Shown: one piece after another, positions 1-64,000 of the stretch | How the letters are laid out: each line of letters starts with the position of its first letter | Position numbering within the stretch: position 1 is the first letter of the stretch | From: Ruegeria marina | Lineage (GTDB): Bacteria; Pseudomonadota; Alphaproteobacteria; Rhodobacterales; Rhodobacteraceae | Length of the DNA: 64,000 nucleotides | Reading direction: 5' to 3' | NCBI RefSeq assembly: GCF_900101475.1 | Contig: NZ_FMZV01000007.1 | Location: 1-64,000, forward strand | Translations under genes and position numbers: made by a program | Notes under the pieces: model-generated | Told to the model about the DNA's origin: nothing | What the model saw: the letters and a program-made list of their open reading frames with translations, nothing else | Database searches by the model: none

Positions 1-689
1 AACCCCGCCCCTGGCGCGCCCAGCAGCGCCGCGCGCGGCACCCGCACATCCGAAAACCTCAGCCGCGCCAGCGGATGCGGCGCCATCACCTCCAGCCGCT
101 CGGCCACCTCGAACCCCGGCAGCCCCGCCGGCAGCACGAAAGCGCTCAGCCCTTTCGCCCCCGGCCCCTCGCCGGTGCGCGCAAACAGCGTGTAGACATC
201 GGCGATCCCCCCGTTCGAGATCCAGGTCTTCTCGCCGTTCAGCACATACCCGTCGCCATCGACCGTGGCGGTCATGGTGGAATTGGCCACGTCCGAGCCC
301 GATTGCGGCTCGGTCAGCGCAAAGGCGGCAATCGCCCGGCCGCTGCGCGTCAGCGGCAGCCACTCGGCCTGCTGCGCCGGCGTCCCGAAAAGCGAGATCG
401 CCCCGGTCCCCAGCCCCTGCATGGCAAAGGCGAAATCCGCCAGCCCGTCATGGCGCGCCAGGATCTCGCGGCTCAGGCACAGGCTGCGCACATCCAGCCG
501 CTCGCCCGCCGCCGCGCCCGTGGCCTGCAACCAGCCGCCCGCGCCCAGCTCCGCCACCAGCCTGCGGCAGGCCGCGTCCACATCGCCGTGATCCACCCGC
601 AGCCCGGCGCACCAGGCCTCCAGCCCGGCGGCGCGGGCGCGATGGCCCTCCTCGAAAAACGGCCAGCTCAGGAAACTCCGGTCCGCCAT
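1..689 (-). CDS. acyl-CoA dehydrogenase (3' end cut by the window edge)
   Basis: About 229 N-terminal residues of a flavin acyl-CoA dehydrogenase, which oxidises an acyl-CoA to the 2,3-enoyl-CoA and passes electrons to ETF. The family signatures [11 protein letters not shown] (about residue 113) and [12 protein letters not shown] (about residue 154) are both present; they line the FAD and acyl-CoA sites. The start at 689 is supported by a GGAGGAGAG ribosome site directly upstream. The gene runs off the left edge, so the C-terminal helical domain with the catalytic base is not seen. The enoyl-CoA hydratase gene upstream on the same strand would act on its product, so the two probably serve one acyl-CoA catabolic route. 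The substrate is unknown. Confidence 0.85.
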
Positions 690-708
690 CTCTCTCCTCC
701 CCGCCCCT

Positions 709-737
709 GCTTCTTTCTGGTCCCAAATACTCCGGGC
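709..737 (-). repeat. dispersed AGTATTT / CCAGAAAGAAG repeat, copy 1
   Basis: On the minus strand this reads CCGGAGTATTTGGGA then CCAGAAAGAAGC. Near-identical sequence recurs at 7624-7652 and, as an inverted pair, at 56392-56455; a diverged copy lies at 30987-31012. All copies are intergenic and next to gene ends. Function unknown; REP-like element or part of a terminator. Confidence 0.7.
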
Positions 738-797
738 TGCCATCGGTGCGCCATCGGTCCGAGCGACAATGGCGACGGGCAGCGCCCCGGCCCGGCC

Positions 798-1598
798 TCA
801 GTCGCCCATGAACACCGGCGTCTCGCGCGCCACGAACGCATGATAGGCCCGGTGGAAATCCTGGCCCTGCATGCAGATCGCCTGTGCCTGCGCCTCGGCC
901 TCGATCGCCTGCTCAAGCGACATCGACCATTCCTGCGCCAGCATCGTCTTGGTCATCATGTTGGCAAAGGCCGGCCCCGCCGCGATCCGGCCCGCCATCT
1001 CCCCGGCCTGCGCCAGCAGTTCCGCCTGCGGCACCACCCGGTTGAAGAACCCCCAGGACAGCCCCTCCTCGGCGCCCAGCGACCGGCCCAGATAGAGCAG
1101 TTCCGCCGCCCGCCCCTGACCGACGATCCGCGGCAGCATCGCGCAGGCGCCCATGTCGCAGCCCGCCAGCCCCACCCGGTTGAACAGGAAGGCCACCTTC
1201 GCCTCCGGCGTCGCGATCCGCAGGTCCGAGGCCATCGCGATGATCGCCCCGGCCCCCGCGCAGACCCCGTCAACCGCCGCGATCACCGGCTTGCCGCAGC
1301 CCACCATCGCCTTGACCAGGTCCCCCGTCATCCGGGTAAAGGCCAGCAGCTCCTTCATGTTCATCCGCGTCAGCGGCCCGATGATGTCATGCACATCCCC
1401 GCCCGAGCTGAAATTGCCCCCGTTGGGCGCAAAGATCACCGCCCGGACATCATCCTCGTACTGCAGCGCCCGGAACCAGTCGCGCAACTCGGCATAGCTG
1501 GCGAAGGTCAGCGGGTTCTTGCGCTCGGGCCGGTCCAGCGAAACCGTCGCCACCCCCTCCTCGATCCGGCACAGAAAATGTTCGGGCTCAAACCGCAT
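798..1598 (-). CDS. enoyl-CoA hydratase/isomerase family protein
   Basis: A 266-residue crotonase-fold protein. The oxyanion-hole segments are visible as [10 protein letters not shown] (about residues 62-71) and [13 protein letters not shown] (about residues 112-124). The usual second catalytic loop reads [18 protein letters not shown], with Asp where classical hydratases carry Glu, so it may be an isomerase or a ring-hydrolysing crotonase rather than a simple hydratase. A strong AAGGAGGG site precedes the start at 1598. It is followed on the same strand by an acyl-CoA dehydrogenase gene and preceded by a possible regulator remnant whose stop codon overlaps this start. The specific substrate cannot be told from sequence. 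Confidence 0.85.
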
Positions 1599-1722
1599 CG
1601 CGACCCTCCTTCAGAATGCGTGTCAAATGATCCGTCATCGCCGCAGCCTCCTCACGCCCCAGCGCTCCAAGAAGCTCGCCGACGCCGCTTCCCTTCGTCA
1701 GATCCAATGCCTCCGGGCGACA
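1588..1722 (-). pseudogene. possible C-terminal remnant of a MarR-type regulator
   Basis: About 44 codons open on the minus strand, ending at a TGA (1588-1590) that overlaps the start of the enoyl-CoA hydratase gene. The translation contains LDLTKGSG followed by an amphipathic helix (GELLGALGREEAAAMTDHLT). This resembles the end of a MarR winged-helix domain plus its dimerisation helix, but no start codon or DNA-binding region is present. An internal ATG at 1638 has a GAGGAGG site and could encode only 16 residues. The assignment is weak and rests on visual resemblance. Confidence 0.3.
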
Positions 1723-1792
1723 CTGTCATATTTTTCCACCCGAGCGTGACCGAGGGCCGCGCACGGTGCGGTCAGGATATGCGGTGGCACAA

Positions 1793-1846
1793 GTATTTCA
1801 AGCATAAACTTTCAGACTTGAAATACATCGGAACACATCCTAGGCT
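1793..1846 (+). promoter_or_regulatory. kynBA promoter with a perfect inverted-repeat operator
   Basis: GTATTTCAAG (1793-1802) and CTTGAAATAC (1817-1826) are perfect 10-bp inverted repeats separated by 14 bp, so their centres are 24 bp apart. The right arm overlaps a good -35 box (TTGAAA, 1818-1823), followed 17 bp later by TAGGCT (1841-1846) as a possible -10. The kynB start lies at 1872. The layout suggests repression or activation by a dimeric regulator. An Lrp/KynR-type protein is the usual regulator of kyn genes in other proteobacteria, but none is encoded here. Confidence 0.65.
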
Positions 1847-1871
1847 GGCAGCGGATCGAAGAGGGCCTGCG

Positions 1872-2648
1872 ATGATTGACTGGGACGATGCATTCGACAA
1901 CTCCAGCTATGTCCCGGGCTCGGGCAGGCTTGCATCGCTCTGGGCCGCGCGGGCGGCCGACTGGCGGGCGGAGTTTGGGGGTGAACTCGACATCCCCTAT
2001 GGAGACAATCCGCGGAACAGTTTCGATCTCTTCCGTCCGGGCGAGACTGCAAAGGGTCTCGTCGTCTTCGTGCACGGCGGGTATTGGCAGAAATTCGACA
2101 AGAGCTACTGGTCGCATCTCGCCGCCGGGACTGTGGCGGACGGCTGGGCGCTGGCGATCCCCTCGTACACTTTGGCGCCCGAAGCGCGATTGACCCGCAT
2201 GGTCGAGGAAGTTCGCGCAGCGACGCAAGAGGCTGCGCGCCACGTTGCTGGTCCGGTGCGACTGGCGGGCCATTCCGCCGGCGGGCATCTGGTTGCGCGT
2301 ATGGCGTGCGCGGACGGACCGCTGCCCGGTCGCCTTGATCGCGTGGTGTCGATCAGCGGCATTCACGATCTGCGTCCCTTGCTTGAGACCCGGATGAACG
2401 AGGTTCTGTGCCTGGATGCGGCAGAGGCAGAGGCGCAAAGTCCGGCTCGGCTGCCGCGCCGCCCTGGCTTATCGGTGACATGCTGGGTGGGCGCCAACGA
2501 ACGCCCGGAACTGCTGCGCCAGACGCGCCTGCTGGCCGAGACCTGGAATGTGCCCAATGTCTTCGCGCCGGGTCACGAGCATTTCTCGGTCGTCGAGGAA
2601 CTGGGACGCCCCGGCTCGGCGCTGCTGTGTGAACTTCTTAGGGATTGA
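1872..2648 (+). CDS. kynB: kynurenine formamidase-like alpha/beta hydrolase
   Basis: A 258-residue alpha/beta hydrolase that would convert N-formylkynurenine to kynurenine and formate. It has the HGGYW oxyanion motif (68-72), the nucleophile elbow GHSAGGH (Ser135) and a C-terminal His in GHEHFSV. The fold is that of eukaryote-type (arylformamidase) enzymes, not the metal-dependent bacterial KynB family, so the symbol reflects function by context. The start at 1872 follows a GAAGAGGG ribosome site; the frame stays open far upstream, but that part is antisense to other genes. Its stop is 3 bp before the kynA start, so the two form an operon under the inverted-repeat promoter at 1793. Confidence 0.8.
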   Translation: MIDWDDAFDNSSYVPGSGRLASLWAARAADWRAEFGGELDIPYGDNPRNSFDLFRPGETAKGLVVFVHGGYWQKFDKSYWSHLAAGTVADGWALAIPSYTLAPEARLTRMVEEVRAATQEAARHVAGPVRLAGHSAGGHLVARMACADGPLPGRLDRVVSISGIHDLRPLLETRMNEVLCLDAAEAEAQSPARLPRRPGLSVTCWVGANERPELLRQTRLLAETWNVPNVFAPGHEHFSVVEELGRPGSALLCELLRD

Positions 2649-2651
2649 TCC

Positions 2652-3488
2652 ATGTCCAAAGCCTATGATCCCAGCCGGGACGGCGCAAAGATGTCCTATG
2701 CCAGTGACATGAGCTATGGCGACTATCTGCACATGGACGAGCTGCTGGCGACGCATCACCCGCAATCCGATGCGCATGACGAATTGCTGTTCATCATCCA
2801 GCACCAGACCAGCGAATTGTGGATGCGGCTGGTGCTGCACGAACTTGGCGCCGCGCGCAAAGTTTTGAGCGCGGGTGGCGATTTTCGCCCTGCCTTCAAG
2901 ATGCTTGCAAGGGTCGCGCGGATCTTTGATCAGCTCAATTCAGCATGGGACGTGCTGCGGACGATGACGCCCAGCGACTATACCACGTTCCGCAATGCCC
3001 TCGGAAATTCGTCGGGGTTCCAGTCGCATCAGTACCGGTTGATCGAATATGTTCTTGGCAACCGGAACGTTTCCTTGATGAAGGTTCACGAACACAGGCC
3101 CGAACTGCATGCGATGCTGGCGGACGAGTTGCAGCGGCCTTCGCTTTATCACGTTTCTCTGGGTGCTCTGTCGGCAGCCACAGGCGTATCGTTTCCATCC
3201 CAGGCTTTTCGGATGGACAACCCGCACAGCGCCGATGCCGACATCCAGCGCGCATGGAAAATGGTTTACGAGAACCCGGCCAGGTTCTGGGACCTTTACG
3301 AGTTGGCCGAAAAACTGGTCGATCTCGAAGATTACTTCCGCCGCTGGCGCTTCAACCACGTGACAACGGTTGAACGTGTCATCGGCTTCAAGAGGGGAAC
3401 CGGCGGAACCTCGGGTGTGCAGTATTTGCGCCGGATGCTCGAAGTCGAACTCTTCCCCGAACTCTGGCATCTCCGGACCGAACTCTGA
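2652..3488 (+). CDS. kynA: tryptophan 2,3-dioxygenase
   Basis: A 278-residue haem enzyme that opens the indole ring of L-tryptophan to N-formylkynurenine, the first step of the kynurenine pathway. The family signatures FIIQHQTSELW (His51 in the substrate pocket) and RFNHVTTVERVIG (His236 as proximal haem ligand) are present, followed by the GTGGTSG loop that closes over the substrate. Length matches bacterial enzymes. It lies 3 bp behind the hydrolase gene that would process its product. No kynureninase gene follows, so in this window the pathway ends at kynurenine. Confidence 0.95.
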   Translation: MSKAYDPSRDGAKMSYASDMSYGDYLHMDELLATHHPQSDAHDELLFIIQHQTSELWMRLVLHELGAARKVLSAGGDFRPAFKMLARVARIFDQLNSAWDVLRTMTPSDYTTFRNALGNSSGFQSHQYRLIEYVLGNRNVSLMKVHEHRPELHAMLADELQRPSLYHVSLGALSAATGVSFPSQAFRMDNPHSADADIQRAWKMVYENPARFWDLYELAEKLVDLEDYFRRWRFNHVTTVERVIGFKRGTGGTSGVQYLRRMLEVELFPELWHLRTEL

Positions 3489-3671
3489 ACGAATAGCCAC
3501 GAGAAAACTCGACGAATCTTCTTCGTCTGGCAGAAATTGGCGCTTCGACTTGTTCAAAGGCGACACGGAAGGGGTAACTTTCTGGTCGATCCAGACATGG
3601 ACGAGGCCGATTTGGTGGTCTAACGTCGCCACGAGCCAATGGCTCAGGCCCAACAGGCAAGAGGTAGAAAC
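3489..3671 (+). other. intergenic region between kynA and the molybdenum hydroxylase operon
   Basis: No gene seen. A small hairpin GACGAA/TTCGTC with a 5-nt loop lies at 3511-3527, 23 bp after the kynA stop, and could aid termination. A 5-bp inverted repeat TCTGG/CCAGA with a 5-nt spacer lies at 3581-3595 in the expected promoter area of the next operon; it is too short to name an operator with confidence. Confidence 0.35.
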
Positions 3672-4553
3672 ATGCAGTATCATAGCCCGGCCAGTTTCGC
3701 CGAGGCGTCGCAATTGGCCGCCGCCGCCACTGGGACCACCCGGTTTCTGGCGGGGGGAACGGATGTTCTGGTGCAGTTGCGGGCCGATATCGTCACTCCC
3801 GATACGCTGATCGACATCAAGAAAATTCCGGGGACCCGCGACATAACGCGAAACGCGGATGGCAGCTGGACCCTGGGTGTCGCAGTATCCGGCGCAGAGA
3901 TGGGCGAACATGCGGCCCTGGTTGCCGACTGGCCCGGCGTGGTCGAGGCGATGAACCTTGTGGGCTCGACCCAGGTGCAGGGCCGCGCCACGCTGACGGG
4001 AAACCTTTGCAACGGCTCGCCCGCCGCCGATTCCGTGCCGGCCATGGTGGCCGCGGGTGTCACGGCAACCGTCACTGGCCCGAACGGAGAGCGCAAGGTG
4101 CCGGTCGGCTCCATTCCGACCGGACCCGGCCGGACCTCTCTGGCCAAGGGCGAGGTTGTTTCGGCCCTGCATATACCGGCGCGGGGCGAGCATGCGGGCG
4201 ATGCCTATCTGCGGTTCATTCCGCGCAGCGAGATGGATATTGCGGTGGTCGGATGTGCCGTGAATCTGCGCCTGGATGGCGATACGATCTCCGAGGCGCG
4301 CGTATCGCTCGGCGCGGTCGCGCCGACCGTTCTGCTGGTCGAGGACGCCGCCGCCGCGATTGTCGGCTCCACGCTGGATGACGCCGCTCTGGATCGGCTG
4401 GCCGCCGCCGCATCGGCCGCCTGCAAGCCGATCAACGACAAGCGCGGGACGATCGAATTCCGCACCCAGGTGGCCGGCGTGTTGGCCAGGCGCGTGGCGC
4501 GCATCGCCTATGCCCGGGCCAAGGGCGAAATCATCAAGGGACATCACGGATGA
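3672..4553 (+). CDS. molybdenum hydroxylase FAD-binding (medium) subunit
   Basis: A 293-residue CoxM/XdhB-type FAD subunit of a xanthine dehydrogenase-family enzyme. It shows the two FAD loops AGGTDVLVQLRAD (about residues 32-44) and TLTGNLCNGSPAADSVPAM (about residues 107-125). It receives electrons from the 2Fe-2S subunit and passes them to an acceptor. The start at 3672 is preferred because GAGGTAG lies upstream and the protein begins MQYHSPASF as in relatives; an upstream in-frame ATG adds 11 unlikely residues. The stop overlaps the next start (ATGA). Gene order medium-small-large matches many family members. Confidence 0.92.
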   Translation: MQYHSPASFAEASQLAAAATGTTRFLAGGTDVLVQLRADIVTPDTLIDIKKIPGTRDITRNADGSWTLGVAVSGAEMGEHAALVADWPGVVEAMNLVGSTQVQGRATLTGNLCNGSPAADSVPAMVAAGVTATVTGPNGERKVPVGSIPTGPGRTSLAKGEVVSALHIPARGEHAGDAYLRFIPRSEMDIAVVGCAVNLRLDGDTISEARVSLGAVAPTVLLVEDAAAAIVGSTLDDAALDRLAAAASAACKPINDKRGTIEFRTQVAGVLARRVARIAYARAKGEIIKGHHG

Positions 4554-5029
4554 GCAAGATTCACGTATCCACCACCGTCAATGGCGATGCGGTCGAATAT
4601 CTCTGCGACCCGCGCGAAACCCTGCTCGATTGCCTGCGTGACAAGCTCAGTCTGACCGGCGCCAAGGAAGGCTGCGGCACCGGCGATTGTGGCGCCTGTT
4701 CGGTGACGCTTGACGGGCGGCTGGTCTGCTCCTGTCTTGTGCTGGGGGTCGAGGCCGAGGGCAAGGAGATCGGTACCGTCGAGGGCATTGCCGACGGCGA
4801 TGTCCTGCACCCGTTGCAACAGAAATTCATCGATTATGCGGCCCTGCAATGCGGCATCTGCACACCCGGCATCCTGGTCGCGGCAAAGGCGCTGCTGGAA
4901 CAGAATCCCGACCCGACCGAGGAAGAGGTTCGCTTCTGGCTGGCCGGGAACCTGTGCCGCTGCACCGGGTATGACAAGATCATCCGCGCCGTGATGGACA
5001 CGGCCAGGGACATGAGGGAGGCGGTATAA
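4550..5029 (+). CDS. molybdenum hydroxylase 2Fe-2S (small) subunit
   Basis: A 159-residue subunit carrying two 2Fe-2S clusters that relay electrons from the Mo site to FAD. The N-terminal plant-ferredoxin-type cluster uses [10 protein letters not shown] (about residues 42-51) plus a later Cys. The C-terminal cluster uses CGICTPG (about residues 102-108) and CRCTGY (about residues 136-141). It overlaps the genes on both sides by a few bases, as expected for subunits made in fixed ratio. The length is normal. Confidence 0.95.
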
Positions 5030-7290
5030 TGGCGCTCGACGATCTCAAGACCAAGGATTTCGCCTTTGTGGGCACCCGCCCGAACCGGCCCGACGGGCTG
5101 GACAAGGTGACCGGCCGCGCGAAATTTGGCGCCGATGCCCACGCGCCCGGCATGCTGCATGGCGCAATCCTGCGCAGCCCGCACGCCCATGCGCGCATCC
5201 TGCGCATCGACACGTCACGTGCCGAGGCGCTGAAGGATGTGAAGGCGGTAGTCACCCGCGCCGATTTCTCGGACCAAGTACCCTTTGCACCGGGTCTGGA
5301 AGGCGAGTTCTGGAACGTGCTGGAAAACGTCATGGCCGGTGACAAGGCCCTCTACGATGGACATGCGGTGGCCGCTGTTGCCGCCACCTCGGCGCTTGCG
5401 GCGCGTGATGCGCTGAAGCTGATCGAGGTGGAATACGAGGTGCTGCCCCATGTCACCGACGTGGACAAGGCGATGCAGGCCGACGCGCCGGTGATCCGCG
5501 AAGGCGCGACGGATTATTCGGTGCCCGAGGGAATGCACCCGAACGTGGTCCGCATGCACGAAAGCGGTCATGGCGATGTGGCGGCGGGATTTGCCGAGGC
5601 TGATCTGGTGATCGAGGATCATTTCACCACCGAGGCGACCCACCAGGGCTACATCGAACCGCATGCCTGCCTTGCCACGCTGGGCATGGATGGCAAGGGC
5701 GAGCTGTGGTGCTGCACCCAGGGCCACTGGATCGTTCAGAAAACCTGCGCCGCGCTTCTGGGGATCGAAACCGCGAACCTGCGGGTCACCGCCTCCGAGA
5801 TCGGTGGCGGGTTCGGCGGCAAGACGACCGTGTTCATCGAGCCGGTGGCGCTGGCCCTGTCGCGCAAGGCAAACAAGCCGGTGAAACTGGTGATGAGCCG
5901 GTCCGAGGTGTTCCGCGCCACCGGGCCGACCGCTTCTGCCTCGATGGACATCAAGATCGGGATGAAAAAGGATGGCACCATCACCGCGGCCGAGGGCATT
6001 TTCCGCCTGCAGGGCGGTGCCTTTCCCGGCGGTCCGGCGGAATACACCGCCATGTGCGCCTTTGCCCCCTACAACCTGACAAATGTGCGGCAGGTCGGCT
6101 ATGACGTGATGACCAACCGCCCGAAACAGGCGGCCTATCGCGCGCCGGGTTCGCCGATGGCTGCCTTTGCCGTGGAATCGGTGATCGACGAGCTGTGCAA
6201 CCAGCTTGGTCTTGATCCGATCGAGGTGCGGCTCAAGAACGCATCGCGCGAGGGCACCAAGGCGAGCTATGGTCCGCGCTTTCAACGGATCGGGCTGGTG
6301 GAGACGCTGGAAGCCGCCAAGGCGCATCCGCATCTCTCGGCACCGCTAAAACCGGGACAGGGGCGGGGGATCTCCTGCGGTTTCTGGTTCAACCACGGCG
6401 GCGAAACCTCGGTTTCGCTGGCGCTGAGCGAGGATGGCTCTGCGCAGGTCATGGTGGGCACACCCGATATCGGCGGTAGCCGCGCCTCGATGGCGCTGAT
6501 GGCGGCCGAGGTACTGGGCATTCCCTATGACAACATCCGCGTGACCATCGCCGATACGGCAACGCTTGGCTACAACGATGTCAGCCACGGTAGCCGGGTG
6601 ACCTATGCTAGCGGGCTGGCCACCATCAAGGCCGCGCGTCACGCGGTCGAGAAACTGTGCGAGCGCGCGGCCAAGAAATGGGGCATCCCGGTGGACGCGG
6701 TGAAATGGGAAAACGGCTGCGCGGTGCCCTCGGGCCCCAACGCCGGAGACTTCGACCCGCTGCCGCTGGCCGATATCACTGCCGATATGGGCCGCACCGG
6801 CGGGCCGATCTCGGGCCATTTCGAAGCGACGCCCGAAGGGGCCGGTGTCAGCTTTGCCACCCATATCGTCGATGCCGAGGTCGATCCGGAGACCGGCAAG
6901 ACACGGGTTGTGCGCTATACCGTGATCCAGGACGCGGGCAAGGCGATCCATCCGACCTATGTCGAAGGCCAGTTCCAGGGTGGCGCTGCGCAGGGCATCG
7001 GCTGGGCGCTGAACGAGGAATACATCTATGGAGAGGACGGTCGGCTGCAGAACAGCGTCTTCCTTGACTACCGTATTCCGGTCGCCTCGGACCTGCCGAT
7101 GATCGATACGGTGATTGTCGAGGTGCCCAATCCGGGACATCCCTTCGGTGTGCGCGGGGTGGGTGAAACCTCGATCTGCCCGCCGCTGGCGGCTATCGCC
7201 AACGCAGTTTCGGCTGCCGCCGGTGTGCGCATGCGCAACCTGCCGATGTCGCCGCCGCGCATCCTGTCCGCGCTCAAGGCCCATGGTTGA
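5029..7290 (+). CDS. molybdenum hydroxylase large (molybdopterin-binding) subunit
   Basis: A 753-residue catalytic subunit of the xanthine dehydrogenase family. It contains GGGFGGKT (about residues 261-268), the substrate loop [10 protein letters not shown] and the catalytic Glu in GVRGVGETS near the C-terminus. The AYxCSFR loop of true (form I) CO dehydrogenase is absent; the AYRAPG version is seen in enzymes acting on aromatic or N-heterocyclic substrates and aryl-CoA esters. It is therefore not a CO dehydrogenase, but the substrate is not predictable. No CoxD/XdhC-type cofactor-insertion gene is adjacent. The small MoaD-like gene overlaps its 3' end. Confidence 0.9.
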
Positions 7291-7528
7291 GGTTCATCTC
7301 TGGTCCGGCCTCAGGGCGCTGACCGGCGGGCTGGAGGTGGTGGAGGTGGAAGCCACTGACACCGGCGAGATGCTGCACGCGCTGGTGCGCGCGTATCCGC
7401 AGCTGCAAGCGCCCATCGACGCGGGCGTGTCGGTCACGATCAATGGTCGTGTCATCGCTTCGGGCCTGACGGAACCGATCCCGGACGGCGCCGAAGTCTA
7501 TCTGATGCAACGGATCCGGGGCGGATAG
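7283..7528 (+). CDS. MoaD/ThiS-like ubiquitin-fold protein
   Basis: An 81-residue protein of beta-grasp type ending in MQRIRGG. The C-terminal Gly-Gly is the feature by which MoaD and ThiS are adenylated and converted to thiocarboxylates as sulfur donors. The start ATG at 7283 overlaps the stop of the large-subunit gene, so expression is translationally coupled to the molybdenum hydroxylase. This suggests a dedicated role in making or sulfurating its molybdopterin cofactor. It is unlikely to be the only MoaD of the cell, and no MoaE partner is nearby. The role is inferred from context. Confidence 0.75.
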   Translation: MVEVHLWSGLRALTGGLEVVEVEATDTGEMLHALVRAYPQLQAPIDAGVSVTINGRVIASGLTEPIPDGAEVYLMQRIRGG

Positions 7529-7679
7529 GCTCCCGCCCCCCTCGCCGCCCCTGCCGGGGCACCTGCGGGCGTTGGGCCGTGCGCCGCTGCGCGGCGGTTT
7601 CCATGCGAGGCTCTGCCTCGCGCTCCGGAGTATTTGGGCACCAGAAAGAAGCTGCAACAGGGTTGCCGGATTTGTGGTC
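7529..7679 (+). repeat. cluster of hairpins plus dispersed repeat copy 2, between convergent genes
   Basis: Three GC-rich hairpins follow one another: GCCCC/GGGGC near 7547-7560, CGCCGC-tgc-GCGGCG at 7582-7596, and GCGAGGC-tct-GCCTCGC at 7605-7621. Next comes repeat copy 2 (CCGGAGTATTTGGGCA then CCAGAAAGAAGC, 7625-7652). The region separates two convergent genes and probably terminates both transcripts. Confidence 0.55.
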
Positions 7680-8420
7680 TCAGGCGCGCGGGTCGTCCAG
7701 GTCGAGGGTGAATTTGCGGGGCATGAGTCCCGCCTGGAACCATTGGATCATCGAATGGATCGAATAGACCGGAAGGCCGGTGCGTTTGCGGATGTCGGCG
7801 GCGTAGGGAACCATGTTTGTACATTCCAGGACGATGGCCCCGGTATCAGGCTCCTGAGCCAGGATCTCGTCCGCTGCATCCAGCAGATCCTGGCGGCAGG
7901 CGGCGAAATCGATCGAGGGCGCGTCGCCCAGGATGTCGCGGGTGAACACGCGGCCGGCATCGGTGCCGAAGACAGGGGTATCGAGGGGCGCGCCGGCCGC
8001 AGCGAGATGCGCCGGTGTCAGCGTCGCCTTGGAAATGGTCAGGATCACGGTCTTCTTGCCCGGCGGCAAAAGAGCTTGCACCATGGGCACTTGCATGAGC
8101 GACGAGGTCGCGACCGGTACCCCGAGCGCGCTGCGCAATTCGTCCTGCACCAGGGCCAGGAAGCCGCAATTGGTGGTGATCCCGTCGGCCCCGGTCGCCA
8201 CCAGATCGCGCCCGGCCTCGATGAACGCGTCGAGCAGCGCGCGCGGGTCGCCGCGCACCACACGGTCCGGCGAGGCGCCGCGCACCACACGGTAATGGAC
8301 CGGGAAGGGCCATGTCATCGCGTTACCCATGTCGCCGTGGATTCGTGGAAAGCGGGTTTCCAGCATCAGGATGCCGACCGCGGCCCCGAAGACCGTCTTT
8401 CCTCCGTTTTGTACTGACAT
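7680..8420 (-). CDS. aspartate/glutamate racemase-superfamily protein
   Basis: A 246-residue protein of the PLP-independent Asp/Glu/hydantoin racemase superfamily. Two Cys sit in the positions used for two-base catalysis: TTNCGF (Cys85) and LECTNM (Cys200). Members act as racemases or, in related branches, as arylmalonate/maleate-type enzymes. The start at 8420 is chosen because the coding frame upstream would run into the GntR gene; the two genes are separated by 7 bp and form an operon. The thiamine-diphosphate enzyme gene is divergent and shares the control region. The true substrate is unknown. Confidence 0.75.
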   Translation of the reverse strand: MSVQNGGKTVFGAAVGILMLETRFPRIHGDMGNAMTWPFPVHYRVVRGASPDRVVRGDPRALLDAFIEAGRDLVATGADGITTNCGFLALVQDELRSALGVPVATSSLMQVPMVQALLPPGKKTVILTISKATLTPAHLAAAGAPLDTPVFGTDAGRVFTRDILGDAPSIDFAACRQDLLDAADEILAQEPDTGAIVLECTNMVPYAADIRKRTGLPVYSIHSMIQWFQAGLMPRKFTLDLDDPRA

Positions 8421-8427
8421 AATGCCC

Positions 8428-9117
8428 TCAACGTTCTGGAACGTACAACTGTGCGTAGGCGTCGCGCACCGCCTGAGTGGCGCCTTCGCGGCGGCGTTCG
8501 ATATGGGCGCGCATCTCGGCCATGGCTTGGTCGGCATCGCGCCGGGCCACCGCATCCAGGATGCGCTGATGGGCTGACACCATGGTCTGACCGTGCAGTC
8601 CGATGGCCTGCAGCCGGCGCAGGTCGATCAGGCGCAGATAGCGGATACGGTCGTTGAGATTGGCCAGCATGCGTGCCAGCTCGGCATTGCCGGAGAGCGC
8701 GCAGAGCCGGGTATGAAACCGCTCGTCCATCGCCAGCAGCGCCTCGGTATCCGCCCCGGAGGTGTAGTCGGGTGCGATTTCCTCAAGTTCCTGCATCAGG
8801 ATCGCGATGTCACGTTCATCGCCGCGGCAGGCCGCCAGCCGCACCGCCTCGACCTCGACCGCGACTCGGGCCTCGTAAAGATCCATCACCAGTTCCGGCG
8901 AGAGCGAGCGGCAGAAGAAACCGCGACCCGAGTGGAAGGTCAGGAACCCTTCGGCTACCAGCCGGTTCAATGCCTCGCGGATCGGGGTGCGCGAGGCGTC
9001 GAGCTGGCTGGCCAGCGCGCTTTCGTTGATGCGCGCGTCCGGTTTGAAGGAAAAATCCGTCGCCATGCGCCGAAGCGCATCATAAAGCCGGTCAACGTTG
9101 CTTTCGGTTCTGGCCAT
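8428..9117 (-). CDS. GntR-family regulator, FadR/FCD type
   Basis: A 229-residue regulator with an N-terminal winged helix (SQLDASRTPIREALNRL, about residues 38-54, is the recognition-helix signature) and a C-terminal all-helical FCD effector domain with the expected acidic and His metal-binding residues (DERFH, then H in later helices). It is followed by the racemase-like gene and divergent from the thiamine-diphosphate enzyme gene. The intergenic palindrome CTGTATACAG is a plausible binding site. Ligand unknown; a small organic acid is usual for FCD proteins. Confidence 0.9.
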   Translation of the reverse strand: MARTESNVDRLYDALRRMATDFSFKPDARINESALASQLDASRTPIREALNRLVAEGFLTFHSGRGFFCRSLSPELVMDLYEARVAVEVEAVRLAACRGDERDIAILMQELEEIAPDYTSGADTEALLAMDERFHTRLCALSGNAELARMLANLNDRIRYLRLIDLRRLQAIGLHGQTMVSAHQRILDAVARRDADQAMAEMRAHIERRREGATQAVRDAYAQLYVPER

Positions 9118-9181
9118 CTCTGCCCCTGATTTTGGCGCAGGATATTGCGGGATTGACTTGTGCGCAAGATGTGATGCAAAT

Positions 9182-9191
9182 CTGTATACAG
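9182..9191. promoter_or_regulatory. palindrome CTGTATACAG, likely GntR operator
   Basis: A perfect 10-bp palindrome in the divergent intergenic region between the GntR gene and the thiamine-diphosphate enzyme gene. The TGTATACA core fits the T-GT-AC-A pattern bound by FCD-type GntR proteins. A TTGACT hexamer at 9153-9158 is a possible -35, which would put the palindrome at or just after the -10, a repressor position. Confidence 0.6.
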
Positions 9192-9221
9192 TTATGAACG
9201 CAGTATTGTGTGGAGGATTCG

Positions 9222-10913
9222 ATGAGCAACCGGATGAACGGCGCCGAGGCGATGGTGCGGATGTTGGAGGCGCAGGGCGTGCGGCATATCTTTGGCCTTT
9301 GCGGCGATACCACGCTGCCGTTCTACGATGCGATGCTACGGCTCGATCATCAGATCATGCATGTGCTGACCCGCGACGAGCGTTGCGCGACCTATATGGC
9401 GGATGGCTATGCGCGCGTCACCGGCCGTGTCGGCGTGGCCGAGGGGCCATCGGGCGGCGGCGCCACCTATATCCTGCCAGGTCTGATCGAGGCCTCGGAA
9501 AGCTCCTATGCCGTGCTGGGGATTACCACCGATATCTCGGTCGCCTCCTACGGCAAGTACCCGCTGACCGAGGTGGACCAGAAGGCGCTGATGGCCCCCT
9601 TGACCAAGTGGAACACGGTGATCAGCCGGGCCGACCACATCCCGCGCATGGTGCGGGCGGCGTTCCGCGCGATGACCACGGGCCGGTCGGGGGCGGCGCA
9701 TATCGGCTTGCCCTATGACGTGCAATACGACCCGGTGGATGTGGCCGATATCTGGGCCGATCCGGCGACCGCCAGCTATCCGGCCTATCCGCAGGCCCCC
9801 GCGCCGGGCGCAGCCGAGGCCGCGGTCGAGGCGATCCTGTCGGCGAAAAACCCGCTCATCGTCTGCGGCGGCGGCGTGGTGATCGCGCAGGCCTGGGAGG
9901 AGCTGGAACAGTTCGCCACCCGGCTCGATATTCCGGTGGCCACCTCGATCTCGGGGCAGGGGTCGCTGGCCGAGACCCATCCCAACTGTCTGGGCGTGGT
10001 CGGGTCGAACGGCGGCACCGACGAGACATGGGAGATGATGGAAGCCGCCGATCTGGTGGTGTTCATGGGCTGCCGGGCAGGATCGACGACAACCGCCCGT
10101 TGGGAGGCGCCGGGGCCCGGCACCCGCATCGTGCATTTCGACAATGACCCGATGGTGATGAACGCCAATTACCGCACCGAGGTCGCGGTGGTGGGCGATC
10201 TGCGGTTGGCGCTGGCCCAGGTGAACGCGGTGCTGGACGCGCGTGGGCAGGGGGCAGAAACCTTTGGCGGCGCGGCGGCGATTGCCGACAGGAAACGGCG
10301 CAAGTTCGAAGCGTTCGAGACACTGGCACGCTCCGATCAGGCGCCGATCCGGCCCGAGCGGGTGATCCGCGCATTGATGAACACCCTGCCCGAAGATGCG
10401 ACGGTCGTGTCCGATCCCGGCACCAGCTGCCCCTATTTCTCAGCCTATTACCAGTTGCCGCGGCCGGGGCGGTATTTCATCACCAACCGGGCGCATGGGG
10501 CGCTGGGATATTCGCTGTCGGCGGCCCTGGGGGCCTGGTACGGGCGGCCCTCCTCCAAGACGGTGGCGCTGATGGGCGACGGATCGTTCGGGTTCACCAT
10601 GGGCGAACTGGAGACCGTCTGCAGATCGCGAGCGCCGATCACCTATGTGGTTTTCTCGAACGCGACATTCGGCTGGATCAAGGCCAGCCAGTTCGCCGAC
10701 AAGGAGTCGCGCTATTACAATGTCGATTTCAACCGCACCGACAACGCAGCCATTGCGGCGGCCTTTGGGGTGAAATCCTGGCGGGTCGAGGATCCCGCCG
10801 ATCTGGAACGGGTGCTGGCCGAGGCCATCGCCCACGACGGGCCGACGCTGGTTGACGTGATCACCCAGCCGCTTGAGGAAAGCAACGCCCCCGTCCGCCG
10901 CTGGATGGGCTAA
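9222..10913 (+). CDS. thiamine-diphosphate-dependent enzyme (acetolactate synthase-like)
   Basis: A 563-residue enzyme with the three-domain layout of acetolactate synthase/pyruvate oxidase proteins. The N-terminal Pyr domain has the cofactor-activating Glu in TRDERCATYMADGYAR (about residues 50-65). The C-terminal PP domain has the ThDP/Mg motif GDGSFGFTMGELET followed by NATFGWI. An upstream GTG at 9210 is possible, but GGAGGA lies 5 bp before the ATG at 9222, which is therefore preferred. It is divergent from the GntR-racemase pair and probably co-regulated. No small regulatory subunit is adjacent, so it is unlikely to be IlvB. The substrate is a 2-oxo acid of unknown identity. Confidence 0.8.
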   Translation: MSNRMNGAEAMVRMLEAQGVRHIFGLCGDTTLPFYDAMLRLDHQIMHVLTRDERCATYMADGYARVTGRVGVAEGPSGGGATYILPGLIEASESSYAVLGITTDISVASYGKYPLTEVDQKALMAPLTKWNTVISRADHIPRMVRAAFRAMTTGRSGAAHIGLPYDVQYDPVDVADIWADPATASYPAYPQAPAPGAAEAAVEAILSAKNPLIVCGGGVVIAQAWEELEQFATRLDIPVATSISGQGSLAETHPNCLGVVGSNGGTDETWEMMEAADLVVFMGCRAGSTTTARWEAPGPGTRIVHFDNDPMVMNANYRTEVAVVGDLRLALAQVNAVLDARGQGAETFGGAAAIADRKRRKFEAFETLARSDQAPIRPERVIRALMNTLPEDATVVSDPGTSCPYFSAYYQLPRPGRYFITNRAHGALGYSLSAALGAWYGRPSSKTVALMGDGSFGFTMGELETVCRSRAPITYVVFSNATFGWIKASQFADKESRYYNVDFNRTDNAAIAAAFGVKSWRVEDPADLERVLAEAIAHDGPTLVDVITQPLEESNAPVRRWMG

Positions 10914-10989
10914 GGCGGAAGCCCGGACCCGCGAACATCTGACCTGCGGGGCTGGGCGAGCGCAGGCCAGCCTCCCGCGCCCCCTGGTC

Positions 10990-13134
10990 TCAGGCGAAGG
11001 CCCGGCCTGCGGCCACATGCGTCTTGAGGATATTCGGCGGGGCAAAGCGTGCTCCATACTTGCCTGCCAGTTCCTCGCACCGGGCCAGGAACCGGGCCGG
11101 GCCATAGGTGTTGACGTACTGGATGTAGCCACCAGTATGGACCGGGGCTCCGATCCCAAGGATCGAACCGACATTGCCGTCCTCGACCGTGCGGAGAACG
11201 CCTTCCTCCAGGCAGCGCAGGCTTTCCAGCACGGCCCGGAACAGGATGCGGTCCTTGATATCCTCGTCCGGGATATCGGCCCCCTCCCTGCGCCAGGCGG
11301 CAAGGCCGGGCCAGATCGTCTTGCCCTGCGTGTCGTAGTCGTAGAACCCCTTGCCGGTGGCGCGGCCGTGGCGGCCGTGCTGGCTGATCATCTCGGCCAG
11401 CATGGCGCGGGCGGCGGGGTTCTGTTCCTTCTCGGGGTCCAAGAGGCCCATTTCGACCTGGGTGTCGTAGATGTCGGTCACCAGCTTGATCTGCACCTCG
11501 TCCAGCAGCGTCAACATGCCGGTGGGCATGCCGGTCAGGCGCGACAGGTTGTCGATGCGCACCGGGTCATGGCCCTCGGTCACCAGTTCCACCGCTTCGA
11601 TGATCTTGGTGCCGATGGTGCGCGATGTATAGAAGCCGGTGCTGTCACCGACGATGATCGGAGTCTTGCCGATCTGGCGGGCAAAGTCGAAGGCGCGCGC
11701 CAGCGTCTCGTCGGAGGTCTTTTCACCGGCGATGATTTCCAGCAGCGGCATCTTGTCCACGGGCGAGAAGAAATGCAGGCCCACGAAGTTTTCCGGCCGC
11801 GCCGCGCCACTGGCCAGCCGGGTGATCGGCAGGGTCGATGTGTTGGAACCCCAGATGCCGTTTTCAGCGAGCAGCGCCTCGTGCTCGGCCAGCACCGCAT
11901 CCTTTATGTCGATCTTTTCGAACACCGCCTCGATGATCAGGTCACAGCCTTTCAGGGCCTCGGTCTGGTCGGTGGGGGTGATCAGCGCCAGCACCGCCTC
12001 ACGCTCCTCGGCGCTCATCCGGCCCTGCTTGCCTCGCTTGTCCAAGAGACCGGCGGTATAGGCCTTGCCGCGTTCCGCCGCCTCCATCGTCCGGTCCTTG
12101 AGCACCACGGGCAACCCGGACATGGCGGCGGAAAACGCGATGCCCTGGCCCATCATGCCCGCGCCCAGTATGCCCAGACGCTGTACCCTGGAGGGCGGAA
12201 CACCCTTGGGCCGGCTGGCCCCGCCGTTGACCTTGTTCATGCCGAAGAACAGCGTCTCGATCATGTTCTTGGTGCTGGCCAGAGGGATCAGCGACACGAA
12301 CCGGCGGCTTTCGTATCGGGTGGCGGTGTCGAAATCGACCTTGCCCGCCGCCTCGGTCATGATGTCGAGGATGCGCGCGGGCGCAGGCATCAGCCCGCGC
12401 GTCTTCTTGTAGAGCATCGCGGCAGCGCCCGCGATGCGGGTCATGTTATGCGGTGCGGTCGAGGGGCCGCCGGGGATCTTGTAGCCCTTGGTATCCCAGG
12501 GCTGGGTCGCCGCCGCCGCATCCCCCTGCACCGAAAGGATATAATCGCGGGCGCGTGTCAACAACTGGTCGGCGGGGACCACCTGATGGATCAGTCCGGC
12601 CTTGAGTGCCTTTTCGGGCGAGACCTGCCGTCCTTCGAGCAGAAAGGGCATCGCACCTTCCAGCCCCAGCATCCAGGTCAGGCGGACGACGCCGCCCCCA
12701 CCGGGCAACAGGCCCAGTGTGACCTCGGGCAGGCCGATCCTGGTTTTTGGGTTGTCGGCGGCGATGCGGTGGTTGCAGGCCAGACAGATCTCGAACCCGC
12801 CCCCAAGTGCGGCGCCGTTGATCGCGGCGACATGGGGCACGGGCTGTTTCTCCATCCGGCGCATCACGGCCTTGGTCGCCTCGACCGATTCAAACAACGC
12901 CTCGACCCCGTCAGGCTCGATGCTTTTCAGCATCTTCAGATCGCCGCCGGCAAAGAACGTGTCCTTGGCCGAGGTCCAGATCACGCCTTTCAGGTCCGGT
13001 TCGGCCTCGATCCGGTCCATGGTTCCGGCAAAGAGCGGCCAGAACTCGGCATTCATCGCGTTGACCGGCCCGTCCATGTCCATGGTCACGGTGACGATGC
13101 CGTCGGCATCCTTGTCGTAGTGAAACTCACCCAT
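10990..13134 (-). CDS. fadJ: fatty-acid oxidation complex alpha subunit (enoyl-CoA hydratase / 3-hydroxyacyl-CoA dehydrogenase)
   Basis: A 714-residue bifunctional beta-oxidation enzyme. The N-terminal crotonase domain has both catalytic acids (Glu115 in GGGFEI and Glu137 in LPEVTLG). The NAD-binding site follows as GAGMMGQG (324-331), then the dehydrogenase domain with HFFSP. It hydrates 2-enoyl-CoA and oxidises the 3-hydroxyacyl-CoA. It lies 12 bp downstream of the thiolase gene on the same strand, giving a fadA-fadJ type operon that completes the beta-oxidation cycle. Confidence 0.93.
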   Translation of the reverse strand: MGEFHYDKDADGIVTVTMDMDGPVNAMNAEFWPLFAGTMDRIEAEPDLKGVIWTSAKDTFFAGGDLKMLKSIEPDGVEALFESVEATKAVMRRMEKQPVPHVAAINGAALGGGFEICLACNHRIAADNPKTRIGLPEVTLGLLPGGGGVVRLTWMLGLEGAMPFLLEGRQVSPEKALKAGLIHQVVPADQLLTRARDYILSVQGDAAAATQPWDTKGYKIPGGPSTAPHNMTRIAGAAAMLYKKTRGLMPAPARILDIMTEAAGKVDFDTATRYESRRFVSLIPLASTKNMIETLFFGMNKVNGGASRPKGVPPSRVQRLGILGAGMMGQGIAFSAAMSGLPVVLKDRTMEAAERGKAYTAGLLDKRGKQGRMSAEEREAVLALITPTDQTEALKGCDLIIEAVFEKIDIKDAVLAEHEALLAENGIWGSNTSTLPITRLASGAARPENFVGLHFFSPVDKMPLLEIIAGEKTSDETLARAFDFARQIGKTPIIVGDSTGFYTSRTIGTKIIEAVELVTEGHDPVRIDNLSRLTGMPTGMLTLLDEVQIKLVTDIYDTQVEMGLLDPEKEQNPAARAMLAEMISQHGRHGRATGKGFYDYDTQGKTIWPGLAAWRREGADIPDEDIKDRILFRAVLESLRCLEEGVLRTVEDGNVGSILGIGAPVHTGGYIQYVNTYGPARFLARCEELAGKYGARFAPPNILKTHVAAGRAFA

Positions 13135-13146
13135 TCTGCCGCTCCC

Positions 13147-14355
<1,209 letters not shown>

Positions 14356-14444
14356 GACCATTCCTCCTGAGGGTTTGGGCGACAGCCTAGGGGCGCTGAG
14401 GCGAGGAACACAATGATCTGGCGGTGCAGAAAAATAGACATTAA

Positions 14445-15449
14445 GTGACAATCATGGCGGTCACGATCCCGGCGGCGATTGTCGCCAACATTCTCGAAGG
14501 CGCGGTTTCGCGTGGTGCCGATCCGGTGGGCATCCTGGCGCGGGCGGGTCTGTCCGGCGTTGTCGGTGCGCTGGAGGCGCCCGATTTCGTGCGCCTTGTC
14601 CGGGCGGTGACGCTGGCGCTGGATGACGAACTGGGGGGCTTACATCACCGCGCGCAGCGGGTTGGGACCCATGCGATCATGGCGGCCCATGTCAGCCATG
14701 CCGACACGCTGGGCGCGGCCTATGCGCGGGCGGTCGGGTTCATGGACCTGATGGACAATTCCTTTCGCTTTTCATTGCGGCAGAACGGCGCCAACCTGCT
14801 GTTCGAAATGACCCGCATTCCGGGGCGCGAGGTGCTGAACAGCACGGCGGTCGAGTTGGTTCTGGTGCTGATCAGCCGGATGCTGGCATGGATGGCGGGC
14901 AACCGTGGCGCGATCAACGGAGCCTGGTTCGATTACCCCGCGCCCGGCCATGCGGGGGCTTATCGCGCCATGTTTCACCGCGCGCCGATGCAATTCGGGC
15001 AGGTCAGCAATGGCCTGGCCATTCCGCTGTCCTTGTCCCGCCTGCCGGTCTTGCGCAGCGAGGATCAAGCAGCCGCTTATGCCCGCCGCACGCCGCTCGA
15101 TGCATTCCTGCCGCAGGATGGCACGACCGGACTGCCGCTGGAGGTGGCAGTCGCCGTCGAAAGCCTGCTTGGCGCAGACGGTCAGTTGCCGGACATGCCC
15201 AAGATCGCGGCGACACTGGGCATTGCGGCGCATACCTTGCGTCGCCGCCTGAAACGGGACGGGGTCGACTACTCGGATATCCGCAAGCAGGTTCGGCGCG
15301 ACCTGGCGGTCCGGCTTCTTACGACCACAGACGCAACCGTCGAAGACATCGCCGCCCGTACCGGGTTCAGCGAGGCAAGCGCGTTCATAAGGGCCTTCCG
15401 CAGCTGGACCGGCCTGACACCGCGCGCATACCGCATTTCCGAATTCTGA
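14445..15449 (+). CDS. AraC-family transcriptional regulator (OruR-like)
   Basis: A 334-residue regulator with an N-terminal arabinose-binding-type sensor region and a C-terminal double helix-turn-helix (about residues 232-330). The AraC signature is visible as DIAARTGFSEASAFIRAFRSWTG in two parts. The start is either GTG at 14445 or ATG at 14454; no clear ribosome site decides. It is divergent from fadA, and the 90-bp gap between them makes fadA-fadJ its likely target. Effector unknown. Confidence 0.85.
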   Translation: MTIMAVTIPAAIVANILEGAVSRGADPVGILARAGLSGVVGALEAPDFVRLVRAVTLALDDELGGLHHRAQRVGTHAIMAAHVSHADTLGAAYARAVGFMDLMDNSFRFSLRQNGANLLFEMTRIPGREVLNSTAVELVLVLISRMLAWMAGNRGAINGAWFDYPAPGHAGAYRAMFHRAPMQFGQVSNGLAIPLSLSRLPVLRSEDQAAAYARRTPLDAFLPQDGTTGLPLEVAVAVESLLGADGQLPDMPKIAATLGIAAHTLRRRLKRDGVDYSDIRKQVRRDLAVRLLTTTDATVEDIAARTGFSEASAFIRAFRSWTGLTPRAYRISEF

Positions 15450-15469
15450 ATCCGGCCAACCCGCACAAT

Positions 15470-15802
15470 CTATTCCGAGCTACAAAACAGCGAGTAAAGC
15501 AGGCCGATCAGTTGTTCGGTATTGTTGTCCGACAGCGAATAGAAAACGGTCTTGCCTTCGCGTCGGGTCGAGACAAGACCTTCTTCGCGCAGACGCGCAA
15601 GCATCTGGCTGACCGCCGCCTGCCGGATGTCCAGCAACTCTTCCAGTTGACCGACCGATTTCTCGCCTGCCCCCAGGTGGCAGAGGATCATTAATCGCCC
15701 TTCGTGGGCAAGCGTCTTGAGAAAGGCTGCGGCATGTGCCGCACGGCTTTCCATGTCATGTGGAATTTCGGGTTTGATGGGTTGCGGGTTGCTCAGCGTC
15801 AC
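15470..15802 (-). CDS. sqrR: ArsR-family repressor of the SqrR/BigR persulfide-sensing type
   Basis: A 110-residue winged-helix repressor. It contains exactly two Cys, Cys41 (LMILCHL) and Cys107 (LLYSLFCSSE). As I recall, these match the essential Cys41 and Cys107 of Rhodobacter capsulatus SqrR, which form a polysulfide bridge when cells contain reactive sulfur and so release DNA. Typical ArsR metal sites (ELCVCDL) are absent; the helix here reads VGQLEELLDIRQAAVSQML. No sulfide oxidation gene is adjacent, so its targets must lie elsewhere. The gene stands alone between converging and diverging neighbours. Confidence 0.75.
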   Translation of the reverse strand: MTLSNPQPIKPEIPHDMESRAAHAAAFLKTLAHEGRLMILCHLGAGEKSVGQLEELLDIRQAAVSQMLARLREEGLVSTRREGKTVFYSLSDNNTEQLIGLLYSLFCSSE

Positions 15803-15857
15803 GCCAACGGTCCTTGAACTTTAACGGCGGTAATATGCATCAAGCACCTGTGCGATG

Positions 15858-17090
15858 TCACCCCTCCTTTGCGGGCGCCCCTCCCTGGAAAGCATTGCCG
15901 TTCTGATAGTCGCAGGGCGCTTCCTGCATGTTCAGGTGCAGGTCATGGCCGGTGAACGGGTGCGCCCGGGCAAGTTCTTCGTCGACGTCTATTCCAAGAC
16001 CCGGGGCATCCGAAGGTATCACAAACCCGTTGTCGACCCGGATCGAACCCTTGATCAGCTTGTCGTGGAAGGGCGTTTCGATGCTTTCGAGCAGCAGGAT
16101 ATTCGGGATCGACGCCGCAAGCTGGATGTTCGCCGCCCATTCCACCGGCCCCGCGTACAGGTGCGGGGCCATCTGGGCGTTGAACAGTTCGGCGATGGCG
16201 GCGACCTTCTTCATCTCCCAGATGCCGCCGGCGCGCCCCAGCGCCGGTTGCAGGATCTCGGCGGCGCCCGCGCGCAGCACCGCGCCGAACTCGGCCTTGG
16301 TGGTCATCCGCTCGCCCGTGGCCACGGGGATGCGCACATTGCGGGCGACGCGGGCCATGTCCTCGATATTGTCGGGCGGGGTCGGCTCCTCGAACCAGAG
16401 CGGCGAATAGGGCTCCAGAGCCTGACCCAGCCGGATCGCACCGGCGGTGTTGAACTGGCCATGGGTGCCGAACAGCAGGTCCGCCTTGTCGCCGACAGCC
16501 TCGCGGATCGCCTTGCAGAAGGCGACCGAAAGCGAGATGTCGGTCATCGCAGGCATGTGCCCGCCGCGCATCGTGTAGGGGCCGGCCGGGTCGAACTTGA
16601 CCGCCGTGTATCCCTGCCGGACCATCTCGGCGGCGCATTCGCCGGCCTGTTCGGGCGAGGTCCAGAATTCCGCCATGCTGTGATGGGGCAGGGGGTAGAG
16701 GTATGTATAGGCGCGGATGCGCTCGTTCATCCGCCCGCCGATCAGGGCGTGGACGGGCCGGTTCCGGTCCTTGCCCAGAATGTCCCAACAGGCGATTTCC
16801 AGCCCCGAGAAGGCACCCATCACGGTCAGGTCGGGCCGCTGGGTGAAGCCGCTGGAATAGGCCCGGCGGAACATCAGCTCGATGTTTTCGGGATTCTCGC
16901 CTGCCATGTGGCGTTCGAACACGTCGCGGATGACATGGCTCATCGCCTGCGGACCCACGGAGGAGGCGTAGCATTCGCCCCAGCCGGTGATCCCGGTGTC
17001 TGTGGTCACTTTTACGAGGATCCAGTAGCGCCCGCCCCAGCCCGGTGCCGGGGGCGCTGTAACGATGATATCGAGGTCTTGCAGGCGCAT
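15858..17090 (-). CDS. mandelate racemase/muconate lactonizing-type enolase-superfamily enzyme
   Basis: A 410-residue member of the enolase superfamily. Visible elements are the capping domain with GWGECYA, the Lys in AVKFDPAG, the metal ligand Glu in WFEEPTPPD, GERMTT, and the C-terminal APHLYAGP with a catalytic His. Such enzymes abstract a proton alpha to a carboxylate and most often dehydrate or isomerise sugar acids. The start at 17090 follows GGGAG; the frame stays open upstream without family similarity. The alcohol dehydrogenase gene upstream on the same strand, 269 bp away, may belong to the same pathway. Substrate unknown. Confidence 0.82.
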   Translation of the reverse strand: MRLQDLDIIVTAPPAPGWGGRYWILVKVTTDTGITGWGECYASSVGPQAMSHVIRDVFERHMAGENPENIELMFRRAYSSGFTQRPDLTVMGAFSGLEIACWDILGKDRNRPVHALIGGRMNERIRAYTYLYPLPHHSMAEFWTSPEQAGECAAEMVRQGYTAVKFDPAGPYTMRGGHMPAMTDISLSVAFCKAIREAVGDKADLLFGTHGQFNTAGAIRLGQALEPYSPLWFEEPTPPDNIEDMARVARNVRIPVATGERMTTKAEFGAVLRAGAAEILQPALGRAGGIWEMKKVAAIAELFNAQMAPHLYAGPVEWAANIQLAASIPNILLLESIETPFHDKLIKGSIRVDNGFVIPSDAPGLGIDVDEELARAHPFTGHDLHLNMQEAPCDYQNGNAFQGGAPAKEG

Positions 17091-17359
17091 GCGTGTCTCC
17101 CTTTTGGCGAGAGGGTGCCGCCGGCGCGGCGGCTTCGCAATGCCCAAAGCGGCACTGAATGTCGCTTGTGCCCGGTTTTGTGGAACAAATTCGTCAAGGC
17201 CACGCCGGCGGCGGGTGGTGACGGGTTGTCCGGCATGTGGCAGGCAGGCACGGTCGTGCGCCACTCCATGAAGCGCACCCTGCCGGAGCCGATGGCATCG
17301 TTCTGCAATGCCGGGAGTCCGCCACCGATCTGCCGCCGACCGGCAAGCAATGGCGCCGG
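17091..17359 (-). other. intergenic region between two catabolic genes
   Basis: 269 bp with no gene. It contains a GC-rich stretch with GCCGCC/GGCGGC self-complementarity near 17120 that could form a hairpin, but no T-rich tract. I see no clear operator. Confidence 0.4.
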
Positions 17360-18451
17360 TCAGCGATCGAACAGGATCACGTTGCGTTTGGCCGAACCGG
17401 TCTTGGTGTCGGCGATCGCCTCGTTGATCTGGTCCAGCGACCAGCGGCCCGAGATCAGTTCGTCCAGTTTCAGCCGGCCTTGCTGGTAGAGGTCGATCAT
17501 CCAGGGAATATCGCGCTGGATCACCACGTCGCCCATCTTGGAGCCGATGAAGCCATGGCCCTGGTACGAGGCACCCATCGGTTCGTATTGCGCCATGCCG
17601 CCAGAATGCGGCATGCCGATCATCACCACCCTGCCGCCCCAGCCCAGGTATTTGGGTGCCTCGTCATAGGCGCGCACCGCGCCCACGGTGACCAGCACCG
17701 CATCGGCGCCACGCCCGCCAAGCGCCTTGTAGGCTGCACGCCAGGGTTTCGGACCGGTCGCCAACACGCCATGGGTGGCGCCGAAATCGCGGGCGATCTC
17801 CAGCTTCTCCTCGGTCATGTCCACGGCGACGATCCGGCGCGCGCCCGCGATCCGCGCCCCCTGGATGGCGTTGAGCCCGACGCCGCCTGCGCCGATCACC
17901 ACCACGTCCTGCCCGGCGCGCAGCCGGGCGGCGTTGACCGCCGCCCCGACGCCGGTGATCACACCACATGACAACAGGCAGGCCACGTCCCTTCCCATGT
18001 CGGTCGGGATCTTCACGATCTGGCGCTGGCTGACCACGACCTTTTCGGCGAATGCGCCGCAGGCCATGGCCTGGAGCAGTGGCTTGTCGTCGGCGGTTCT
18101 GAGCGGCCCCTTGACGCCATCATACGGGCTTTCACAGATCGTGGGCTTGCCACCGGCACAGTTGGGGCAGGTGCCGCAGGACCGGATCAGGGTCACCACC
18201 ACCGGATCCCCAATCTCGAACCCCTGCACATCGGTTCCGACCGCGCTGATGGTTCCCGCCGCCTCGTGCCCGTAGACCGCGGGCAGATGCCCGCCCCACG
18301 CGCCCTCGGCATAAGAGATGTCGGAATGGCAGATCGCTACGGCATCCAGCGTCACCTCGACCTCGCCGGTGCCGGGCGGGGCCAGCAGGATGTCCTCGAT
18401 CACCAGCGGCGCGTTGAACGTGTGGCATACGGCTGCACGGATGGTCTGCAT
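17360..18451 (-). CDS. zinc-dependent alcohol dehydrogenase
   Basis: A 363-residue medium-chain dehydrogenase. Catalytic zinc ligands are in AICHSD (about Cys40) and YGHEAAG (about His63). The structural zinc lobe is present as RSCGTCPNCAGGKPTIC (about residues 92-108). The NAD(P) fold is GAGGVGLN (about residues 189-196). It oxidises an alcohol to an aldehyde with NAD(P). The start at 18451 is preceded by GGGGAGGAG. It is more like general class-III-type enzymes than a sugar dehydrogenase; substrate unknown. Confidence 0.85.
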   Translation of the reverse strand: MQTIRAAVCHTFNAPLVIEDILLAPPGTGEVEVTLDAVAICHSDISYAEGAWGGHLPAVYGHEAAGTISAVGTDVQGFEIGDPVVVTLIRSCGTCPNCAGGKPTICESPYDGVKGPLRTADDKPLLQAMACGAFAEKVVVSQRQIVKIPTDMGRDVACLLSCGVITGVGAAVNAARLRAGQDVVVIGAGGVGLNAIQGARIAGARRIVAVDMTEEKLEIARDFGATHGVLATGPKPWRAAYKALGGRGADAVLVTVGAVRAYDEAPKYLGWGGRVVMIGMPHSGGMAQYEPMGASYQGHGFIGSKMGDVVIQRDIPWMIDLYQQGRLKLDELISGRWSLDQINEAIADTKTGSAKRNVILFDR

Positions 18452-18537
18452 TCCGGTCTCCTCCCCGATCATAATTTACCACAGGGTGAATGTTCGGGCC
18501 CGGTGCCGCAAGGCGGAAACCGGCAGATACGCCTGTG

Positions 18538-19737
18538 TTACGCGGCGGCAGTTCTGGTGCGCAGAAAGATCGCCAGCCCGGCGGCCATCAGGACAAGCGC
18601 GACCAGAAACGGCGCGCCTGGCAGATAGACCGGCGCATTGGGGCCGGTGAACCGGGCAAAGACGCTGGCCATCAGCAGGGGCGAGACGATCATCGACAGG
18701 GCATGCACCGCCGTCATCACGCCCTGCAACGCGCCCTGCCGGTCATCGGCCACGCTGCGCGACATGATCGCCTGCAAGGCGGGCGGCACGATCGCACCCA
18801 TTGCGGTGATCGGGATCAGGATCAGCGCCAGCGTGCCGCTGGTGATGAAGGCCAGCGCGCCGAACCCGGCGAAGTCGAACACCTGGCCCCAGATCACCGT
18901 GCGCCGCTCGCCGATGCGGCGGGTGATGCGCGGGAGCAGCCCGCCTTGTACGACGGCCATCAGGAAACCGAAAATTGCCAGCGACAGGCCGATCATGCGT
19001 GGCGACCAGCCGAACCGTTCCTGCGAGAAATAGGACCAGATCGCCGGATAGACGTAGATCGCCACGGAATAGAGGAAATAGGCCCACAAGAGCCCCTTGA
19101 GGCCCGGCACCCTGCCCAGCATCCGGAACGCGCCAAGCGGATTGGCGATTGACCAGTTGAATGGCCGCCGGTTGGTGTCGTTCACCGTCTCGTTCATCAC
19201 GAACAGGCCGAGGATAAAGTTCAATCCGGCCAAGACTGCCGCCGCCCAGAACGGGGCGCGGGTGCCGAATTCGCCCAGCAACCCGCCGACCAGTGGCCCC
19301 AGCACAAAACCCAGGCCAAAGGCCGCGCCCAGCAGGCCGAACCGCGCCGCCTTTTGCTCCGGTGACGAGACATCGGCCATATAGGCGGCGGCGGTGGAAT
19401 GGGTGGCGGCGGTGATCCCACCCGCCAGTCGCCCCAGCAGCAAGAGCCAGATCGATCCGGCCAGCGCCATCACCACATAGTCGAGCGCCATCACGAAAAG
19501 CGACACCAGCAGCACCGGCCGCCGCCCGACCGCATCGCTGAGACTGCCAACCGCCGGGGCAAAGAGAAACTGCATCGCCGCGAAGGCCGTGCTGAGGATA
19601 CCGCCCCAGAACGCGGCATCGGCCAGCGTGCCGCCCTGCACCTCGACGATCAGGTCGGGCATGATCGGCATGATCAGGCCGATCCCCATCGCGTCGATCA
19701 TCACGGTGATCAGGATGAAGAGAAAAGGCAGGCGCAC
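18538..19737 (-). CDS. MFS efflux transporter, TetA-like
   Basis: A 399-residue inner-membrane protein with 12 predicted helices. The loop 2-3 signature reads GSLSDAVGRRPVLL (about residues 64-77), and the N-terminal helix (VMIDAMGIGLIMPIMPDL) matches the tetracycline-antiporter branch of the drug:H+ family. It would export a small drug-like molecule using the proton gradient. No TetR-type repressor is adjacent, so it is probably a housekeeping exporter of unknown substrate rather than a resistance gene on a mobile element. Confidence 0.85.
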   Translation of the reverse strand: MRLPFLFILITVMIDAMGIGLIMPIMPDLIVEVQGGTLADAAFWGGILSTAFAAMQFLFAPAVGSLSDAVGRRPVLLVSLFVMALDYVVMALAGSIWLLLLGRLAGGITAATHSTAAAYMADVSSPEQKAARFGLLGAAFGLGFVLGPLVGGLLGEFGTRAPFWAAAVLAGLNFILGLFVMNETVNDTNRRPFNWSIANPLGAFRMLGRVPGLKGLLWAYFLYSVAIYVYPAIWSYFSQERFGWSPRMIGLSLAIFGFLMAVVQGGLLPRITRRIGERRTVIWGQVFDFAGFGALAFITSGTLALILIPITAMGAIVPPALQAIMSRSVADDRQGALQGVMTAVHALSMIVSPLLMASVFARFTGPNAPVYLPGAPFLVALVLMAAGLAIFLRTRTAAA

Positions 19738-19797
19738 TCTGAACCGTCCGGTTTAGTTTCCCGGACACTATCCATGCGGCCGGGCGTTGCAAACCCT

Positions 19798-21135
19798 CTA
19801 TTCGAGGGACAGGGTACGGACACGGGCGGCAAAGGCGCGGGCGTCACCCGGCGCGCTGCCCATCTGGCGCGCGGGGTCGGTCAGCGCGGCGGCGTCCAGT
19901 TGTGGCCAGTCCCGGGCGACCAGCACATCCAGAGGCGTTCCGCTGTCCGTGGCCTCCCTGCACAGGGCCTTGGTCGCGGCCTGCGCCTCGGGGCGCGGCA
20001 TCAGCCCGGCCAGCGCAAAGCTCAAGCCTTCGGCATGGATCAGGCCCAGTCCGCCGGTCAGCGCCGTGTTCATCGCCTGCGCGTCGGGTTCCAGCCCCCT
20101 GACCAGCGCGACCGCCGTCTGCGCGGCCGCCGCCGCGCCAAGAACGATCTGCGGCAGGCACATCCATTCGGTGAACCAGGCCGCCCCGTCGCGCTGGTGC
20201 CGGTGCATCGCCGCCCCATGCAGGACCGACAGCAGCCCGGCACCCTGCCGGGCCAGCGCCACCATCACCGCCGGGCCGACGGGGTTCTGTTTCTGCGGCA
20301 TGGTCGAGGATGAACCGGCGCCGCCCAGAGAGATCTCTCCGATCCCTGTCTGGGTCAGTTCGGTCAGGTCCTCGCCCATCTTGCCAAGCGCAAGACCGAC
20401 GCGGGCAAACCAGTCCGCCAGCCGCAGGACCGGCGTGCGGTCGGTGTGCCAGCTGCGCCCCGGATCGCCGAGATTGAGCAGCCTCGCCAGCGCCGCCCGG
20501 GTTTCCGCGGCTTTCGGGCCAAGCGCCGAGGCGGTGCCCGCCGCACCCGCCAGCGACACCACCAGACAGGCCCGGCGCAGCTCCGGCAATTCCCCCAGCA
20601 GGTCGACCAGCGGCGCGCCCCAGGCGGCGACCAGCGCACCGAAACTGGTGGGCGTCGCGTGCTGCCCATAGGTGCGCGCGGCCATCGGCAGGTCGGCATG
20701 CGCCTCGGCCAGACCCGCAAGCGCGGTCAGGAGCTGGCCCAGATCACGCTCGACCACCGACACTGCCTGCCGCAGCCGCAGCATCAGCCCGGTGTCGAGA
20801 ATATCCTGCGAGGTCGCGCCCCAATGCACGTATTGCGCATGTTCGGGGGCCTGCATCTCGGTTCGGAACGCCGCGACCAGCGCCGGGACCGAGACCCCGT
20901 TGGCGCCCGTTGCCTGCGCCAGCGCGCCGGGGTCGAGATGTATTTCCATCGCCGCGCGCTGGATCGCCCCGGCGCTATCCTGTGGAATCACGCCCAGTTC
21001 GCCCTGTGCCTTTGCCAGCATGCCCTCGGTCAGCAGCATGGCGCGGATCTCGGCACCATCGGTGAATAGACGCCCGACCTCGGCGGTCTGGAAAAGCCGC
21101 GCCAGATGCGCGCTGTCAAAGACCGATGCGGCCAT
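19798..21135 (-). CDS. pcaB: 3-carboxy-cis,cis-muconate cycloisomerase
   Basis: A 445-residue fumarase/aspartase-superfamily protein carrying the signature GSSSTMPQKQNPV (about residues 275-287) and HWGATSQDILDT. It cyclises beta-carboxymuconate, the product of PcaGH, to gamma-carboxymuconolactone. The ATG at 21135 overlaps the stop of the preceding esterase gene (TGATG), so translation is coupled. It lies with pcaD here, about 38 kb from pcaGHC and pobA in the same window, so the protocatechuate pathway is split between two operons. Confidence 0.88.
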   Translation of the reverse strand: MAASVFDSAHLARLFQTAEVGRLFTDGAEIRAMLLTEGMLAKAQGELGVIPQDSAGAIQRAAMEIHLDPGALAQATGANGVSVPALVAAFRTEMQAPEHAQYVHWGATSQDILDTGLMLRLRQAVSVVERDLGQLLTALAGLAEAHADLPMAARTYGQHATPTSFGALVAAWGAPLVDLLGELPELRRACLVVSLAGAAGTASALGPKAAETRAALARLLNLGDPGRSWHTDRTPVLRLADWFARVGLALGKMGEDLTELTQTGIGEISLGGAGSSSTMPQKQNPVGPAVMVALARQGAGLLSVLHGAAMHRHQRDGAAWFTEWMCLPQIVLGAAAAAQTAVALVRGLEPDAQAMNTALTGGLGLIHAEGLSFALAGLMPRPEAQAATKALCREATDSGTPLDVLVARDWPQLDAAALTDPARQMGSAPGDARAFAARVRTLSLE

Positions 21136-21848
21136 CAGAACTGTCCTTCGATCCGGGTCAGCAGGCGCGCCAGACCTTGCGGGTCGGCAAAGAAAGGCGA
21201 GTGAGAACTGTTCATGACATGAACCCGTTCGGGTGGCCAGTCCGCGGTCATCTCTTCCTGGTACTCGGGGGGAATGGTCCGGTCGTCGGCGCAGCGGATA
21301 TAGGATTTGGGCACGCTCTGGTAGCGTTCTGTCATGATGAGCGGTGTGCTCTGCGGTTTGATCGCTTGCGGGCAGAGGCGCGGCTGGGCGTAAAGAACCC
21401 GGTCTGCCGGGCAATCGTGATAGAACAGTGCCGGTACGTGCTCGGGGTCGATGGTAAAGGACAGCCCGTCGTCGGATTTCACCACCGCCTGCAACAGAGG
21501 TTGCCGCTTGGCCCGCTTGCGCATCTCGACCATGGAAAGGCCCGAGATCGGCACATAGGCGCACAGGTAGATCAGGCCGCGCATCGCCTTGGGATCATGT
21601 TCCGCCGCCGCGCTGATCGGATAGCCGCCCCAGCTGTGCCCCACGATCAACGTATCGGGTGTGCTGGCCGCCAGCACTGCGTCGCGGCAGCTCTCCAGAG
21701 TGACTTCGGCGATTGGCGTCACATCGGACCCGTGGCTTGGCATGTTGATCGCGCGCACCGTATGGCCGCGCTCTTGCAGCGCGGGGATCAGGTCGCGCCA
21801 GCACCATGCCCCATGGCAGGATCCATGCACCAACAGGAAATCGGCCAT
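21135..21848 (-). CDS. alpha/beta hydrolase, methyl-salicylate-esterase-like
   Basis: A 237-residue hydrolase beginning LLVHGSCHGAWCW, with the nucleophile elbow GHSWGGY (about Ser96) and the catalytic His in NSSHSPFF near the C-terminus. This pattern matches the plant MES/hydroxynitrile lyase-like esterase group. It lies between pcaD (18 bp upstream) and pcaB (overlapping), so it is co-translated with two protocatechuate-branch genes. It may release a hydroxybenzoate or protocatechuate from an ester, but the substrate is inferred from position only. The start at 21848 follows GAAAGGAGA. Confidence 0.78.
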   Translation of the reverse strand: MADFLLVHGSCHGAWCWRDLIPALQERGHTVRAINMPSHGSDVTPIAEVTLESCRDAVLAASTPDTLIVGHSWGGYPISAAAEHDPKAMRGLIYLCAYVPISGLSMVEMRKRAKRQPLLQAVVKSDDGLSFTIDPEHVPALFYHDCPADRVLYAQPRLCPQAIKPQSTPLIMTERYQSVPKSYIRCADDRTIPPEYQEEMTADWPPERVHVMNSSHSPFFADPQGLARLLTRIEGQF

Positions 21849-21865
21849 GCCTGCGTCTCCTTTCT

Positions 21866-22654
21866 TCAGATATGACCCGTTTCGCGGATGAACTGAACCA
21901 GCCGGGCGGCATAGGCCTCTGGTTGTTCCACGCAGGGCAGGTGGCCCGCTTTGCGGATCAGATGGAACTGCGAACCCGGGATCAGATCCACGGTTTCGCG
22001 GACCAGATCGGGCGGGGTGGCGCCATCCTCGTCCCCGGCGATGCCCAGGCAGGGCAGGCGCAGCCCGCTGGTCGGCGTGTAGAAATCCGTGCCCGATATT
22101 GCCGCGCTGCATCCGGCATACCCCTGTGCCGGCTGTCGCACCAGCATGTTGCGCCAGAGTCCCAGTTCCGGCGTGGCCCGGAACCCGCGCGAGAACCAGC
22201 GTTCCATGACGGCATCGGCCAGCGATTCGATCCCGCCCGCCCGCACCGCCGCAATCCGCTGTTCCCACATCTCCTTGGTGCCGATCTTGGCCCCGGTGTT
22301 CGACAGCACCAGCGCGCGCACTTGGTCGAGCCGCTTGACGGCCAGCCCCTGGCCGATCATGCCCCCGATGGAGAGCCCCACGAACAGCGCCTCGCGCACC
22401 TCGAGCATGTCGAGCAGCCGTTCGACATCGCGCACCAGTGCGCCCATCGTATAGGGCGCGTCTGGTGCGTCGCTCAATCCATGGCCGCGCTTGTCATAGC
22501 GGATCAGTTTCAGTCCGGCAGGCAGATGGGGCAGGATCGGATCCCAGAGCCGCAGATCGGTGCCGAGCGAATTGGCGAATACCACCGGTGCCCCGCCCGG
22601 ATCGCCATCGATCCTGTAGTGAAGCCGGATATCCCCCAGATCGGCAAACCGCAT
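21866..22654 (-). CDS. pcaD: 3-oxoadipate enol-lactonase
   Basis: A 262-residue alpha/beta hydrolase that opens beta-ketoadipate enol-lactone to beta-ketoadipate. The opening VVFANSLGTDLRLWDP and the nucleophile elbow GLSIGGMIGQ (about Ser96) are typical of PcaD. The catalytic Asp and His are in GDEDGATPP and AGHLPCVEQP. It is the first gene of pcaD-esterase-pcaB. Two dyad sequences lie upstream (22695-22737). Confidence 0.9.
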   Translation of the reverse strand: MRFADLGDIRLHYRIDGDPGGAPVVFANSLGTDLRLWDPILPHLPAGLKLIRYDKRGHGLSDAPDAPYTMGALVRDVERLLDMLEVREALFVGLSIGGMIGQGLAVKRLDQVRALVLSNTGAKIGTKEMWEQRIAAVRAGGIESLADAVMERWFSRGFRATPELGLWRNMLVRQPAQGYAGCSAAISGTDFYTPTSGLRLPCLGIAGDEDGATPPDLVRETVDLIPGSQFHLIRKAGHLPCVEQPEAYAARLVQFIRETGHI

Positions 22655-22694
22655 GTCTCTTTCTCCCCGTCTATCTCGTTCTTACAGTACGAAT

Positions 22695-22737
22695 TGACCC
22701 TTGGTCAGGTAAAGCGCTCTGACGCGACCTGGCGTCA
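22695..22737. promoter_or_regulatory. two dyads upstream of pcaD
   Basis: TGACC-CTT-GGTCA (22695-22707) and TGACGC-GACCTG-GCGTCA (22720-22737) are both perfect inverted repeats in the 102-bp gap upstream of pcaD. They are candidate operators for the pcaD operon. The first resembles, but does not match, the ATAACC-N4-GGTTAA site reported for PcaQ in rhizobia. Confidence 0.45.
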
Positions 22738-22756
22738 ATGCGCCGAATGTCGCGGT

Positions 22757-23731
22757 TCACGCGAACCGGTCGAGCGCGACCCGGAAAAGGCCTGCATCGA
22801 CATTGCCGCCCGAGGCGACCGCGATCACCGTATCCTCCTGCAATGCGTCGCGGCGGAAGAGCGCCGAAGCGAGCGCCACCGCGCCCCCCGGTTCGAGCAC
22901 GATCTTGAGCCGCAAAAAGGCCAATGCCATGGCGTGCAGGGCCTCGTCCTCGGTCACGGCCAGACCGGGTCCGCACAGGCGCTGAAGGATCGGAAAGGTG
23001 ATCTGCCCCGGTTGCGGCGTCAGGATCGCATCGCAGATATTGCCGGTCTCGCTGGCATTGCGGATGATTGATCCGCCGGCAAGCGAGCGCCGAGTGTCGT
23101 CGAACCCTTCGGGCTCGGCGGGGCGAACACGCATGCCCGGCGCGCGGCTCTCCAGCGCCAGCGCGATGCCCGAGGTCAGCCCGCCGCCGCCGCAGCAGAC
23201 CAGCACCTCGGCGCGTTCCACACCCATGTCCGCGGCCTCCTGCGCAATCTCCAGCCCCACGGTGCCCTGTCCGGCGATCACCTGCGGCTCGTCATAGGGC
23301 TTGATCAGGGTCAGCCCGCGTTCGCGGGCGATCGCGGCGCCGATCTCTTCGCGGCTTTCACGGCCCCGGTCGTACAGGACCACCTCGGCCCCCAATGCGC
23401 GTGTGTTCTCGATCTTCAGCCTCGGTGCATCCGACGGCATCACGATGACCGACGATATGCCATGCAAGGTCGCGGCATGGGCCACGCCCTGCGCGTGGTT
23501 GCCAGAGGAAAAGGCGATCACGCCCCGCGCGCGAATCTCGGGATCCAGCGCTGAAATCGCCGACCATGCGCCGCGGAACTTGAAGCTGCCGGTATGCTGC
23601 AGGCACTCCGGCTTGACCAGCAGTCGCCGCCCGGCAATATCGTCCAGAAAGGGTGACGACAACAGCGGCGTGCGGCGGGCGTGACCTGCCAGCCGGGCTG
23701 CGGCCGCCTCGATCATTTCAACGGAACTCAT
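22757..23731 (-). CDS. PLP-dependent serine/threonine dehydratase family enzyme
   Basis: A 324-residue fold-type II PLP enzyme. The Schiff-base Lys lies in HTGSFKFRGAW (about Lys51), the phosphate loop is CGGGGLTSG (about residues 174-182), and SSGNHAQGVA contacts the substrate. Length and lack of an ACT domain fit catabolic threonine, serine or hydroxyaspartate dehydratases rather than biosynthetic IlvA. The start overlaps the stop of the upstream hydrolase gene (ATGA), so it is the last gene of a three-gene coupled operon. Confidence 0.85.
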   Translation of the reverse strand: MSSVEMIEAAAARLAGHARRTPLLSSPFLDDIAGRRLLVKPECLQHTGSFKFRGAWSAISALDPEIRARGVIAFSSGNHAQGVAHAATLHGISSVIVMPSDAPRLKIENTRALGAEVVLYDRGRESREEIGAAIARERGLTLIKPYDEPQVIAGQGTVGLEIAQEAADMGVERAEVLVCCGGGGLTSGIALALESRAPGMRVRPAEPEGFDDTRRSLAGGSIIRNASETGNICDAILTPQPGQITFPILQRLCGPGLAVTEDEALHAMALAFLRLKIVLEPGGAVALASALFRRDALQEDTVIAVASGGNVDAGLFRVALDRFA

Positions 23732-24558
23732 GTGGTCTCCAGAATGCGGCGTATGATGTCGAGCGATTGCGGTTCGTCCAGGAATGGAACGTGTCCCCGG
23801 TCGGGCACCTCGGCCGAAATCAGTCCGGGATGTCGGCGGTGCATCTCGGCCACCGTCGCCCCGCTCAGGATGTCGGAATTGGCGCCCCGCAACACGCCGG
23901 TCGGAATATCGCGCAAGGCCTCGAAGAACAACCAGAGATCGGGAATGGCACCTGTCGCGGCCTGCTCCAGCAAGGCCTTGTGCAACCGGTCGTCATAGCG
24001 CAGCGCAAGCCCGTCCGGGGTCGCCTCGTACTGGATCTCGGCCTGCCTGCGCCAGATCTCGAGCGGAACGCCGGGAAACTGCGGTTCCATCGCCTGTTTC
24101 AGCACGAGAGCGGCCTGTTCATGAGTTCTGGAGACCGGCTTGCGGCCGACATAGTCCATGATGCGGGCGATCCCGGCTGCCTCGATCACCGGCCCAACAT
24201 CGTTCAGGATGACCCCGGACAGGCGTTCGGGGTGGCTGGCGGCCAAGGTCATGGCGATCATCCCGCCGCGCGACGTCCCCAGAATCGTGACCTTTTCCAG
24301 CCCCAGATGATCCAGCAATTCCAGCGCATCCTGGCCCTCGCGCAGGACGTTGTATTTCATGTAGTCCGGATCATGGTCGGAACGCCCCCGGCCTCGATAG
24401 TCGAGCCGGATCAGGCGCAGGTCGCGCACATGCGGGCGAAGGAACTCGAAATCGCGGCTGCACCGGGTCAGACCGGCCAGGCACAGGAGTGGCGCACCGC
24501 TGCCTTCGTCCTCGAAATGGAGCCGCAGCCCGTCGGTGGTGACAAAATCGGGCATCAT
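23728..24558 (-). CDS. alpha/beta hydrolase
   Basis: A 276-residue hydrolase with DYRGRGRSD, the nucleophile elbow GTSRGGMIA (about Ser98) and a C-terminal GHVPFLDEP with the catalytic His. It overlaps its neighbours by 4 bp on both sides (ATGA junctions), between a haloacid dehalogenase gene and a dehydratase gene. The operon may degrade one compound, but no member reveals which. Two adjacent ATGs occur; the outer one at 24558 forms the ATGA overlap and is used. Confidence 0.8.
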   Translation of the reverse strand: MMPDFVTTDGLRLHFEDEGSGAPLLCLAGLTRCSRDFEFLRPHVRDLRLIRLDYRGRGRSDHDPDYMKYNVLREGQDALELLDHLGLEKVTILGTSRGGMIAMTLAASHPERLSGVILNDVGPVIEAAGIARIMDYVGRKPVSRTHEQAALVLKQAMEPQFPGVPLEIWRRQAEIQYEATPDGLALRYDDRLHKALLEQAATGAIPDLWLFFEALRDIPTGVLRGANSDILSGATVAEMHRRHPGLISAEVPDRGHVPFLDEPQSLDIIRRILETT

Positions 24559-25241
24559 GCCTCCGCCAGGTCCGGAATGCCGGTCAGGTCCGACAGGATG
24601 ATGTCCGGGGTCCAGGGAAGACGGTCCACCGGTTCGCCCGCACGGTTCACCCACGCGGTGCGGAACCCGTAGCCTGCGGCGGCAGCGGCGTCCCAGCCGT
24701 TGGAGGAGACGAACAGAACCTCGTCGGGCGCGCAACCGAACCGTTGGCCCACCAGGTCGTAAACCCGCCGGTCCGGCTTGAATATGCCCACGCTTTCCAC
24801 CGACAGGACGTCATCCAGAACCGCGCCCAGCCCTGCCGACTGCACCGCGCCATCCAGCATGTCGGGCGATCCGTTCGACAGGATTGCCGTCTGTTTTCCT
24901 GAAGCCTTCAGCGCCTTGAGCATGGCCGGCACCTCGGGATAGGCCTGAAGCTCCCAGTAGAGATCCAGCAACCGCTGGCGCAGGGCCGGGTCGCCGGTCA
25001 GGCCGGCCGCATCCAGCGCCCAGTCGAGCCCGTCCCGGGTAACCTCCCAGAAATCCGTATGCGCCCCGGTGATCGCGCGCAGCCAGCTGTACTGCAACTG
25101 CTTCAGACGCCAGTGATTCGCCAGTTGCGGCCAGCAGTCCTTGATCGCGGCGCAAGCGGGTTCCGACGCTGCCTGCCGAGCGGCGGCCGCCACGTCGAAC
25201 AGCGTGCCGTAAGCGTCGAAGACGCAGGTGTTAATTGGCAT
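24555..25241 (-). CDS. haloacid dehalogenase, type II (HAD superfamily)
   Basis: A 228-residue HAD hydrolase. The nucleophile Asp is in VFDAYGTLFD (about residues 7-16), motif II Ser in LSNGSPDML, motif III Lys in FKPDRRVY and SSNGWDAAAAAGYGF near the end. These are the signatures of L-2-haloacid dehalogenases, which replace the halogen of a 2-haloalkanoate with OH. It is the first gene of a coupled operon with a hydrolase and a PLP dehydratase. It could act on another phosphate or halide substrate. Confidence 0.85.
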   Translation of the reverse strand: MPINTCVFDAYGTLFDVAAAARQAASEPACAAIKDCWPQLANHWRLKQLQYSWLRAITGAHTDFWEVTRDGLDWALDAAGLTGDPALRQRLLDLYWELQAYPEVPAMLKALKASGKQTAILSNGSPDMLDGAVQSAGLGAVLDDVLSVESVGIFKPDRRVYDLVGQRFGCAPDEVLFVSSNGWDAAAAAGYGFRTAWVNRAGEPVDRLPWTPDIILSDLTGIPDLAEA

Positions 25242-25368
25242 TCGGGGTCCTCCTCGTTGCGGCGAAGGTTTGCACAGGCTCGCCCGGTGCGAAAGGGGCC
25301 GGGGTTTACATTGGCGCTCCAGGCCTTAGGTTGGGCGGTTCTTTGATTGGAAACAAGGTAAGGACGGC

Positions 25369-25797
25369 ATGACCCAGATCAAACAAGGCGACACGGTACG
25401 CATCCACTACACCGGAACGCTGCTCGACGGTAAGACCTTCGACAGTTCCGAGGGGCGCGATCCGTTGCAGTTCGAAGTTGGGTCGGGCCAGATCATTCCC
25501 GGTCTGGACAAGGCCCTTCCCGGCATGGAGGTTGGCGACACCAAAAGGGTGGAAGTACCCTGTCGCGAAGCCTACGGGCCGCTCAATCCCGACGCGCGTC
25601 AGGCGCTCCCGCGTGAAGGCATCCCGGATGACATCCCGCTGGATCTGGGAACCCAGTTGCAGATGCAGGCGCCTGACGGGCGGGTCGTGCCGGTCACCGT
25701 CGTCGAGGTGACCGAAGCCACAGTGACGCTGGACGCCAATCATCCGCTGGCAGGTCAGGATCTGATCTTCGATATCGAGATCGTGTCGATCAACTGA
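25369..25797 (+). CDS. FKBP-type peptidyl-prolyl isomerase (SlyD-like)
   Basis: A 142-residue proline isomerase with the FKBP start DTVRIHYTGTLLDGKTFDSS, then an inserted chaperone flap (about residues 70-125) as in SlyD. The His-rich metal-binding tail of E. coli SlyD is missing. It probably assists folding in the cytoplasm, as there is no signal peptide. It is transcribed alone and convergent with fabI; two hairpins separate them. Confidence 0.88.
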   Translation: MTQIKQGDTVRIHYTGTLLDGKTFDSSEGRDPLQFEVGSGQIIPGLDKALPGMEVGDTKRVEVPCREAYGPLNPDARQALPREGIPDDIPLDLGTQLQMQAPDGRVVPVTVVEVTEATVTLDANHPLAGQDLIFDIEIVSIN

Positions 25798-25801
25798 TGA
25801 A

Positions 25802-25830
25802 AATGCCCCGGTCCGATGGAGCGGGGCATT
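25802..25830 (+). terminator. hairpin after the FKBP gene
   Basis: AATGCCCCG (25802-25810) and CGGGGCATT (25822-25830) form a perfect 9-bp stem with an 11-nt loop, 4 bp after the FKBP stop codon. There is no run of T, so termination efficiency is uncertain. Confidence 0.5.
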
Positions 25831-25855
25831 GCTCAAAAACCGGGTGCGCCGGCCA

Positions 25856-25876
25856 AGATTTTTCGTCGAAAAATCT
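25856..25876. terminator. TTCGTCGAA-core palindrome after fabI
   Basis: AGATTTTTCG-T-CGAAAAATCT is a perfect 10-bp inverted repeat around one base, 6 bp beyond the fabI stop and between convergent genes. The same TTCGNCGAA core recurs at 52081-52133 after nqrF. It may act as a bidirectional terminator or mRNA 3' end structure. Confidence 0.55.
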
Positions 25877-25882
25877 GGGGCG

Positions 25883-26674
25883 CTACATGGATTCGGGCTG
25901 CGGCATGCCCAGAACGTGGAACCCGCCGTCAACCCGGATGATCTCGCCCGTGGTGCAGGCGCCGGCATCCGAGACCAGGTAGACGGCGGTGCCGCCGACG
26001 GCTTCGAGTGTCGCATTCGACCGGAGTGGCGCGTTCTGGTCGCAGAACTTGAAGGTCTTGCGCGCCCCGCCGATCGCCGCGCCCGCCAGCGTCTTCATCG
26101 GGCCGGGCGAGATCGCGTTCACGCGGATACCATCGGGGCCCAGGTCGTTGGCCAGATAGCGTGTCGCGGATTCCAGCGCCGCCTTGGCCACGCCCATGAC
26201 GTTGTAGTTCGGCACCACCCGGTTCGACCCCTGATAGGTCAGGGTCAGCAGCGTGCCGCCATTCTCCTGCATCAGCGGGTAGGCACGGCGCGCAACCTCG
26301 ATGAAGCTGTAGGCCGACACATCCATCGAATGCTTGAAATTCGCCCGTGTCGTGTTCAGGAACCGCCCCGTCAGTTCGGACTTGTCCGAATAGGCGATGG
26401 CGTGAACGACAAAGTCGATCGTCGGCCAACGCTCCGAAAGCTGGGCAAAGGCCCGGTCGAGCGACTCATCGTTGGTGACGTCGGCGTCGACCATGAAGTC
26501 GCTGCCGATGCTTGCCGCCAGCGGTTCCAGCCGTTTGCCGAACGCCTCGCCCTGGTAGGTGAAGGCCATTTCCGCGCCGGCCGCGTGCATGGCGCGGGCG
26601 ATGCCCCAGGCGATCGAGTGATCGTTGGCGACGCCCATGATCAGGCCGCGTTTGCCCTTTAGAATTCTCGACAT
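25883..26674 (-). CDS. fabI: enoyl-[acyl-carrier-protein] reductase (NADH)
   Basis: A 263-residue short-chain-dehydrogenase-type reductase that completes each elongation cycle of type II fatty-acid synthesis. The FabI catalytic triad spacing is visible: Tyr147, Tyr157 and Lys164 in TYQGSNRVVPNYNVMGVAK. GVANDHSIAWGIA at the N-terminus binds NADH. It is the last gene of fabA-fabB-fabI, 6 bp behind fabB. FabI is the triclosan-sensitive type of enoyl reductase. Confidence 0.95.
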   Translation of the reverse strand: MSRILKGKRGLIMGVANDHSIAWGIARAMHAAGAEMAFTYQGEAFGKRLEPLAASIGSDFMVDADVTNDESLDRAFAQLSERWPTIDFVVHAIAYSDKSELTGRFLNTTRANFKHSMDVSAYSFIEVARRAYPLMQENGGTLLTLTYQGSNRVVPNYNVMGVAKAALESATRYLANDLGPDGIRVNAISPGPMKTLAGAAIGGARKTFKFCDQNAPLRSNATLEAVGGTAVYLVSDAGACTTGEIIRVDGGFHVLGMPQPESM

Positions 26675-26680
26675 GCGCCC

Positions 26681-27910
26681 TTACCCCCTGAACTTGCTCA
26701 GCACCATCGAACCGTTGGTGCCGCCAAAGCCGAAACTGTTCGTCATCACCGAATCCAGTCCCGCATTTTCCACGTAGCTGGTCGCGACCTCGCCGGGCCG
26801 GATTCCTTCGGCCAGGGTGTCGACATTGATCGACGGCGTGATGAAGTCATGCTTCAGCATCAGCAGGCAGAAGATCGCTTCGAGCGCCCCAGCCGCGCCC
26901 TGGGCGTGGCCTGTCATCGATTTGGTCGAGCTGATCGGGGGTACGTTGCCTTCGCCAAAGACTCGGCGCACCGCCTCGACCTCGCCCAGGTCGCCGACCG
27001 GGGTCGAGGTGCCATGCGCGTTGATATAGCTGATCTTGCGATCCTCGGGCAGGGTGGACACTGCCAGCCGCATCGCCCGTTCGCCGCCCTCGCCCGAGGG
27101 CGCCACCATGTCATGCCCGTCCGAAGTGGCGGCGTATCCGGTCACCTCGGCATAGATCTTGGCACCCCGCGCCAGAGCATGTTCCAGCTCTTCCAGCACC
27201 ACGATGCCGCCGCCGCCCGAGATCACGAAACCGTCACGGTCCTGATCGAATGCGCGCGAGGCCTTCTCGGGCGTGTCGTTGTATTTCGAGGACATCGCGC
27301 CCATTGCGTCGAACAGGCAGCTGAGCGTCCAGTCCAGCTCCTCGCCGCCGCCGGCGAACATCACGTCCTGCTTGCCCATCATGATCTGTTCAGCGGCATT
27401 GCCGATGCAATGCAGCGAGGTCGAGCAGGCTGAAGTGATCGAATAGTTCAGGCCCTTGATCCGGAACGCGGTGGCCAGGTTGGCCGAGATCGTCGAGCAC
27501 ATGCACTTGGGCACGGCAAAGGGCCCGATCCGCTTGGTCGCGCCGCTGCTCAACACCGCCTGATGCGCCGCCAGCATGGCGCTGGTCGACGGCCCGCCAG
27601 AGCCCGCAACCAGGCCGGTGCGCGGGTTCACGATATCATCTTCGGTCAGGCCGGAATCGGCAATTGCCTGGCTCATGGCGATATGGGCATAAGCCGCGCC
27701 CGGCCCCATGAACCGCAGGGTGCGCTTGTCCACGTGCTCCTTGACGTCGATCTTCAACGTTCCGGCGATCTGGCTGCGAAAGCCGTGTTCCGCCATTTCG
27801 GGGCAAGCCTCGATCCCCGAGCGCCCGGCTCTGAGCGAGGCGGTGACTTCCTCGGCATTGTTCCCGATGGACGAAACGATGCCCAATCCGGTGACGACGA
27901 CACGGCGCAT
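26681..27910 (-). CDS. fabB: 3-oxoacyl-[acyl-carrier-protein] synthase I
   Basis: A 409-residue condensing enzyme with Cys162 ([11 protein letters not shown]) and two catalytic His ([11 protein letters not shown] and [11 protein letters not shown]). The pairing with fabA and the length identify it as FabB, which elongates the cis-3-decenoyl intermediate made by FabA and so is needed for unsaturated fatty acids. The start at 27910 begins [14 protein letters not shown] as in relatives. It sits between fabA and fabI on the same strand. Confidence 0.94.
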
Positions 27911-28044
27911 GCGTGTTCTCCTTATCCTCTGCTTCAGCCTATCTAGGCCAGTGCGCCGGCGAGGCGCAAGTGGAGGGAAGCCATCAGAGCCGGTCCGAAG
28001 CGGATATCCTCGACGATCCGCGCAGGCAACGGCCGTGTAGCGGC

Positions 28045-28554
28045 TCAGCTTTCGCTGAGCGCTACCTTCATGTCCTTGACCTGGTAGATCACTTCGCCAT
28101 CGGCCTCGACGATGCCGTCGGCCACGCCCATGGTCAGGCGGCGGGTCTGGATCGCCTTGGTGAAATCCACCTTGTAGGTCAGCATCTTGCGGTCGGGCCG
28201 GACCATGCCGGTCAGTTTCACTTCGCCCACGCCAAGTGCGTAGCCGCGCCCCTGCCAGCCGCGCCAGCCCAGGTTGAACCCGGTCAATTGCCACAGACCG
28301 TCCAGCCCCAGACAGCCGGGCATGATCGGGTTGCCGGGGAAATGGCATTCGAAGAACCACAGGTCCGGGGTGATGTCGAACTCGGCCCGGATATGCCCCT
28401 TGCCATGGGCGCCGCCATCGGCAGAGACCTCGGTGATCCGGTCCATCATCAGCATCGGCGGCGCAGGCAGTTGCGCATTGCCGGGGCCGAACAATTCACC
28501 ACGGGCGCATTTAAGCAGATCGTCCTTGTCAAAGCTGCTTGGAAATTGCGCCAT
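28045..28554 (-). CDS. fabA: 3-hydroxydecanoyl-[acyl-carrier-protein] dehydratase/isomerase
   Basis: A 169-residue hot-dog enzyme that dehydrates 3-hydroxydecanoyl-ACP and isomerises trans-2 to cis-3-decenoyl-ACP, the branch point to unsaturated fatty acids. The active-site His71 ([10 protein letters not shown]) and Asp85 (GCLGLDGLW) sit at the same positions, within one residue, as E. coli His70 and Asp84. It is the first gene of fabA-fabB-fabI and divergent from irr across a 188-bp region holding a Fur-family-like palindrome. Confidence 0.95.
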
Positions 28555-28670
28555 GTGTTTGGGTCTCCTGCATGGAAAATTTCGTGCCTTGTTGGCCCCG
28601 TCTAGCATCGCCCCAGCTTGTCCTGCAAGGGCAGTGGTAAAAGGTGTGACGGCACGCCTCGGGCAAGATG

Positions 28671-28713
28671 CAAATGAATTTCATTTGAAATTCCTGCTGT
28701 GGCGACCTTATAT
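28671..28713 (+). promoter_or_regulatory. irr promoter with overlapping Fur/Irr-type palindrome
   Basis: CAAATGAA-T-TTCATTTG (28671-28687) is a perfect 8-bp inverted repeat around one base. It overlaps the -35 box TTGAAA (28685-28690), which is followed after 17 bp by TTATAT (28708-28713) as -10, 29 bp before the irr start. The A/T-rich dyad is typical in form for Fur-superfamily operators. Autoregulation of irr and possible control of fabA are inferred. Confidence 0.65.
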
Positions 28714-28742
28714 ATGCATTCAGCCGCAAACAGGACTGCAAT

Positions 28743-29162
28743 ATGACGCCCAAATCTCAGGAAATCGCCTCTGACTGGCTGGCTGCCGCAGGCTTACGCC
28801 CGACGCGGCAACGGGTGGCGTTGGCCGAGTTGCTGGTGGGCGATGGCAAGCACCGACACGTGACCGCCGAAAGCCTGTTCGATTCGGCGAAATCCCGCGG
28901 CGCCGCGGTATCGCTGGCCACCGTCTACAATACGCTGCGCGCCTTCTGCGAGGCGGGCATTCTTCAGGAAATCACGGTGGACGGATCGAAAAGCTATTTC
29001 GACACCAACACCCACGATCACCCGCATTTCTTCTGGGAGGACGAGGGGCGCCTGTCGGATGCGCCGTCGGATCAGCTGGTCATCCAGCGCCTTCCGCAAG
29101 CGCCCGAGGGGGTCGAGATCGCCTCGGTCGACGTGGTTATCCGGCTGCGCCGCAAGTCCTGA
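28743..29162 (+). CDS. irr: Fur-family iron response regulator Irr
   Basis: A 139-residue Fur-superfamily protein with a winged helix (TAESLFDSAKSRGAAVSLATVYN) and the His-rich segment HDHPHFFW (about residues 90-97) that marks Irr, the haem-responsive branch. The CxxC structural zinc motifs of Fur, Zur and PerR are missing. Irr links haem/iron status to gene expression in alphaproteobacteria. It is divergent from fabA-fabB-fabI, a neighbourhood I recognise from other Rhodobacterales. Confidence 0.88.
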   Translation: MTPKSQEIASDWLAAAGLRPTRQRVALAELLVGDGKHRHVTAESLFDSAKSRGAAVSLATVYNTLRAFCEAGILQEITVDGSKSYFDTNTHDHPHFFWEDEGRLSDAPSDQLVIQRLPQAPEGVEIASVDVVIRLRRKS

Positions 29163-30059
29163 TCAACGAGGCCGAAAAAGACCGGCCAGCACCTGCCCCG
29201 CGCGCTCCGTTGTGCCGTCGACAGGTCCAGCCCCATGGCGGACAAGGATGACGGATTCGCCCAGATCCGGGTCTGCAATCTCGCGGCACAAAAGCGGCAT
29301 TCCGTCATAGCTGGTTTCGTGAAAGGGTCGTGCATAGCTGATCCCGACCCCTTCGCCATGGGCCGCCAGGCTGCGCAGCAATTCGAGCGTTGCGGCGCGA
29401 TGCGCAACGACCGGGTTCAGACCCCGTGTGCGAAACAGCCCCAGCATGTGCTGCGCTGACAAACCTTCGTCGGACAGGATCAGCGGATAGCCGGTCAGCG
29501 CGGCCAGATCAGGCGGCGCTCCCCGGCTCAGGGGATGATCGGTCGACATCACCGCGTGGGGCCGACTGTCGAACAGCGACTCGCGGTGAAACCCCGCATC
29601 CAGTCCCAGGTCATAGGTCAGGGCCAGATCCACCTGCCCCTTGAGCAGGCCGGATATGATCGCTTCGAACCCCTCGGCGCGAAAACTGACCGCAACATCC
29701 GGCATCGCCTCTCGCAGGGCGCGCAGGGCGGGCGCCAGCAGGAACGGCGCGAGATCGGAAAAACATCCCAGGTGCAGCCTTTGCCTTGCGGGCCGCGGAT
29801 GCGCGGGGTCCTCGATCCGGGCGGCGTCGGCCAACAGCGCCTCGGCCTCGGCGATGAACCGTCGCCCTTCGGGCGTGACGGCCATGGACGACCCGCGCCT
29901 GCGGATGAACAGCGGGTGGCCCAGATGCCCTTCGATCCGCGCCAGCGCCGCCGACAGCGCCGGTTGCGAGACATGCAACGCCCCCGCCGCCGCCGACAGG
30001 CTGCCGTGCCGGCCCACGGCGCAGACATATTCATACTGGCGCAGGGTAAGATATAACAT
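29163..30059 (-). CDS. LysR-family transcriptional regulator
   Basis: A 298-residue regulator with an N-terminal helix-turn-helix (GSLSAAAGALHVSQPALSAALARIE, about residues 19-43, seen in parts) and a C-terminal periplasmic-binding-like effector domain. It starts at 30059 (MLYLTLRQYEYV). It is divergent from the PhyH dioxygenase gene across 90 bp, so that gene is its likely target. Effector unknown. Confidence 0.88.
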   Translation of the reverse strand: MLYLTLRQYEYVCAVGRHGSLSAAAGALHVSQPALSAALARIEGHLGHPLFIRRRGSSMAVTPEGRRFIAEAEALLADAARIEDPAHPRPARQRLHLGCFSDLAPFLLAPALRALREAMPDVAVSFRAEGFEAIISGLLKGQVDLALTYDLGLDAGFHRESLFDSRPHAVMSTDHPLSRGAPPDLAALTGYPLILSDEGLSAQHMLGLFRTRGLNPVVAHRAATLELLRSLAAHGEGVGISYARPFHETSYDGMPLLCREIADPDLGESVILVRHGAGPVDGTTERAGQVLAGLFRPR

Positions 30060-30149
30060 GAGGTTATTCTTTAGTTTCGCAGATATGATTTGAACAGAGG
30101 GGTAATTTGAGCAAAAACCCTGGGCGAACCTCAGCCGCCGGAGACCCCA

Positions 30150-30947
30150 ATGCCGCACCCGCTTGTCACGCCAGAGATGATCGAGACCTTCCAGCGCGAT
30201 GGCGTCGTGCTTGTGAAGGGCCTGTTTGCCGATCACGTCGAAACTCTTCGTGCCGGAATCGCGGCGAACATGGCCGCGCCGGGACCCTATGCTTCGGAAA
30301 ACCGGAAAGAAGGCCATACCGGCCTGTTCTTCGATGACTATTGCAATTGGGAACGGATCCCCGAGTTCCGCGAAGTGGCCGAGGCCTCGCCTGCCGCCGA
30401 GGTCGCCGCCGATCTGATGCAATCGCAATCCGCTCAGATGTTTCACGATCACGTGCTGGTCAAGGAGCCGGGCACCTCGATGCCGACACCCTGGCACCAG
30501 GACGGACCGTATTACTTCGTCGACGGACGGCAGACCATCAGCTTCTGGTCGCCCCTCGACGCGGTGAAAGAAGCGACGCTGCGGTGCGTCGCCGGTTCGC
30601 ACCTGTGGGAAAAGGAAGTGCTGCCGACCCGCTGGGTCAGCGAAGAGGAGTTCTTTCCCGACGAAGGCCAGTACATGCCGATCCCCGACCCCGAGGCCGA
30701 AGGCATGCGCATCGTGGAGTTCGAGATGGAGCCGGGCGACGCCGTGGCCTTCAACTACCGGGTGCTGCACGGCGCGCGCGGCAATACCAGCGCGTCACGG
30801 CGGCGCGCGTTTTCCCTGCGGCTGGTGGGTGACGATGCCCGCTATGTCGAGCGTCCGGGTCGCACCTCGCCGCCCTATCCGGGTCACGACATGGTGCCGG
30901 GCCAGCGCCTGCGCGAGGACTGGTTCCCCGTCCTGTTCAGGCGATAG
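30150..30947 (+). CDS. phytanoyl-CoA dioxygenase (PhyH) family oxygenase
   Basis: A 265-residue Fe(II)/2-oxoglutarate-dependent oxygenase. The metal triad is visible as WHQDGPYY (His and Asp, about residues 115-122) and the distal His in VLHGARGN (about residue 211), with RRRAFSLR supplying the 2-oxoglutarate Arg. It would hydroxylate an unidentified small molecule. It stands alone, divergent from a LysR gene and convergent with the glycosyltransferase-like gene. Confidence 0.85.
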   Translation: MPHPLVTPEMIETFQRDGVVLVKGLFADHVETLRAGIAANMAAPGPYASENRKEGHTGLFFDDYCNWERIPEFREVAEASPAAEVAADLMQSQSAQMFHDHVLVKEPGTSMPTPWHQDGPYYFVDGRQTISFWSPLDAVKEATLRCVAGSHLWEKEVLPTRWVSEEEFFPDEGQYMPIPDPEAEGMRIVEFEMEPGDAVAFNYRVLHGARGNTSASRRRAFSLRLVGDDARYVERPGRTSPPYPGHDMVPGQRLREDWFPVLFRR

Positions 30948-30986
30948 GGGGCTCTGCCCCCGGCCGCGGCCAGGGCTGCGGCTCCC

Positions 30987-31012
30987 CCGGAGTGTTTTCG
31001 CAAAGACGAAGC
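30987..31012 (+). repeat. diverged copy of the dispersed repeat (copy 3)
   Basis: CCGGAGTGTTTTCG then CAAAGACGAAGC, matching the AGTATTT/CCAGAAAGAAG repeat with several changes. It lies between two convergent genes like copies 2 and 4. Confidence 0.4.
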
Positions 31013-31023
31013 AGCGGGCGCGG

Positions 31024-31890
31024 TCAGAACCACTGCCCCGGTTCCATCAGCCCTAGGTCGAGCAACTGGCGCGAATGCCATTCGAAAGGAGTGGAGTTGT
31101 GCCAGCGAAAACTCTGGATCTCGAATGTGGATCCGGGGTTGCGTTTCAATGCCTTGGCGGTCCGGAACGAACAGATCGCGGCTGTCAGGTTGTGATGCCA
31201 GGGACAGGCATAGGTATTGTATTCCTGGTCCTCGAACGTGTGATTGGGCAGAATCTTCAGCCCCGCTTTGGCCTTGAACAGCGATATGCGGTCTATCTTG
31301 CGGCTGTCCTTGGGAATGTGTTCCTCGTGTCGCCAGCGTATGCCCCCGAAGAAATCCAGCTGCCGTTCGCGCGGATAGCCCGTTTCGGGATCCTTGCGGG
31401 CCTGAGCGTAATAGCCGGACCGATCCAGAAAGGCGCGGTCAAGGGAAACTCCGATCGGAAACGCGCTCAGGTCGTCGGCATAGAGGTCGATGACATAGGT
31501 CAGCATGGCATCGCGCCGCTCTTCGCCGTGAAAGGTCAGCATCTCGCCAACGCTGCGGGTTTCGCAGAACGGATAGAAAAGGTACTCGGCATTGTAGCAG
31601 TAATACATCCAGATGCCGGGCGCGGCCTCGATGACGCGGTTGATCGCGTCGAAAACCATCTGAGGCGTGCCGCAGTCGAAGGGAATGCGGTGAATTCGGT
31701 TTTCGACATCCGCAGGCAGCGGGAAAGCGTCCGGCATGAAGGCCAATACCGAATTGAAGCCGCATTGGAAGTGATGGCGCATCGTGGTGGCCAGTTCCAC
31801 ATCGTCCTCGACAAAGATCATCGCCACCGGACCCTGGGCCAGCGCTTCGGTCCCGGTTCTCAGGAAATGGTCGAGAGATGCGTATTCCAT
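31024..31890 (-). CDS. glycosyltransferase family 2-like protein (uncertain)
   Basis: A 288-residue cytoplasmic protein with an acidic EDDVELATT near residue 28 and conserved aromatic/Cys-rich stretches (YYCYNAEYLFYPFCETRS and CPWHHNLTAAICSFRT). I recall similar Rhodobacteraceae proteins annotated as family 2 glycosyltransferases, but a classical nucleotide-sugar DXD is not clear. The start at 31890 is preferred; a TTG at 31929 would add 13 residues. It faces miaB across 124 bp on the other strand. Function is not established. Confidence 0.55.
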   Translation of the reverse strand: MEYASLDHFLRTGTEALAQGPVAMIFVEDDVELATTMRHHFQCGFNSVLAFMPDAFPLPADVENRIHRIPFDCGTPQMVFDAINRVIEAAPGIWMYYCYNAEYLFYPFCETRSVGEMLTFHGEERRDAMLTYVIDLYADDLSAFPIGVSLDRAFLDRSGYYAQARKDPETGYPRERQLDFFGGIRWRHEEHIPKDSRKIDRISLFKAKAGLKILPNHTFEDQEYNTYACPWHHNLTAAICSFRTAKALKRNPGSTFEIQSFRWHNSTPFEWHSRQLLDLGLMEPGQWF

Positions 31891-32014
31891 GCCGCACTTG
31901 ATCCTTGCCTGTCTGGCATTCTGGGACAACTTCGGTTAATTGCGCGTGCATTGCAAGCGAGGCCCGAACCCTGTAGAGGCCGCCGCTGATCCCGCGAAAA
32001 CAAAGGCCCGTCCG

Positions 32015-33334
32015 ATGTCCGAACCCAAGAAGCTCTTCATCAAGACCTATGGTTGCCAGATGAACGTCTATGACAGCGAGCGCATGGCCGAGGCGCTTGG
32101 TGGGCAAGGTTATGTCGAGACGCAAAGCGCCGAAGAAGCCGACATGATCCTGCTCAACACCTGCCATATCCGAGAGAAGGCGGCGGAAAAGGTTTATTCC
32201 GAACTGGGCCGGTTCAAGGGGCTGAAGGCCGCCAAACCCGATCTCAAGATCGGCGTGGCGGGCTGTGTCGCCCAGGCCGAGGGCGAGGAGATCATGCGCC
32301 GCCAGCCGCTGGTCGATCTGGTGGTCGGGCCGCAAAGCTATCACCGCCTGCCCGAGTTGGAGGCCAAGGCGCGCGCCGGCGAAAAGGCGCTCGACACCGA
32401 TTTCCCCGAAGAGGACAAGTTCGAGAAACTGAAAGGCCGGCCCAAGGCGAAACGCGGCCCGACCGCGTTCCTGACGGTGCAGGAGGGCTGCGACAAGTTC
32501 TGCGCCTTTTGCGTTGTGCCCTACACCCGCGGGGCCGAGGTGAGCCGCCCGGTTGACCGCATCCTGACCGAGGCGCGCGATCTGGTCGAGCGTGGCGTGC
32601 GCGAGATCACGCTTCTGGGCCAGAACGTCAACGCCTATCACGGCGCGGGGCCCAACGGCGACATGTCGCTGGCCGGGCTGATCTGGGAGCTGGACAAGAT
32701 CGACGGGCTCGAGCGTATCCGCTTCACCACCAGCCACCCCAATGACATGACCGACGACCTGATCGAGGCGCATGCCAACTGTGCCAAGCTGATGCCGTAC
32801 CTGCATTTGCCGGTGCAGGCGGGCTCGGACAGGATACTGAAGCGGATGAACCGCAGCCATACCGCCGACAGCTACCTGAGGCTGGTCGAGCGCATTCGCG
32901 CCGCGCGGCCCGATATCCTGATGTCGGGCGATTTCATCGTCGGTTTCCCCGAAGAGACCGAGGCCGATTTCCAGGCCACGCTCGACCTGGTGGAGCAGGT
33001 CCGCTATGGCTATGCCTATTCGTTCAAATATTCGACCCGCCCCGGCACCCCGGCGGCAGAGCGGCCACAGGTCGACCCGGTCGAGGCCGATGACCGGCTG
33101 CAACGGTTGCAAGCGGTGATCACACGTCATCAGCGCGAGATTCAGGACAGCATGGTTGGCCGCGAGGTCAGCGTCCTGTTCGAGAAGCCCGGCCGTCTTG
33201 CCGGACAGATGGTCGGCAAGAGCGAATACCTGCACGCGGTCCACGTGCAGGCACCCGGCTTGGCCGCCGGTCAGATCGCGCGGGTCCGGATCGTGGCCTC
33301 GAGAGCGAATTCGCTGGCAGGCGAACCGGTCTGA
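32015..33334 (+). CDS. miaB: tRNA-2-methylthio-N6-dimethylallyladenosine synthase
   Basis: A 439-residue radical-SAM methylthiotransferase that adds a methylthio group to i6A37 of tRNA. All six cluster Cys are present: Cys14, Cys50 and Cys84 for the auxiliary cluster, and Cys159, Cys163 and Cys166 (CDKFCAFC) for the radical-SAM cluster. A C-terminal TRAM domain follows. In many alphaproteobacteria miaB precedes phoH directly; here about 1.8 kb with three small exported-protein genes separates them. Confidence 0.95.
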
Positions 33335-33346
33335 GGTCGTACCCGG

Positions 33347-33670
33347 TCAGTGCGATGGCGGTGTTTTCGCCATGATCTCCAGCAGCGAGGTCCGCATGTA
33401 GTCATGCTGGCCGACGCCCCATTCGTCACGGCAGATGCGTTCACCGATCGCATGCGCCTGCGGATAGGAATAGCCGACCTTGACCAGGTCCTCGACGAAG
33501 ACCGCGTTGGGGCGGTCCCAGATCACGTCCCGGGTCGGTCCGCGGAAGCAGCTGATGGTGATGTTGTAGGCGTCCGTTCCGGGTTTGGTCGGACGCTGCT
33601 GCGCCAGGGCCGAGCCGGATGCAACGACAGTACTCGCCAGGATCAACCCGGCGACCAGATAGGCTTTCAT
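33347..33670 (-). CDS. small exported protein of unknown function
   Basis: A 107-residue protein with a clear signal peptide (MKAYLVAGLILASTVVASG, cleavage after SALA). The mature part of about 83 residues has two Cys (SCFRGP and RICRDEW) that could form a disulfide in the periplasm. The start at 33670 has a GGGGG-rich ribosome site. It is convergent with miaB, 12 bp apart. I do not recognise a family. Confidence 0.7.
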   Translation of the reverse strand: MKAYLVAGLILASTVVASGSALAQQRPTKPGTDAYNITISCFRGPTRDVIWDRPNAVFVEDLVKVGYSYPQAHAIGERICRDEWGVGQHDYMRTSLLEIMAKTPPSH

Positions 33671-34136
33671 GTCAATACCCCCACGTCTGACAGAAAATAT
33701 GTAACAGCGCCGTACAGCCCGACGCCGACCTGTTCCGGATATCCGGACAGGCAGAACCATTCTATCGAATTGCAACCCATTGCGATAGCTGCCCAAATTG
33801 GGGTTTGGCCGGTCAATTGTTGCGGGCAGGACCGGAAATCCCCGGGGAGCATGGTGTTTTGTCGCGTACTGCGGCACAATCCGCAGGCTTGGGTGCCGAT
33901 AGCTGCGTTCCCCGGATGGGCTGCGACTCACCTGCGGCCGGCAGGCTGAGTTGCGGGCGTTCCTGAACACAATTCCAACACTTCTTTGGGACTGTGGCCA
34001 AAAGGAACACAATATGTGGTGGATTTCTCTTCCCAGATATACCGAATTTTCATATGGTTGTACGAGTTTCGCATTCGGTGTTCCGGCTCTTGGAGCCGGT
34101 CGCGGAACCCGGGGGGCAAGGTGAGGATTTTCCAAG
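33671..34136. other. 466-bp intergenic region with palindromes
   Basis: No gene seen. It contains a perfect 14-bp palindrome, TCCGGATATCCGGA (33734-33747), flanked by CCTGT and CAGG. A hairpin CCGGCTC-ttg-GAGCCGG (34083-34099) lies 37 bp before the OmpA-family gene and would be in its leader. The region is less GC-rich than its surroundings and holds the divergent promoters of two exported-protein genes. Confidence 0.4.
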
Positions 34137-34724
34137 GTGACTGATTTCAATCTCAAGAGAGCGGTGGTCGCGGTTGCGGTTGCCCTTGCGGTTTGCGGGG
34201 GCGCTGCCGTCCCGGTTGCGGCGCAGTCCGAAACCTCGGGGACGCAGCGGACCATCGTCGGTGAACGCTATGTTCCGACGATCTGGGTGGATCCTGATGG
34301 CTGCGAACACTGGGTGATGGACGACGGCGCCGAAGGCTACATGACACCGCATGTCTACCCTGATGGGAAACCAGTGTGCCGCCGTGGAATGCTCTGCGGA
34401 ATGATGCCCACGGATCAGTTCTTTGCCACCGACAAGCACTCCATCAATTCGGCGGGCAAGGCGCGGCTGCAAGAGTTCTTCCGCAAGACAATGCCGAACA
34501 CGCGGTATTTCGTGATTGCCGGGCATACGGATAGCCGTGCCTCGGACGAATACAACATCCGCCTCTCCGAGCGGCGCGCAAACGCGGTTGCTCAAGTCGC
34601 CCGTTCCGTCGGCGCGCGTATCGGCGACATCCGCGCATATGGAGAGCGTGACCCTCGTGTGCCGAACACCAGCGCCGCCAACATGGCGCAGAACCGCCGT
34701 GTCGAAATCTATTGTGTGCGTTAG
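34137..34724 (+). CDS. OmpA-family protein with an N-terminal WVDP-GCEHW module
   Basis: A 195-residue exported protein. A signal peptide (about residues 1-30, ending PVAAQS) is followed by a roughly 35-residue module with IWVDPDGCEHWVMDDG and PDGKPVC (about residues 49-80). The OmpA C-terminal domain follows (about residues 88-195), with FATDKHSINSAG, GHTDSRASDEYNIRLSERRA and NRRVEIYCV, which binds peptidoglycan. It starts with GTG. The same module forms most of the next gene's product. The role is probably envelope attachment; the module's function is unknown. Confidence 0.8.
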   Translation: MTDFNLKRAVVAVAVALAVCGGAAVPVAAQSETSGTQRTIVGERYVPTIWVDPDGCEHWVMDDGAEGYMTPHVYPDGKPVCRRGMLCGMMPTDQFFATDKHSINSAGKARLQEFFRKTMPNTRYFVIAGHTDSRASDEYNIRLSERRANAVAQVARSVGARIGDIRAYGERDPRVPNTSAANMAQNRRVEIYCVR

Positions 34725-34737
34725 GGGAGAGCTGGAG

Positions 34738-35043
34738 ATGACCATTATCAAGGGGGCTGCCGCTCTGGTTCTGGCGTTCGCGATTTCGGCTTGTGATACG
34801 GCCGTCGACAAGACGCGCGACCGCAACATCCTGGATGGAAAAAGCGGCGACCTGTCGCTGTTGACCGCAGGTATCTGGGTCGATCCGGCCGGGTGTGAAC
34901 ACTGGATCATCGACGATGGTCTTGAAGGCTATGCCGACCTGCGGCGGACTCCGGACGGCAAGCCGGTCTGCAACAGCGAACTGCCGCGCAATATGGCCAC
35001 GGGGCCCTTCAAGTCCGGGTCGACCTTCTCCGATCCGATCTGA
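34738..35043 (+). CDS. small lipoprotein carrying the WVDP-GCEHW module
   Basis: A 101-residue lipoprotein: the lipobox is FAISAC (Cys about residue 19). After a short linker it carries IWVDPAGCEHWIIDDGLEGY and PDGKPVC, nearly the same module as in the preceding OmpA-family protein, but no OmpA domain. GGAG precedes the ATG at 34738, and the gene begins 13 bp after its neighbour's stop, so they form an operon ended by the terminator at 35061. Probably an outer-membrane-anchored partner of the OmpA protein. Function unknown. Confidence 0.75.
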   Translation: MTIIKGAAALVLAFAISACDTAVDKTRDRNILDGKSGDLSLLTAGIWVDPAGCEHWIIDDGLEGYADLRRTPDGKPVCNSELPRNMATGPFKSGSTFSDPI

Positions 35044-35060
35044 TGTGCCGAAATCTTGTG

Positions 35061-35089
35061 AAAAGACCGCCCTTGGGGCGGTCTTTTTT
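35061..35089 (+). terminator. strong rho-independent terminator
   Basis: AAAAGACCGCCC and GGGCGGTCTTTT form a stem with a 3-nt loop, followed by further T residues (35084-35089). It lies 18 bp after the lipoprotein gene and ends the two-gene OmpA/lipoprotein transcript. Confidence 0.92.
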
Positions 35090-35181
35090 GTTTCAGGTTG
35101 GTGAAAACTTTGCGGCCACGCTTGCACCGGCTACAATATCTTGGCTACGCTGAATCCAGGACTTCGACAACAGGAGAGCGG

Positions 35182-36198
35182 ATGGCCCTCGGCGCCCTGA
35201 TCAAACCGCAAGATGGCAGCGTCCAGACGGACCTGCACCTGGAATTCCCCGACAACCGGCTGTTGATTGACTTGTGCGGCGAACACGACCGTCACCTGGT
35301 GCTTATAGAACAGGTCCTCGGCGTGCAGATCGTGCGGCGTGGCAATCACCTGTCGATTCTCGGCGACGACCCCGAGGCGCGCGCCCGAGCGGGCGAGATC
35401 CTTGAAGCGCTTTACGAACGTCTGCAATCGGGCCGCCCTGTCGAAGGCGCCGATGTGGATCGGGAACTTCGCATGGTCCGAGCTACCGAAGACGCTGACC
35501 CGCGCGACGGTGACCAGCTGGAAATGTTCCTGGGCGGAAGATTCGAGATAAAGACCCGCAAGAAACCGGTCGAACCGCGCACCGAGGCGCAAAAGGCCTA
35601 CGTCAAGTCGCTGTTCGAGAATGAACTGGCCTTCGGCATCGGGCCTGCGGGCACCGGCAAGACCTATCTGGCGGTGGCGGTCGGCGTCACAATGTTCATC
35701 AACGGGCTGGTCGACCGCATCATCCTCAGCCGCCCGGCGGTCGAGGCCGGCGAAAAGCTGGGTTACCTGCCCGGCGACATGAAGGACAAGGTCGATCCTT
35801 ACATGCAGCCGCTCTATGACGCGCTGAACGATTTCCTGCCGGGCAAGCAGGTGGCCAAGCTGATCGAGGAAAAGAAGATCGAGATCGCGCCGCTGGCCTT
35901 CATGCGCGGCCGTACCCTGGCCAATGCCTTTGTGGTGCTCGACGAGGCGCAGAACGCCACCACCATGCAGATGAAGATGTTCCTGACCCGTCTGGGCGAG
36001 GGCAGCCGCATGGTGATCACCGGCGACATCAGCCAGGTGGACCTGCCGCGCGGCGTGATGTCGGGACTGGCCGATGCCGAACGGCTGTTGAAGCCGGTCC
36101 CGGGGATCAGTTTCAACTATTTCACCTCGAAAGACGTTGTCCGGCATCCATTGGTCGCAGCGATCATCGAAGCCTATGAAAAGGACATCCCGACCTGA
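35182..36198 (+). CDS. phoH: PhoH-like ATPase
   Basis: A 338-residue P-loop ATPase with a Walker A GPAGTGKT (154-161) and Walker B VVLDEAQN (about residues 239-246). An N-terminal KH-like RNA-binding region precedes the ATPase. PhoH proteins are linked to RNA metabolism, and the gene regularly sits before ybeY, as here. The start at 35182 follows CAGGAGAG. It begins the phoH-ybeY-corC-lnt gene run. Confidence 0.93.
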   Translation: MALGALIKPQDGSVQTDLHLEFPDNRLLIDLCGEHDRHLVLIEQVLGVQIVRRGNHLSILGDDPEARARAGEILEALYERLQSGRPVEGADVDRELRMVRATEDADPRDGDQLEMFLGGRFEIKTRKKPVEPRTEAQKAYVKSLFENELAFGIGPAGTGKTYLAVAVGVTMFINGLVDRIILSRPAVEAGEKLGYLPGDMKDKVDPYMQPLYDALNDFLPGKQVAKLIEEKKIEIAPLAFMRGRTLANAFVVLDEAQNATTMQMKMFLTRLGEGSRMVITGDISQVDLPRGVMSGLADAERLLKPVPGISFNYFTSKDVVRHPLVAAIIEAYEKDIPT

Positions 36199-36299
36199 GA
36201 CTGCCCTGCGGGAGCCGGGTCACGGTGAAAGCCGGGCGCGCGCGTTGCACCCCAAAGATTGCTGTTTCCCAGGCTTTCCGCCTCGGATAAGAGGGCGGC

Positions 36300-36794
36300 A
36301 TGGTTGCCGATGTGATAATTGAAGACCCACGATGGGAAGCCGCCGGACTCGAGCCTTTGTCCGAGAAGGCGGTGCGTGCCACTCTGGCGCATCTGGGACT
36401 GGACCCCGATGAATGGGAAGTCTGCGTGATGGGGTGCGATGACGCCCGGATCGCCGATCTGAACCGGGACTTCCGGGGCAAGCCGGCTGCGACCAACGTG
36501 TTGTCCTGGCCTTCCGAGGAGCGGGCAGCGGAAACGGCTGGTTCGCCCCCGGATCTGCCGTCAGGCCCTGACCCCGAGCTTGGGGACATCGCAATTGCCT
36601 TTGAGACCTGCCGGCAAGAGGCCGAGGCGGCGGGCAAACCGATGGGCGATCATGTGACGCATTTGATCGTTCATGGGGTGTTACATCTGATGGGTTATGA
36701 CCATATCCGTGACGAAGACGCCACGTTGATGGAAGGTTTGGAGACCGAGATACTTGGCAATCTGGGCATAGATGACCCATATTATGCGGGATGA
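36300..36794 (+). CDS. ybeY: endoribonuclease YbeY (16S rRNA maturation)
   Basis: A 164-residue metalloprotein with the zinc signature His125, His129 and His135 (HGVLHLMGYDH) and the conserved N-terminal Arg-containing LNRDFRGKPAATNVLSWP. It processes the 3' end of 16S rRNA and contributes to ribosome quality control. It follows phoH by 101 bp and precedes the CorC gene. Confidence 0.94.
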   Translation: MVADVIIEDPRWEAAGLEPLSEKAVRATLAHLGLDPDEWEVCVMGCDDARIADLNRDFRGKPAATNVLSWPSEERAAETAGSPPDLPSGPDPELGDIAIAFETCRQEAEAAGKPMGDHVTHLIVHGVLHLMGYDHIRDEDATLMEGLETEILGNLGIDDPYYAG

Positions 36795-36827
36795 CGGGCC
36801 AAGGGGCTCTGGATTGGATTCGGAATA

Positions 36828-37715
36828 ATGGGCGACATAGAAGGCAGTTCTAGCGCAGCGCATAGCGCGCAACCGGATGTTACCGGCGAAACGAACGCAG
36901 ACAGATCTGGATTTTTCACACGCATCATGGATGCGTTCTCGACGGGCGAAGGCGAAGAAAAGACCGAGCCCGAAGGCACCTCTGCGGCGCCTGTGGCCAT
37001 GCCTGGCCTTCTGAACCTGCGGCGCATGCGGGTGGAAGACGTGGCCATCCCGACCGCAGAGATCATCGCGGTGCCCGTGACCATATCCAAGGATGAATTG
37101 GTTCAGGTGTTCCGCGATAGCGGTCTGACCCGAATTCCCGTCTACGAGAACACGTTGGATACACCGCTGGGATTCGTTCACCTCAAGGATCTGGCGCTGA
37201 CCCACGGGTTCAACGGCAATTCCGCCGCCTTCGATCTTGCGTCGATGCTGCGGCCGCTGCTGTTCGTGCCGCCTTCGATGTCGATCGGAGTGCTCCTGAC
37301 CAAGATGCAGACGGAACGCCGTCATATGGCGCTTGTGATCGACGAATATGGCGGGGTCGACGGCCTGCTGACGATCGAGGACCTGATCGAACAGGTCGTG
37401 GGCGAGATCGAGGACGAACACGATACTGACGAGGCGCAGACCTGGGTCAAGGAACGTCCCGGCTGCTATATCGCGCAGGCGAAGACGCCGCTGGACGAGT
37501 TCGAGGCGGAAATCGGTCGATCCCTGACCAGCCACGAGGACGTGGACGAAGAGGAGATCGACACGCTGGGCGGTCTCGTCTTCATGCTGTCAGGCCGTAT
37601 ACCGGCCCGTGGCGAAGTCGTTCTGCATCCGGAAGGCGTTGAGTTCGAAGTCATGGATGCCGATCCACGCCGCATCAAGCGGCTGCGTGTCATGATCCCC
37701 GAAGCCGCGGCATGA
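36828..37715 (+). CDS. corC: CorC/HlyC-type protein with CBS pair and transporter-associated domain
   Basis: A 295-residue cytoplasmic protein. Residues about 70-190 form a CBS-domain pair (VYENTLDTPLGFVHLKD; LVIDEYGGVDGLLTIEDLIE). Residues about 205-290 form the CorC_HlyC domain (EIDTLGGLVFMLSGRIP). In other bacteria it is associated with Mg/Co efflux. Its stop overlaps the lnt start (ATGA). The position between ybeY and lnt is conserved in proteobacteria. Confidence 0.9.
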   Translation: MGDIEGSSSAAHSAQPDVTGETNADRSGFFTRIMDAFSTGEGEEKTEPEGTSAAPVAMPGLLNLRRMRVEDVAIPTAEIIAVPVTISKDELVQVFRDSGLTRIPVYENTLDTPLGFVHLKDLALTHGFNGNSAAFDLASMLRPLLFVPPSMSIGVLLTKMQTERRHMALVIDEYGGVDGLLTIEDLIEQVVGEIEDEHDTDEAQTWVKERPGCYIAQAKTPLDEFEAEIGRSLTSHEDVDEEEIDTLGGLVFMLSGRIPARGEVVLHPEGVEFEVMDADPRRIKRLRVMIPEAAA

Positions 37716-39229
37716 CCTTTCTGTCCGGTTGGCGGCTGTGGCAGCGCATGGCACTGGCCGCCGCTCTGGGCGTCATAGCAGCTTTGGGTTTGGCCCCGAC
37801 TTCGATCTGGGTGGCGACGATTGCCGCACTGCTTACGGTGCCCGCCCTTTTTCAGGCGGCGCGGTCGCGCGGGCAGGCGGCCTGGACCGGCTGGGCTTTT
37901 GCCACCGGATATTTCGGCCATGCGCTTGTCTGGATCGTGGAACCCTTCATGGTCGACGTGGCCCGCCATGGCTGGATGGCGCCATTTGCCCTTGGCTTGA
38001 TCGCCGGTGGCCTGGCGCTGTTCTGGGCTGCCGCCTTTGCCCTGGCAGCAATGCCCTGGCGTGGAGCCGAACAGCGGATCTTGCTCCTGGCCCTGGCGCT
38101 CGGGGTGGCGGAATGCGCCCGCGGCTATGTCTTTTCCGGTTTTCCATGGGCCGGTCTGGCGCAGATCTGGGTCGGCACCGATGCGTCGCTGCTGCTGGCC
38201 TGGTCCGGGCCGAATGGTCTGGCATTGATCACGCTGCTGGTTGCGCTGTTGCCCGGCGCTGCACTGGCGCTTGGACGCGGGGGGGCCGCTCTTCTGCTCC
38301 GGTGTCTGCCGGCTGTCGCCTTCGGACTGGCGATCGCCGCCGCTGATTCCGGACGGCCCGATATTGCGATGTCAGGCAAGACCGTGCGTCTGGTGCAGCC
38401 GAATGCCCCGCAACACCAGAAATGGGATCCCGACTGGTATCCTGTTTTTCTGGAAAGGAAGATCGAGTTTACCGGCGCCGGGCCTCGGCCAGATATGGTT
38501 GTCTGGCCGGAATCCGCCTTGCCTTACTGGCTCGAAAGAGCCGGGCCGGTCCTTCAGGAGATCGCTGATGCCGCGCGCGGCGCTCCGGTCGTGATCGGGG
38601 CCAACCGTGCGAGCGGCCCGCGCATCTTCAACTCGATGGCGGTTCTGGGGCCAGGTGGCGATGTGGACCAAGTCTATGACAAGCACCACCTGGTGCCGTT
38701 CGGCGAATATGTTCCTTTTGGCGATCTGCTGGAGCGTATCGGGATCTCGGGTTTTGCAAGCCGGGATGGGCAGGGGTTCAGTTCTGGTCCGGGACCGGCC
38801 GTGATCCGGATTGCGGGTATCGGTGCAGCCTTGCCCCTGATCTGTTACGAGGCCGTGTTTCCGCAGGACGTCAACGGCGCACCGGATCGGCCCGATTTTC
38901 TGTTGCAACTCACCAATGACGCATGGTTCGGAACCTGGTCCGGACCGTATCAGCACCTTGCACAGGCGCGCATGCGTGCAATCGAACAGGGCCTGCCCAT
39001 GGTGCGGGTAGCGAATACTGGCGTTTCGGCGATGATCGACCCGCTGGGCCGGATCACGACAGCCATTCCCCTGAATCAGGCAGGCTACGCGGATGCCGAA
39101 CTGCCGTTGCCGCTGGCCCCCACGGCCTACAGCCAGACCGGCGACCTGCCTGTGGTTCTGGCGATGCTCGTCCTGTTGATCGGTGTTGCCCGGATTCCGG
39201 TTCGACCTGCCGCGATAAATAGCGATTGA
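37712..39229 (+). CDS. lnt: apolipoprotein N-acyltransferase
   Basis: A 505-residue inner-membrane enzyme that adds the third acyl chain to lipoproteins. Six or more N-terminal helices are followed by a periplasmic nitrilase domain whose triad is visible: Glu267 (WPESALPYW), Lys324 ([12 protein letters not shown]) and Cys378 (LICYEAVFP). It ends phoH-ybeY-corC-lnt; the SAM/SAH riboswitch of metK follows directly. Confidence 0.94.
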
Positions 39230-39264
39230 CCTCAACAAATGCGGGGCGTATCCCGGCTCAGACC

Positions 39265-39310
39265 TGCCACAACGGCTTCCTGGCGTGGCATGGGTAATCA
39301 TTAATGGAGC
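39265..39310 (+). ncRNA. SAM/SAH riboswitch upstream of metK
   Basis: TGCCAC (39265-39270) pairs with GTGGCA (39285-39290) to form P1 around the highly conserved loop AACGGCTTCCTGGC. Loop bases GCTTC (39275-39279) can pair with GGAGC (39306-39310), closing an H-type pseudoknot that hides the GGAG ribosome site, 8 nt before the metK ATG. This is the small SAM/SAH riboswitch described in Rhodobacterales; with SAM bound it would block metK translation. Confidence 0.93.
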
Positions 39311-39317
39311 ACTTTGC

Positions 39318-40499
39318 ATGTCCCGACAGAACTACATCTTCACTTCGGAATCCGTTTCCGAAGGGCACCCGGACAAGGTTTGCGACCGGATCTCCGACGC
39401 CGTTCTCGACGCCTTTCTGACCGAGGAACCCGAAGCGCGGGTTGCCTGTGAAACCTTTGCCACCACCAATCGCGTCGTGATCGGCGGCGAAGTCGGCCTG
39501 TCGAACAAGGACAAGCTGCGTGAGTATATGGGCCGCATCGACGAAATCGCGCGCGCCTGCATCAAGGATATCGGCTACGAGCAGGACAAGTTCCACCATC
39601 AGACGGTGGAGATCACCAACCTGCTGCACGAACAGTCGGCGCATATCGCCCAGGGCGTGAACGCGTCCGGCGACAAGGACGAAGGCGCCGGCGACCAGGG
39701 CATCATGTTCGGCTACGCCAGCACCGAGACCCCGGCGCTGATGCCGGCGCCGATCCAGTACAGCCACGCGATCCTGCGCCGGCTGGCCGAGGTGCGCAAG
39801 AACGGCACCGAACCGGCGCTTGGCCCGGATGCGAAATCGCAGCTGTCGGTGATCTATCGCGATGGCAAACCGGTCGGTGTGTCGTCGATCGTGCTCTCGA
39901 CCCAGCATCTGGACGAAGCGCTGACCAGCGCTGATATCCGCGCCATCGTCGAGCCCTATATTCACGAGGTTCTGCCCGAGGGCTGGATCACCGGCGACAC
40001 CGTCTGGCACGTGAACCCGACCGGCAAGTTCGTCATCGGCGGCCCGGACGGCGACGCCGGCCTGACCGGTCGCAAGATCATTGTCGATACCTACGGCGGA
40101 GCCGCCCCGCATGGCGGCGGCGCCTTCTCGGGCAAGGATCCGACCAAGGTGGACCGCTCGGCCGCCTATGCCGCGCGCTACCTTGCCAAGAACGTGGTCG
40201 CCGCCGGCATGGCAGAACGCTGCACCATCCAGCTCAGCTATGCCATCGGCGTGTCGGCCCCGCTGTCGATCTATGCCGACACCCACGGCACGGGCACGGT
40301 CTCCGATGCCGAGATCGAGGCGGCCATCCCCAAGGTCATGAACCTGACCCCGCGCGGTATCCGTACGCATCTGAGCCTGAACAAGCCGATCTACCAGCGC
40401 ACGGCGGCCTATGGCCATTTCGGCCGTGACCCCGAGGCCGACGGCGGTTTCAGCTGGGAACGGACGGATCTGGTCGAAGCGCTCAAGAAGGCGGTCTGA
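39318..40499 (+). CDS. metK: S-adenosylmethionine synthase
   Basis: A 393-residue enzyme making SAM from methionine and [19 protein letters not shown] (about residues 8-23), [12 protein letters not shown] (about residues 122-133) and [17 protein letters not shown] (about residues 275-291) are the family signatures. The start at 39318 is fixed by the riboswitch-embedded GGAG site; an upstream start at 39285 lies inside the riboswitch and is rejected. Expression is predicted to fall when SAM is abundant. Confidence 0.96.
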
Positions 40500-40512
40500 C
40501 CCGGAAACCGAC

Positions 40513-40539
40513 AAGGGGCGCAGGACACTGCGCCCCTTT
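40513..40539 (+). terminator. hairpin after metK
   Basis: AAGGGGCGCAG (40513-40523) and CTGCGCCCCTT (40528-40538) form a perfect 11-bp stem with the loop GACA, 13 bp after the metK stop. The T tract is short (TTT), so it may slow transcription before trmB rather than stop it fully. Confidence 0.75.
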
Positions 40540-40601
40540 CGCGTTGTCAGGAACGGGTTCGCGTCTTGCGCCCGGCGCGCGCTCGCAGTAACCCGGCGGC
40601 C

Positions 40602-41315
40602 ATGAGCAAAACCACCCCCGACCGCCCGCGCCGCAACTTCTATGGCCGCATCAAGGGCAAGACCCTTAAACCGAACCAGCGGACCTATCTGGACGAAGAC
40701 CTGACGCCCCTGTCGCCGGGCGCGGTGAGCTGGGAGGACAACCCCGACCGCGCGCCGCTCGATCTGGGGGCGATGTTCGGCGGGCGCGACGTCTGGCTGG
40801 AAATCGGCTTTGGCGGTGGCGAGCATCTGGTGCACCAGGCGGCGCGGAACCGTGACATCGGCATCATCGGGGCGGAACCTTTCATCAACGGCGTGGCGAT
40901 GCTCCTGGGCAAGATCCGGGCGGCCGAGGCGGAAAACATCCGCGTCCACCCCGGCGACGTGCGCGACCTGTTCGACGTGCTGCCGGAACAGAGCATTTCG
41001 CGCGCCTTCCTGCTTTATCCAGATCCCTGGCCCAAGAAGCGCCACCATCGCCGCCGCTTTGTCACGCCCGAACATCTGGACCCGCTGGCGCGCGTGCTCA
41101 AACCCGGCGCCATCTTCCGGGTTGCCACCGACATTCCCGATTATGTCCGCCAGACGCTGGAGGAAGTGCCGCGCGCCGGATTCGAATGGTTGGCCGAAAC
41201 TCCCGCCGACTGGCGCCAGCCCTGGGAGGACTGGATCTCGACCCGCTACGAGCAGAAGGCGCTGCGCGAAGGCCGGGTGCCGCATTATCTGACCTTTCGC
41301 CGCGCCCGCGACTGA
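40602..41315 (+). CDS. trmB: tRNA (guanine-N7)-methyltransferase
   Basis: A 237-residue SAM-dependent methyltransferase that forms m7G46 in tRNA. LEIGFGGGEHL (about residues 66-76) binds SAM, and FLLYPDPWPKKRHHRRR (about residues 137-153) is the TrmB signature. It follows metK, its cofactor supplier, behind a hairpin. It is convergent with a membrane-protein gene 5 bp away. Confidence 0.95.
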   Translation: MSKTTPDRPRRNFYGRIKGKTLKPNQRTYLDEDLTPLSPGAVSWEDNPDRAPLDLGAMFGGRDVWLEIGFGGGEHLVHQAARNRDIGIIGAEPFINGVAMLLGKIRAAEAENIRVHPGDVRDLFDVLPEQSISRAFLLYPDPWPKKRHHRRRFVTPEHLDPLARVLKPGAIFRVATDIPDYVRQTLEEVPRAGFEWLAETPADWRQPWEDWISTRYEQKALREGRVPHYLTFRRARD

Positions 41316-41320
41316 CGCGA

Positions 41321-42151
41321 TCAACCCGGTATCGGATCGTTCAGCGCGCTGAACCGCCGACCCTTGCTGAACCAGGCCAGGGCAAAGGCCCACAGCATCG
41401 TGGTTTCGAAGGCAAAGGTCAGGTTCCAGGCGTTCCACCACACCTTGAATGCCGGACCCGTAAGGAACCCGATGCAGGCCAGGAACGTCACACAGCCAAG
41501 GATTGTATAGCCGCATACCCCGTAGAGCAGATTGCGCCGGCGTTTGCTCTCGATCAGACGATTGTCGCGGACATGGCGCTCGGGCACGATCCGCCGCATC
41601 ACCACCAGACAGTAGATGCCCAGGTAGATGAACAGGACCGACGCCGCCATTGTGTGAATATCCCCCACATCCGGGAACAGCATGAAGAAACTGCCATCCG
41701 GCATTGGCACCACACGGTCGGGCGGCCCCGCGTGATACTGGACGAACACTCTCGACAGGAACCCCGGATGATCTTCACACCCGTTGCCGACGGTCGGAAA
41801 GATGGCGACGAAAAACGCACCCATCCCGGCTATGAAGGATCCGGTATCCTCGATCCAGTGTTCGCCGGAATAAGCGATCATGAAACCGCCGATAAAGCTC
41901 AGAAGCCCCACGAAGATCGAGCCCAGGATCTGCGCGTAATAGTAGTGGCTGATGCTGTCGCGATAGCAGTCGCCATCCAGACGCGCCCCAAGGAACATGA
42001 TGATCGGCAGGCAGAGCGCGACGAGGCCAACGAGAAAGGCCAGCCTGTTTTGTGTGCGCAGGTCTTGCGCCTGCATCGGGTCCTTTTCGGGCTGCCTGGG
42101 CTGGATCCACCTGGTCGGCCCGGTGGTCAGGATGTTGGTGTTTTCCGGCAT
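41321..42151 (-). CDS. multi-pass membrane protein of unknown function
   Basis: A 276-residue protein with about six hydrophobic helices after a cytoplasmic N-terminus of about 35 residues. A conserved-looking [14 protein letters not shown] segment lies between helices 1 and 2. Three paired acidic/Cys positions (CEDHPGF) face one side. I do not recognise a family with confidence. It lies between trmB and aroA on the opposite strand and appears to be monocistronic. Confidence 0.7.
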
Positions 42152-42308
42152 AGTCCGTTCCCTGTCTTTGGTTGATTATGCCCGTGGCCACCAATGCTAT
42201 CACATCCCGCGGCGTCGACGAACCGCCGGAATGCAGCGTGCAAAACGCTCTGGACCGTTTCCGGCCGATTGTTTAGGGCTTGGGCGAAGCAAGAAAGAGG
42301 TTTCCCGC

Positions 42309-43655
42309 ATGTCCGGACACGGCACCCCCATCCCCATGACCTCGCATCCCTGCGGCCCGCTGAGCGGTGTCGCCGATGTGCCGGGAGACAAGTCGATCTC
42401 GCACCGCTCGCTGATCCTCGGCGCCATGGCCGTGGGTGAAACGCGCATTACCGGCCTGCTCGAAGGTGAAGACGTGCTGGACACCGCCAAGGCGATGCGC
42501 GCCTTCGGGGCCGAGGTCACGCGGCACGCCGACGGCACCTGGACGGTGCAGGGCGTCGGGGTCGGCGGTTTTGCCGAGCCCGAACAGGTGATCGATTGCG
42601 GCAATTCCGGCACCGGCGTGCGGCTGATCATGGGGGCAATGGCGACATCGCCGATCACCGCGACCTTTACCGGCGACGCCAGCCTCAACAAGCGCCCGAT
42701 GGCGCGGGTGACCGATCCGCTGGCGCTGTTCGGCGCGCAATCGGTGGGCCGCAAGGGCGGCCGGTTGCCGATGACCATCGTCGGCGCCGCCGATCCGGTT
42801 CCGGTGCGCTATGTGGTGCCGGTGCCGTCGGCGCAGGTGAAATCGGCGGTGCTGCTGGCCGGGCTCAACGCGCCCGGCAAGACCGTGGTGATCGAGAAGG
42901 AGGCCACCCGCGACCATTCCGAACGGATGCTGGCGGGCTTCGGCGCCGAGGTGACGGTCGAGGATACCGACGAAGGCCGCGTCATCACCCTGACCGGCCG
43001 GCCCGAGCTGAAACCGCAGGTCATCGCGGTGCCGCGTGACCCCTCGAGCGCTGCCTTTCCGGTCTGCGCCGCGCTGATCACGCCCGGTTCGGACGTGCTG
43101 GTGCCGGGCATCGGGTTGAACCCGACGCGCGCCGGTCTCTTCACCACGCTGCGCGAGATGGGCGCCGACCTGACCTACGAGAACGAGCGTACTGAGGGGG
43201 GCGAACCGGTCGCCGACCTGCGCGCGCGCTATTCGCCCGACATGAAAGGGATCACCGTCCCGTCCGAGCGCGCCGCCAGCATGATCGACGAATACCCGGT
43301 CCTGTCGGTGGTCGCCGCCAACGCCGAAGGTGTGACCATGATGGGCGGCGTCAAGGAGCTGCGGGTCAAGGAAAGCGACCGCATCGACGCGATGGCCCGC
43401 GGGTTGCGCGCCAATGGCGTGACGGTCGAAGAGGGCGAGGACTGGTGGGCCGTGCATGGGCTCGGCATCGGCAATGTGCCCGGCGGTGGCACCTGCGAGA
43501 GCTTCCTGGATCACCGGATCGCCATGTCCTTCATGGTGATGGGCATGGGCGCGCAGGCCCCCGTCTCGGTCGACGATGGCAGCCCGATCGCCACATCCTT
43601 CCCGATCTTCGAGCCGCTGATGGGCGGCCTGGGGGCCAGGCTGGAGCGGACATGA
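42309..43655 (+). CDS. aroA: 3-phosphoshikimate 1-carboxyvinyltransferase (EPSP synthase)
   Basis: A 448-residue enzyme of the shikimate pathway. [16 protein letters not shown] at the N-terminus and [12 protein letters not shown] in the C-terminal half are typical. Much of the sequence ([45 protein letters not shown]) resembles class II, Agrobacterium CP4-like enzymes. The loop that in CP4 carries Ala100 (NAATG) reads NSGTG here, with the Gly found in glyphosate-sensitive enzymes. It is coupled to cmk by an ATGA overlap. Confidence 0.94.
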
Positions 43656-44269
43656 GCTTTACCGTTGCAATCGACGGTCCGGCAGCGGCAGGTAAAGGCA
43701 CGATCTCGAAGGGGGTCGCGGCCCGCTTCGGGTTCGCGCATCTCGATACCGGGTTGCTGTATCGGGCGGTGGGCCGTCGGATGCTTGACGGCGAAACGCC
43801 CGAGGCCGCGGCGCTTGCCCTGACGGCCGAGGATCTGGACCGGCCCGATCTGAGGACTGCCGAAGTGGCGCAGGCCGCCAGCAAGGTGGCCGCCATTCCG
43901 GCAGTGCGCGCCGCGCTGGTCGATTTCCAGCGCGCCTTTGCCCGTCGCGCGGGTGGCGCGGTGCTGGATGGTCGCGACATCGGCACCGTGATCTGTCCCG
44001 AGGCCGAGGTGAAGCTGTTCGTGACCGCCAGCGCCGAGGTGCGCGCCGAACGGCGTTACCTGGAACTGGCGGCCAAGGGCAGCCGGATGACGCGCGAAGA
44101 GGTGCTGGCCGACGTGAAGGAGCGCGACGCGCGCGACGCCGAACGCGCCGCAGCCCCAATGAAACCTGCGAAGGATGCGGTCATGTTCGACACCAGCGCG
44201 CTGGATATCGACGCCGCGCTGGCCGCCGCCATCGCGGTCATCGAAGCCAGGATGTCCGCGAAAGGCTGA
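43652..44269 (+). CDS. cmk: cytidylate kinase
   Basis: A 205-residue nucleoside monophosphate kinase phosphorylating CMP and dCMP. The P-loop is [10 protein letters not shown] (about residues 8-17), followed by LDTGLLYRA and the [12 protein letters not shown]-binding segment. The aroA-cmk order, with a 4-bp overlap, is common in alphaproteobacteria (often followed by rpsA). Here rpsA does not follow; the decayed hpa region comes next. Confidence 0.94.
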
Positions 44270-44325
44270 TCCTTTCAGGCGTTGAGTAAATCGGAGGCGG
44301 CGCCAGCATCTGTTTGCAACGCCGG

Positions 44326-44400
44326 CTAATCGACGAGTTTCTGAATAGGGCAAAGACCTCTGAGCTGCCCGGCGGCGTTCGCATGCTCTTCGGGCGTCAT
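44326..44400 (-). pseudogene. 24-codon fragment, possibly the start of a hydratase (hpaH-like)
   Basis: MTPEEHANAAGQLRGL, then CPIQKLVD and a stop. The ATG overlaps the stop of the FAH-family gene (ATGA), as for the next gene of an operon. The first 15 residues resemble the start of 2-oxohept-3-ene-1,7-dioate hydratases, but the reading frame then ends beside cmk. Best read as a gene cut off by a deletion. Confidence 0.4.
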
Positions 44401-45248
44401 GCCTCGTCCTCCACCCCGTTGACCAGCGTGCCGATACCGGTCACCTCGACCTCGACCATGTCGCCGGGTTTCAGGTAGCGCGGCGGATCGAACCGCGCGC
44501 CTGCGCCGGTGGGGGTGCCGGTGACGATGATGTCGCCCGGATTGAGCGTGGTGAAGGTCGAGATATAGGCGATCTCCTCGCGCACCGGAAAGATCATGTT
44601 GGCCAGCGCATCGTCCTGCCGCACCTCGCCATTGACCCGGGTGGTGATCCGCGCCGCGTCGATCTGCGCGGGATGGGTAAAGGGCACCATCCACGGCCCG
44701 ATCGCGCCCGAACGGTCCCAGTTCTTGCCCTGGGTGACGTTGAACTTGGCATGCCGCACCCAGTCGCGAATGGTGCCTTCGTTGCAGATGCTGAGTCCGG
44801 CGATATGGTCATAGGCATCCTCGGCCCGGATGCGCCGCCCGCCCTTGCCGATGACCACGGCCATCTCGCCCTCGTAATCCAGCGTGTGGTTTTCCGGCGG
44901 ACGGATCAGCGGCTGGCCATGTCCGACGAAGCTTTCGGGAAACCGCACGAAAAGCGACATGTATTTCGGCTGCTCGCTGCCATCGAGATACTCGGCGTTG
45001 CGCTCGGGGAAGTTGACGCCGACGCAGATGATCTTGCCGGGGTTGGGAACCGGCGGCAGATAGGTGAAATCGGTATGCGTCACCCCCCGGCCCATCGCGG
45101 CATGCGCCAGGTCGCGCAGGCCGCCCGCCGCGATCACCGCGCGCAAGTCGGGCCAGTGCGGGAAATCGGGCGACAGCGCCAGGAACCCGTCATCGCGGAC
45201 GATACCGTAATACTCCTGTCCCTCGGACGAGATGGTGGCGAATTTCAT
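44397..45248 (-). CDS. fumarylacetoacetate hydrolase-family protein (HpaG-like)
   Basis: A 283-residue FAH-fold enzyme with the Mg-binding DYEGEMAVVIGKGGRRI (about residues 117-133) and the catalytic KICVGVNF/NPGKI segment. FAH proteins beside extradiol dioxygenases act as isomerases/decarboxylases of the ring-cleavage product, as HpaG does for homoprotocatechuate. It appears complete, but both flanking genes are fragments, so it may be a surviving member of a lost pathway or may have another substrate. The start at 45248 begins MKFATIS. Confidence 0.8.
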   Translation of the reverse strand: MKFATISSEGQEYYGIVRDDGFLALSPDFPHWPDLRAVIAAGGLRDLAHAAMGRGVTHTDFTYLPPVPNPGKIICVGVNFPERNAEYLDGSEQPKYMSLFVRFPESFVGHGQPLIRPPENHTLDYEGEMAVVIGKGGRRIRAEDAYDHIAGLSICNEGTIRDWVRHAKFNVTQGKNWDRSGAIGPWMVPFTHPAQIDAARITTRVNGEVRQDDALANMIFPVREEIAYISTFTTLNPGDIIVTGTPTGAGARFDPPRYLKPGDMVEVEVTGIGTLVNGVEDEA

Positions 45249-45274
45249 GGCGTTCCTCTTGTCTGTCCCGGATA

Positions 45275-45841
45275 TCAGACCGGGAATATCACGTTGGTCT
45301 GACCGGTCCCGGACGAGGGGAAATACTCGGTCACCACCTCGCAGGGCTTGTCGTAGCTGTCCCAGCCAAGCGCCCCGTACAGCATGGCGGTATCGTGCAT
45401 CGACCCCTCGCCGCAGCAGAACCGCGCATAATCGCCCAGCATCTTCAGAAAGGTCGCATGATCGCCGCGCTTCCACAACTCCTGCACATGCAGGTCCATC
45501 TGCCGGTTGAACTCGGAACTGCTGGTAAAGGCGCCGTTGTGGGCGGCATAATTCTTGATGGCCCAGATCTTGTGGTTCAGAGAGCCCGAGGCGACCATCA
45601 GCATCTTGCTGTCGCTGGCCTCGACCGAAACCCGGTTCGCCTCTTCCACGATACGGCTCTCGTCATGGTCGCGCACAGTGCGCCAGACCGCGACCGATAC
45701 CACCTTCATCTCGTGTTCCCGGCTCATGAACCGGATCGGCCCCGGTGGACCTGTCCTGCTCGCCGGTGCGATTTGCAATGCCTGCCTCGCGAAACCGCGC
45801 AAGATGGCTGTCCAGTGCGGCAAGCCATGTCGAAAGATCAC
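45275..45841 (-). pseudogene. hpaD: 3' fragment of a class III extradiol dioxygenase (hpaD-like)
   Basis: About 150 residues, from 45727 to the stop, align by eye with the C-terminal half of 3,4-dihydroxyphenylacetate 2,3-dioxygenase: KVVSVAV, ASGSLNHK, EFNRQMD, GEGSMHDTAMLYGALGWD and SSGTGQTNVIFPV. The full enzyme has about 280 residues; the N-terminal half with the iron-binding His residues is missing. The upstream in-frame codons show no family similarity, and no ribosome site precedes the ATG at 45727. It is therefore a deletion remnant and unlikely to be active. Confidence 0.8.
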
Positions 45842-45865
45842 TCACCGCGAATGCTTCAGAGCAAT

Positions 45866-45889
45866 CTTTAATTATCATGTTAATTAAAG
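45866..45889. promoter_or_regulatory. AT-rich inverted repeat, possible MarR/HpaR-type operator
   Basis: CTTTAATTA (45866-45874) and TAATTAAAG (45881-45889) are perfect 9-bp arms around a 6-bp spacer, in a strongly GC-rich genome. A minus-strand ATG at 45878 lies inside it and opens a short frame (MIIKDCSEAF...) that runs out of frame into the hpaD fragment. It looks like the old promoter/operator of the deleted cluster. Confidence 0.45.
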
Positions 45890-46226
45890 CCGGGCCGCAG
45901 TCATTTCTGCGACGCCCCCGGATGCCGGGCAAGCGGGCAAACAGGCCCCGATGGCTGCGACATCATGTTGCAAACTCGTCGCTGCATTGCAGAAAAAATC
46001 GCCGTTAGCGCCCAAAACGGACGCTTTTCACACCATTAAAGACCTAAGGGCATTTGCTTTCGGTGGGCCTCTCCCTTAAAGGTGCGCGCGATAAGGGACG
46101 GTTCACAAAAATGTCGCCTGCGCGGCACCGGAGACATTCAGCGTTTCCGGGTATTTGCCTGAGGGGTCCCATGCACTAACCAGGGCCCGCCACGGGAATC
46201 GGACACGAGAAGAACGTAGCGATCAC
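45890..46226 (+). other. intergenic region upstream of nqrA
   Basis: About 340 bp without a convincing gene. It must hold the nqr promoter, and an imperfect stem ACCTAAGGG / CCCTTAAAGGT lies around 46045-46082. I see no recognisable operator or riboswitch. Confidence 0.35.
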
Positions 46227-47570
46227 ATGCAGAATTTCAGATTGAAAAAGGGATTGGACCTGCCTGTCTCCGGTGCGCCGGAACAGATCATCCACTCCGG
46301 CCCCACCGTCGGCACGGTCGCGGTTCTCGGGCCCGATTACATCGGGCTGAAACCCCGGATGCTGGTGCAGGAGGGGGACGAGGTCCGCCGTGGCACGCCG
46401 CTCTTCTGTCACAAGGACGTGCCCGAGGCGATGATCGTCGCTCCGATGACCGGCCGCGTCGCCGCGATCAACCGGGGTGCGCGCCGGGTGCTGCAAAGCG
46501 TCGTGATCGAGGTGACGGATGCCGCCGATCCGGGGTTGGACTTTGCCTCCATCGGCAATGGCAAGACGCCCGAGGGCCTGACCGAGAAGCTCTGCGCCGC
46601 CGGTCTCTGGACCGCGTTCCGTACCCGGCCCTATTCCAAGATGCCTGCACCTGGCAGCAAGCCGGACGCGATCTTTGTCACCGCGATGGATACCGAGCCG
46701 CTGGCCGCTGACGCCGCCACCGTCATCAATGACGCGGGCAGCGCCTTTGCCACCGGACTGGCGGCGGTCGCGCTGCTGACAGAGGGCAAAACCTGGCTCT
46801 GCCACAAGCCGGGCGATGCGATCCCCGGCGGCGACGCCGCCGGCGTCGAGACCGCCATCTTCGACGGCCCGCACCCCGCAGGTCTGGCCGGGACGCATAT
46901 CCATTTCCTCGACCCCTCCAGCGCCGCAAAAACGGTCTGGACCATCGGCTACCAGGATGTGATCGCCATCGGGCGGCTCTTGGACACCGGCCATATCGAC
47001 CCCTCGGTCGTGATCGCGCTGGCCGGTCCCGCCGCCCGCCAGCCGCGCCTGATCCGCACCGTCATGGGGGCGTCGACCGATACGATGACCGCAGGCGAGA
47101 TTTCGATCGACGCCCCCGTGCGCGTGATCTCGGGCTCGATTCTGACCGGCCGCCACGCCACCGGGCCGTTTGCCTATCTCGGCCGCTTCGCCCGTCAGGT
47201 CGCGTTGATCGAAGAGGACCGCAAGCAGCACACCCTTGGCTGGATACTTCCGATGCCGACGAAATACGCGGTGCAGCCGGTGCTGGGTTCCGCCTTTTCG
47301 CGCAAGCTTTTCAAGTTCACCTCGAACCTGAACGGCGGCCGCCGCGCCATGGTGCCCATCGGCACGTTCGAGCAACTGATGCCGCAGGATTACCTGCCCA
47401 CCCAACTCCTGCGCGCCCTTCTGGTGATGGACACCGACACCGCGCAGGCGCTCGGCGCGCTGGAACTGGACGAGGAAGACCTCGGGCTCGTGGGCTTCGC
47501 CTGCCCGGCCAAATACGAATACGGGCTGGCGCTGCGCGACTGCCTGTCCAAGATCGAGAAGGAGGGCTGA
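46227..47570 (+). CDS. nqrA: Na+-translocating NADH:quinone reductase subunit A
   Basis: A 447-residue peripheral subunit of the six-subunit sodium-pumping respiratory complex; it helps form the quinone site. It begins [18 protein letters not shown], as in other NqrA proteins, which supports the start at 46227 over the upstream in-frame ATG at 46155. The gene leads nqrABCDEF, all on the same strand with gaps or overlaps of at most 13 bp. Confidence 0.95.
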
Positions 47571-47574
47571 GCCC

Positions 47575-48783
47575 ATGGGGTTGCGCAACTTCTTTGACCG
47601 GATCGAGCCGAACTTCACCAAGGGCGGCAAGTACGAGAAACTCTTCCCCGTCTACGAGATGGTGGAAAGCTTTCTCTACACCCCCAAGACGGTGACCACC
47701 GTCGCCCCGCATGCCCGGTCCTATGTCGATATGAAGCGGATCATGACATATGTCGTGATCGCCACCATCCCCTGCATCCTGTGGGGTATGTGGAACACCG
47801 GCTACCAGGCCAATTCCGCCATCGCCATGCTGGGCGCCGAGGCGGCCACCGGCTGGCGGATCGCTATCCTGCAGGCGCTTGGCATTTCGCTGGATGCGGC
47901 CAACCCGCTGGCCAACGTGGCGCACGGGTTCCTCTATTTCCTGCCGATCTACCTGACGACACTGATCGTCGGCGGCATCTGGGAGGTGATTTTTGCCACC
48001 GTGCGGGGTCACGAGGTGAACGAGGGCTTCCTCGTGACCTCGATGCTCTACACCCTGATCCTGCCGGCCAGTGCGCCGTTGTGGCAGGTGGCGCTTGGCA
48101 TCTCCTTTGGCGTGGTGATCGGCAAGGAGGTCTTTGGCGGAACCGGCAAGAACTTCCTCAACCCCGCGCTGGTGGGCCGTGCCTTCCTCTATTTTGCCTA
48201 TCCGGCCGACATGTCCGGCGACAGCATCTGGACCCCGGTCGACGGGTTTTCCGGCGCCACCGCGCTGGCGGTATCGGCGGCGGATGGCTACCAGCAGTTG
48301 GCGGCGAACGGCATCACGTGGATGGACGCCTTCTATGGCACCATCCAGGGCAGTTTCGGCGAGACCTCGACGCTTGCCTGCCTGATTGGCCTTGCCTTCC
48401 TCTTGCTGACTAAGATTGCCAACTGGCGCCTGATCGTCGGGTGCATGGCGGGCATGATCGGCTTCTCGCTGCTGCTCAACCTGATCGGATCGGACAGCAA
48501 CCCGATGTTCGCCATGCCCTGGTACTGGCACCTTGTGCTGGGCGGATATGCCTTCGGCATGGTCTTCATGGTGACCGAGCCGGTCTCGGCCAGCCACACC
48601 AACATCGGCCGCTACATCTATGGCGCGCTGATCGGTGTCATGGTCGTGCTGATCCGCGTGGTCAACCCCGCCTTCCCCGAAGGCATGATGCTTGCCATCC
48701 TCTTCGGCAACGTCTTCGCGCCGCTGATCGACTATTTCGTCGTGCAGGCCAACATCAAACGGAGGGCGCGCCGCCATGTCTGA
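47575..48783 (+). CDS. nqrB: Na+-translocating NADH:quinone reductase subunit B
   Basis: A 402-residue integral membrane subunit with about ten helices. The FMN attachment motif is [10 protein letters not shown], with Thr229 as the predicted covalent flavin site, modified by ApbE. NqrB also binds riboflavin and forms part of the sodium channel. Its stop overlaps the nqrC start by 8 bp. Confidence 0.96.
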
Positions 48784-49579
48784 GACCCGGAACCAGGGCC
48801 TGATTGCCCGTTTCCTCGCCGCGCCGCCGGATTCGGTGGGCAAGACCATATTCGTGGCGGTGGCCGTTTGCCTGGTCGCCTCGATGATCGTGTCTTCGGC
48901 GGCTGTCGTCCTGCGCCCCGTGCAGGAGGTCAACCGCCAGCGCGACAAGCAGGTGAACGTGTTGCAGGTCGCGGGCATCTACGAACCCGGCATCGACGTG
49001 CAAGAGGCGTTCGCCGCCTTCGAGCCGCATGTGCTCGACCTTTCGACCGGCGCTTTCACCGACTCGATCCCGCTCGACGACTATGACGCGCTGGCCTCCT
49101 CCCGTGACCCCGCCATCGTGCGGGCGCTCGATGAGGATCCCGCCGGTCTCGGCGACCAGGTCTATTTCCAGATGGTCTATCTGCTGCGCGACGAAAGCGG
49201 CGCCATCGACAAGGTGATCCTGCCGGTCGAGGGCTATGGCCTGTGGTCCACCCTCTACGGCTTCGTCGCGCTCGAAGAGAACGGCAACGATATCTTCGGC
49301 CTGCAATTCTACCAGCATGGCGAAACGCCCGGCCTTGGCGCCGAGGTGGACAACCCGCGCTGGAAGGCTCTGTGGAAGGGCAAGAAGCTGTTCGACGAGG
49401 CGGGCGATCTGAAGATCACGGTCGCCAAGACCGTGCCGCCGGCGGGCCCCGAGTTCCATGTCGATGCGCTGGCCGGGGCGACCCTGACCAGCGTCGGCGT
49501 CGACAACCTGGTCCGTTTCTGGATGGGTGAACAGGGCTATGGCCCCTTCCTCGAACGGCTGAAGGCAGGAGAGATCTGA
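48776..49579 (+). CDS. nqrC: Na+-translocating NADH:quinone reductase subunit C
   Basis: A 267-residue subunit with one N-terminal membrane helix (about residues 24-46) and a periplasmic FMN domain. The flavinylation motif reads [13 protein letters not shown] with Thr236 as the acceptor; Ala replaces the usual first Ser of SGAT, which is tolerated because the following Thr is the modified residue. It passes electrons from the NqrD/E cluster to NqrB. Confidence 0.95.
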
Positions 49580-50232
49580 TGGCCCAGACACGCAAATCGC
49601 TGCTCGTCGATCCGCTGGTCGACAACAACCCGATCACGCTTCAGGTTCTGGGCATCTGCTCGGCGCTGGCGGTCACCACGTCGCTGCAAGTGGCCTTTGT
49701 CATGGCGCTGGCGGTAACTTTCGTGACGGCGTTCTCCTCCTTCTTCATCTCGATGCTGCGTAACCAGATCCCCAGCTCAATCCGGATCATCGTGCAGATG
49801 GTGATCATCGCCAGCCTTGTGATCCTGGTCGACCAGATCCTCAAGGCCTATGCCTTCGAGATCTCCAAGACCCTGTCGGTCTTCGTGGGTCTCATCATCA
49901 CCAACTGCATCGTGATGGGCCGGGCCGAGGCGTTCGCCATGAAGAACCCGCCGGTCGCCTCGTTCATCGACGGGGTGGGCAACGGCGCGGGCTACGGGCT
50001 GATCCTGATGCTGGTCGGCGTGATCCGCGAACTGTTCGGTTCGGGTTCGCTCTTTGGCGTCACCATCCTGCAAACCGTCAACAACGGCGGCTGGTACGTG
50101 CCCAACGGGTTGCTGCTGCTGCCGCCCTCGGCCTTCTTCGTGATCGGTCTGATCATCTGGGCCTTCCGTACCTGGAAGCCCAAGCAGGTCGAGGAACGTG
50201 AATTCAAGATCCAGTCGGTGGAGGCGCACTGA
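49579..50232 (+). CDS. nqrD: Na+-translocating NADH:quinone reductase subunit D
   Basis: A 217-residue membrane subunit with six helices. [16 protein letters not shown] (about residues 108-123) is the signature with the Cys that helps hold the intramembrane Fe cluster shared with NqrE. It overlaps nqrC and nqrE by one base each. Confidence 0.95.
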
Positions 50233-50840
50233 TGGAAGGGCTGATTTCCCTCGCGGTCAAGGCCGTATTCGTCGAGAACCTGGCGCTCAGCTTCTTTCTT
50301 GGCATGTGTACCTTCATCGCGGTCTCGAAAAAGATCTCGACCGCGCTTGGCCTCGGCATCTCGGTCATGGTGGTGCAGGCCATCACCGTGCCCGCCAACA
50401 ACCTGCTGCTGAACACGCTGCTGAAACCCGGCGCGCTGGCCTGGGCGGGGTTCCCCGATGTCGATCTGACCTTCCTTGGCCTGATCTCCTACATCGGAGT
50501 CATCGCGGCGATGGTTCAGATCCTCGAGATGATCCTCGATAAGTATTTCCCGCCGCTTTACAACGCGCTTGGCATCTTCCTGCCGCTGATCACGGTGAAC
50601 TGCGCGATCCTGGGCGGATCGCTGTTCATGGTCGAGCGCGACTACAACTTTGCCGAGGCGGCGACCTATGGCCTCTCTTCGGGCTTCGGCTGGGCGCTGG
50701 CGATCACCGCCATGGCCGGTGTGCGCGAAAAGCTGAAATATTCCGACGTGCCCGACGGGCTTCAGGGTCTTGGCATCACCTTCATCACCGCGGGGCTGAT
50801 GGCCATGGCCTTCATGTCCTTCTCGGGCGTCAAGCTGTAA
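50232..50840 (+). CDS. nqrE: Na+-translocating NADH:quinone reductase subunit E
   Basis: A 202-residue membrane subunit homologous to NqrD, arranged in the opposite orientation. Conserved [18 protein letters not shown] (about residues 17-34) and [15 protein letters not shown] (about residues 113-127) supply the Cys ligands of the intramembrane cluster. Confidence 0.95.
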
Positions 50841-50853
50841 GGGGGCGGAACCG

Positions 50854-52074
50854 ATGGAAACCTTTTCGCTGGGCGTCGTCCTCTTTACCCTGATCGTCAT
50901 CGCGCTGGTCAGCATCATCCTGATGGCCCGCTCGCGGCTGGTATCGAGTGGCAACGTGAACATCACCATCAACGGGGAAAAGACAATCTCGGTCCCCGCC
51001 GGCGGCAAGCTGTTGCAGACGCTGGCGGCCGAGAAGCTGTTCGTGCCGTCGGCCTGCGGCGGCGGCGGCACTTGCGCCCAATGCCGGGTCAAGGTGCACT
51101 CGGGCGGTGGCTCGATCCTGCCGACCGAGGAAAGCCACATCACCAAGCGCGAAGCCGCCTGCGGCGACCGGCTCTCCTGCCAGGTCGCGGTCAAGCAGGA
51201 CATGGAAATCGAGGTGCCCGAAGAGGTATTTGGCGTGAAGAAGTGGGAATGTACCGTGCGTTCCAACGATAACGTAGCCACCTTCATCAAGGCGCTGGTG
51301 CTGGAACTGCCCGAGGGCGAGAACGTCAACTTCCGCGCCGGCGGCTACATCCAGATCGAGGCCCCCGCGCATCAGCTGGCCTATACCGATTTCGACATTC
51401 AGGAGGAATACCGCGAGGACTGGGACAAGTTCAACCTGTGGCAATACAAGTCCACCGTGACCGCCCCGATCGAACGCGCCTATTCGATGGCCAACTACCC
51501 CGAAGAAAGGGGCATCATCATGCTCAACGTCCGCGTGGCCTCGCCGCCGCCGGGCTCTGAAGGCATCCCGGCCGGACAGATGTCGTCCTACATCTTCAAC
51601 CTGAAACCGGGCGACAAGGTCACCATCTCGGGTCCGTTCGGCGAATTCTTCGCCCGCGACACCGACAAGGAGATGGTGTTCATCGGGGGCGGCGCTGGCA
51701 TGGCGCCGATGCGCAGCCATATCTTCGACCAGCTCAAGCGCTTGAAATCCAAGCGCAAGATCAGCTTCTGGTACGGCGCACGCTCGCGCAAGGAGATGTT
51801 CTTTGTCGAGGATTTCGACGAACTGGCAGCCGAGAACGAGAATTTCGAATGGCACGTCGCGCTCAGCGATCCGCAGCCCGGCGACGACTGGACCGGCTAT
51901 ACCGGCTTCATCCACAACGTCCTGTTCGAGGAATATCTCAAGAACCACCCCGCGCCTGAAGATTGCGAGTTCTACATGTGCGGCCCGCCGATCATGAACC
52001 AGTCGGTAATCAAGATGCTGCTCGACCTCGGCGTCGACCGCGAAGATATCATGCTGGACGATTTCGGCGGATAA
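50854..52074 (+). CDS. nqrF: Na+-translocating NADH:quinone reductase subunit F
   Basis: A 406-residue NADH-oxidising subunit: an N-terminal membrane helix, a 2Fe-2S ferredoxin domain ([14 protein letters not shown], then [10 protein letters not shown]), then FAD- and NAD-binding domains ([23 protein letters not shown]). It is the electron entry point. Two palindromes follow its stop codon and separate it from the convergent CBS gene. Confidence 0.96.
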
Positions 52075-52080
52075 AGAGAA

Positions 52081-52133
52081 ACCCGAGATTATTCGTCGAA
52101 TAATCTCGGGTCCGAAAATTCGACGAATTTTCG
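52081..52133. terminator. two tandem TTCGNCGAA-core palindromes after nqrF
   Basis: The first has perfect 15-bp arms (52081-52095 and 52097-52111) around a single T. The second has perfect 10-bp arms (52113-52122 and 52124-52133) around a single A. Both carry TTCGNCGAA at the centre, like 25856-25876. They lie between the convergent nqrF and CBS genes, 6 bp after the nqrF stop, and probably terminate in both directions. Confidence 0.7.
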
Positions 52134-52143
52134 CCCACGCGAC

Positions 52144-52668
52144 TTACCCGACGATCATCTGCTTCATCCGCAGGGCCTCGTATTCCAGCTCGCGCAGGCG
52201 GAAATTCACCACGTCGCCAATGGTGATCATGCCACACAGGTTGCCGTCCTGAATCACCGGCATGTGGCGGAACCGGCCCTCGTTCATTCTCGTCAGCACA
52301 TCTGTCAGCGTTTGTTCCGGCGTACAGGTGTGCACGGTTTTCGTCATCAGCGCCTCAACCTGCTGCGGCAGGGTCTGACCCGGTGTTTCCGCCATGCGCC
52401 GCACGATGTCACGCTCGGACAGGATGCCTTGCAGCGCGCCGTTCTGGTCCGTCACCACCACGGCGCCGATGCGCCGTTCCTTCAGCACGCCCACGACATG
52501 CCCGATGGTGTCGCTGGGCCGGACCGAGAATATCGCGTCGCCCTTGCCCTCCAGCAGCTTGGCCACAGTTGATTGCGAATGCGCCAGGTTCGAGTCGACC
52601 GTCTGGCTGTAGGTTGTCGTGTCGGTCTTGTCGCCCCGGGTCGGCGGCTGATATGAGGTGGGTGCCAT
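52144..52668 (-). CDS. CBS-domain pair protein
   Basis: A 174-residue protein made of two CBS domains (about residues 40-95 and 105-160; GAVVVTDQNGALQGILSERD and HMPVIQDGNLCGMITIGD). Stand-alone CBS pairs bind adenine nucleotides and sense energy state. It lies antisense between nqrF and the nqr maturation genes apbE and nqrM. This position suggests, but does not prove, a link to respiratory control. Confidence 0.88.
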   Translation of the reverse strand: MAPTSYQPPTRGDKTDTTTYSQTVDSNLAHSQSTVAKLLEGKGDAIFSVRPSDTIGHVVGVLKERRIGAVVVTDQNGALQGILSERDIVRRMAETPGQTLPQQVEALMTKTVHTCTPEQTLTDVLTRMNEGRFRHMPVIQDGNLCGMITIGDVVNFRLRELEYEALRMKQMIVG

Positions 52669-52773
52669 GCGCGGGTCTCCTCCTGTCCTGCTGCGGGTTC
52701 ACCTCCATCTTACCCCGGCAGACCGATCCGGGAAGGCCCCAAATGCTCTGGCCCGAAAATCGGCAAGACCGCG

Positions 52774-52962
52774 ATGATCGACACCCTGTACCTGACCCCG
52801 TTTTCCGCCGCGCTGATCTTCTTTGTGGTGGTGGTTTGCGGCCACGGCTATCGCAAGACATGGAAGGCTGACCCCCCCGCGCCCCGCCTGCGGCTCTGGC
52901 TCTACGGGGTTCCGGCGGGTATCGGCCTGTTGCTGCTCGCCTTCCTGCCGCTGCGACCCTGA
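52774..52962 (+). CDS. small two-helix membrane protein
   Basis: A 62-residue protein: helix 1 about residues 8-24 (FSAALIFFVVVVCGHGY), a basic/proline loop, then helix 2 about residues 44-58. It lies 62 bp before apbE on the same strand and in the gap between the nqr genes and the maturation genes. No family recognised; it could be an Nqr-associated small protein. Confidence 0.5.
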   Translation: MIDTLYLTPFSAALIFFVVVVCGHGYRKTWKADPPAPRLRLWLYGVPAGIGLLLLAFLPLRP

Positions 52963-53024
52963 GGCGTTTGACACCGCTCCGCCGCTGGCCTATGCCGCAG
53001 CTGCGAAATCGCCGAGGTTTACCG

Positions 53025-54050
53025 ATGCTCCGCTGGCTTGCCCTCTCTGCCACTCTCCTGCTCTCCGCCTGTCTCTTCGACGAAGAACCGGTCGTCGTGA
53101 AACTCTCGGGCGACACGATGGGTACCACCTATCACGTCACAGCCATCGGCCCCGGCCTGGACGAGGCGATGCTTGCGGCTGCGGTCACCGAGACGCTGAC
53201 TGCCGTGAATGGCAAGATGTCGAACTGGGATCCCAATTCCGAGGTCTCGACCTTTTCGGCGAGTAAGCAGACCGCGCCGATGCCGGTGTCGGGGGATTTC
53301 GTCACCGTGATGACCGCCGCCAACGAGGTGCACGAGAAATCGGGTGGCAAGTTCGACGTGACACTCGGCCCGCTGATCGAGCTCTGGGGCTTTGGCCCGC
53401 GCAAACCCGAAGATCCGATTCCCGCTGACGATGCGATCGCCACCGCCCTGCAAGGCGTCGGGCAGACCCGTCGGCTGACGCTGGATGCCGGGGCCGGGAC
53501 CATCACAAAGACCCGTCCGGAGACGGGGATCAACCTCAGCGCCATCGCCAAGGGCTTCGGCGTCGACGCCGTGGCGCGCACGCTCGCGGATCTGGGTGCG
53601 GAAAGCTACCTGGTCGAAATCGGCGGCGATCTCGTCACCAAAGGGCAGAACGACAAGGGCGAGGCCTGGCGCATCGGCATCGAACGCCCCGATCAGGGCG
53701 CCCAGAGCGTTCAGCTGGTGGTGCCTGTCAGCGATCACGGCATGGCGACCTCGGGCGATTACCGCAATTACTTCGAACACGAAGGTCGCCGTTATTCGCA
53801 TATCCTCGACCCGGTCACCGGCCGCCCGGTAACCCACCGCACCACTTCGGTCACCGTGATCGCCGACACTGCCATGATGGCCGATGCCTGGGCCACCGCC
53901 ATGCTGGTGCTGGGCCTCGACGAGGGTTTGAAGATTGCTGAAGCCAATGAACTCGCCGTGTATTTCATCGAAAGGGATGTGCAAGGCGGCGAAGATGCCT
54001 ATATGACGGCACAGAGCAGCGCTTTTGCCGACCTGCTCAACGCTGACTGA
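53025..54050 (+). CDS. apbE: FAD:protein FMN transferase
   Basis: A 341-residue lipoprotein-type flavin transferase with signal and lipobox MLRWLALSATLLLSAC. Conserved MGTTYHVT, NLSAIAKGFGVDAVA, GGDL and HILDPVTGRPV segments bind FAD and Mg. It attaches FMN to Thr of NqrB and NqrC on the periplasmic side. The start at 53025 follows GAGG; an in-frame ATG at 52992 is an alternative. nqrM follows 20 bp later. Confidence 0.94.
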   Translation: MLRWLALSATLLLSACLFDEEPVVVKLSGDTMGTTYHVTAIGPGLDEAMLAAAVTETLTAVNGKMSNWDPNSEVSTFSASKQTAPMPVSGDFVTVMTAANEVHEKSGGKFDVTLGPLIELWGFGPRKPEDPIPADDAIATALQGVGQTRRLTLDAGAGTITKTRPETGINLSAIAKGFGVDAVARTLADLGAESYLVEIGGDLVTKGQNDKGEAWRIGIERPDQGAQSVQLVVPVSDHGMATSGDYRNYFEHEGRRYSHILDPVTGRPVTHRTTSVTVIADTAMMADAWATAMLVLGLDEGLKIAEANELAVYFIERDVQGGEDAYMTAQSSAFADLLNAD

Positions 54051-54070
54051 CCCTGGACAGGACACCCGAG

Positions 54071-54307
54071 ATGACAACATTTCTGCTGGCCTTTTTCGTG
54101 CTGATGATCGTGATGCTGGGCATGTCCCTTGGCGTCATCCTGATGGGCAAGCGGATCAAGGGGAGCTGCGGTGGCCTGAACGCCATATCCGGGGCCGACC
54201 GTTGCGTTGTCTGCTCCAAGGAGATCGACCCCGACAGCCCGCTGCGCGATCGTCTGCAATGCCCGCGTGCCCGCAAGGTGGCGGCCGACATGGAACGCTC
54301 CGGGTAA
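54071..54307 (+). CDS. nqrM: Na+-NQR maturation protein NqrM
   Basis: A 78-residue protein with one N-terminal membrane helix (about residues 4-25) and a Cys-rich tail (GSCGGLNAI, RCVVCSKEID, LQCPRARK). This matches NqrM (DUF539), which is needed to assemble the Fe centre held by NqrD and NqrE. It is the last gene of the nqr maturation pair. Confidence 0.92.
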   Translation: MTTFLLAFFVLMIVMLGMSLGVILMGKRIKGSCGGLNAISGADRCVVCSKEIDPDSPLRDRLQCPRARKVAADMERSG

Positions 54308-54311
54308 CGTC

Positions 54312-55487
54312 TCAGTCCCGGACCAGAAATCCCGACGAAATATTCGTGACCATCCGGATCGCCTGGGTGCGGTTGGCGCAGTTCGACTTCAGCAAGATGG
54401 ATTTCACCTGAGCGTTGACCGTATCCAGTGAACGGCCACGCTCTTGGGCGATCTGCTTGTTGGTCTTGCCTTCGGCCATAAGTTCCAGCACGGCGCATTC
54501 CGCGTTGCTCAGGTCGAAGAGCGAGGCTATCGTGGGCAACTCAAGCCGATAGCGGCGGCTGGTATCCGTGCTCATCAACAGATACCCGGCCACCGGCCCC
54601 TCTCCCAGTTCGCGGTTCTTGTGCAAGGGAGATATGTCGATGCACAGGGCACCGGTGGCCGCAGGGCCGCCTGAATGATCGACCTCCAATGCCTCCTTTC
54701 GGGGACGCGCCCCAAACCGCCCGTGTCCTTCGACCCCGGTCATCAGCGCCCGTGCCCGGCCCAGATCGCTGTCCTGACGGAACGAAAGCCGCCCGCGCGG
54801 ATCCTTGCGGAACACGCCTGCCTCTTCGGTTTGTCGCCGGAACTCCTCGTTGCCCATAATCACGTTCATACGGTCGTCGAGAACACAGAACCCCACGTCC
54901 AGCTTGTCGAGCGCTTCAACGATTGTACCGTGCCGCCGCTGCATGGCCTGAATGGGCCGTCCGATGCTCAGGGCCTTGGCTATATGCGGCAGCAGCCGGG
55001 ATGCCTTGGCCAGACGCATCGGCAGGTCATTGGCGGCATCCGCTCCGAACTGCATGGAAAACCGGTCATGAAACAGCTGATCCTTGTTGAGCAGCGCGCC
55101 GCACCGGTAGCGAATGCCATATTGCATCATGGTTTTCTGATTGGGGCGTGCCAGCAATTCGGCTTCCGTCGCGGCCAGAACGGAATCCGGGATCAGCTGG
55201 ATCTCGTCCGTCGCCTTGGAATGGCGGGCAAATATCGCCTGGTTGGCGATTTCCAGATCTTTGTGCAGCAACAGGTAGCCACGCACCAGGTCGGCATCGT
55301 AGGTGTCGCTGAAATGAGAGGCCAGCAGATGCGGCTTGTCATCGGGTGTTCCCACCTCGAAGATCATGGCACCCATCGCGCCGACATAATGCGCGATCTC
55401 GGTCAACAGAGCGGGCCACTTTCCCGGATCCAACGCAGCGTCGTAAATGGAAACTACTATCTGGTCGTGCCGGTCAGTTGTGGACAT
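54312..55487 (-). CDS. LuxR-family transcriptional regulator
   Basis: A 391-residue protein with a C-terminal LuxR helix-turn-helix (LSNAECAVLELMAEGKTNKQ, about residues 330-349, to SILLKSNCANRTQAI). A PAS-like sensing region with DKLDVGFCVLDDRMNVIMGNEEF (seen around residue 215) lies in the middle. The N-terminal 160 residues are unassigned. There is no acyl-homoserine-lactone domain, so it is not a classic quorum sensor. It is convergent with nqrM, 5 bp apart. Targets unknown. Confidence 0.82.
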   Translation of the reverse strand: MSTTDRHDQIVVSIYDAALDPGKWPALLTEIAHYVGAMGAMIFEVGTPDDKPHLLASHFSDTYDADLVRGYLLLHKDLEIANQAIFARHSKATDEIQLIPDSVLAATEAELLARPNQKTMMQYGIRYRCGALLNKDQLFHDRFSMQFGADAANDLPMRLAKASRLLPHIAKALSIGRPIQAMQRRHGTIVEALDKLDVGFCVLDDRMNVIMGNEEFRRQTEEAGVFRKDPRGRLSFRQDSDLGRARALMTGVEGHGRFGARPRKEALEVDHSGGPAATGALCIDISPLHKNRELGEGPVAGYLLMSTDTSRRYRLELPTIASLFDLSNAECAVLELMAEGKTNKQIAQERGRSLDTVNAQVKSILLKSNCANRTQAIRMVTNISSGFLVRD

Positions 55488-55876
55488 GGGTCTTGGTGAT
55501 TCGGATTGTTGAAATGAATATAGCGGGTTTCGCCAATTCCGGTGATTATTGTAAATCGCCGGTTCATTACCCTGCGTTTCATTCAAGCCTGAAAGTGAGT
55601 GACTCGAGGAAAAGAGAATTATCGTGCCAGGCTGGTGTCTGTCACGTGCCATTCATCAAAACTGATCCGGAAGATCGACGATATTCAGGGAGCCGACCCT
55701 GATCGGGACATGCGCAAAGCGGACACCGGTCAGCACGTTGGAAATATGCGAACTGGAAGACGCAAAGACATGTCAAAATTGAAAAAGTAATTTGAAAAAC
55801 ATGTTCTGGCGGCACAATGACACCGCCGCCCCCGTTGCGACGGGCGGCGCGGTTGGCACCGGATCAGAGGTGAGTC

Positions 55877-56008
55877 ATGATTTCGAGACACAGCGTCTGC
55901 CGGGGCCTCGAATGCCTCGACCAGGGCTGGAACGACGCCCAACAGCGCTGGTGGTGCCGCAAGATCCAGGGTCTGCGCCAAGCGTGCGCAAAACCTGGGT
56001 CGGGCTGA
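55877..56008 (+). CDS. candidate 43-residue Cys/Trp-rich small protein
   Basis: MISRHSVCRGLECLDQGWND, then QRWWCRKIQGLRQACAKPG. It has four Cys (8, 13, 27, 37) and three Trp, with an AGAGGTGAG ribosome site 4-5 bp before the ATG. The composition could fit a zinc-binding or disulfide-bonded miniprotein. No family is recognised and the frame could be chance. Confidence 0.3.
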   Translation: MISRHSVCRGLECLDQGWNDAQQRWWCRKIQGLRQACAKPGSG

Positions 56009-56391
56009 CATGCTCGGTCTGCCGAACCAACGAGATCACCGACCAGCGCCATCGCTTTCGGATTGAAGGTGCGCCGACGCTGGCCGACAAGAACGCGGCC
56101 GCCAGGATGCGCTACGGCCATGCAAGGCAGGATGCGCAGGGCCATATCCGCCAGGGCGCGCGAGGTGTTTACCCGCCGGGTCGATGGTGGAAGCTGCGCC
56201 GAGTGCCACAGTCAGATGGATCCCACCGATACAACCAGCCCGATGGCGACCACGATGACACGCGTTCCGATGTCGGCACGTTCACCAACTGCATCCCCTT
56301 CACTTGCCGCGCCCGCGCCGTGCAGGAGTGCCTGTAACCCCTGTGATCCGTCCCGACCCTTGCGCTGGGTTGAGAGTGCGGGAGCCTCCGG

Positions 56392-56455
56392 CGGGAGTAT
56401 TTCGAACCAGAAAGAAGCCCGAAGGGTGCTGCTTCTTTCTGGTCGGAAATACTCC
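56392..56455. repeat. inverted pair of the dispersed AGTATTT/CCAGAAAGAAG repeat (copies 4 and 5)
   Basis: GGGAGTATTTCGA then ACCAGAAAGAAGC (56393-56418), and its inverse from GCTTCTTTCTGGT to AAATACTCC (56431-56455). The two arms of 25 bases differ at two positions and enclose a 12-nt loop, giving a long hairpin 42 bp before the end of the fluoride-channel gene. Confidence 0.75.
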
Positions 56456-56496
56456 AGGGGGTCCGGGGGGCTGGCCCCCCGGCGCGGTTCACTCGT

Positions 56497-56862
56497 TCAT
56501 CCGGCCAGTTTTTGTCCCAACAGGAAGGCCGCGACGCAGAGCGCGACGCTGGCAAGGATGTTGCCCGCCGCGGTCAGGATCGTGCGCGAGCGATGCAGGT
56601 CCAGCGTCTGGTAGGCAAAGCTGGAAAATGTGGTCAGCCCCCCGCAAAAGCCGAACACAAGCCGGCGCGCGTCTTCGCTGACGGCTGCGCCGACGGCGTC
56701 CAGATGCCCCAGCCAAAGGCCCAGCAGCAGCGTACCCGCGACGTTCACGGCAAGCGTCGCCAGCGGCAGGTCATGGGTGATGCGGCGCGCGGTCCAGTGC
56801 CTGAGCACCGCGCCCAAACCGCCGCCAAGGGCAAAGAGGAGATGCAGGTAAAGGCCGCTCAT
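56497..56862 (-). CDS. crcB: fluoride channel Fluc/CrcB, second copy
   Basis: A 121-residue, four-helix membrane protein. GGGLGAVLRHW near the N-terminus, NVAGTLLLG and GFCGGLTTFSSF (about residues 71-82, with the Phe box and Na site) are the Fluc signatures. It exports toxic fluoride by passive conductance. It overlaps the first copy by 4 bp. Confidence 0.93.
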   Translation of the reverse strand: MSGLYLHLLFALGGGLGAVLRHWTARRITHDLPLATLAVNVAGTLLLGLWLGHLDAVGAAVSEDARRLVFGFCGGLTTFSSFAYQTLDLHRSRTILTAAGNILASVALCVAAFLLGQKLAG

Positions 56863-57233
56863 CGCGCCTCTCGGCGGCGTCCAACCGCCTCGCCCAGAAC
56901 CGCCGCGGCAAGACCGGCGGCGATCTCCAGCGCCATGGCGCCAAGTCCCGTGGTCCAGCCCTCCAGCCGGACCATCCGGTCAAGCTCGAAGATGAACGAG
57001 GAAAAGGTCGAAAGCCCGCCGCAGAACCCCACCGCGCCCAGGTGCAGCACATGCGCATGGACCCGGTTCCGCACGGCAAAAAGCCAGCCCAGGATCAGGC
57101 AGGACACGGTGTTGATGCCAAATGTCGCCGTCACCAGCGGCAGTCCGGGGATCTCCAGCGCAAGCGCCTCGCGCAGCAGCGAGCCCGCCGCGCCGCCCGC
57201 GAATACCGCCAGATACATGCCTGCCCGTGTCAC
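56859..57233 (-). CDS. crcB: fluoride channel Fluc/CrcB, first copy
   Basis: A 124-residue, four-helix protein with GGAAGSLLREA, FGINTVSCLILG and GFCGGLSTFSSFIFE (about residues 69-83). Tandem, non-identical Fluc genes with overlapping ends usually make a heterodimeric channel. No fluoride-riboswitch motif is recognisable in the 69 bp upstream. Confidence 0.92.
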   Translation of the reverse strand: MTRAGMYLAVFAGGAAGSLLREALALEIPGLPLVTATFGINTVSCLILGWLFAVRNRVHAHVLHLGAVGFCGGLSTFSSFIFELDRMVRLEGWTTGLGAMALEIAAGLAAAVLGEAVGRRREAR

Positions 57234-57302
57234 CTGTGCCCCCGTTTGCCCGTGCCACCGGCATAGCGGGCGAAGGGTCGGTTTTCAATTCCGCCCGGTC
57301 CG

Positions 57303-58127
57303 TCAGGCCAGCGCGAGGATCTCGCGCGCCTCTTGCCAACTGGCTACCGGGCGTTCGTATTTCTCGCAAAGCTCCGCTGCCCGCCGCACCAGCGCCGCGT
57401 TCGATGGCGCCAGCCGGTCGCGGTCCAGCCGCACGTTATCCTCAAGCCCCGTGCGCGTGTGACCCCCCGCCGCGATGGCCCATTCGTTGACCACGATCTG
57501 GTTCGGGCCGATTCCTGCGGCGCACCATTCCGCCTGCGGCGCGCGGCTCTGCATCATGTGAACGTAGAAATCGAACACCTCGCGGTCGGCGGGCATGGCG
57601 TTCTTCACCCCCAGCACGAACTGCACGTAGAGCTTGCCGTACAGCTGCCCTTTCCCATGCATGTCGATGGCGCGCAGGATATGGCTCAGGTCAAAGGCCT
57701 CGATCTCCGGCGTCACGTGATAGGTCCGCATCTCGGAGGCCAGCCAGTCGACCAGATCGGGCGGGTTTTCATAGACCCGCGTCGGAAAGTTGTTTGACCC
57801 CACCGACAGCGAGGCCATGTCAGGCGCGAGCGGCAGCATGCCGCCCCGCGCCTGTCCCGCCCCTGACCGGCCGCCGGTCGAGAATTGCACGATCATGCCG
57901 GGGCAGTGCTGCCGCAGCCCCTCCAGCAGCCGACCGAACCGCTCGGGGTCGCTGGTGGGCGTCTGGTCGTCGTTGCGCACATGGCAATGGGCGATGCTTG
58001 CGCCCGCCTCGAACGCCTCTTGCGTGCTTTCGACCTGTTCTTCGACCGTGATCGGCACCGCCGGGTTGTTGGCCTTGGTGGGCAGCGACCCGGTGATGGC
58101 GACGCAGATGATACAGGGTTTGGTCAT
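57303..58127 (-). CDS. beta-keto acid cleavage enzyme (BKACE, DUF849)
   Basis: A 274-residue TIM-barrel zinc enzyme; HCHVRNDD (about residues 47-54) supplies two zinc ligands. The family condenses a beta-keto acid with acetyl-CoA to give acetoacetate and a new acyl-CoA; the founding activity is 3-keto-5-aminohexanoate cleavage in lysine fermentation. Here it is the last gene of pobA-pcaC-pcaH-pcaG, 14 bp after pcaG, so beta-ketoadipate is an attractive substrate. This is inferred from context. Confidence 0.85.
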   Translation of the reverse strand: MTKPCIICVAITGSLPTKANNPAVPITVEEQVESTQEAFEAGASIAHCHVRNDDQTPTSDPERFGRLLEGLRQHCPGMIVQFSTGGRSGAGQARGGMLPLAPDMASLSVGSNNFPTRVYENPPDLVDWLASEMRTYHVTPEIEAFDLSHILRAIDMHGKGQLYGKLYVQFVLGVKNAMPADREVFDFYVHMMQSRAPQAEWCAAGIGPNQIVVNEWAIAAGGHTRTGLEDNVRLDRDRLAPSNAALVRRAAELCEKYERPVASWQEAREILALA

Positions 58128-58141
58128 GGCTTTCTCCCGGT

Positions 58142-58762
58142 TCAGATGTCGAAGAACACCGTCTCGTTCTCACCCTGCAATCGGATGACGAACCGGTAGA
58201 CCACCTTGCCGTCCTTCTCGTTGCGCTTGGCGATCAGCGTCTGGCGGCGGTTCTCCCACTCGATCATGTTGATCACCGGGTCGGCGGCATTGGCCTCGGT
58301 CTCGTCTTCGAAATAGAGCCTTGTGTTGAGGCCGACATTGATGCCGCGCGCCACGATCCACAGGTTGATATGCGGTGCCTGCACCGCTCCGTTCCTGCCC
58401 GGGACTGCCCCCGGCTTGACGGTGTCGAAGCCCCACTCGCCGGTGGTAAAATCGGTTATCACCCGGCCCCAGCCGCGAAACCCCTCCTCGACCGCGCCCG
58501 CGTGTTCGGGATGGGCGTAAATGCCGTCGGCATTGGCCTGCCAGGCTTCCAGCAGCACGTCCTTGACCGGGCTGCCGGTGCCGTCGATCACCAACCCCTC
58601 GACCCGGATTCGTTCGCCGCGCGCATTTGGCCCGGCGATGTCCCAGCCCAGTTCCTGCTTGTAGATGTCGAACCCGGCGGCTCCCGGTGCCAGCCCGATA
58701 TGCACATAGGGCCCGGCGGTCTGCGACGGGGTTTCCTTGAGGTATTCAAGAGACTGCGGCAT
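58142..58762 (-). CDS. pcaG: protocatechuate 3,4-dioxygenase alpha subunit
   Basis: A 206-residue intradiol dioxygenase subunit (SQTAGPYVHIGLAPG, then EAWQANADGIYAHPE). The alpha chain lacks the iron ligands and contributes part of the substrate pocket of the PcaGH protomer. It begins at 58762, where its ATG overlaps the pcaH stop. Confidence 0.94.
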   Translation of the reverse strand: MPQSLEYLKETPSQTAGPYVHIGLAPGAAGFDIYKQELGWDIAGPNARGERIRVEGLVIDGTGSPVKDVLLEAWQANADGIYAHPEHAGAVEEGFRGWGRVITDFTTGEWGFDTVKPGAVPGRNGAVQAPHINLWIVARGINVGLNTRLYFEDETEANAADPVINMIEWENRRQTLIAKRNEKDGKVVYRFVIRLQGENETVFFDI

Positions 58763-59490
58763 CAGTTCCCCTCCAGACGGTTTTCGAACAGGGTCGACCG
58801 GCGCCCGCGCAGCACCACGTCGAACTTGTAGGCGATGGTATCCAGCGGGATCGTTGCGTTCAGGTCCAGGGGCGCGATCAGCCGGTCGATCGCCGCGGGA
58901 TCGGGAATGGTGTTCACGATCGGGCATTTCGCGATCAGCGGATCGCCCTCGAAATAGCATTGCGTGATCAGCCGCTGCGCGAAGGCCGTGCCGAAGATCG
59001 ACATGTGGATATGCGCCGGCCGCCAGTTGTTGACCCAGTTGCGCCAGGGGTAGGCGCCGGGCTTCACCGTGCGGAAATAGTAATACCCGTTCTCGTCAGT
59101 CAGGGTCCGGCCGCAGCCGCCGAAATTCGGGTCGATGGGCGCCAGATAGGTGTCCTTCTTGTGCCGGTACCGCCCGCCCGCATTGGCCTGCCAGATCTCG
59201 ACCAGAGTATGGGGCAGGGGGCGGCCGTTCTCGTCCAGAACCCTGCCATGCAGGATGATCCGCTCGCCGATCGCGCTCTCGCCCGGCTTGGCATAGTTGT
59301 AGATCAGGTCGTTGTCGCCCCCGTCGATGTCATTGTGACCGAACACCGGGCCGGTGATCTCGCTCACCGTGTTCTCCAGGCTGATCAGCGCCTGCCGGGG
59401 CGAGCGCGCCACCGAGGTCTTGTAGTCGGGAACATAGGCAGGCGGGTGCCACTCCCTGTCCCTTTGGTAGAATTCACCGGGTTTGAGCAT
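58762..59490 (-). CDS. pcaH: protocatechuate 3,4-dioxygenase beta subunit
   Basis: A 242-residue catalytic subunit that opens protocatechuate between the hydroxyls to beta-carboxymuconate. The ferric ligands are visible: Tyr108 (RYRHK), Tyr147 (GAYPWRN), His160 and His162 (PAHIH). As I recall, these match the Pseudomonas enzyme numbering exactly. It lies between pcaC and pcaG in the pobA-led operon. Confidence 0.96.
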
Positions 59491-59537
59491 CTTTGTGGTC
59501 TCCTCTCTCGGGCGGGACGTTTCGCGCGTTTCCCGGA

Positions 59538-59915
59538 CTATTCCTGTTCCATCTCGGCATAAGTCTGCTTGGCCAGCTTCAGCGCCTGGTTGGCGCGCGG
59601 CACACCGGCATAGATCGCCACATGCTGGAACGCCTCCAGCACGTCCTGCTTGCTGGCACCGGTGCGGGCGGTGGCGCGGATATGCATGGGGATCTCCTCG
59701 AAATTCCCCATCGCCGCCAACAGCGCCAGCGTCAGCATCGACCGTTCCCGGTCGCTGATCCCGCCCGAGGCCCAAACCGTGCCCCAGGCGCCCTCGGTGA
59801 TCAGCGTCTGGAACGGCACGTCGAACTCGGTCTTGGCCGCCTCGGCCCGGTCGACATAGGCATCGCCCAGCACCTTGCGGCGCACCTTCATTCCGTTGTC
59901 ATAGCGTTCGGACAT
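59538..59915 (-). CDS. pcaC: 4-carboxymuconolactone decarboxylase
   Basis: A 125-residue AhpD-like fold enzyme that decarboxylates gamma-carboxymuconolactone to the enol-lactone used by Pca[20 protein letters not shown] and [13 protein letters not shown] are typical. It stands alone and is not fused to PcaD as in some bacteria. It follows pobA by 22 bp. Confidence 0.94.
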
Positions 59916-59937
59916 CCGTCTTCCTTTCCGCTGTGGC

Positions 59938-61107
59938 CTAGTAGGGCAGACCGACATAGTTCTGTGCAAGCACCGTCTGCGCATCCCGGCTGTCGCGCAG
60001 GAATTCCACTTCGGCATGCTGGATCTTCAGGTCGAACTCCGACTGATGCGGGAACCGGTGCAGCAATGTGGTCATCCACCAGCTGAACCGCTGCGTCTTC
60101 CACACCCGCGCCAGCGCCTTTTCCGAATAGCGGTCGATGCCCTCGGTCTCGCCGGTCTCGTAGACCTGCACCAGCGCGTGATACAGGTAATGGATGTCGC
60201 TCGCCGCCGTGTTCAGCCCCTTGGCCCCGGTCGGCGGCACGATATGGGCCGCATCCCCGCACAGAAACAGTCGCCCCCAGCGCATCGGCTCGCAGACGAA
60301 CGACCTGAGCGGTGCGATGGATTTCTCGATCGACGGGCCAGTTACCAGCCGCTCCGCCGCCTCGGCCGGAATGCGCCGTTTCAGCTCCTGCCAGAACGCC
60401 GCATCGGTCCAGTCCTCGGCATGGTCGGACAACGAACACTGGATGTAGTACCGGCTCAGGTTGGCGTTGCGCATCGAACACAGAGCAAACCCGCGATCCG
60501 ACCCGGCATAGATCAACTCGTCATTCACCGGCGGGGTCTCCGACAGGATGCCCAGCCAGCCAAACGGATAGACCTTTTCGTATTCCCGCCGCACCGTCAG
60601 CGGGATCGTCTGGCGGCTGATCCCGTGGAACCCGTCGCAGCCCGCCACATAGTCGCAGTCGATCCGGTGCTCGGTGCCGTCCAACTGATAGGTGACATAG
60701 GGCGCGGTGCTGTCGGCCCCATGAATTTCGACATGTTCGGTGTTGAACACGATCTTGGCCCCGGACGCCGCGCGCGCATCATACAGATCGCGCGTCACCT
60801 CGGTCTGGCCATAGACAACCACATGATTGCCGGTCAGCTTCTGGAAATTGACACCGAACTGCATGTCGCCATAGGAAATCACTGTGCCGTCATGGATATA
60901 GCTTTCGCGATCCATCCGCTCGGCCACGCCCGCCTCGCGCATCAGGTTGACAAAGCCCACCTCCAGCACCCCGGCCCGAATGCGGCCCAGCACGTATTCG
61001 CGGGTCTTGCGCTCCAGCACCACGGTGTCGATGCCCTTGCGGTGCAACAGCTGCCCCAAAAGCAACCCTGATGGTCCTCCGCCAATAATGACAACCTGAG
61101 TCCGCAT
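59938..61107 (-). CDS. pobA: 4-hydroxybenzoate 3-monooxygenase
   Basis: A 389-residue flavin monooxygenase making protocatechuate from 4-hydroxybenzoate with NADPH and O2. The FAD site is VIIGGGPSGLLLGQLL (about residues 5-20), the DG motif is GCDGFHG, and GDAAHIVPPTGAKGLN (about residues 286-301) is the second FAD motif. It is the first gene of the pobA-pcaC-pcaH-pcaG-BKACE operon and divergent from pcaQ. Confidence 0.96.
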   Translation of the reverse strand: MRTQVVIIGGGPSGLLLGQLLHRKGIDTVVLERKTREYVLGRIRAGVLEVGFVNLMREAGVAERMDRESYIHDGTVISYGDMQFGVNFQKLTGNHVVVYGQTEVTRDLYDARAASGAKIVFNTEHVEIHGADSTAPYVTYQLDGTEHRIDCDYVAGCDGFHGISRQTIPLTVRREYEKVYPFGWLGILSETPPVNDELIYAGSDRGFALCSMRNANLSRYYIQCSLSDHAEDWTDAAFWQELKRRIPAEAAERLVTGPSIEKSIAPLRSFVCEPMRWGRLFLCGDAAHIVPPTGAKGLNTAASDIHYLYHALVQVYETGETEGIDRYSEKALARVWKTQRFSWWMTTLLHRFPHQSEFDLKIQHAEVEFLRDSRDAQTVLAQNYVGLPY

Positions 61108-61197
61108 GTCCGATCCTCCCTGATGTCAAAGTGAATGATTGGAGCCGGCATGTAAAATGAGTTATGCTGCCATTTGATTATCGAAACTGGAAAGTAA
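61108..61197. promoter_or_regulatory. divergent pobA-pcaQ control region
   Basis: 90 bp between the two starts. A GCAT-N12-ATGC dyad at 61148-61167 is a possible LysR-type binding site for PcaQ. I cannot place -10/-35 boxes with confidence. Confidence 0.4.
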
Positions 61198-62121
61198 ATG
61201 ATCGACAGGCGTATCAAGTTCCGGCACATCCAGTGTTTTGTCGAAATCGCTCGCGAACGCAGCCTCAAAACCGCCGCCGAGAAACTGTTCCTGACCCAAC
61301 CGGCGATGTCCAAGACTTTGAAAGAGCTGGAAGAGATCGTCGGCGCCACCCTGATGCGGCGTAGCCGTTCGGGCGTAGACCTGACGCGACCGGGCGAGGT
61401 GTTCCTGCATTTCGCGCAGATGTCGATCGCCAGCCTGCAACAGGGGCTCGACGGGATCGAACTGGAAGGCCGGCGGCAAAAGGACAAGCTGTCGGTCGGC
61501 GCTCTGCCCAGCGTGGCGGCCCATCTGATGCCGCTTGTGGTGGCCGAATTCGCGCGCCTCGCCCCCAATGCTCTGCTGCGCATCCTCGACGGCCCGCACG
61601 GTTATCTGACCGAACGCTTGCGGCTCGGAGAGCTTGATCTGGTGATCGGCCGGCTTGGCCCTTCGGACACCATGCAGGGCATTTCCTTTACCCAGCTCTA
61701 CGACGAACAGGTGGTGTTCGTGGTGCGTCCGGGTCATCCGCTGTTGTCCGCCCCCGATCTGCGCCGCGTCGCAGACTGGCCGGTGATCTACCCGCCCGAA
61801 GGCGCGGCGATCCGGCCGCTGGTCGAACAGTTCCTGATCGCCAACGGGGTGGGGGAGTTTCCCAACCGTCTCGAAACCGTCTCGGGTGCCTTCGGCCGGG
61901 TGCATACGCGGCAATCCGATTGCGTCTGGATCATATCGCGCGGCGTGGTCGCCAACGAGATCGCCGAGGGCCGCCTGGTCGCGCTACCGTTTCGCACCGA
62001 ACTCACCCAGGGGCCGGTCGGGTTGATGACCCGGCCCGACCATCCCGAAACCCCGGTCCGGCAACTCTTTGCGCTGGCGGTGACCAACGTTTTGGCAGGA
62101 AAATCGTCACACATGACCTAA
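61198..62121 (+). CDS. pcaQ: LysR-family regulator PcaQ
   Basis: A 307-residue activator of protocatechuate genes. RRIKFRHIQCFVEIARERSL opens the helix-turn-helix (recognition region KLFLTQPAMSKTLKELE), followed by the effector domain. The sequence and its place opposite pobA-pcaCHG identify PcaQ, which responds to beta-carboxymuconate-type intermediates. Its stop codon lies inside an FNR-like box of the next transcript. Confidence 0.9.
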   Translation: MIDRRIKFRHIQCFVEIARERSLKTAAEKLFLTQPAMSKTLKELEEIVGATLMRRSRSGVDLTRPGEVFLHFAQMSIASLQQGLDGIELEGRRQKDKLSVGALPSVAAHLMPLVVAEFARLAPNALLRILDGPHGYLTERLRLGELDLVIGRLGPSDTMQGISFTQLYDEQVVFVVRPGHPLLSAPDLRRVADWPVIYPPEGAAIRPLVEQFLIANGVGEFPNRLETVSGAFGRVHTRQSDCVWIISRGVVANEIAEGRLVALPFRTELTQGPVGLMTRPDHPETPVRQLFALAVTNVLAGKSSHMT

Positions 62122-62126
62122 GTCAA
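62113..62126 (+). promoter_or_regulatory. FNR/NnrR-like box upstream of the nosR transcript
   Basis: ATGAC-CTAA-GTCAA contains the perfect dyad TGAC-N4-GTCA with the 4-bp spacer typical of Crp/Fnr-family sites used by NnrR or Dnr in denitrification. Its centre is about 70 bp before the next start codon, and it overlaps the pcaQ stop codon (62119-62121). Confidence 0.55.
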
Positions 62127-62188
62127 GTCTATGTGCCGCCCCGGCTTCTAGAACTCGGAACAACCATAAACCCCGAGTCGGAGCCCCC

Positions 62189-62617
62189 ATGTCCTGTCGG
62201 CGCAAAATAGAAAACCTGCCCCACCGCGCCTTGCGCGCGCTGGCTGGTTGCGCCGCGATCCTGCTCCTGCTGCTGCAAATGGTGGCACCGCAACTGGCGC
62301 AGGCCGGGCAGGGCAACTGGATCGAGATCTGTTCCGACGGCGGCGCGGTCTGGGTGCAGGTCACCGAGGGCGAAACCCCCGACCCGAACGCGCCCTGTCC
62401 CCGGTGCGCTGACTGCGCGCTCTGCGCCTTGACCGCTGAAGCCCCGGTGCCCGACCTGTCCGGATGGGTCCCGTTCGTAGCGCTACAAAACGGTCAATCG
62501 CCCCTGCGACGCCAGTACAAAACGGTCAATTCACCCCGTCTAAGGCCAGAAACCCGCGGTCCCCCGTGCGCGTATCCGGCGTCCATCCAAAATATCGGAG
62601 AAGCGCCATGCTCCTGA
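62189..62617 (+). CDS. small Cys-rich exported protein (DUF2946-like)
   Basis: A 142-residue protein with an N-terminal hydrophobic signal segment (about residues 20-36, then QLAQAG). A mature Cys cluster CPRCADCALCAL lies at about residues 74-85. This resembles DUF2946 proteins found with copper-related genes. It overlaps the nosR start by 10 bp, so it is co-translated with a nitrous-oxide-reductase gene cluster and could handle copper for NosZ. The role is inferred. Confidence 0.65.
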   Translation: MSCRRKIENLPHRALRALAGCAAILLLLLQMVAPQLAQAGQGNWIEICSDGGAVWVQVTEGETPDPNAPCPRCADCALCALTAEAPVPDLSGWVPFVALQNGQSPLRRQYKTVNSPRLRPETRGPPCAYPASIQNIGEAPCS

Positions 62618-64000
62618 AACGCGCAGCTGAATTCCTGTTGGTCCTTACACTGTCCTGCTTGCTGGCTGTCACCGCCCGCGCCGACAGCCTGGCCAGTTTC
62701 CTTCCCGAAATTTCCCCGGCCGATCTCGCCCCCGGCGCCGATGCTTTCGGTCCGGTCCGCGAAGATGTGATGGTGGCCCCCGTGCTCAAGGCCGGCGAAC
62801 CCGTCGCCTGGGCCTTTCTGACCTCTGATTTTGTCGGCACGACCGGCTATTCGGGCAAGCCCATTCACGTGGTCGCCGCCATCGACGCGGATGCCGTCCT
62901 GACCGGCGTCAAGCTGGTGGCGCACTCGGAACCCATTGTTCTGATTGGCATCCCCAATTCGAAAATGGTCGCACTCACCGAAGGCTACAAGGGGCTCGAC
63001 CTCAAGCGCGAGGCCGAGACCGGCGGCGAGGGGCATGATCTCGACATCATCTCGGGCGCCACGGTCACCATCATGGTGATCGACGACAGCCTCGTGCGCG
63101 CGGGTCTCAAGGTGGCGCGTGCGCTGGGTCTGGGCGGTTTGTCGCCCGCCGCCCCCGTAGGCCCCCGCCGCGAGATCGACATGACCCAGACCGGCAGCAG
63201 CGACTGGACCACGCTGTCGGGCGACGGCTCGATCCGCCGGATGACGCTGGACGTGGGCCAGATCAACGCCGCCTTCGAGGCAACTGGCGATGCCCGCGCC
63301 ATCAAACGCCCCGAAACCGGCGCGCCCGAAGACACGTTCATCGACATGAACCTGGCCCTCGTGTCAGTTCCCGAGATCGGCCGGACCCTGCTGGGCGAGG
63401 CGGAATATGAAAATCTTGTCAATTGGTTGGAGCCGGGCGAACACGCCATCCTCGTGCTTGGGCGCGGGACCTACAGCTTCAAGGGATCGGGCTATGTGCG
63501 CGGCGGAATCTTCGACCGGATCCAGCTGATCCAGGGCGACCGCTCGGTCCGCTTCTTCGACCGCCAGCAACGCCGGCTGGGTGCGGTTGCGGCGCCCGAC
63601 GCCCCCGCCTTTACCGAGCTCGACATCTTCAAGATCCCCGCCGATGCCGAATTCGACCCGGCCGCCCCCTTCCGCCTGCAACTGTTGGTACAGCGGGCGG
63701 TGGGCGCGGTGGAAAAGAGCTTCCTCACCTTCGATCTGGGCTACCGCCTGCCGGAACGCTTCCTGCTGCCTGCCGTTGCCCCTGCCGTTGTCGAGGACGC
63801 CACCGGCGAGGCTGCCGCCAAGGCCGCGCTGTGGCAGCGGATCTGGAAGGATCGCACCACGGAAATCGCCATCCTCTGCGCAATGCTACTGATCCTGACC
63901 GCGACTTTCTTCTTCCAGTTCCAGGCCACGATGAACGCCCGCGTGTTCTACTGGTTCCGCGTCGCCTATCTGTCCGCCACGCTGTTCTTCATCGGCTGGT
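62608..64000 (+). CDS. nosR: NosR, regulator/electron donor of nitrous oxide reduction (3' part beyond the window)
   Basis: The first 464 codons of a polytopic iron-sulfur/flavin protein needed for nitrous oxide reductase expression and electron supply. A signal peptide (about residues 1-25) leads into a periplasmic FMN-binding domain with LDIISGATVT (Thr152 as predicted covalent FMN site, attached by ApbE), then membrane helices starting about residue 415. The NirI paralogue is an alternative, but the start and downstream context favour NosR. The ferredoxin-like C-terminus is not in the window. Confidence 0.85.
   Translation, partial: MLLKRAAEFLLVLTLSCLLAVTARADSLASFLPEISPADLAPGADAFGPVREDVMVAPVLKAGEPVAWAFLTSDFVGTTGYSGKPIHVVAAIDADAVLTGVKLVAHSEPIVLIGIPNSKMVALTEGYKGLDLKREAETGGEGHDLDIISGATVTIMVIDDSLVRAGLKVARALGLGGLSPAAPVGPRREIDMTQTGSSDWTTLSGDGSIRRMTLDVGQINAAFEATGDARAIKRPETGAPEDTFIDMNLALVSVPEIGRTLLGEAEYENLVNWLEPGEHAILVLGRGTYSFKGSGYVRGGIFDRIQLIQGDRSVRFFDRQQRRLGAVAAPDAPAFTELDIFKIPADAEFDPAAPFRLQLLVQRAVGAVEKSFLTFDLGYRLPERFLLPAVAPAVVEDATGEAAAKAALWQRIWKDRTTEIAILCAMLLILTATFFFQFQATMNARVFYWFRVAYLSATLFFIGW

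Follow-up and report, generated by a model that had tools for sequence, protein, structure and literature searches.

It has already been proposed in print for other bacteria that a β-keto acid cleavage enzyme (BKACE) can form the ending of the β-ketoadipate pathway (2019, 2022 and 2025). In a study of Betaproteobacteria, a COG3246 protein encoded in the R. eutropha H16 catechol cluster was predicted to cleave β-ketoadipate, and its homologues were described as often encoded together with protocatechuate 3,4-dioxygenase genes (PMC6449761, 2019). A DUF849 gene was then reported to replace pcaIJF in Methylobacterium clusters, with reference to Bastard 2014 for a G4 class whose predicted substrate is β-ketoadipate (PMC8963497, 2022). 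PMC4922564 places β-ketoadipate in G3, gives "negatively charged" for G4 and stresses how promiscuous BKACEs are. Most recently, a one-step bypass was drawn, and the pcaHGBL and kce genes of M. nodulans, together with van genes, were moved into M. extorquens, which with these genes grew on protocatechuate (PMC12379598, 2025). In the openly licensed literature, as far as it was surveyed, we found no study in which a BKACE linked to pcaG had been tested genetically in Rhodobacteraceae.

Here we describe such a gene in Ruegeria marina (hereafter the host), located in a stretch of 64,000 nucleotides of contig NZ_FMZV01000007.1 (positions 1–64,000), which is referred to as the window. It has the same predicted role as the COG3246 gene of R. 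eutropha H16, but the latter belongs to the catechol branch and is regulated by CatM/BenM (PMC6449761). As in Methylobacterium, where cleavage of β-ketoadipate has been proposed, the DUF849 (kce) gene stands beside pcaG in a pca cluster without pcaIJF; in contrast to Methylobacterium, where kce is placed between pcaG and pcaB, the pcaB and pcaD genes of the host are located about 35 kb from the operon, inside the same window (PMC8963497; PMC12379598).

The pobA-BKACE operon and its last gene

The operon has the order pobA-pcaC-pcaH-pcaG-BKACE, with all genes on the minus strand. Its first gene, pobA (59938–61107), encodes 4-hydroxybenzoate 3-monooxygenase (TIGR02360, 704.4 bits; cut-off 538.7). 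It is followed by pcaC (59538–59915), encoding 4-carboxymuconolactone decarboxylase (TIGR02425, 191.6 bits as computed on ORF 59538–60017; cut-off 155.7), and by pcaH (58762–59490; TIGR02422, 373.2 bits; cut-off 296.4), with inferred starts at MSERYDNG and MLKPGEF, respectively. The next gene, pcaG (58142–58762), encodes the alpha subunit of protocatechuate 3,4-dioxygenase (TIGR02423, 259.7 bits; cut-off 126.25) and overlaps pcaH by ATGA. The last gene, BKACE (57303–58127), encodes a DUF849 protein of 274 aa, a predicted 3-oxoadipate:acetyl-CoA acetyltransferase. It begins 14 bp after the pcaG stop codon, and a Shine-Dalgarno-like GGGAGAA precedes its ATG. The open reading frame and the profile matches thus confirm the claim of the first-pass annotation that a BKACE gene closes the operon at this distance from pcaG; the span of 57303–58762 that it gave for BKACE contains the gene but also takes in pcaG. 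Divergently from pobA lies pcaQ (61198–62121, plus strand), encoding a LysR-type regulator (TIGR02424, 409.5 bits; cut-off 303.8).

Judging from the gene spacing, the five genes would be co-transcribed; a scan of the sequence for promoters and terminators gave matches no more numerous than in shuffles. We consider BKACE a real gene rather than a chance ORF because its product matches PDB entry 3chv and because the same position after pcaG is seen in other genomes. Directly downstream of it, at 56497–57233, two tandem genes for CrcB-like fluoride channels were found, the first narrowly over the TIGR00494 cut-off and the second matching a CrcB model below its cut-off.

The remaining pathway genes form a separate cluster on the minus strand. 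The product of pcaD (21866–22654), 3-oxoadipate enol-lactonase (TIGR02427, 340.5 bits; cut-off 255.85), would yield the proposed substrate of BKACE, and pcaB (19798–21135) scores 313.3 bits with TIGR02426, below the cut-off of 355.75, yet this is its best family match. The gene between them (21135–21866) encodes an alpha/beta hydrolase for which no specific family reached the cut-off. The window therefore encodes PobA, PcaGH, PcaB, PcaC and PcaD, as had been listed earlier, although not in one place. The companion claim, that neither a CoA-transferase nor a thiolase gene is visible, holds in so far as the profile search of the window found no PcaIJ and no full-score PcaF, but an acetyl-CoA C-acetyltransferase gene is present at 13147–14451 (PRK08242, 653.4 bits). 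Together with the gene of a multifunctional protein that resembles FadJ but scores below the FadJ cut-off, it makes up a β-oxidation-type pair at 10990–14451.

The BKACE protein matches Pfam family PF05853 over residues 4–273, that is, over its full length (307.8 bits; cut-off 24.8). Its match to the equivalog model NF053568, "3-oxoadipate:acetyl-CoA acetyltransferase", is also full-length and exceeds the cut-off of 350 bits, with a score of 488.6; three other BKACE models were matched, all below their cut-offs. The gene product is very probably a Zn-dependent BKACE of the predicted 3-oxoadipate subfamily. We take the name of NF053568 to refer to Cupriavidus necator H16. Among solved structures, 3chv (553.8 bits over 272 residues), 3fa5 (487.6) and 3no5 (413.1) are close to the protein in sequence, but they are titled DUF849 or uncharacterized proteins and their molecule names give no function.

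Kce (2y7d) is a more distant solved relative, belonging to the same family. In this enzyme, the Zn ligands are presumably His46, His48 and Glu230, the catalytic residues Arg226 and Asp231, and the residue that binds the amino group Glu14. In the alignment to 2y7d, residues H47, H49, E229, R225, D230 and E143 of the host protein occupy Zn-ligand or catalytic positions. None of the six varies in any of the 74 pcaG-linked proteins (73 plus that of the window), in any of the 34 other NF053568 proteins or in any of the 20 other BKACEs; being invariant in all three groups, they mark the BKACE family and not the substrate. The position of Glu14 is occupied by Leu15 in the host protein and by Val or Leu in all 74 pcaG-linked proteins, and since it is also non-acidic in the 20 control BKACEs, Val or Leu there separates these proteins from Kce only. 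Lysine fermentation of the Kce type was ruled out by this Leu residue together with the score of 247.2 bits with the Kce model NF052387, below its cut-off of 382. Three basic residues are typical of the subfamily, namely K18 (72/74), R94 (74/74) and R233 (74/74), the same residue being found in no more than 10% of the controls in each case. They are candidates to hold the far carboxylate of the substrate.

Distribution of pcaG-linked BKACE and PcaIJ genes

We analyzed the neighbourhood of the gene in two sets, the best 80 of 580 relatives in named genomes and a draw of 299 genomes from the host's phylum. Among the best 80 of 580 named-genome loci, pcaG is located within 1 kb of BKACE in 61 and within 8 kb in one more, two have a match to another intradiol dioxygenase, and 16 have none, some of these 16 loci ending close to BKACE. 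In the phylum sample, 24 genomes together carry 28 NF053568 copies that exceed the cut-off; besides the copy in the window there are 27 others, of which 12 adjoin pcaG, three are near another intradiol dioxygenase gene and 12 have none. As a control, 20 lower-scoring BKACEs were taken in rank order from the phylum sample, minus three split or partial rows: none of them is near pcaG and two are near another intradiol dioxygenase gene. Chance neighbourhood was ruled out by the absence of pcaG near the control genes. All 73 adjacent pcaG-BKACE pairs are co-directional, with a median gap of 36 bp between BLAST hits (range −4 to 792; at most 150 bp in 60 of the 73).

The copies without an intradiol dioxygenase gene within 8 kb (the 16 among the best 80 of 580, and the 12 of 27) and the promiscuity of BKACEs (PMC4922564) speak for another interpretation, that the enzyme uses some other β-keto acid, supplied by a side route, and belongs to the operon by co-regulation only. 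We consider this very improbable, given the equivalog score, the tight and conserved linkage to pcaHG and the pattern complementary to that of PcaIJ described below. In addition, some other NF053568 copies sit with pcaB, QuiC-like or catechol-dioxygenase-like genes. In a Roseovarius locus where pcaG is not adjacent (L038), a gene of the CMD family, BKACE and pcaB stand in a row; in another locus (L045), BKACE follows shikimate-dehydrogenase-like and QuiC-like genes, both below the cut-off of their best model (for QuiC, 654.4 against 1200).

PcaIJ was found inside the fetched locus, whose length varied, in two of the 73 pairs. In these, Halomonas L096 and the similar L163 (genome G086), BKACE stands beside pcaG together with pcaIJF, so BKACE can be an additional enzyme. 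In a third Halomonas locus, L092, BKACE lacks an adjacent pcaG but has pcaF and a gene for a CoA-transferase in its vicinity. All three loci thus carry both pathway endings in one cluster. In G050, a genome of the same family as G086, the BKACE frame is broken, and PcaIJ and PcaF genes are present.

In the phylum sample, pcaG was found over its cut-off in 58 genomes (74 with any pcaG match). We scored PcaIJ as a TIGR02429 match of at least 303 bits or a match to a type that we call Agrobacterium-like. The line of about 300 bits between PcaI-type and ScoA-type genes was set after the score gap of 276.4–303.8 had been seen, and genome G091 shows that it does not fully separate function. Of 13 pcaG genomes with BKACE beside pcaG, two have PcaIJ (G277, on other contigs, and G086, in the same cluster; the host is not among them), as against 33 of the 45 pcaG genomes without such a BKACE (Fisher p = 0.00027, in a test that ignores phylogeny). 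PcaIJ was not found in the other 12 of these 45 genomes either, so the absence of PcaIJ is not a sure sign of the BKACE ending. Four of the 12 (G083 and G238, of the host's family, G111 and G159) have a BKACE elsewhere in the genome; the rest are G016, G035, G046, G139, G200, G217, G287 and G297.

In named genomes with the pcaG-BKACE pair (50 of the 61), a PcaI-type gene as judged by TIGR02429 is absent from 45 and present in five, and 49 of the 50 have a TIGR02429 match over the family cut-off. A ScoA-type match was found in all 13 phylum-sample genomes with pcaG-adjacent BKACE but also in many others, and therefore serves as a consistency check only. In two loci that we guess to be Bradyrhizobium-like, the surroundings of pcaF yielded no recognisable transferase gene.

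Host transferases and thiolases and the proposed pathway ending

The first-pass annotation had suggested looking for pcaIJF in the full genome. In the host genome, no dedicated PcaIJ and no PcaI-type gene of either type (TIGR02429 at 303 bits or more, or Agrobacterium-like) was found, but it does contain, outside the window, a ScoAB pair and a thiolase of PcaF grade. The single TIGR02429 match (230.8 bits) has a B partner and stands beside a gene that by eye is topA-like. In the host's family, topA lies within the 8-kb stretch around ScoAB in nine of the 12 main copies fetched (two weaker second copies being left out), including all three from genomes without pcaG (G135, G226 and G235); ScoAB is present over the cut-off in three of the five genomes of the family without pcaG. 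Because it is linked to topA and kept in relatives without pcaG, the host ScoAB looks like a general 3-oxoacid transferase. Its ScoA is 44% identical to PcaI of pca cluster L116, 62% identical to the ScoA-type protein of L146 in G091 and 61–66% identical to several ScoA proteins encoded outside pca clusters. L146 (5563–11935) is a second pca cluster of G091 that has transferase genes of the ScoAB type, not the PcaIJ type, together with pcaF; enzymes of the ScoAB type, the host's included, may therefore be able to take 3-oxoadipate.

Only one host thiolase exceeds the cut-off for PcaF, 3-oxoadipyl-CoA thiolase (691.9 bits). It is encoded in a phenylacetate (paa) cluster, followed by paaA and, by eye, by further paa genes; it is linked neither to pca nor to CoA-transferase genes of the kind that a classical ending would employ. 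Directly before it, at L224 8131–11084 (host contig C29), lie genes for a ring-hydroxylating oxygenase and a CMD-family, PcaC-like protein. The latter was not assigned to pcaC; a similar gene precedes BKACE and pcaB in Roseovarius L038. The host also has an acetoacetyl-CoA synthetase (755.6 bits; cut-off 520.9).

From what is known of the family, the following scheme can be drawn. BKACE would convert 3-oxoadipate and acetyl-CoA to succinyl-CoA and acetoacetate. Acetoacetate would be activated either by the general ScoAB, with use of succinyl-CoA and release of succinate, or by acetoacetyl-CoA synthetase, and a general thiolase would split acetoacetyl-CoA into two molecules of acetyl-CoA. With ScoAB, the net sum would equal that of PcaIJ and PcaF in the classical ending. 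The substrate, flux and fate of acetoacetate in vivo would be expected to follow this scheme.

The subfamily score, the linkage to pcaG, the pattern of PcaIJ, the lack of dedicated PcaIJ in the host and the location of ScoAB and thiolase elsewhere make BKACE the most likely end of the pathway. The association is real and well conserved, and BKACE is very probably the ending in the host; with high likelihood, BKACE ends the protocatechuate branch in place of dedicated PcaIJ and PcaF, while general enzymes finish acetoacetate. It is unlikely that classical chemistry carries the flux, with ScoAB serving as 3-oxoadipate CoA-transferase, the paa or a β-oxidation thiolase completing the route and BKACE being an accessory or overflow enzyme. 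Such a division of labour is favoured by the ScoAB-type genes inside the pca cluster of G091 and by the presence in the host of ScoAB and of the PcaF-grade thiolase next to a CMD-family gene; against it, ScoAB sits by topA and is retained in relatives without pcaG, the thiolase lies among paa genes, and the gene after pcaG is BKACE, not ScoAB.

The view that BKACE replaces PcaIJ and PcaF agrees with the subfamily match, with its place after pcaHG in many genomes and with the finding of PcaIJ in only two of 13. Its PcaF part oversimplifies matters, since the 3-oxoadipyl-CoA thiolase of the paa cluster and a potentially serviceable ScoAB are retained in the genome. Annotation and flux models that seek only pcaIJF would score the pathway of many marine bacteria as incomplete, and the BKACE ending alters both the predicted product (acetoacetate along with succinyl-CoA) and the genes required for completion. 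Since the principle is already in print, the gain lies in the extent of its occurrence and in the ScoAB prediction.

Roseovarius mutants and further BKACE loci

The BKACE ending also offers an alternative reading of recent mutant data from a roseobacter, Roseovarius nubinhibens. In that study, inactivation of the candidate pcaI, ISM_RS03130, abolished growth on 4-hydroxybenzoate, and the ISM_RS03130 and ISM_RS03135 proteins were upregulated on this substrate, both in favour of classical chemistry (PMC12442348). By contrast, pcaF could be lost without visible effect, which argues against that chemistry, and a double mutant in pcaF and an acyltransferase gene grew to a lower final density. The authors invoke β-oxidation thiolases; to account for the residual consumption in the pcaI mutant, they propose that β-ketoadipate is turned into other metabolites, with Bastard among the works cited. 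The acetyl-CoA C-acetyltransferase ISM_RS07170 was up in the thiolase mutants and down in the wild type on 4-hydroxybenzoate (PMC12442348).

We tentatively suggest, at somewhat less than an even chance, that most pca-bearing Rhodobacteraceae end the pathway via BKACE and not via PcaIJ and PcaF, and that the "PcaIJ" of R. nubinhibens is the general acetoacetate:succinyl-CoA transferase, working downstream of BKACE. If so, BKACE makes acetoacetate, and this would account for the growth loss of the "pcaI" mutant, the silent loss of pcaF and the rise of the acetyltransferase in thiolase mutants. The "pcaI" phenotype, in particular, would also be expected if ScoAB is needed for acetoacetate. The downregulation of ISM_RS07170 in the wild type counts against the acetoacetate-transferase reading and for the classical one (PMC12442348). 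R. nubinhibens is not among the best 80 of 580 named-genome loci, and its BKACE reading is a proposal. What is new here is that the published mutants can be re-read, in a testable way, as acetoacetate-transferase phenotypes.

The host genome contains five BKACEs, two of them over the NF053568 cut-off. The second of these (497.2 bits; L176 5431–8670 on contig C15, outside the window) overlaps an alpha/beta hydrolase gene; a catechol-dioxygenase-like gene is located 1.5 kb from it and an HpaB-like monooxygenase gene further on, both below their family cut-offs. In G208, an NF053568 copy (L178 7487–10985) overlaps an intradiol dioxygenase gene, which itself follows a gene for an FAD-dependent aromatic-ring hydroxylase. 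Near this second BKACE of G208, an Fe-alcohol dehydrogenase resembles a maleylacetate reductase by eye, but it reached no NCBIfam cut-off and Pfam gives Fe-ADH only, so we do not propose a hydroxyquinol route. At L197 8294–10899 and L201 8201–10838, a BKACE of another subfamily lies about 1 kb or less from a catechol-dioxygenase-like gene. In both loci a gene that by eye is short-chain-dehydrogenase-like lies between the two, and they perhaps represent another ring-cleavage route ended by a BKACE.
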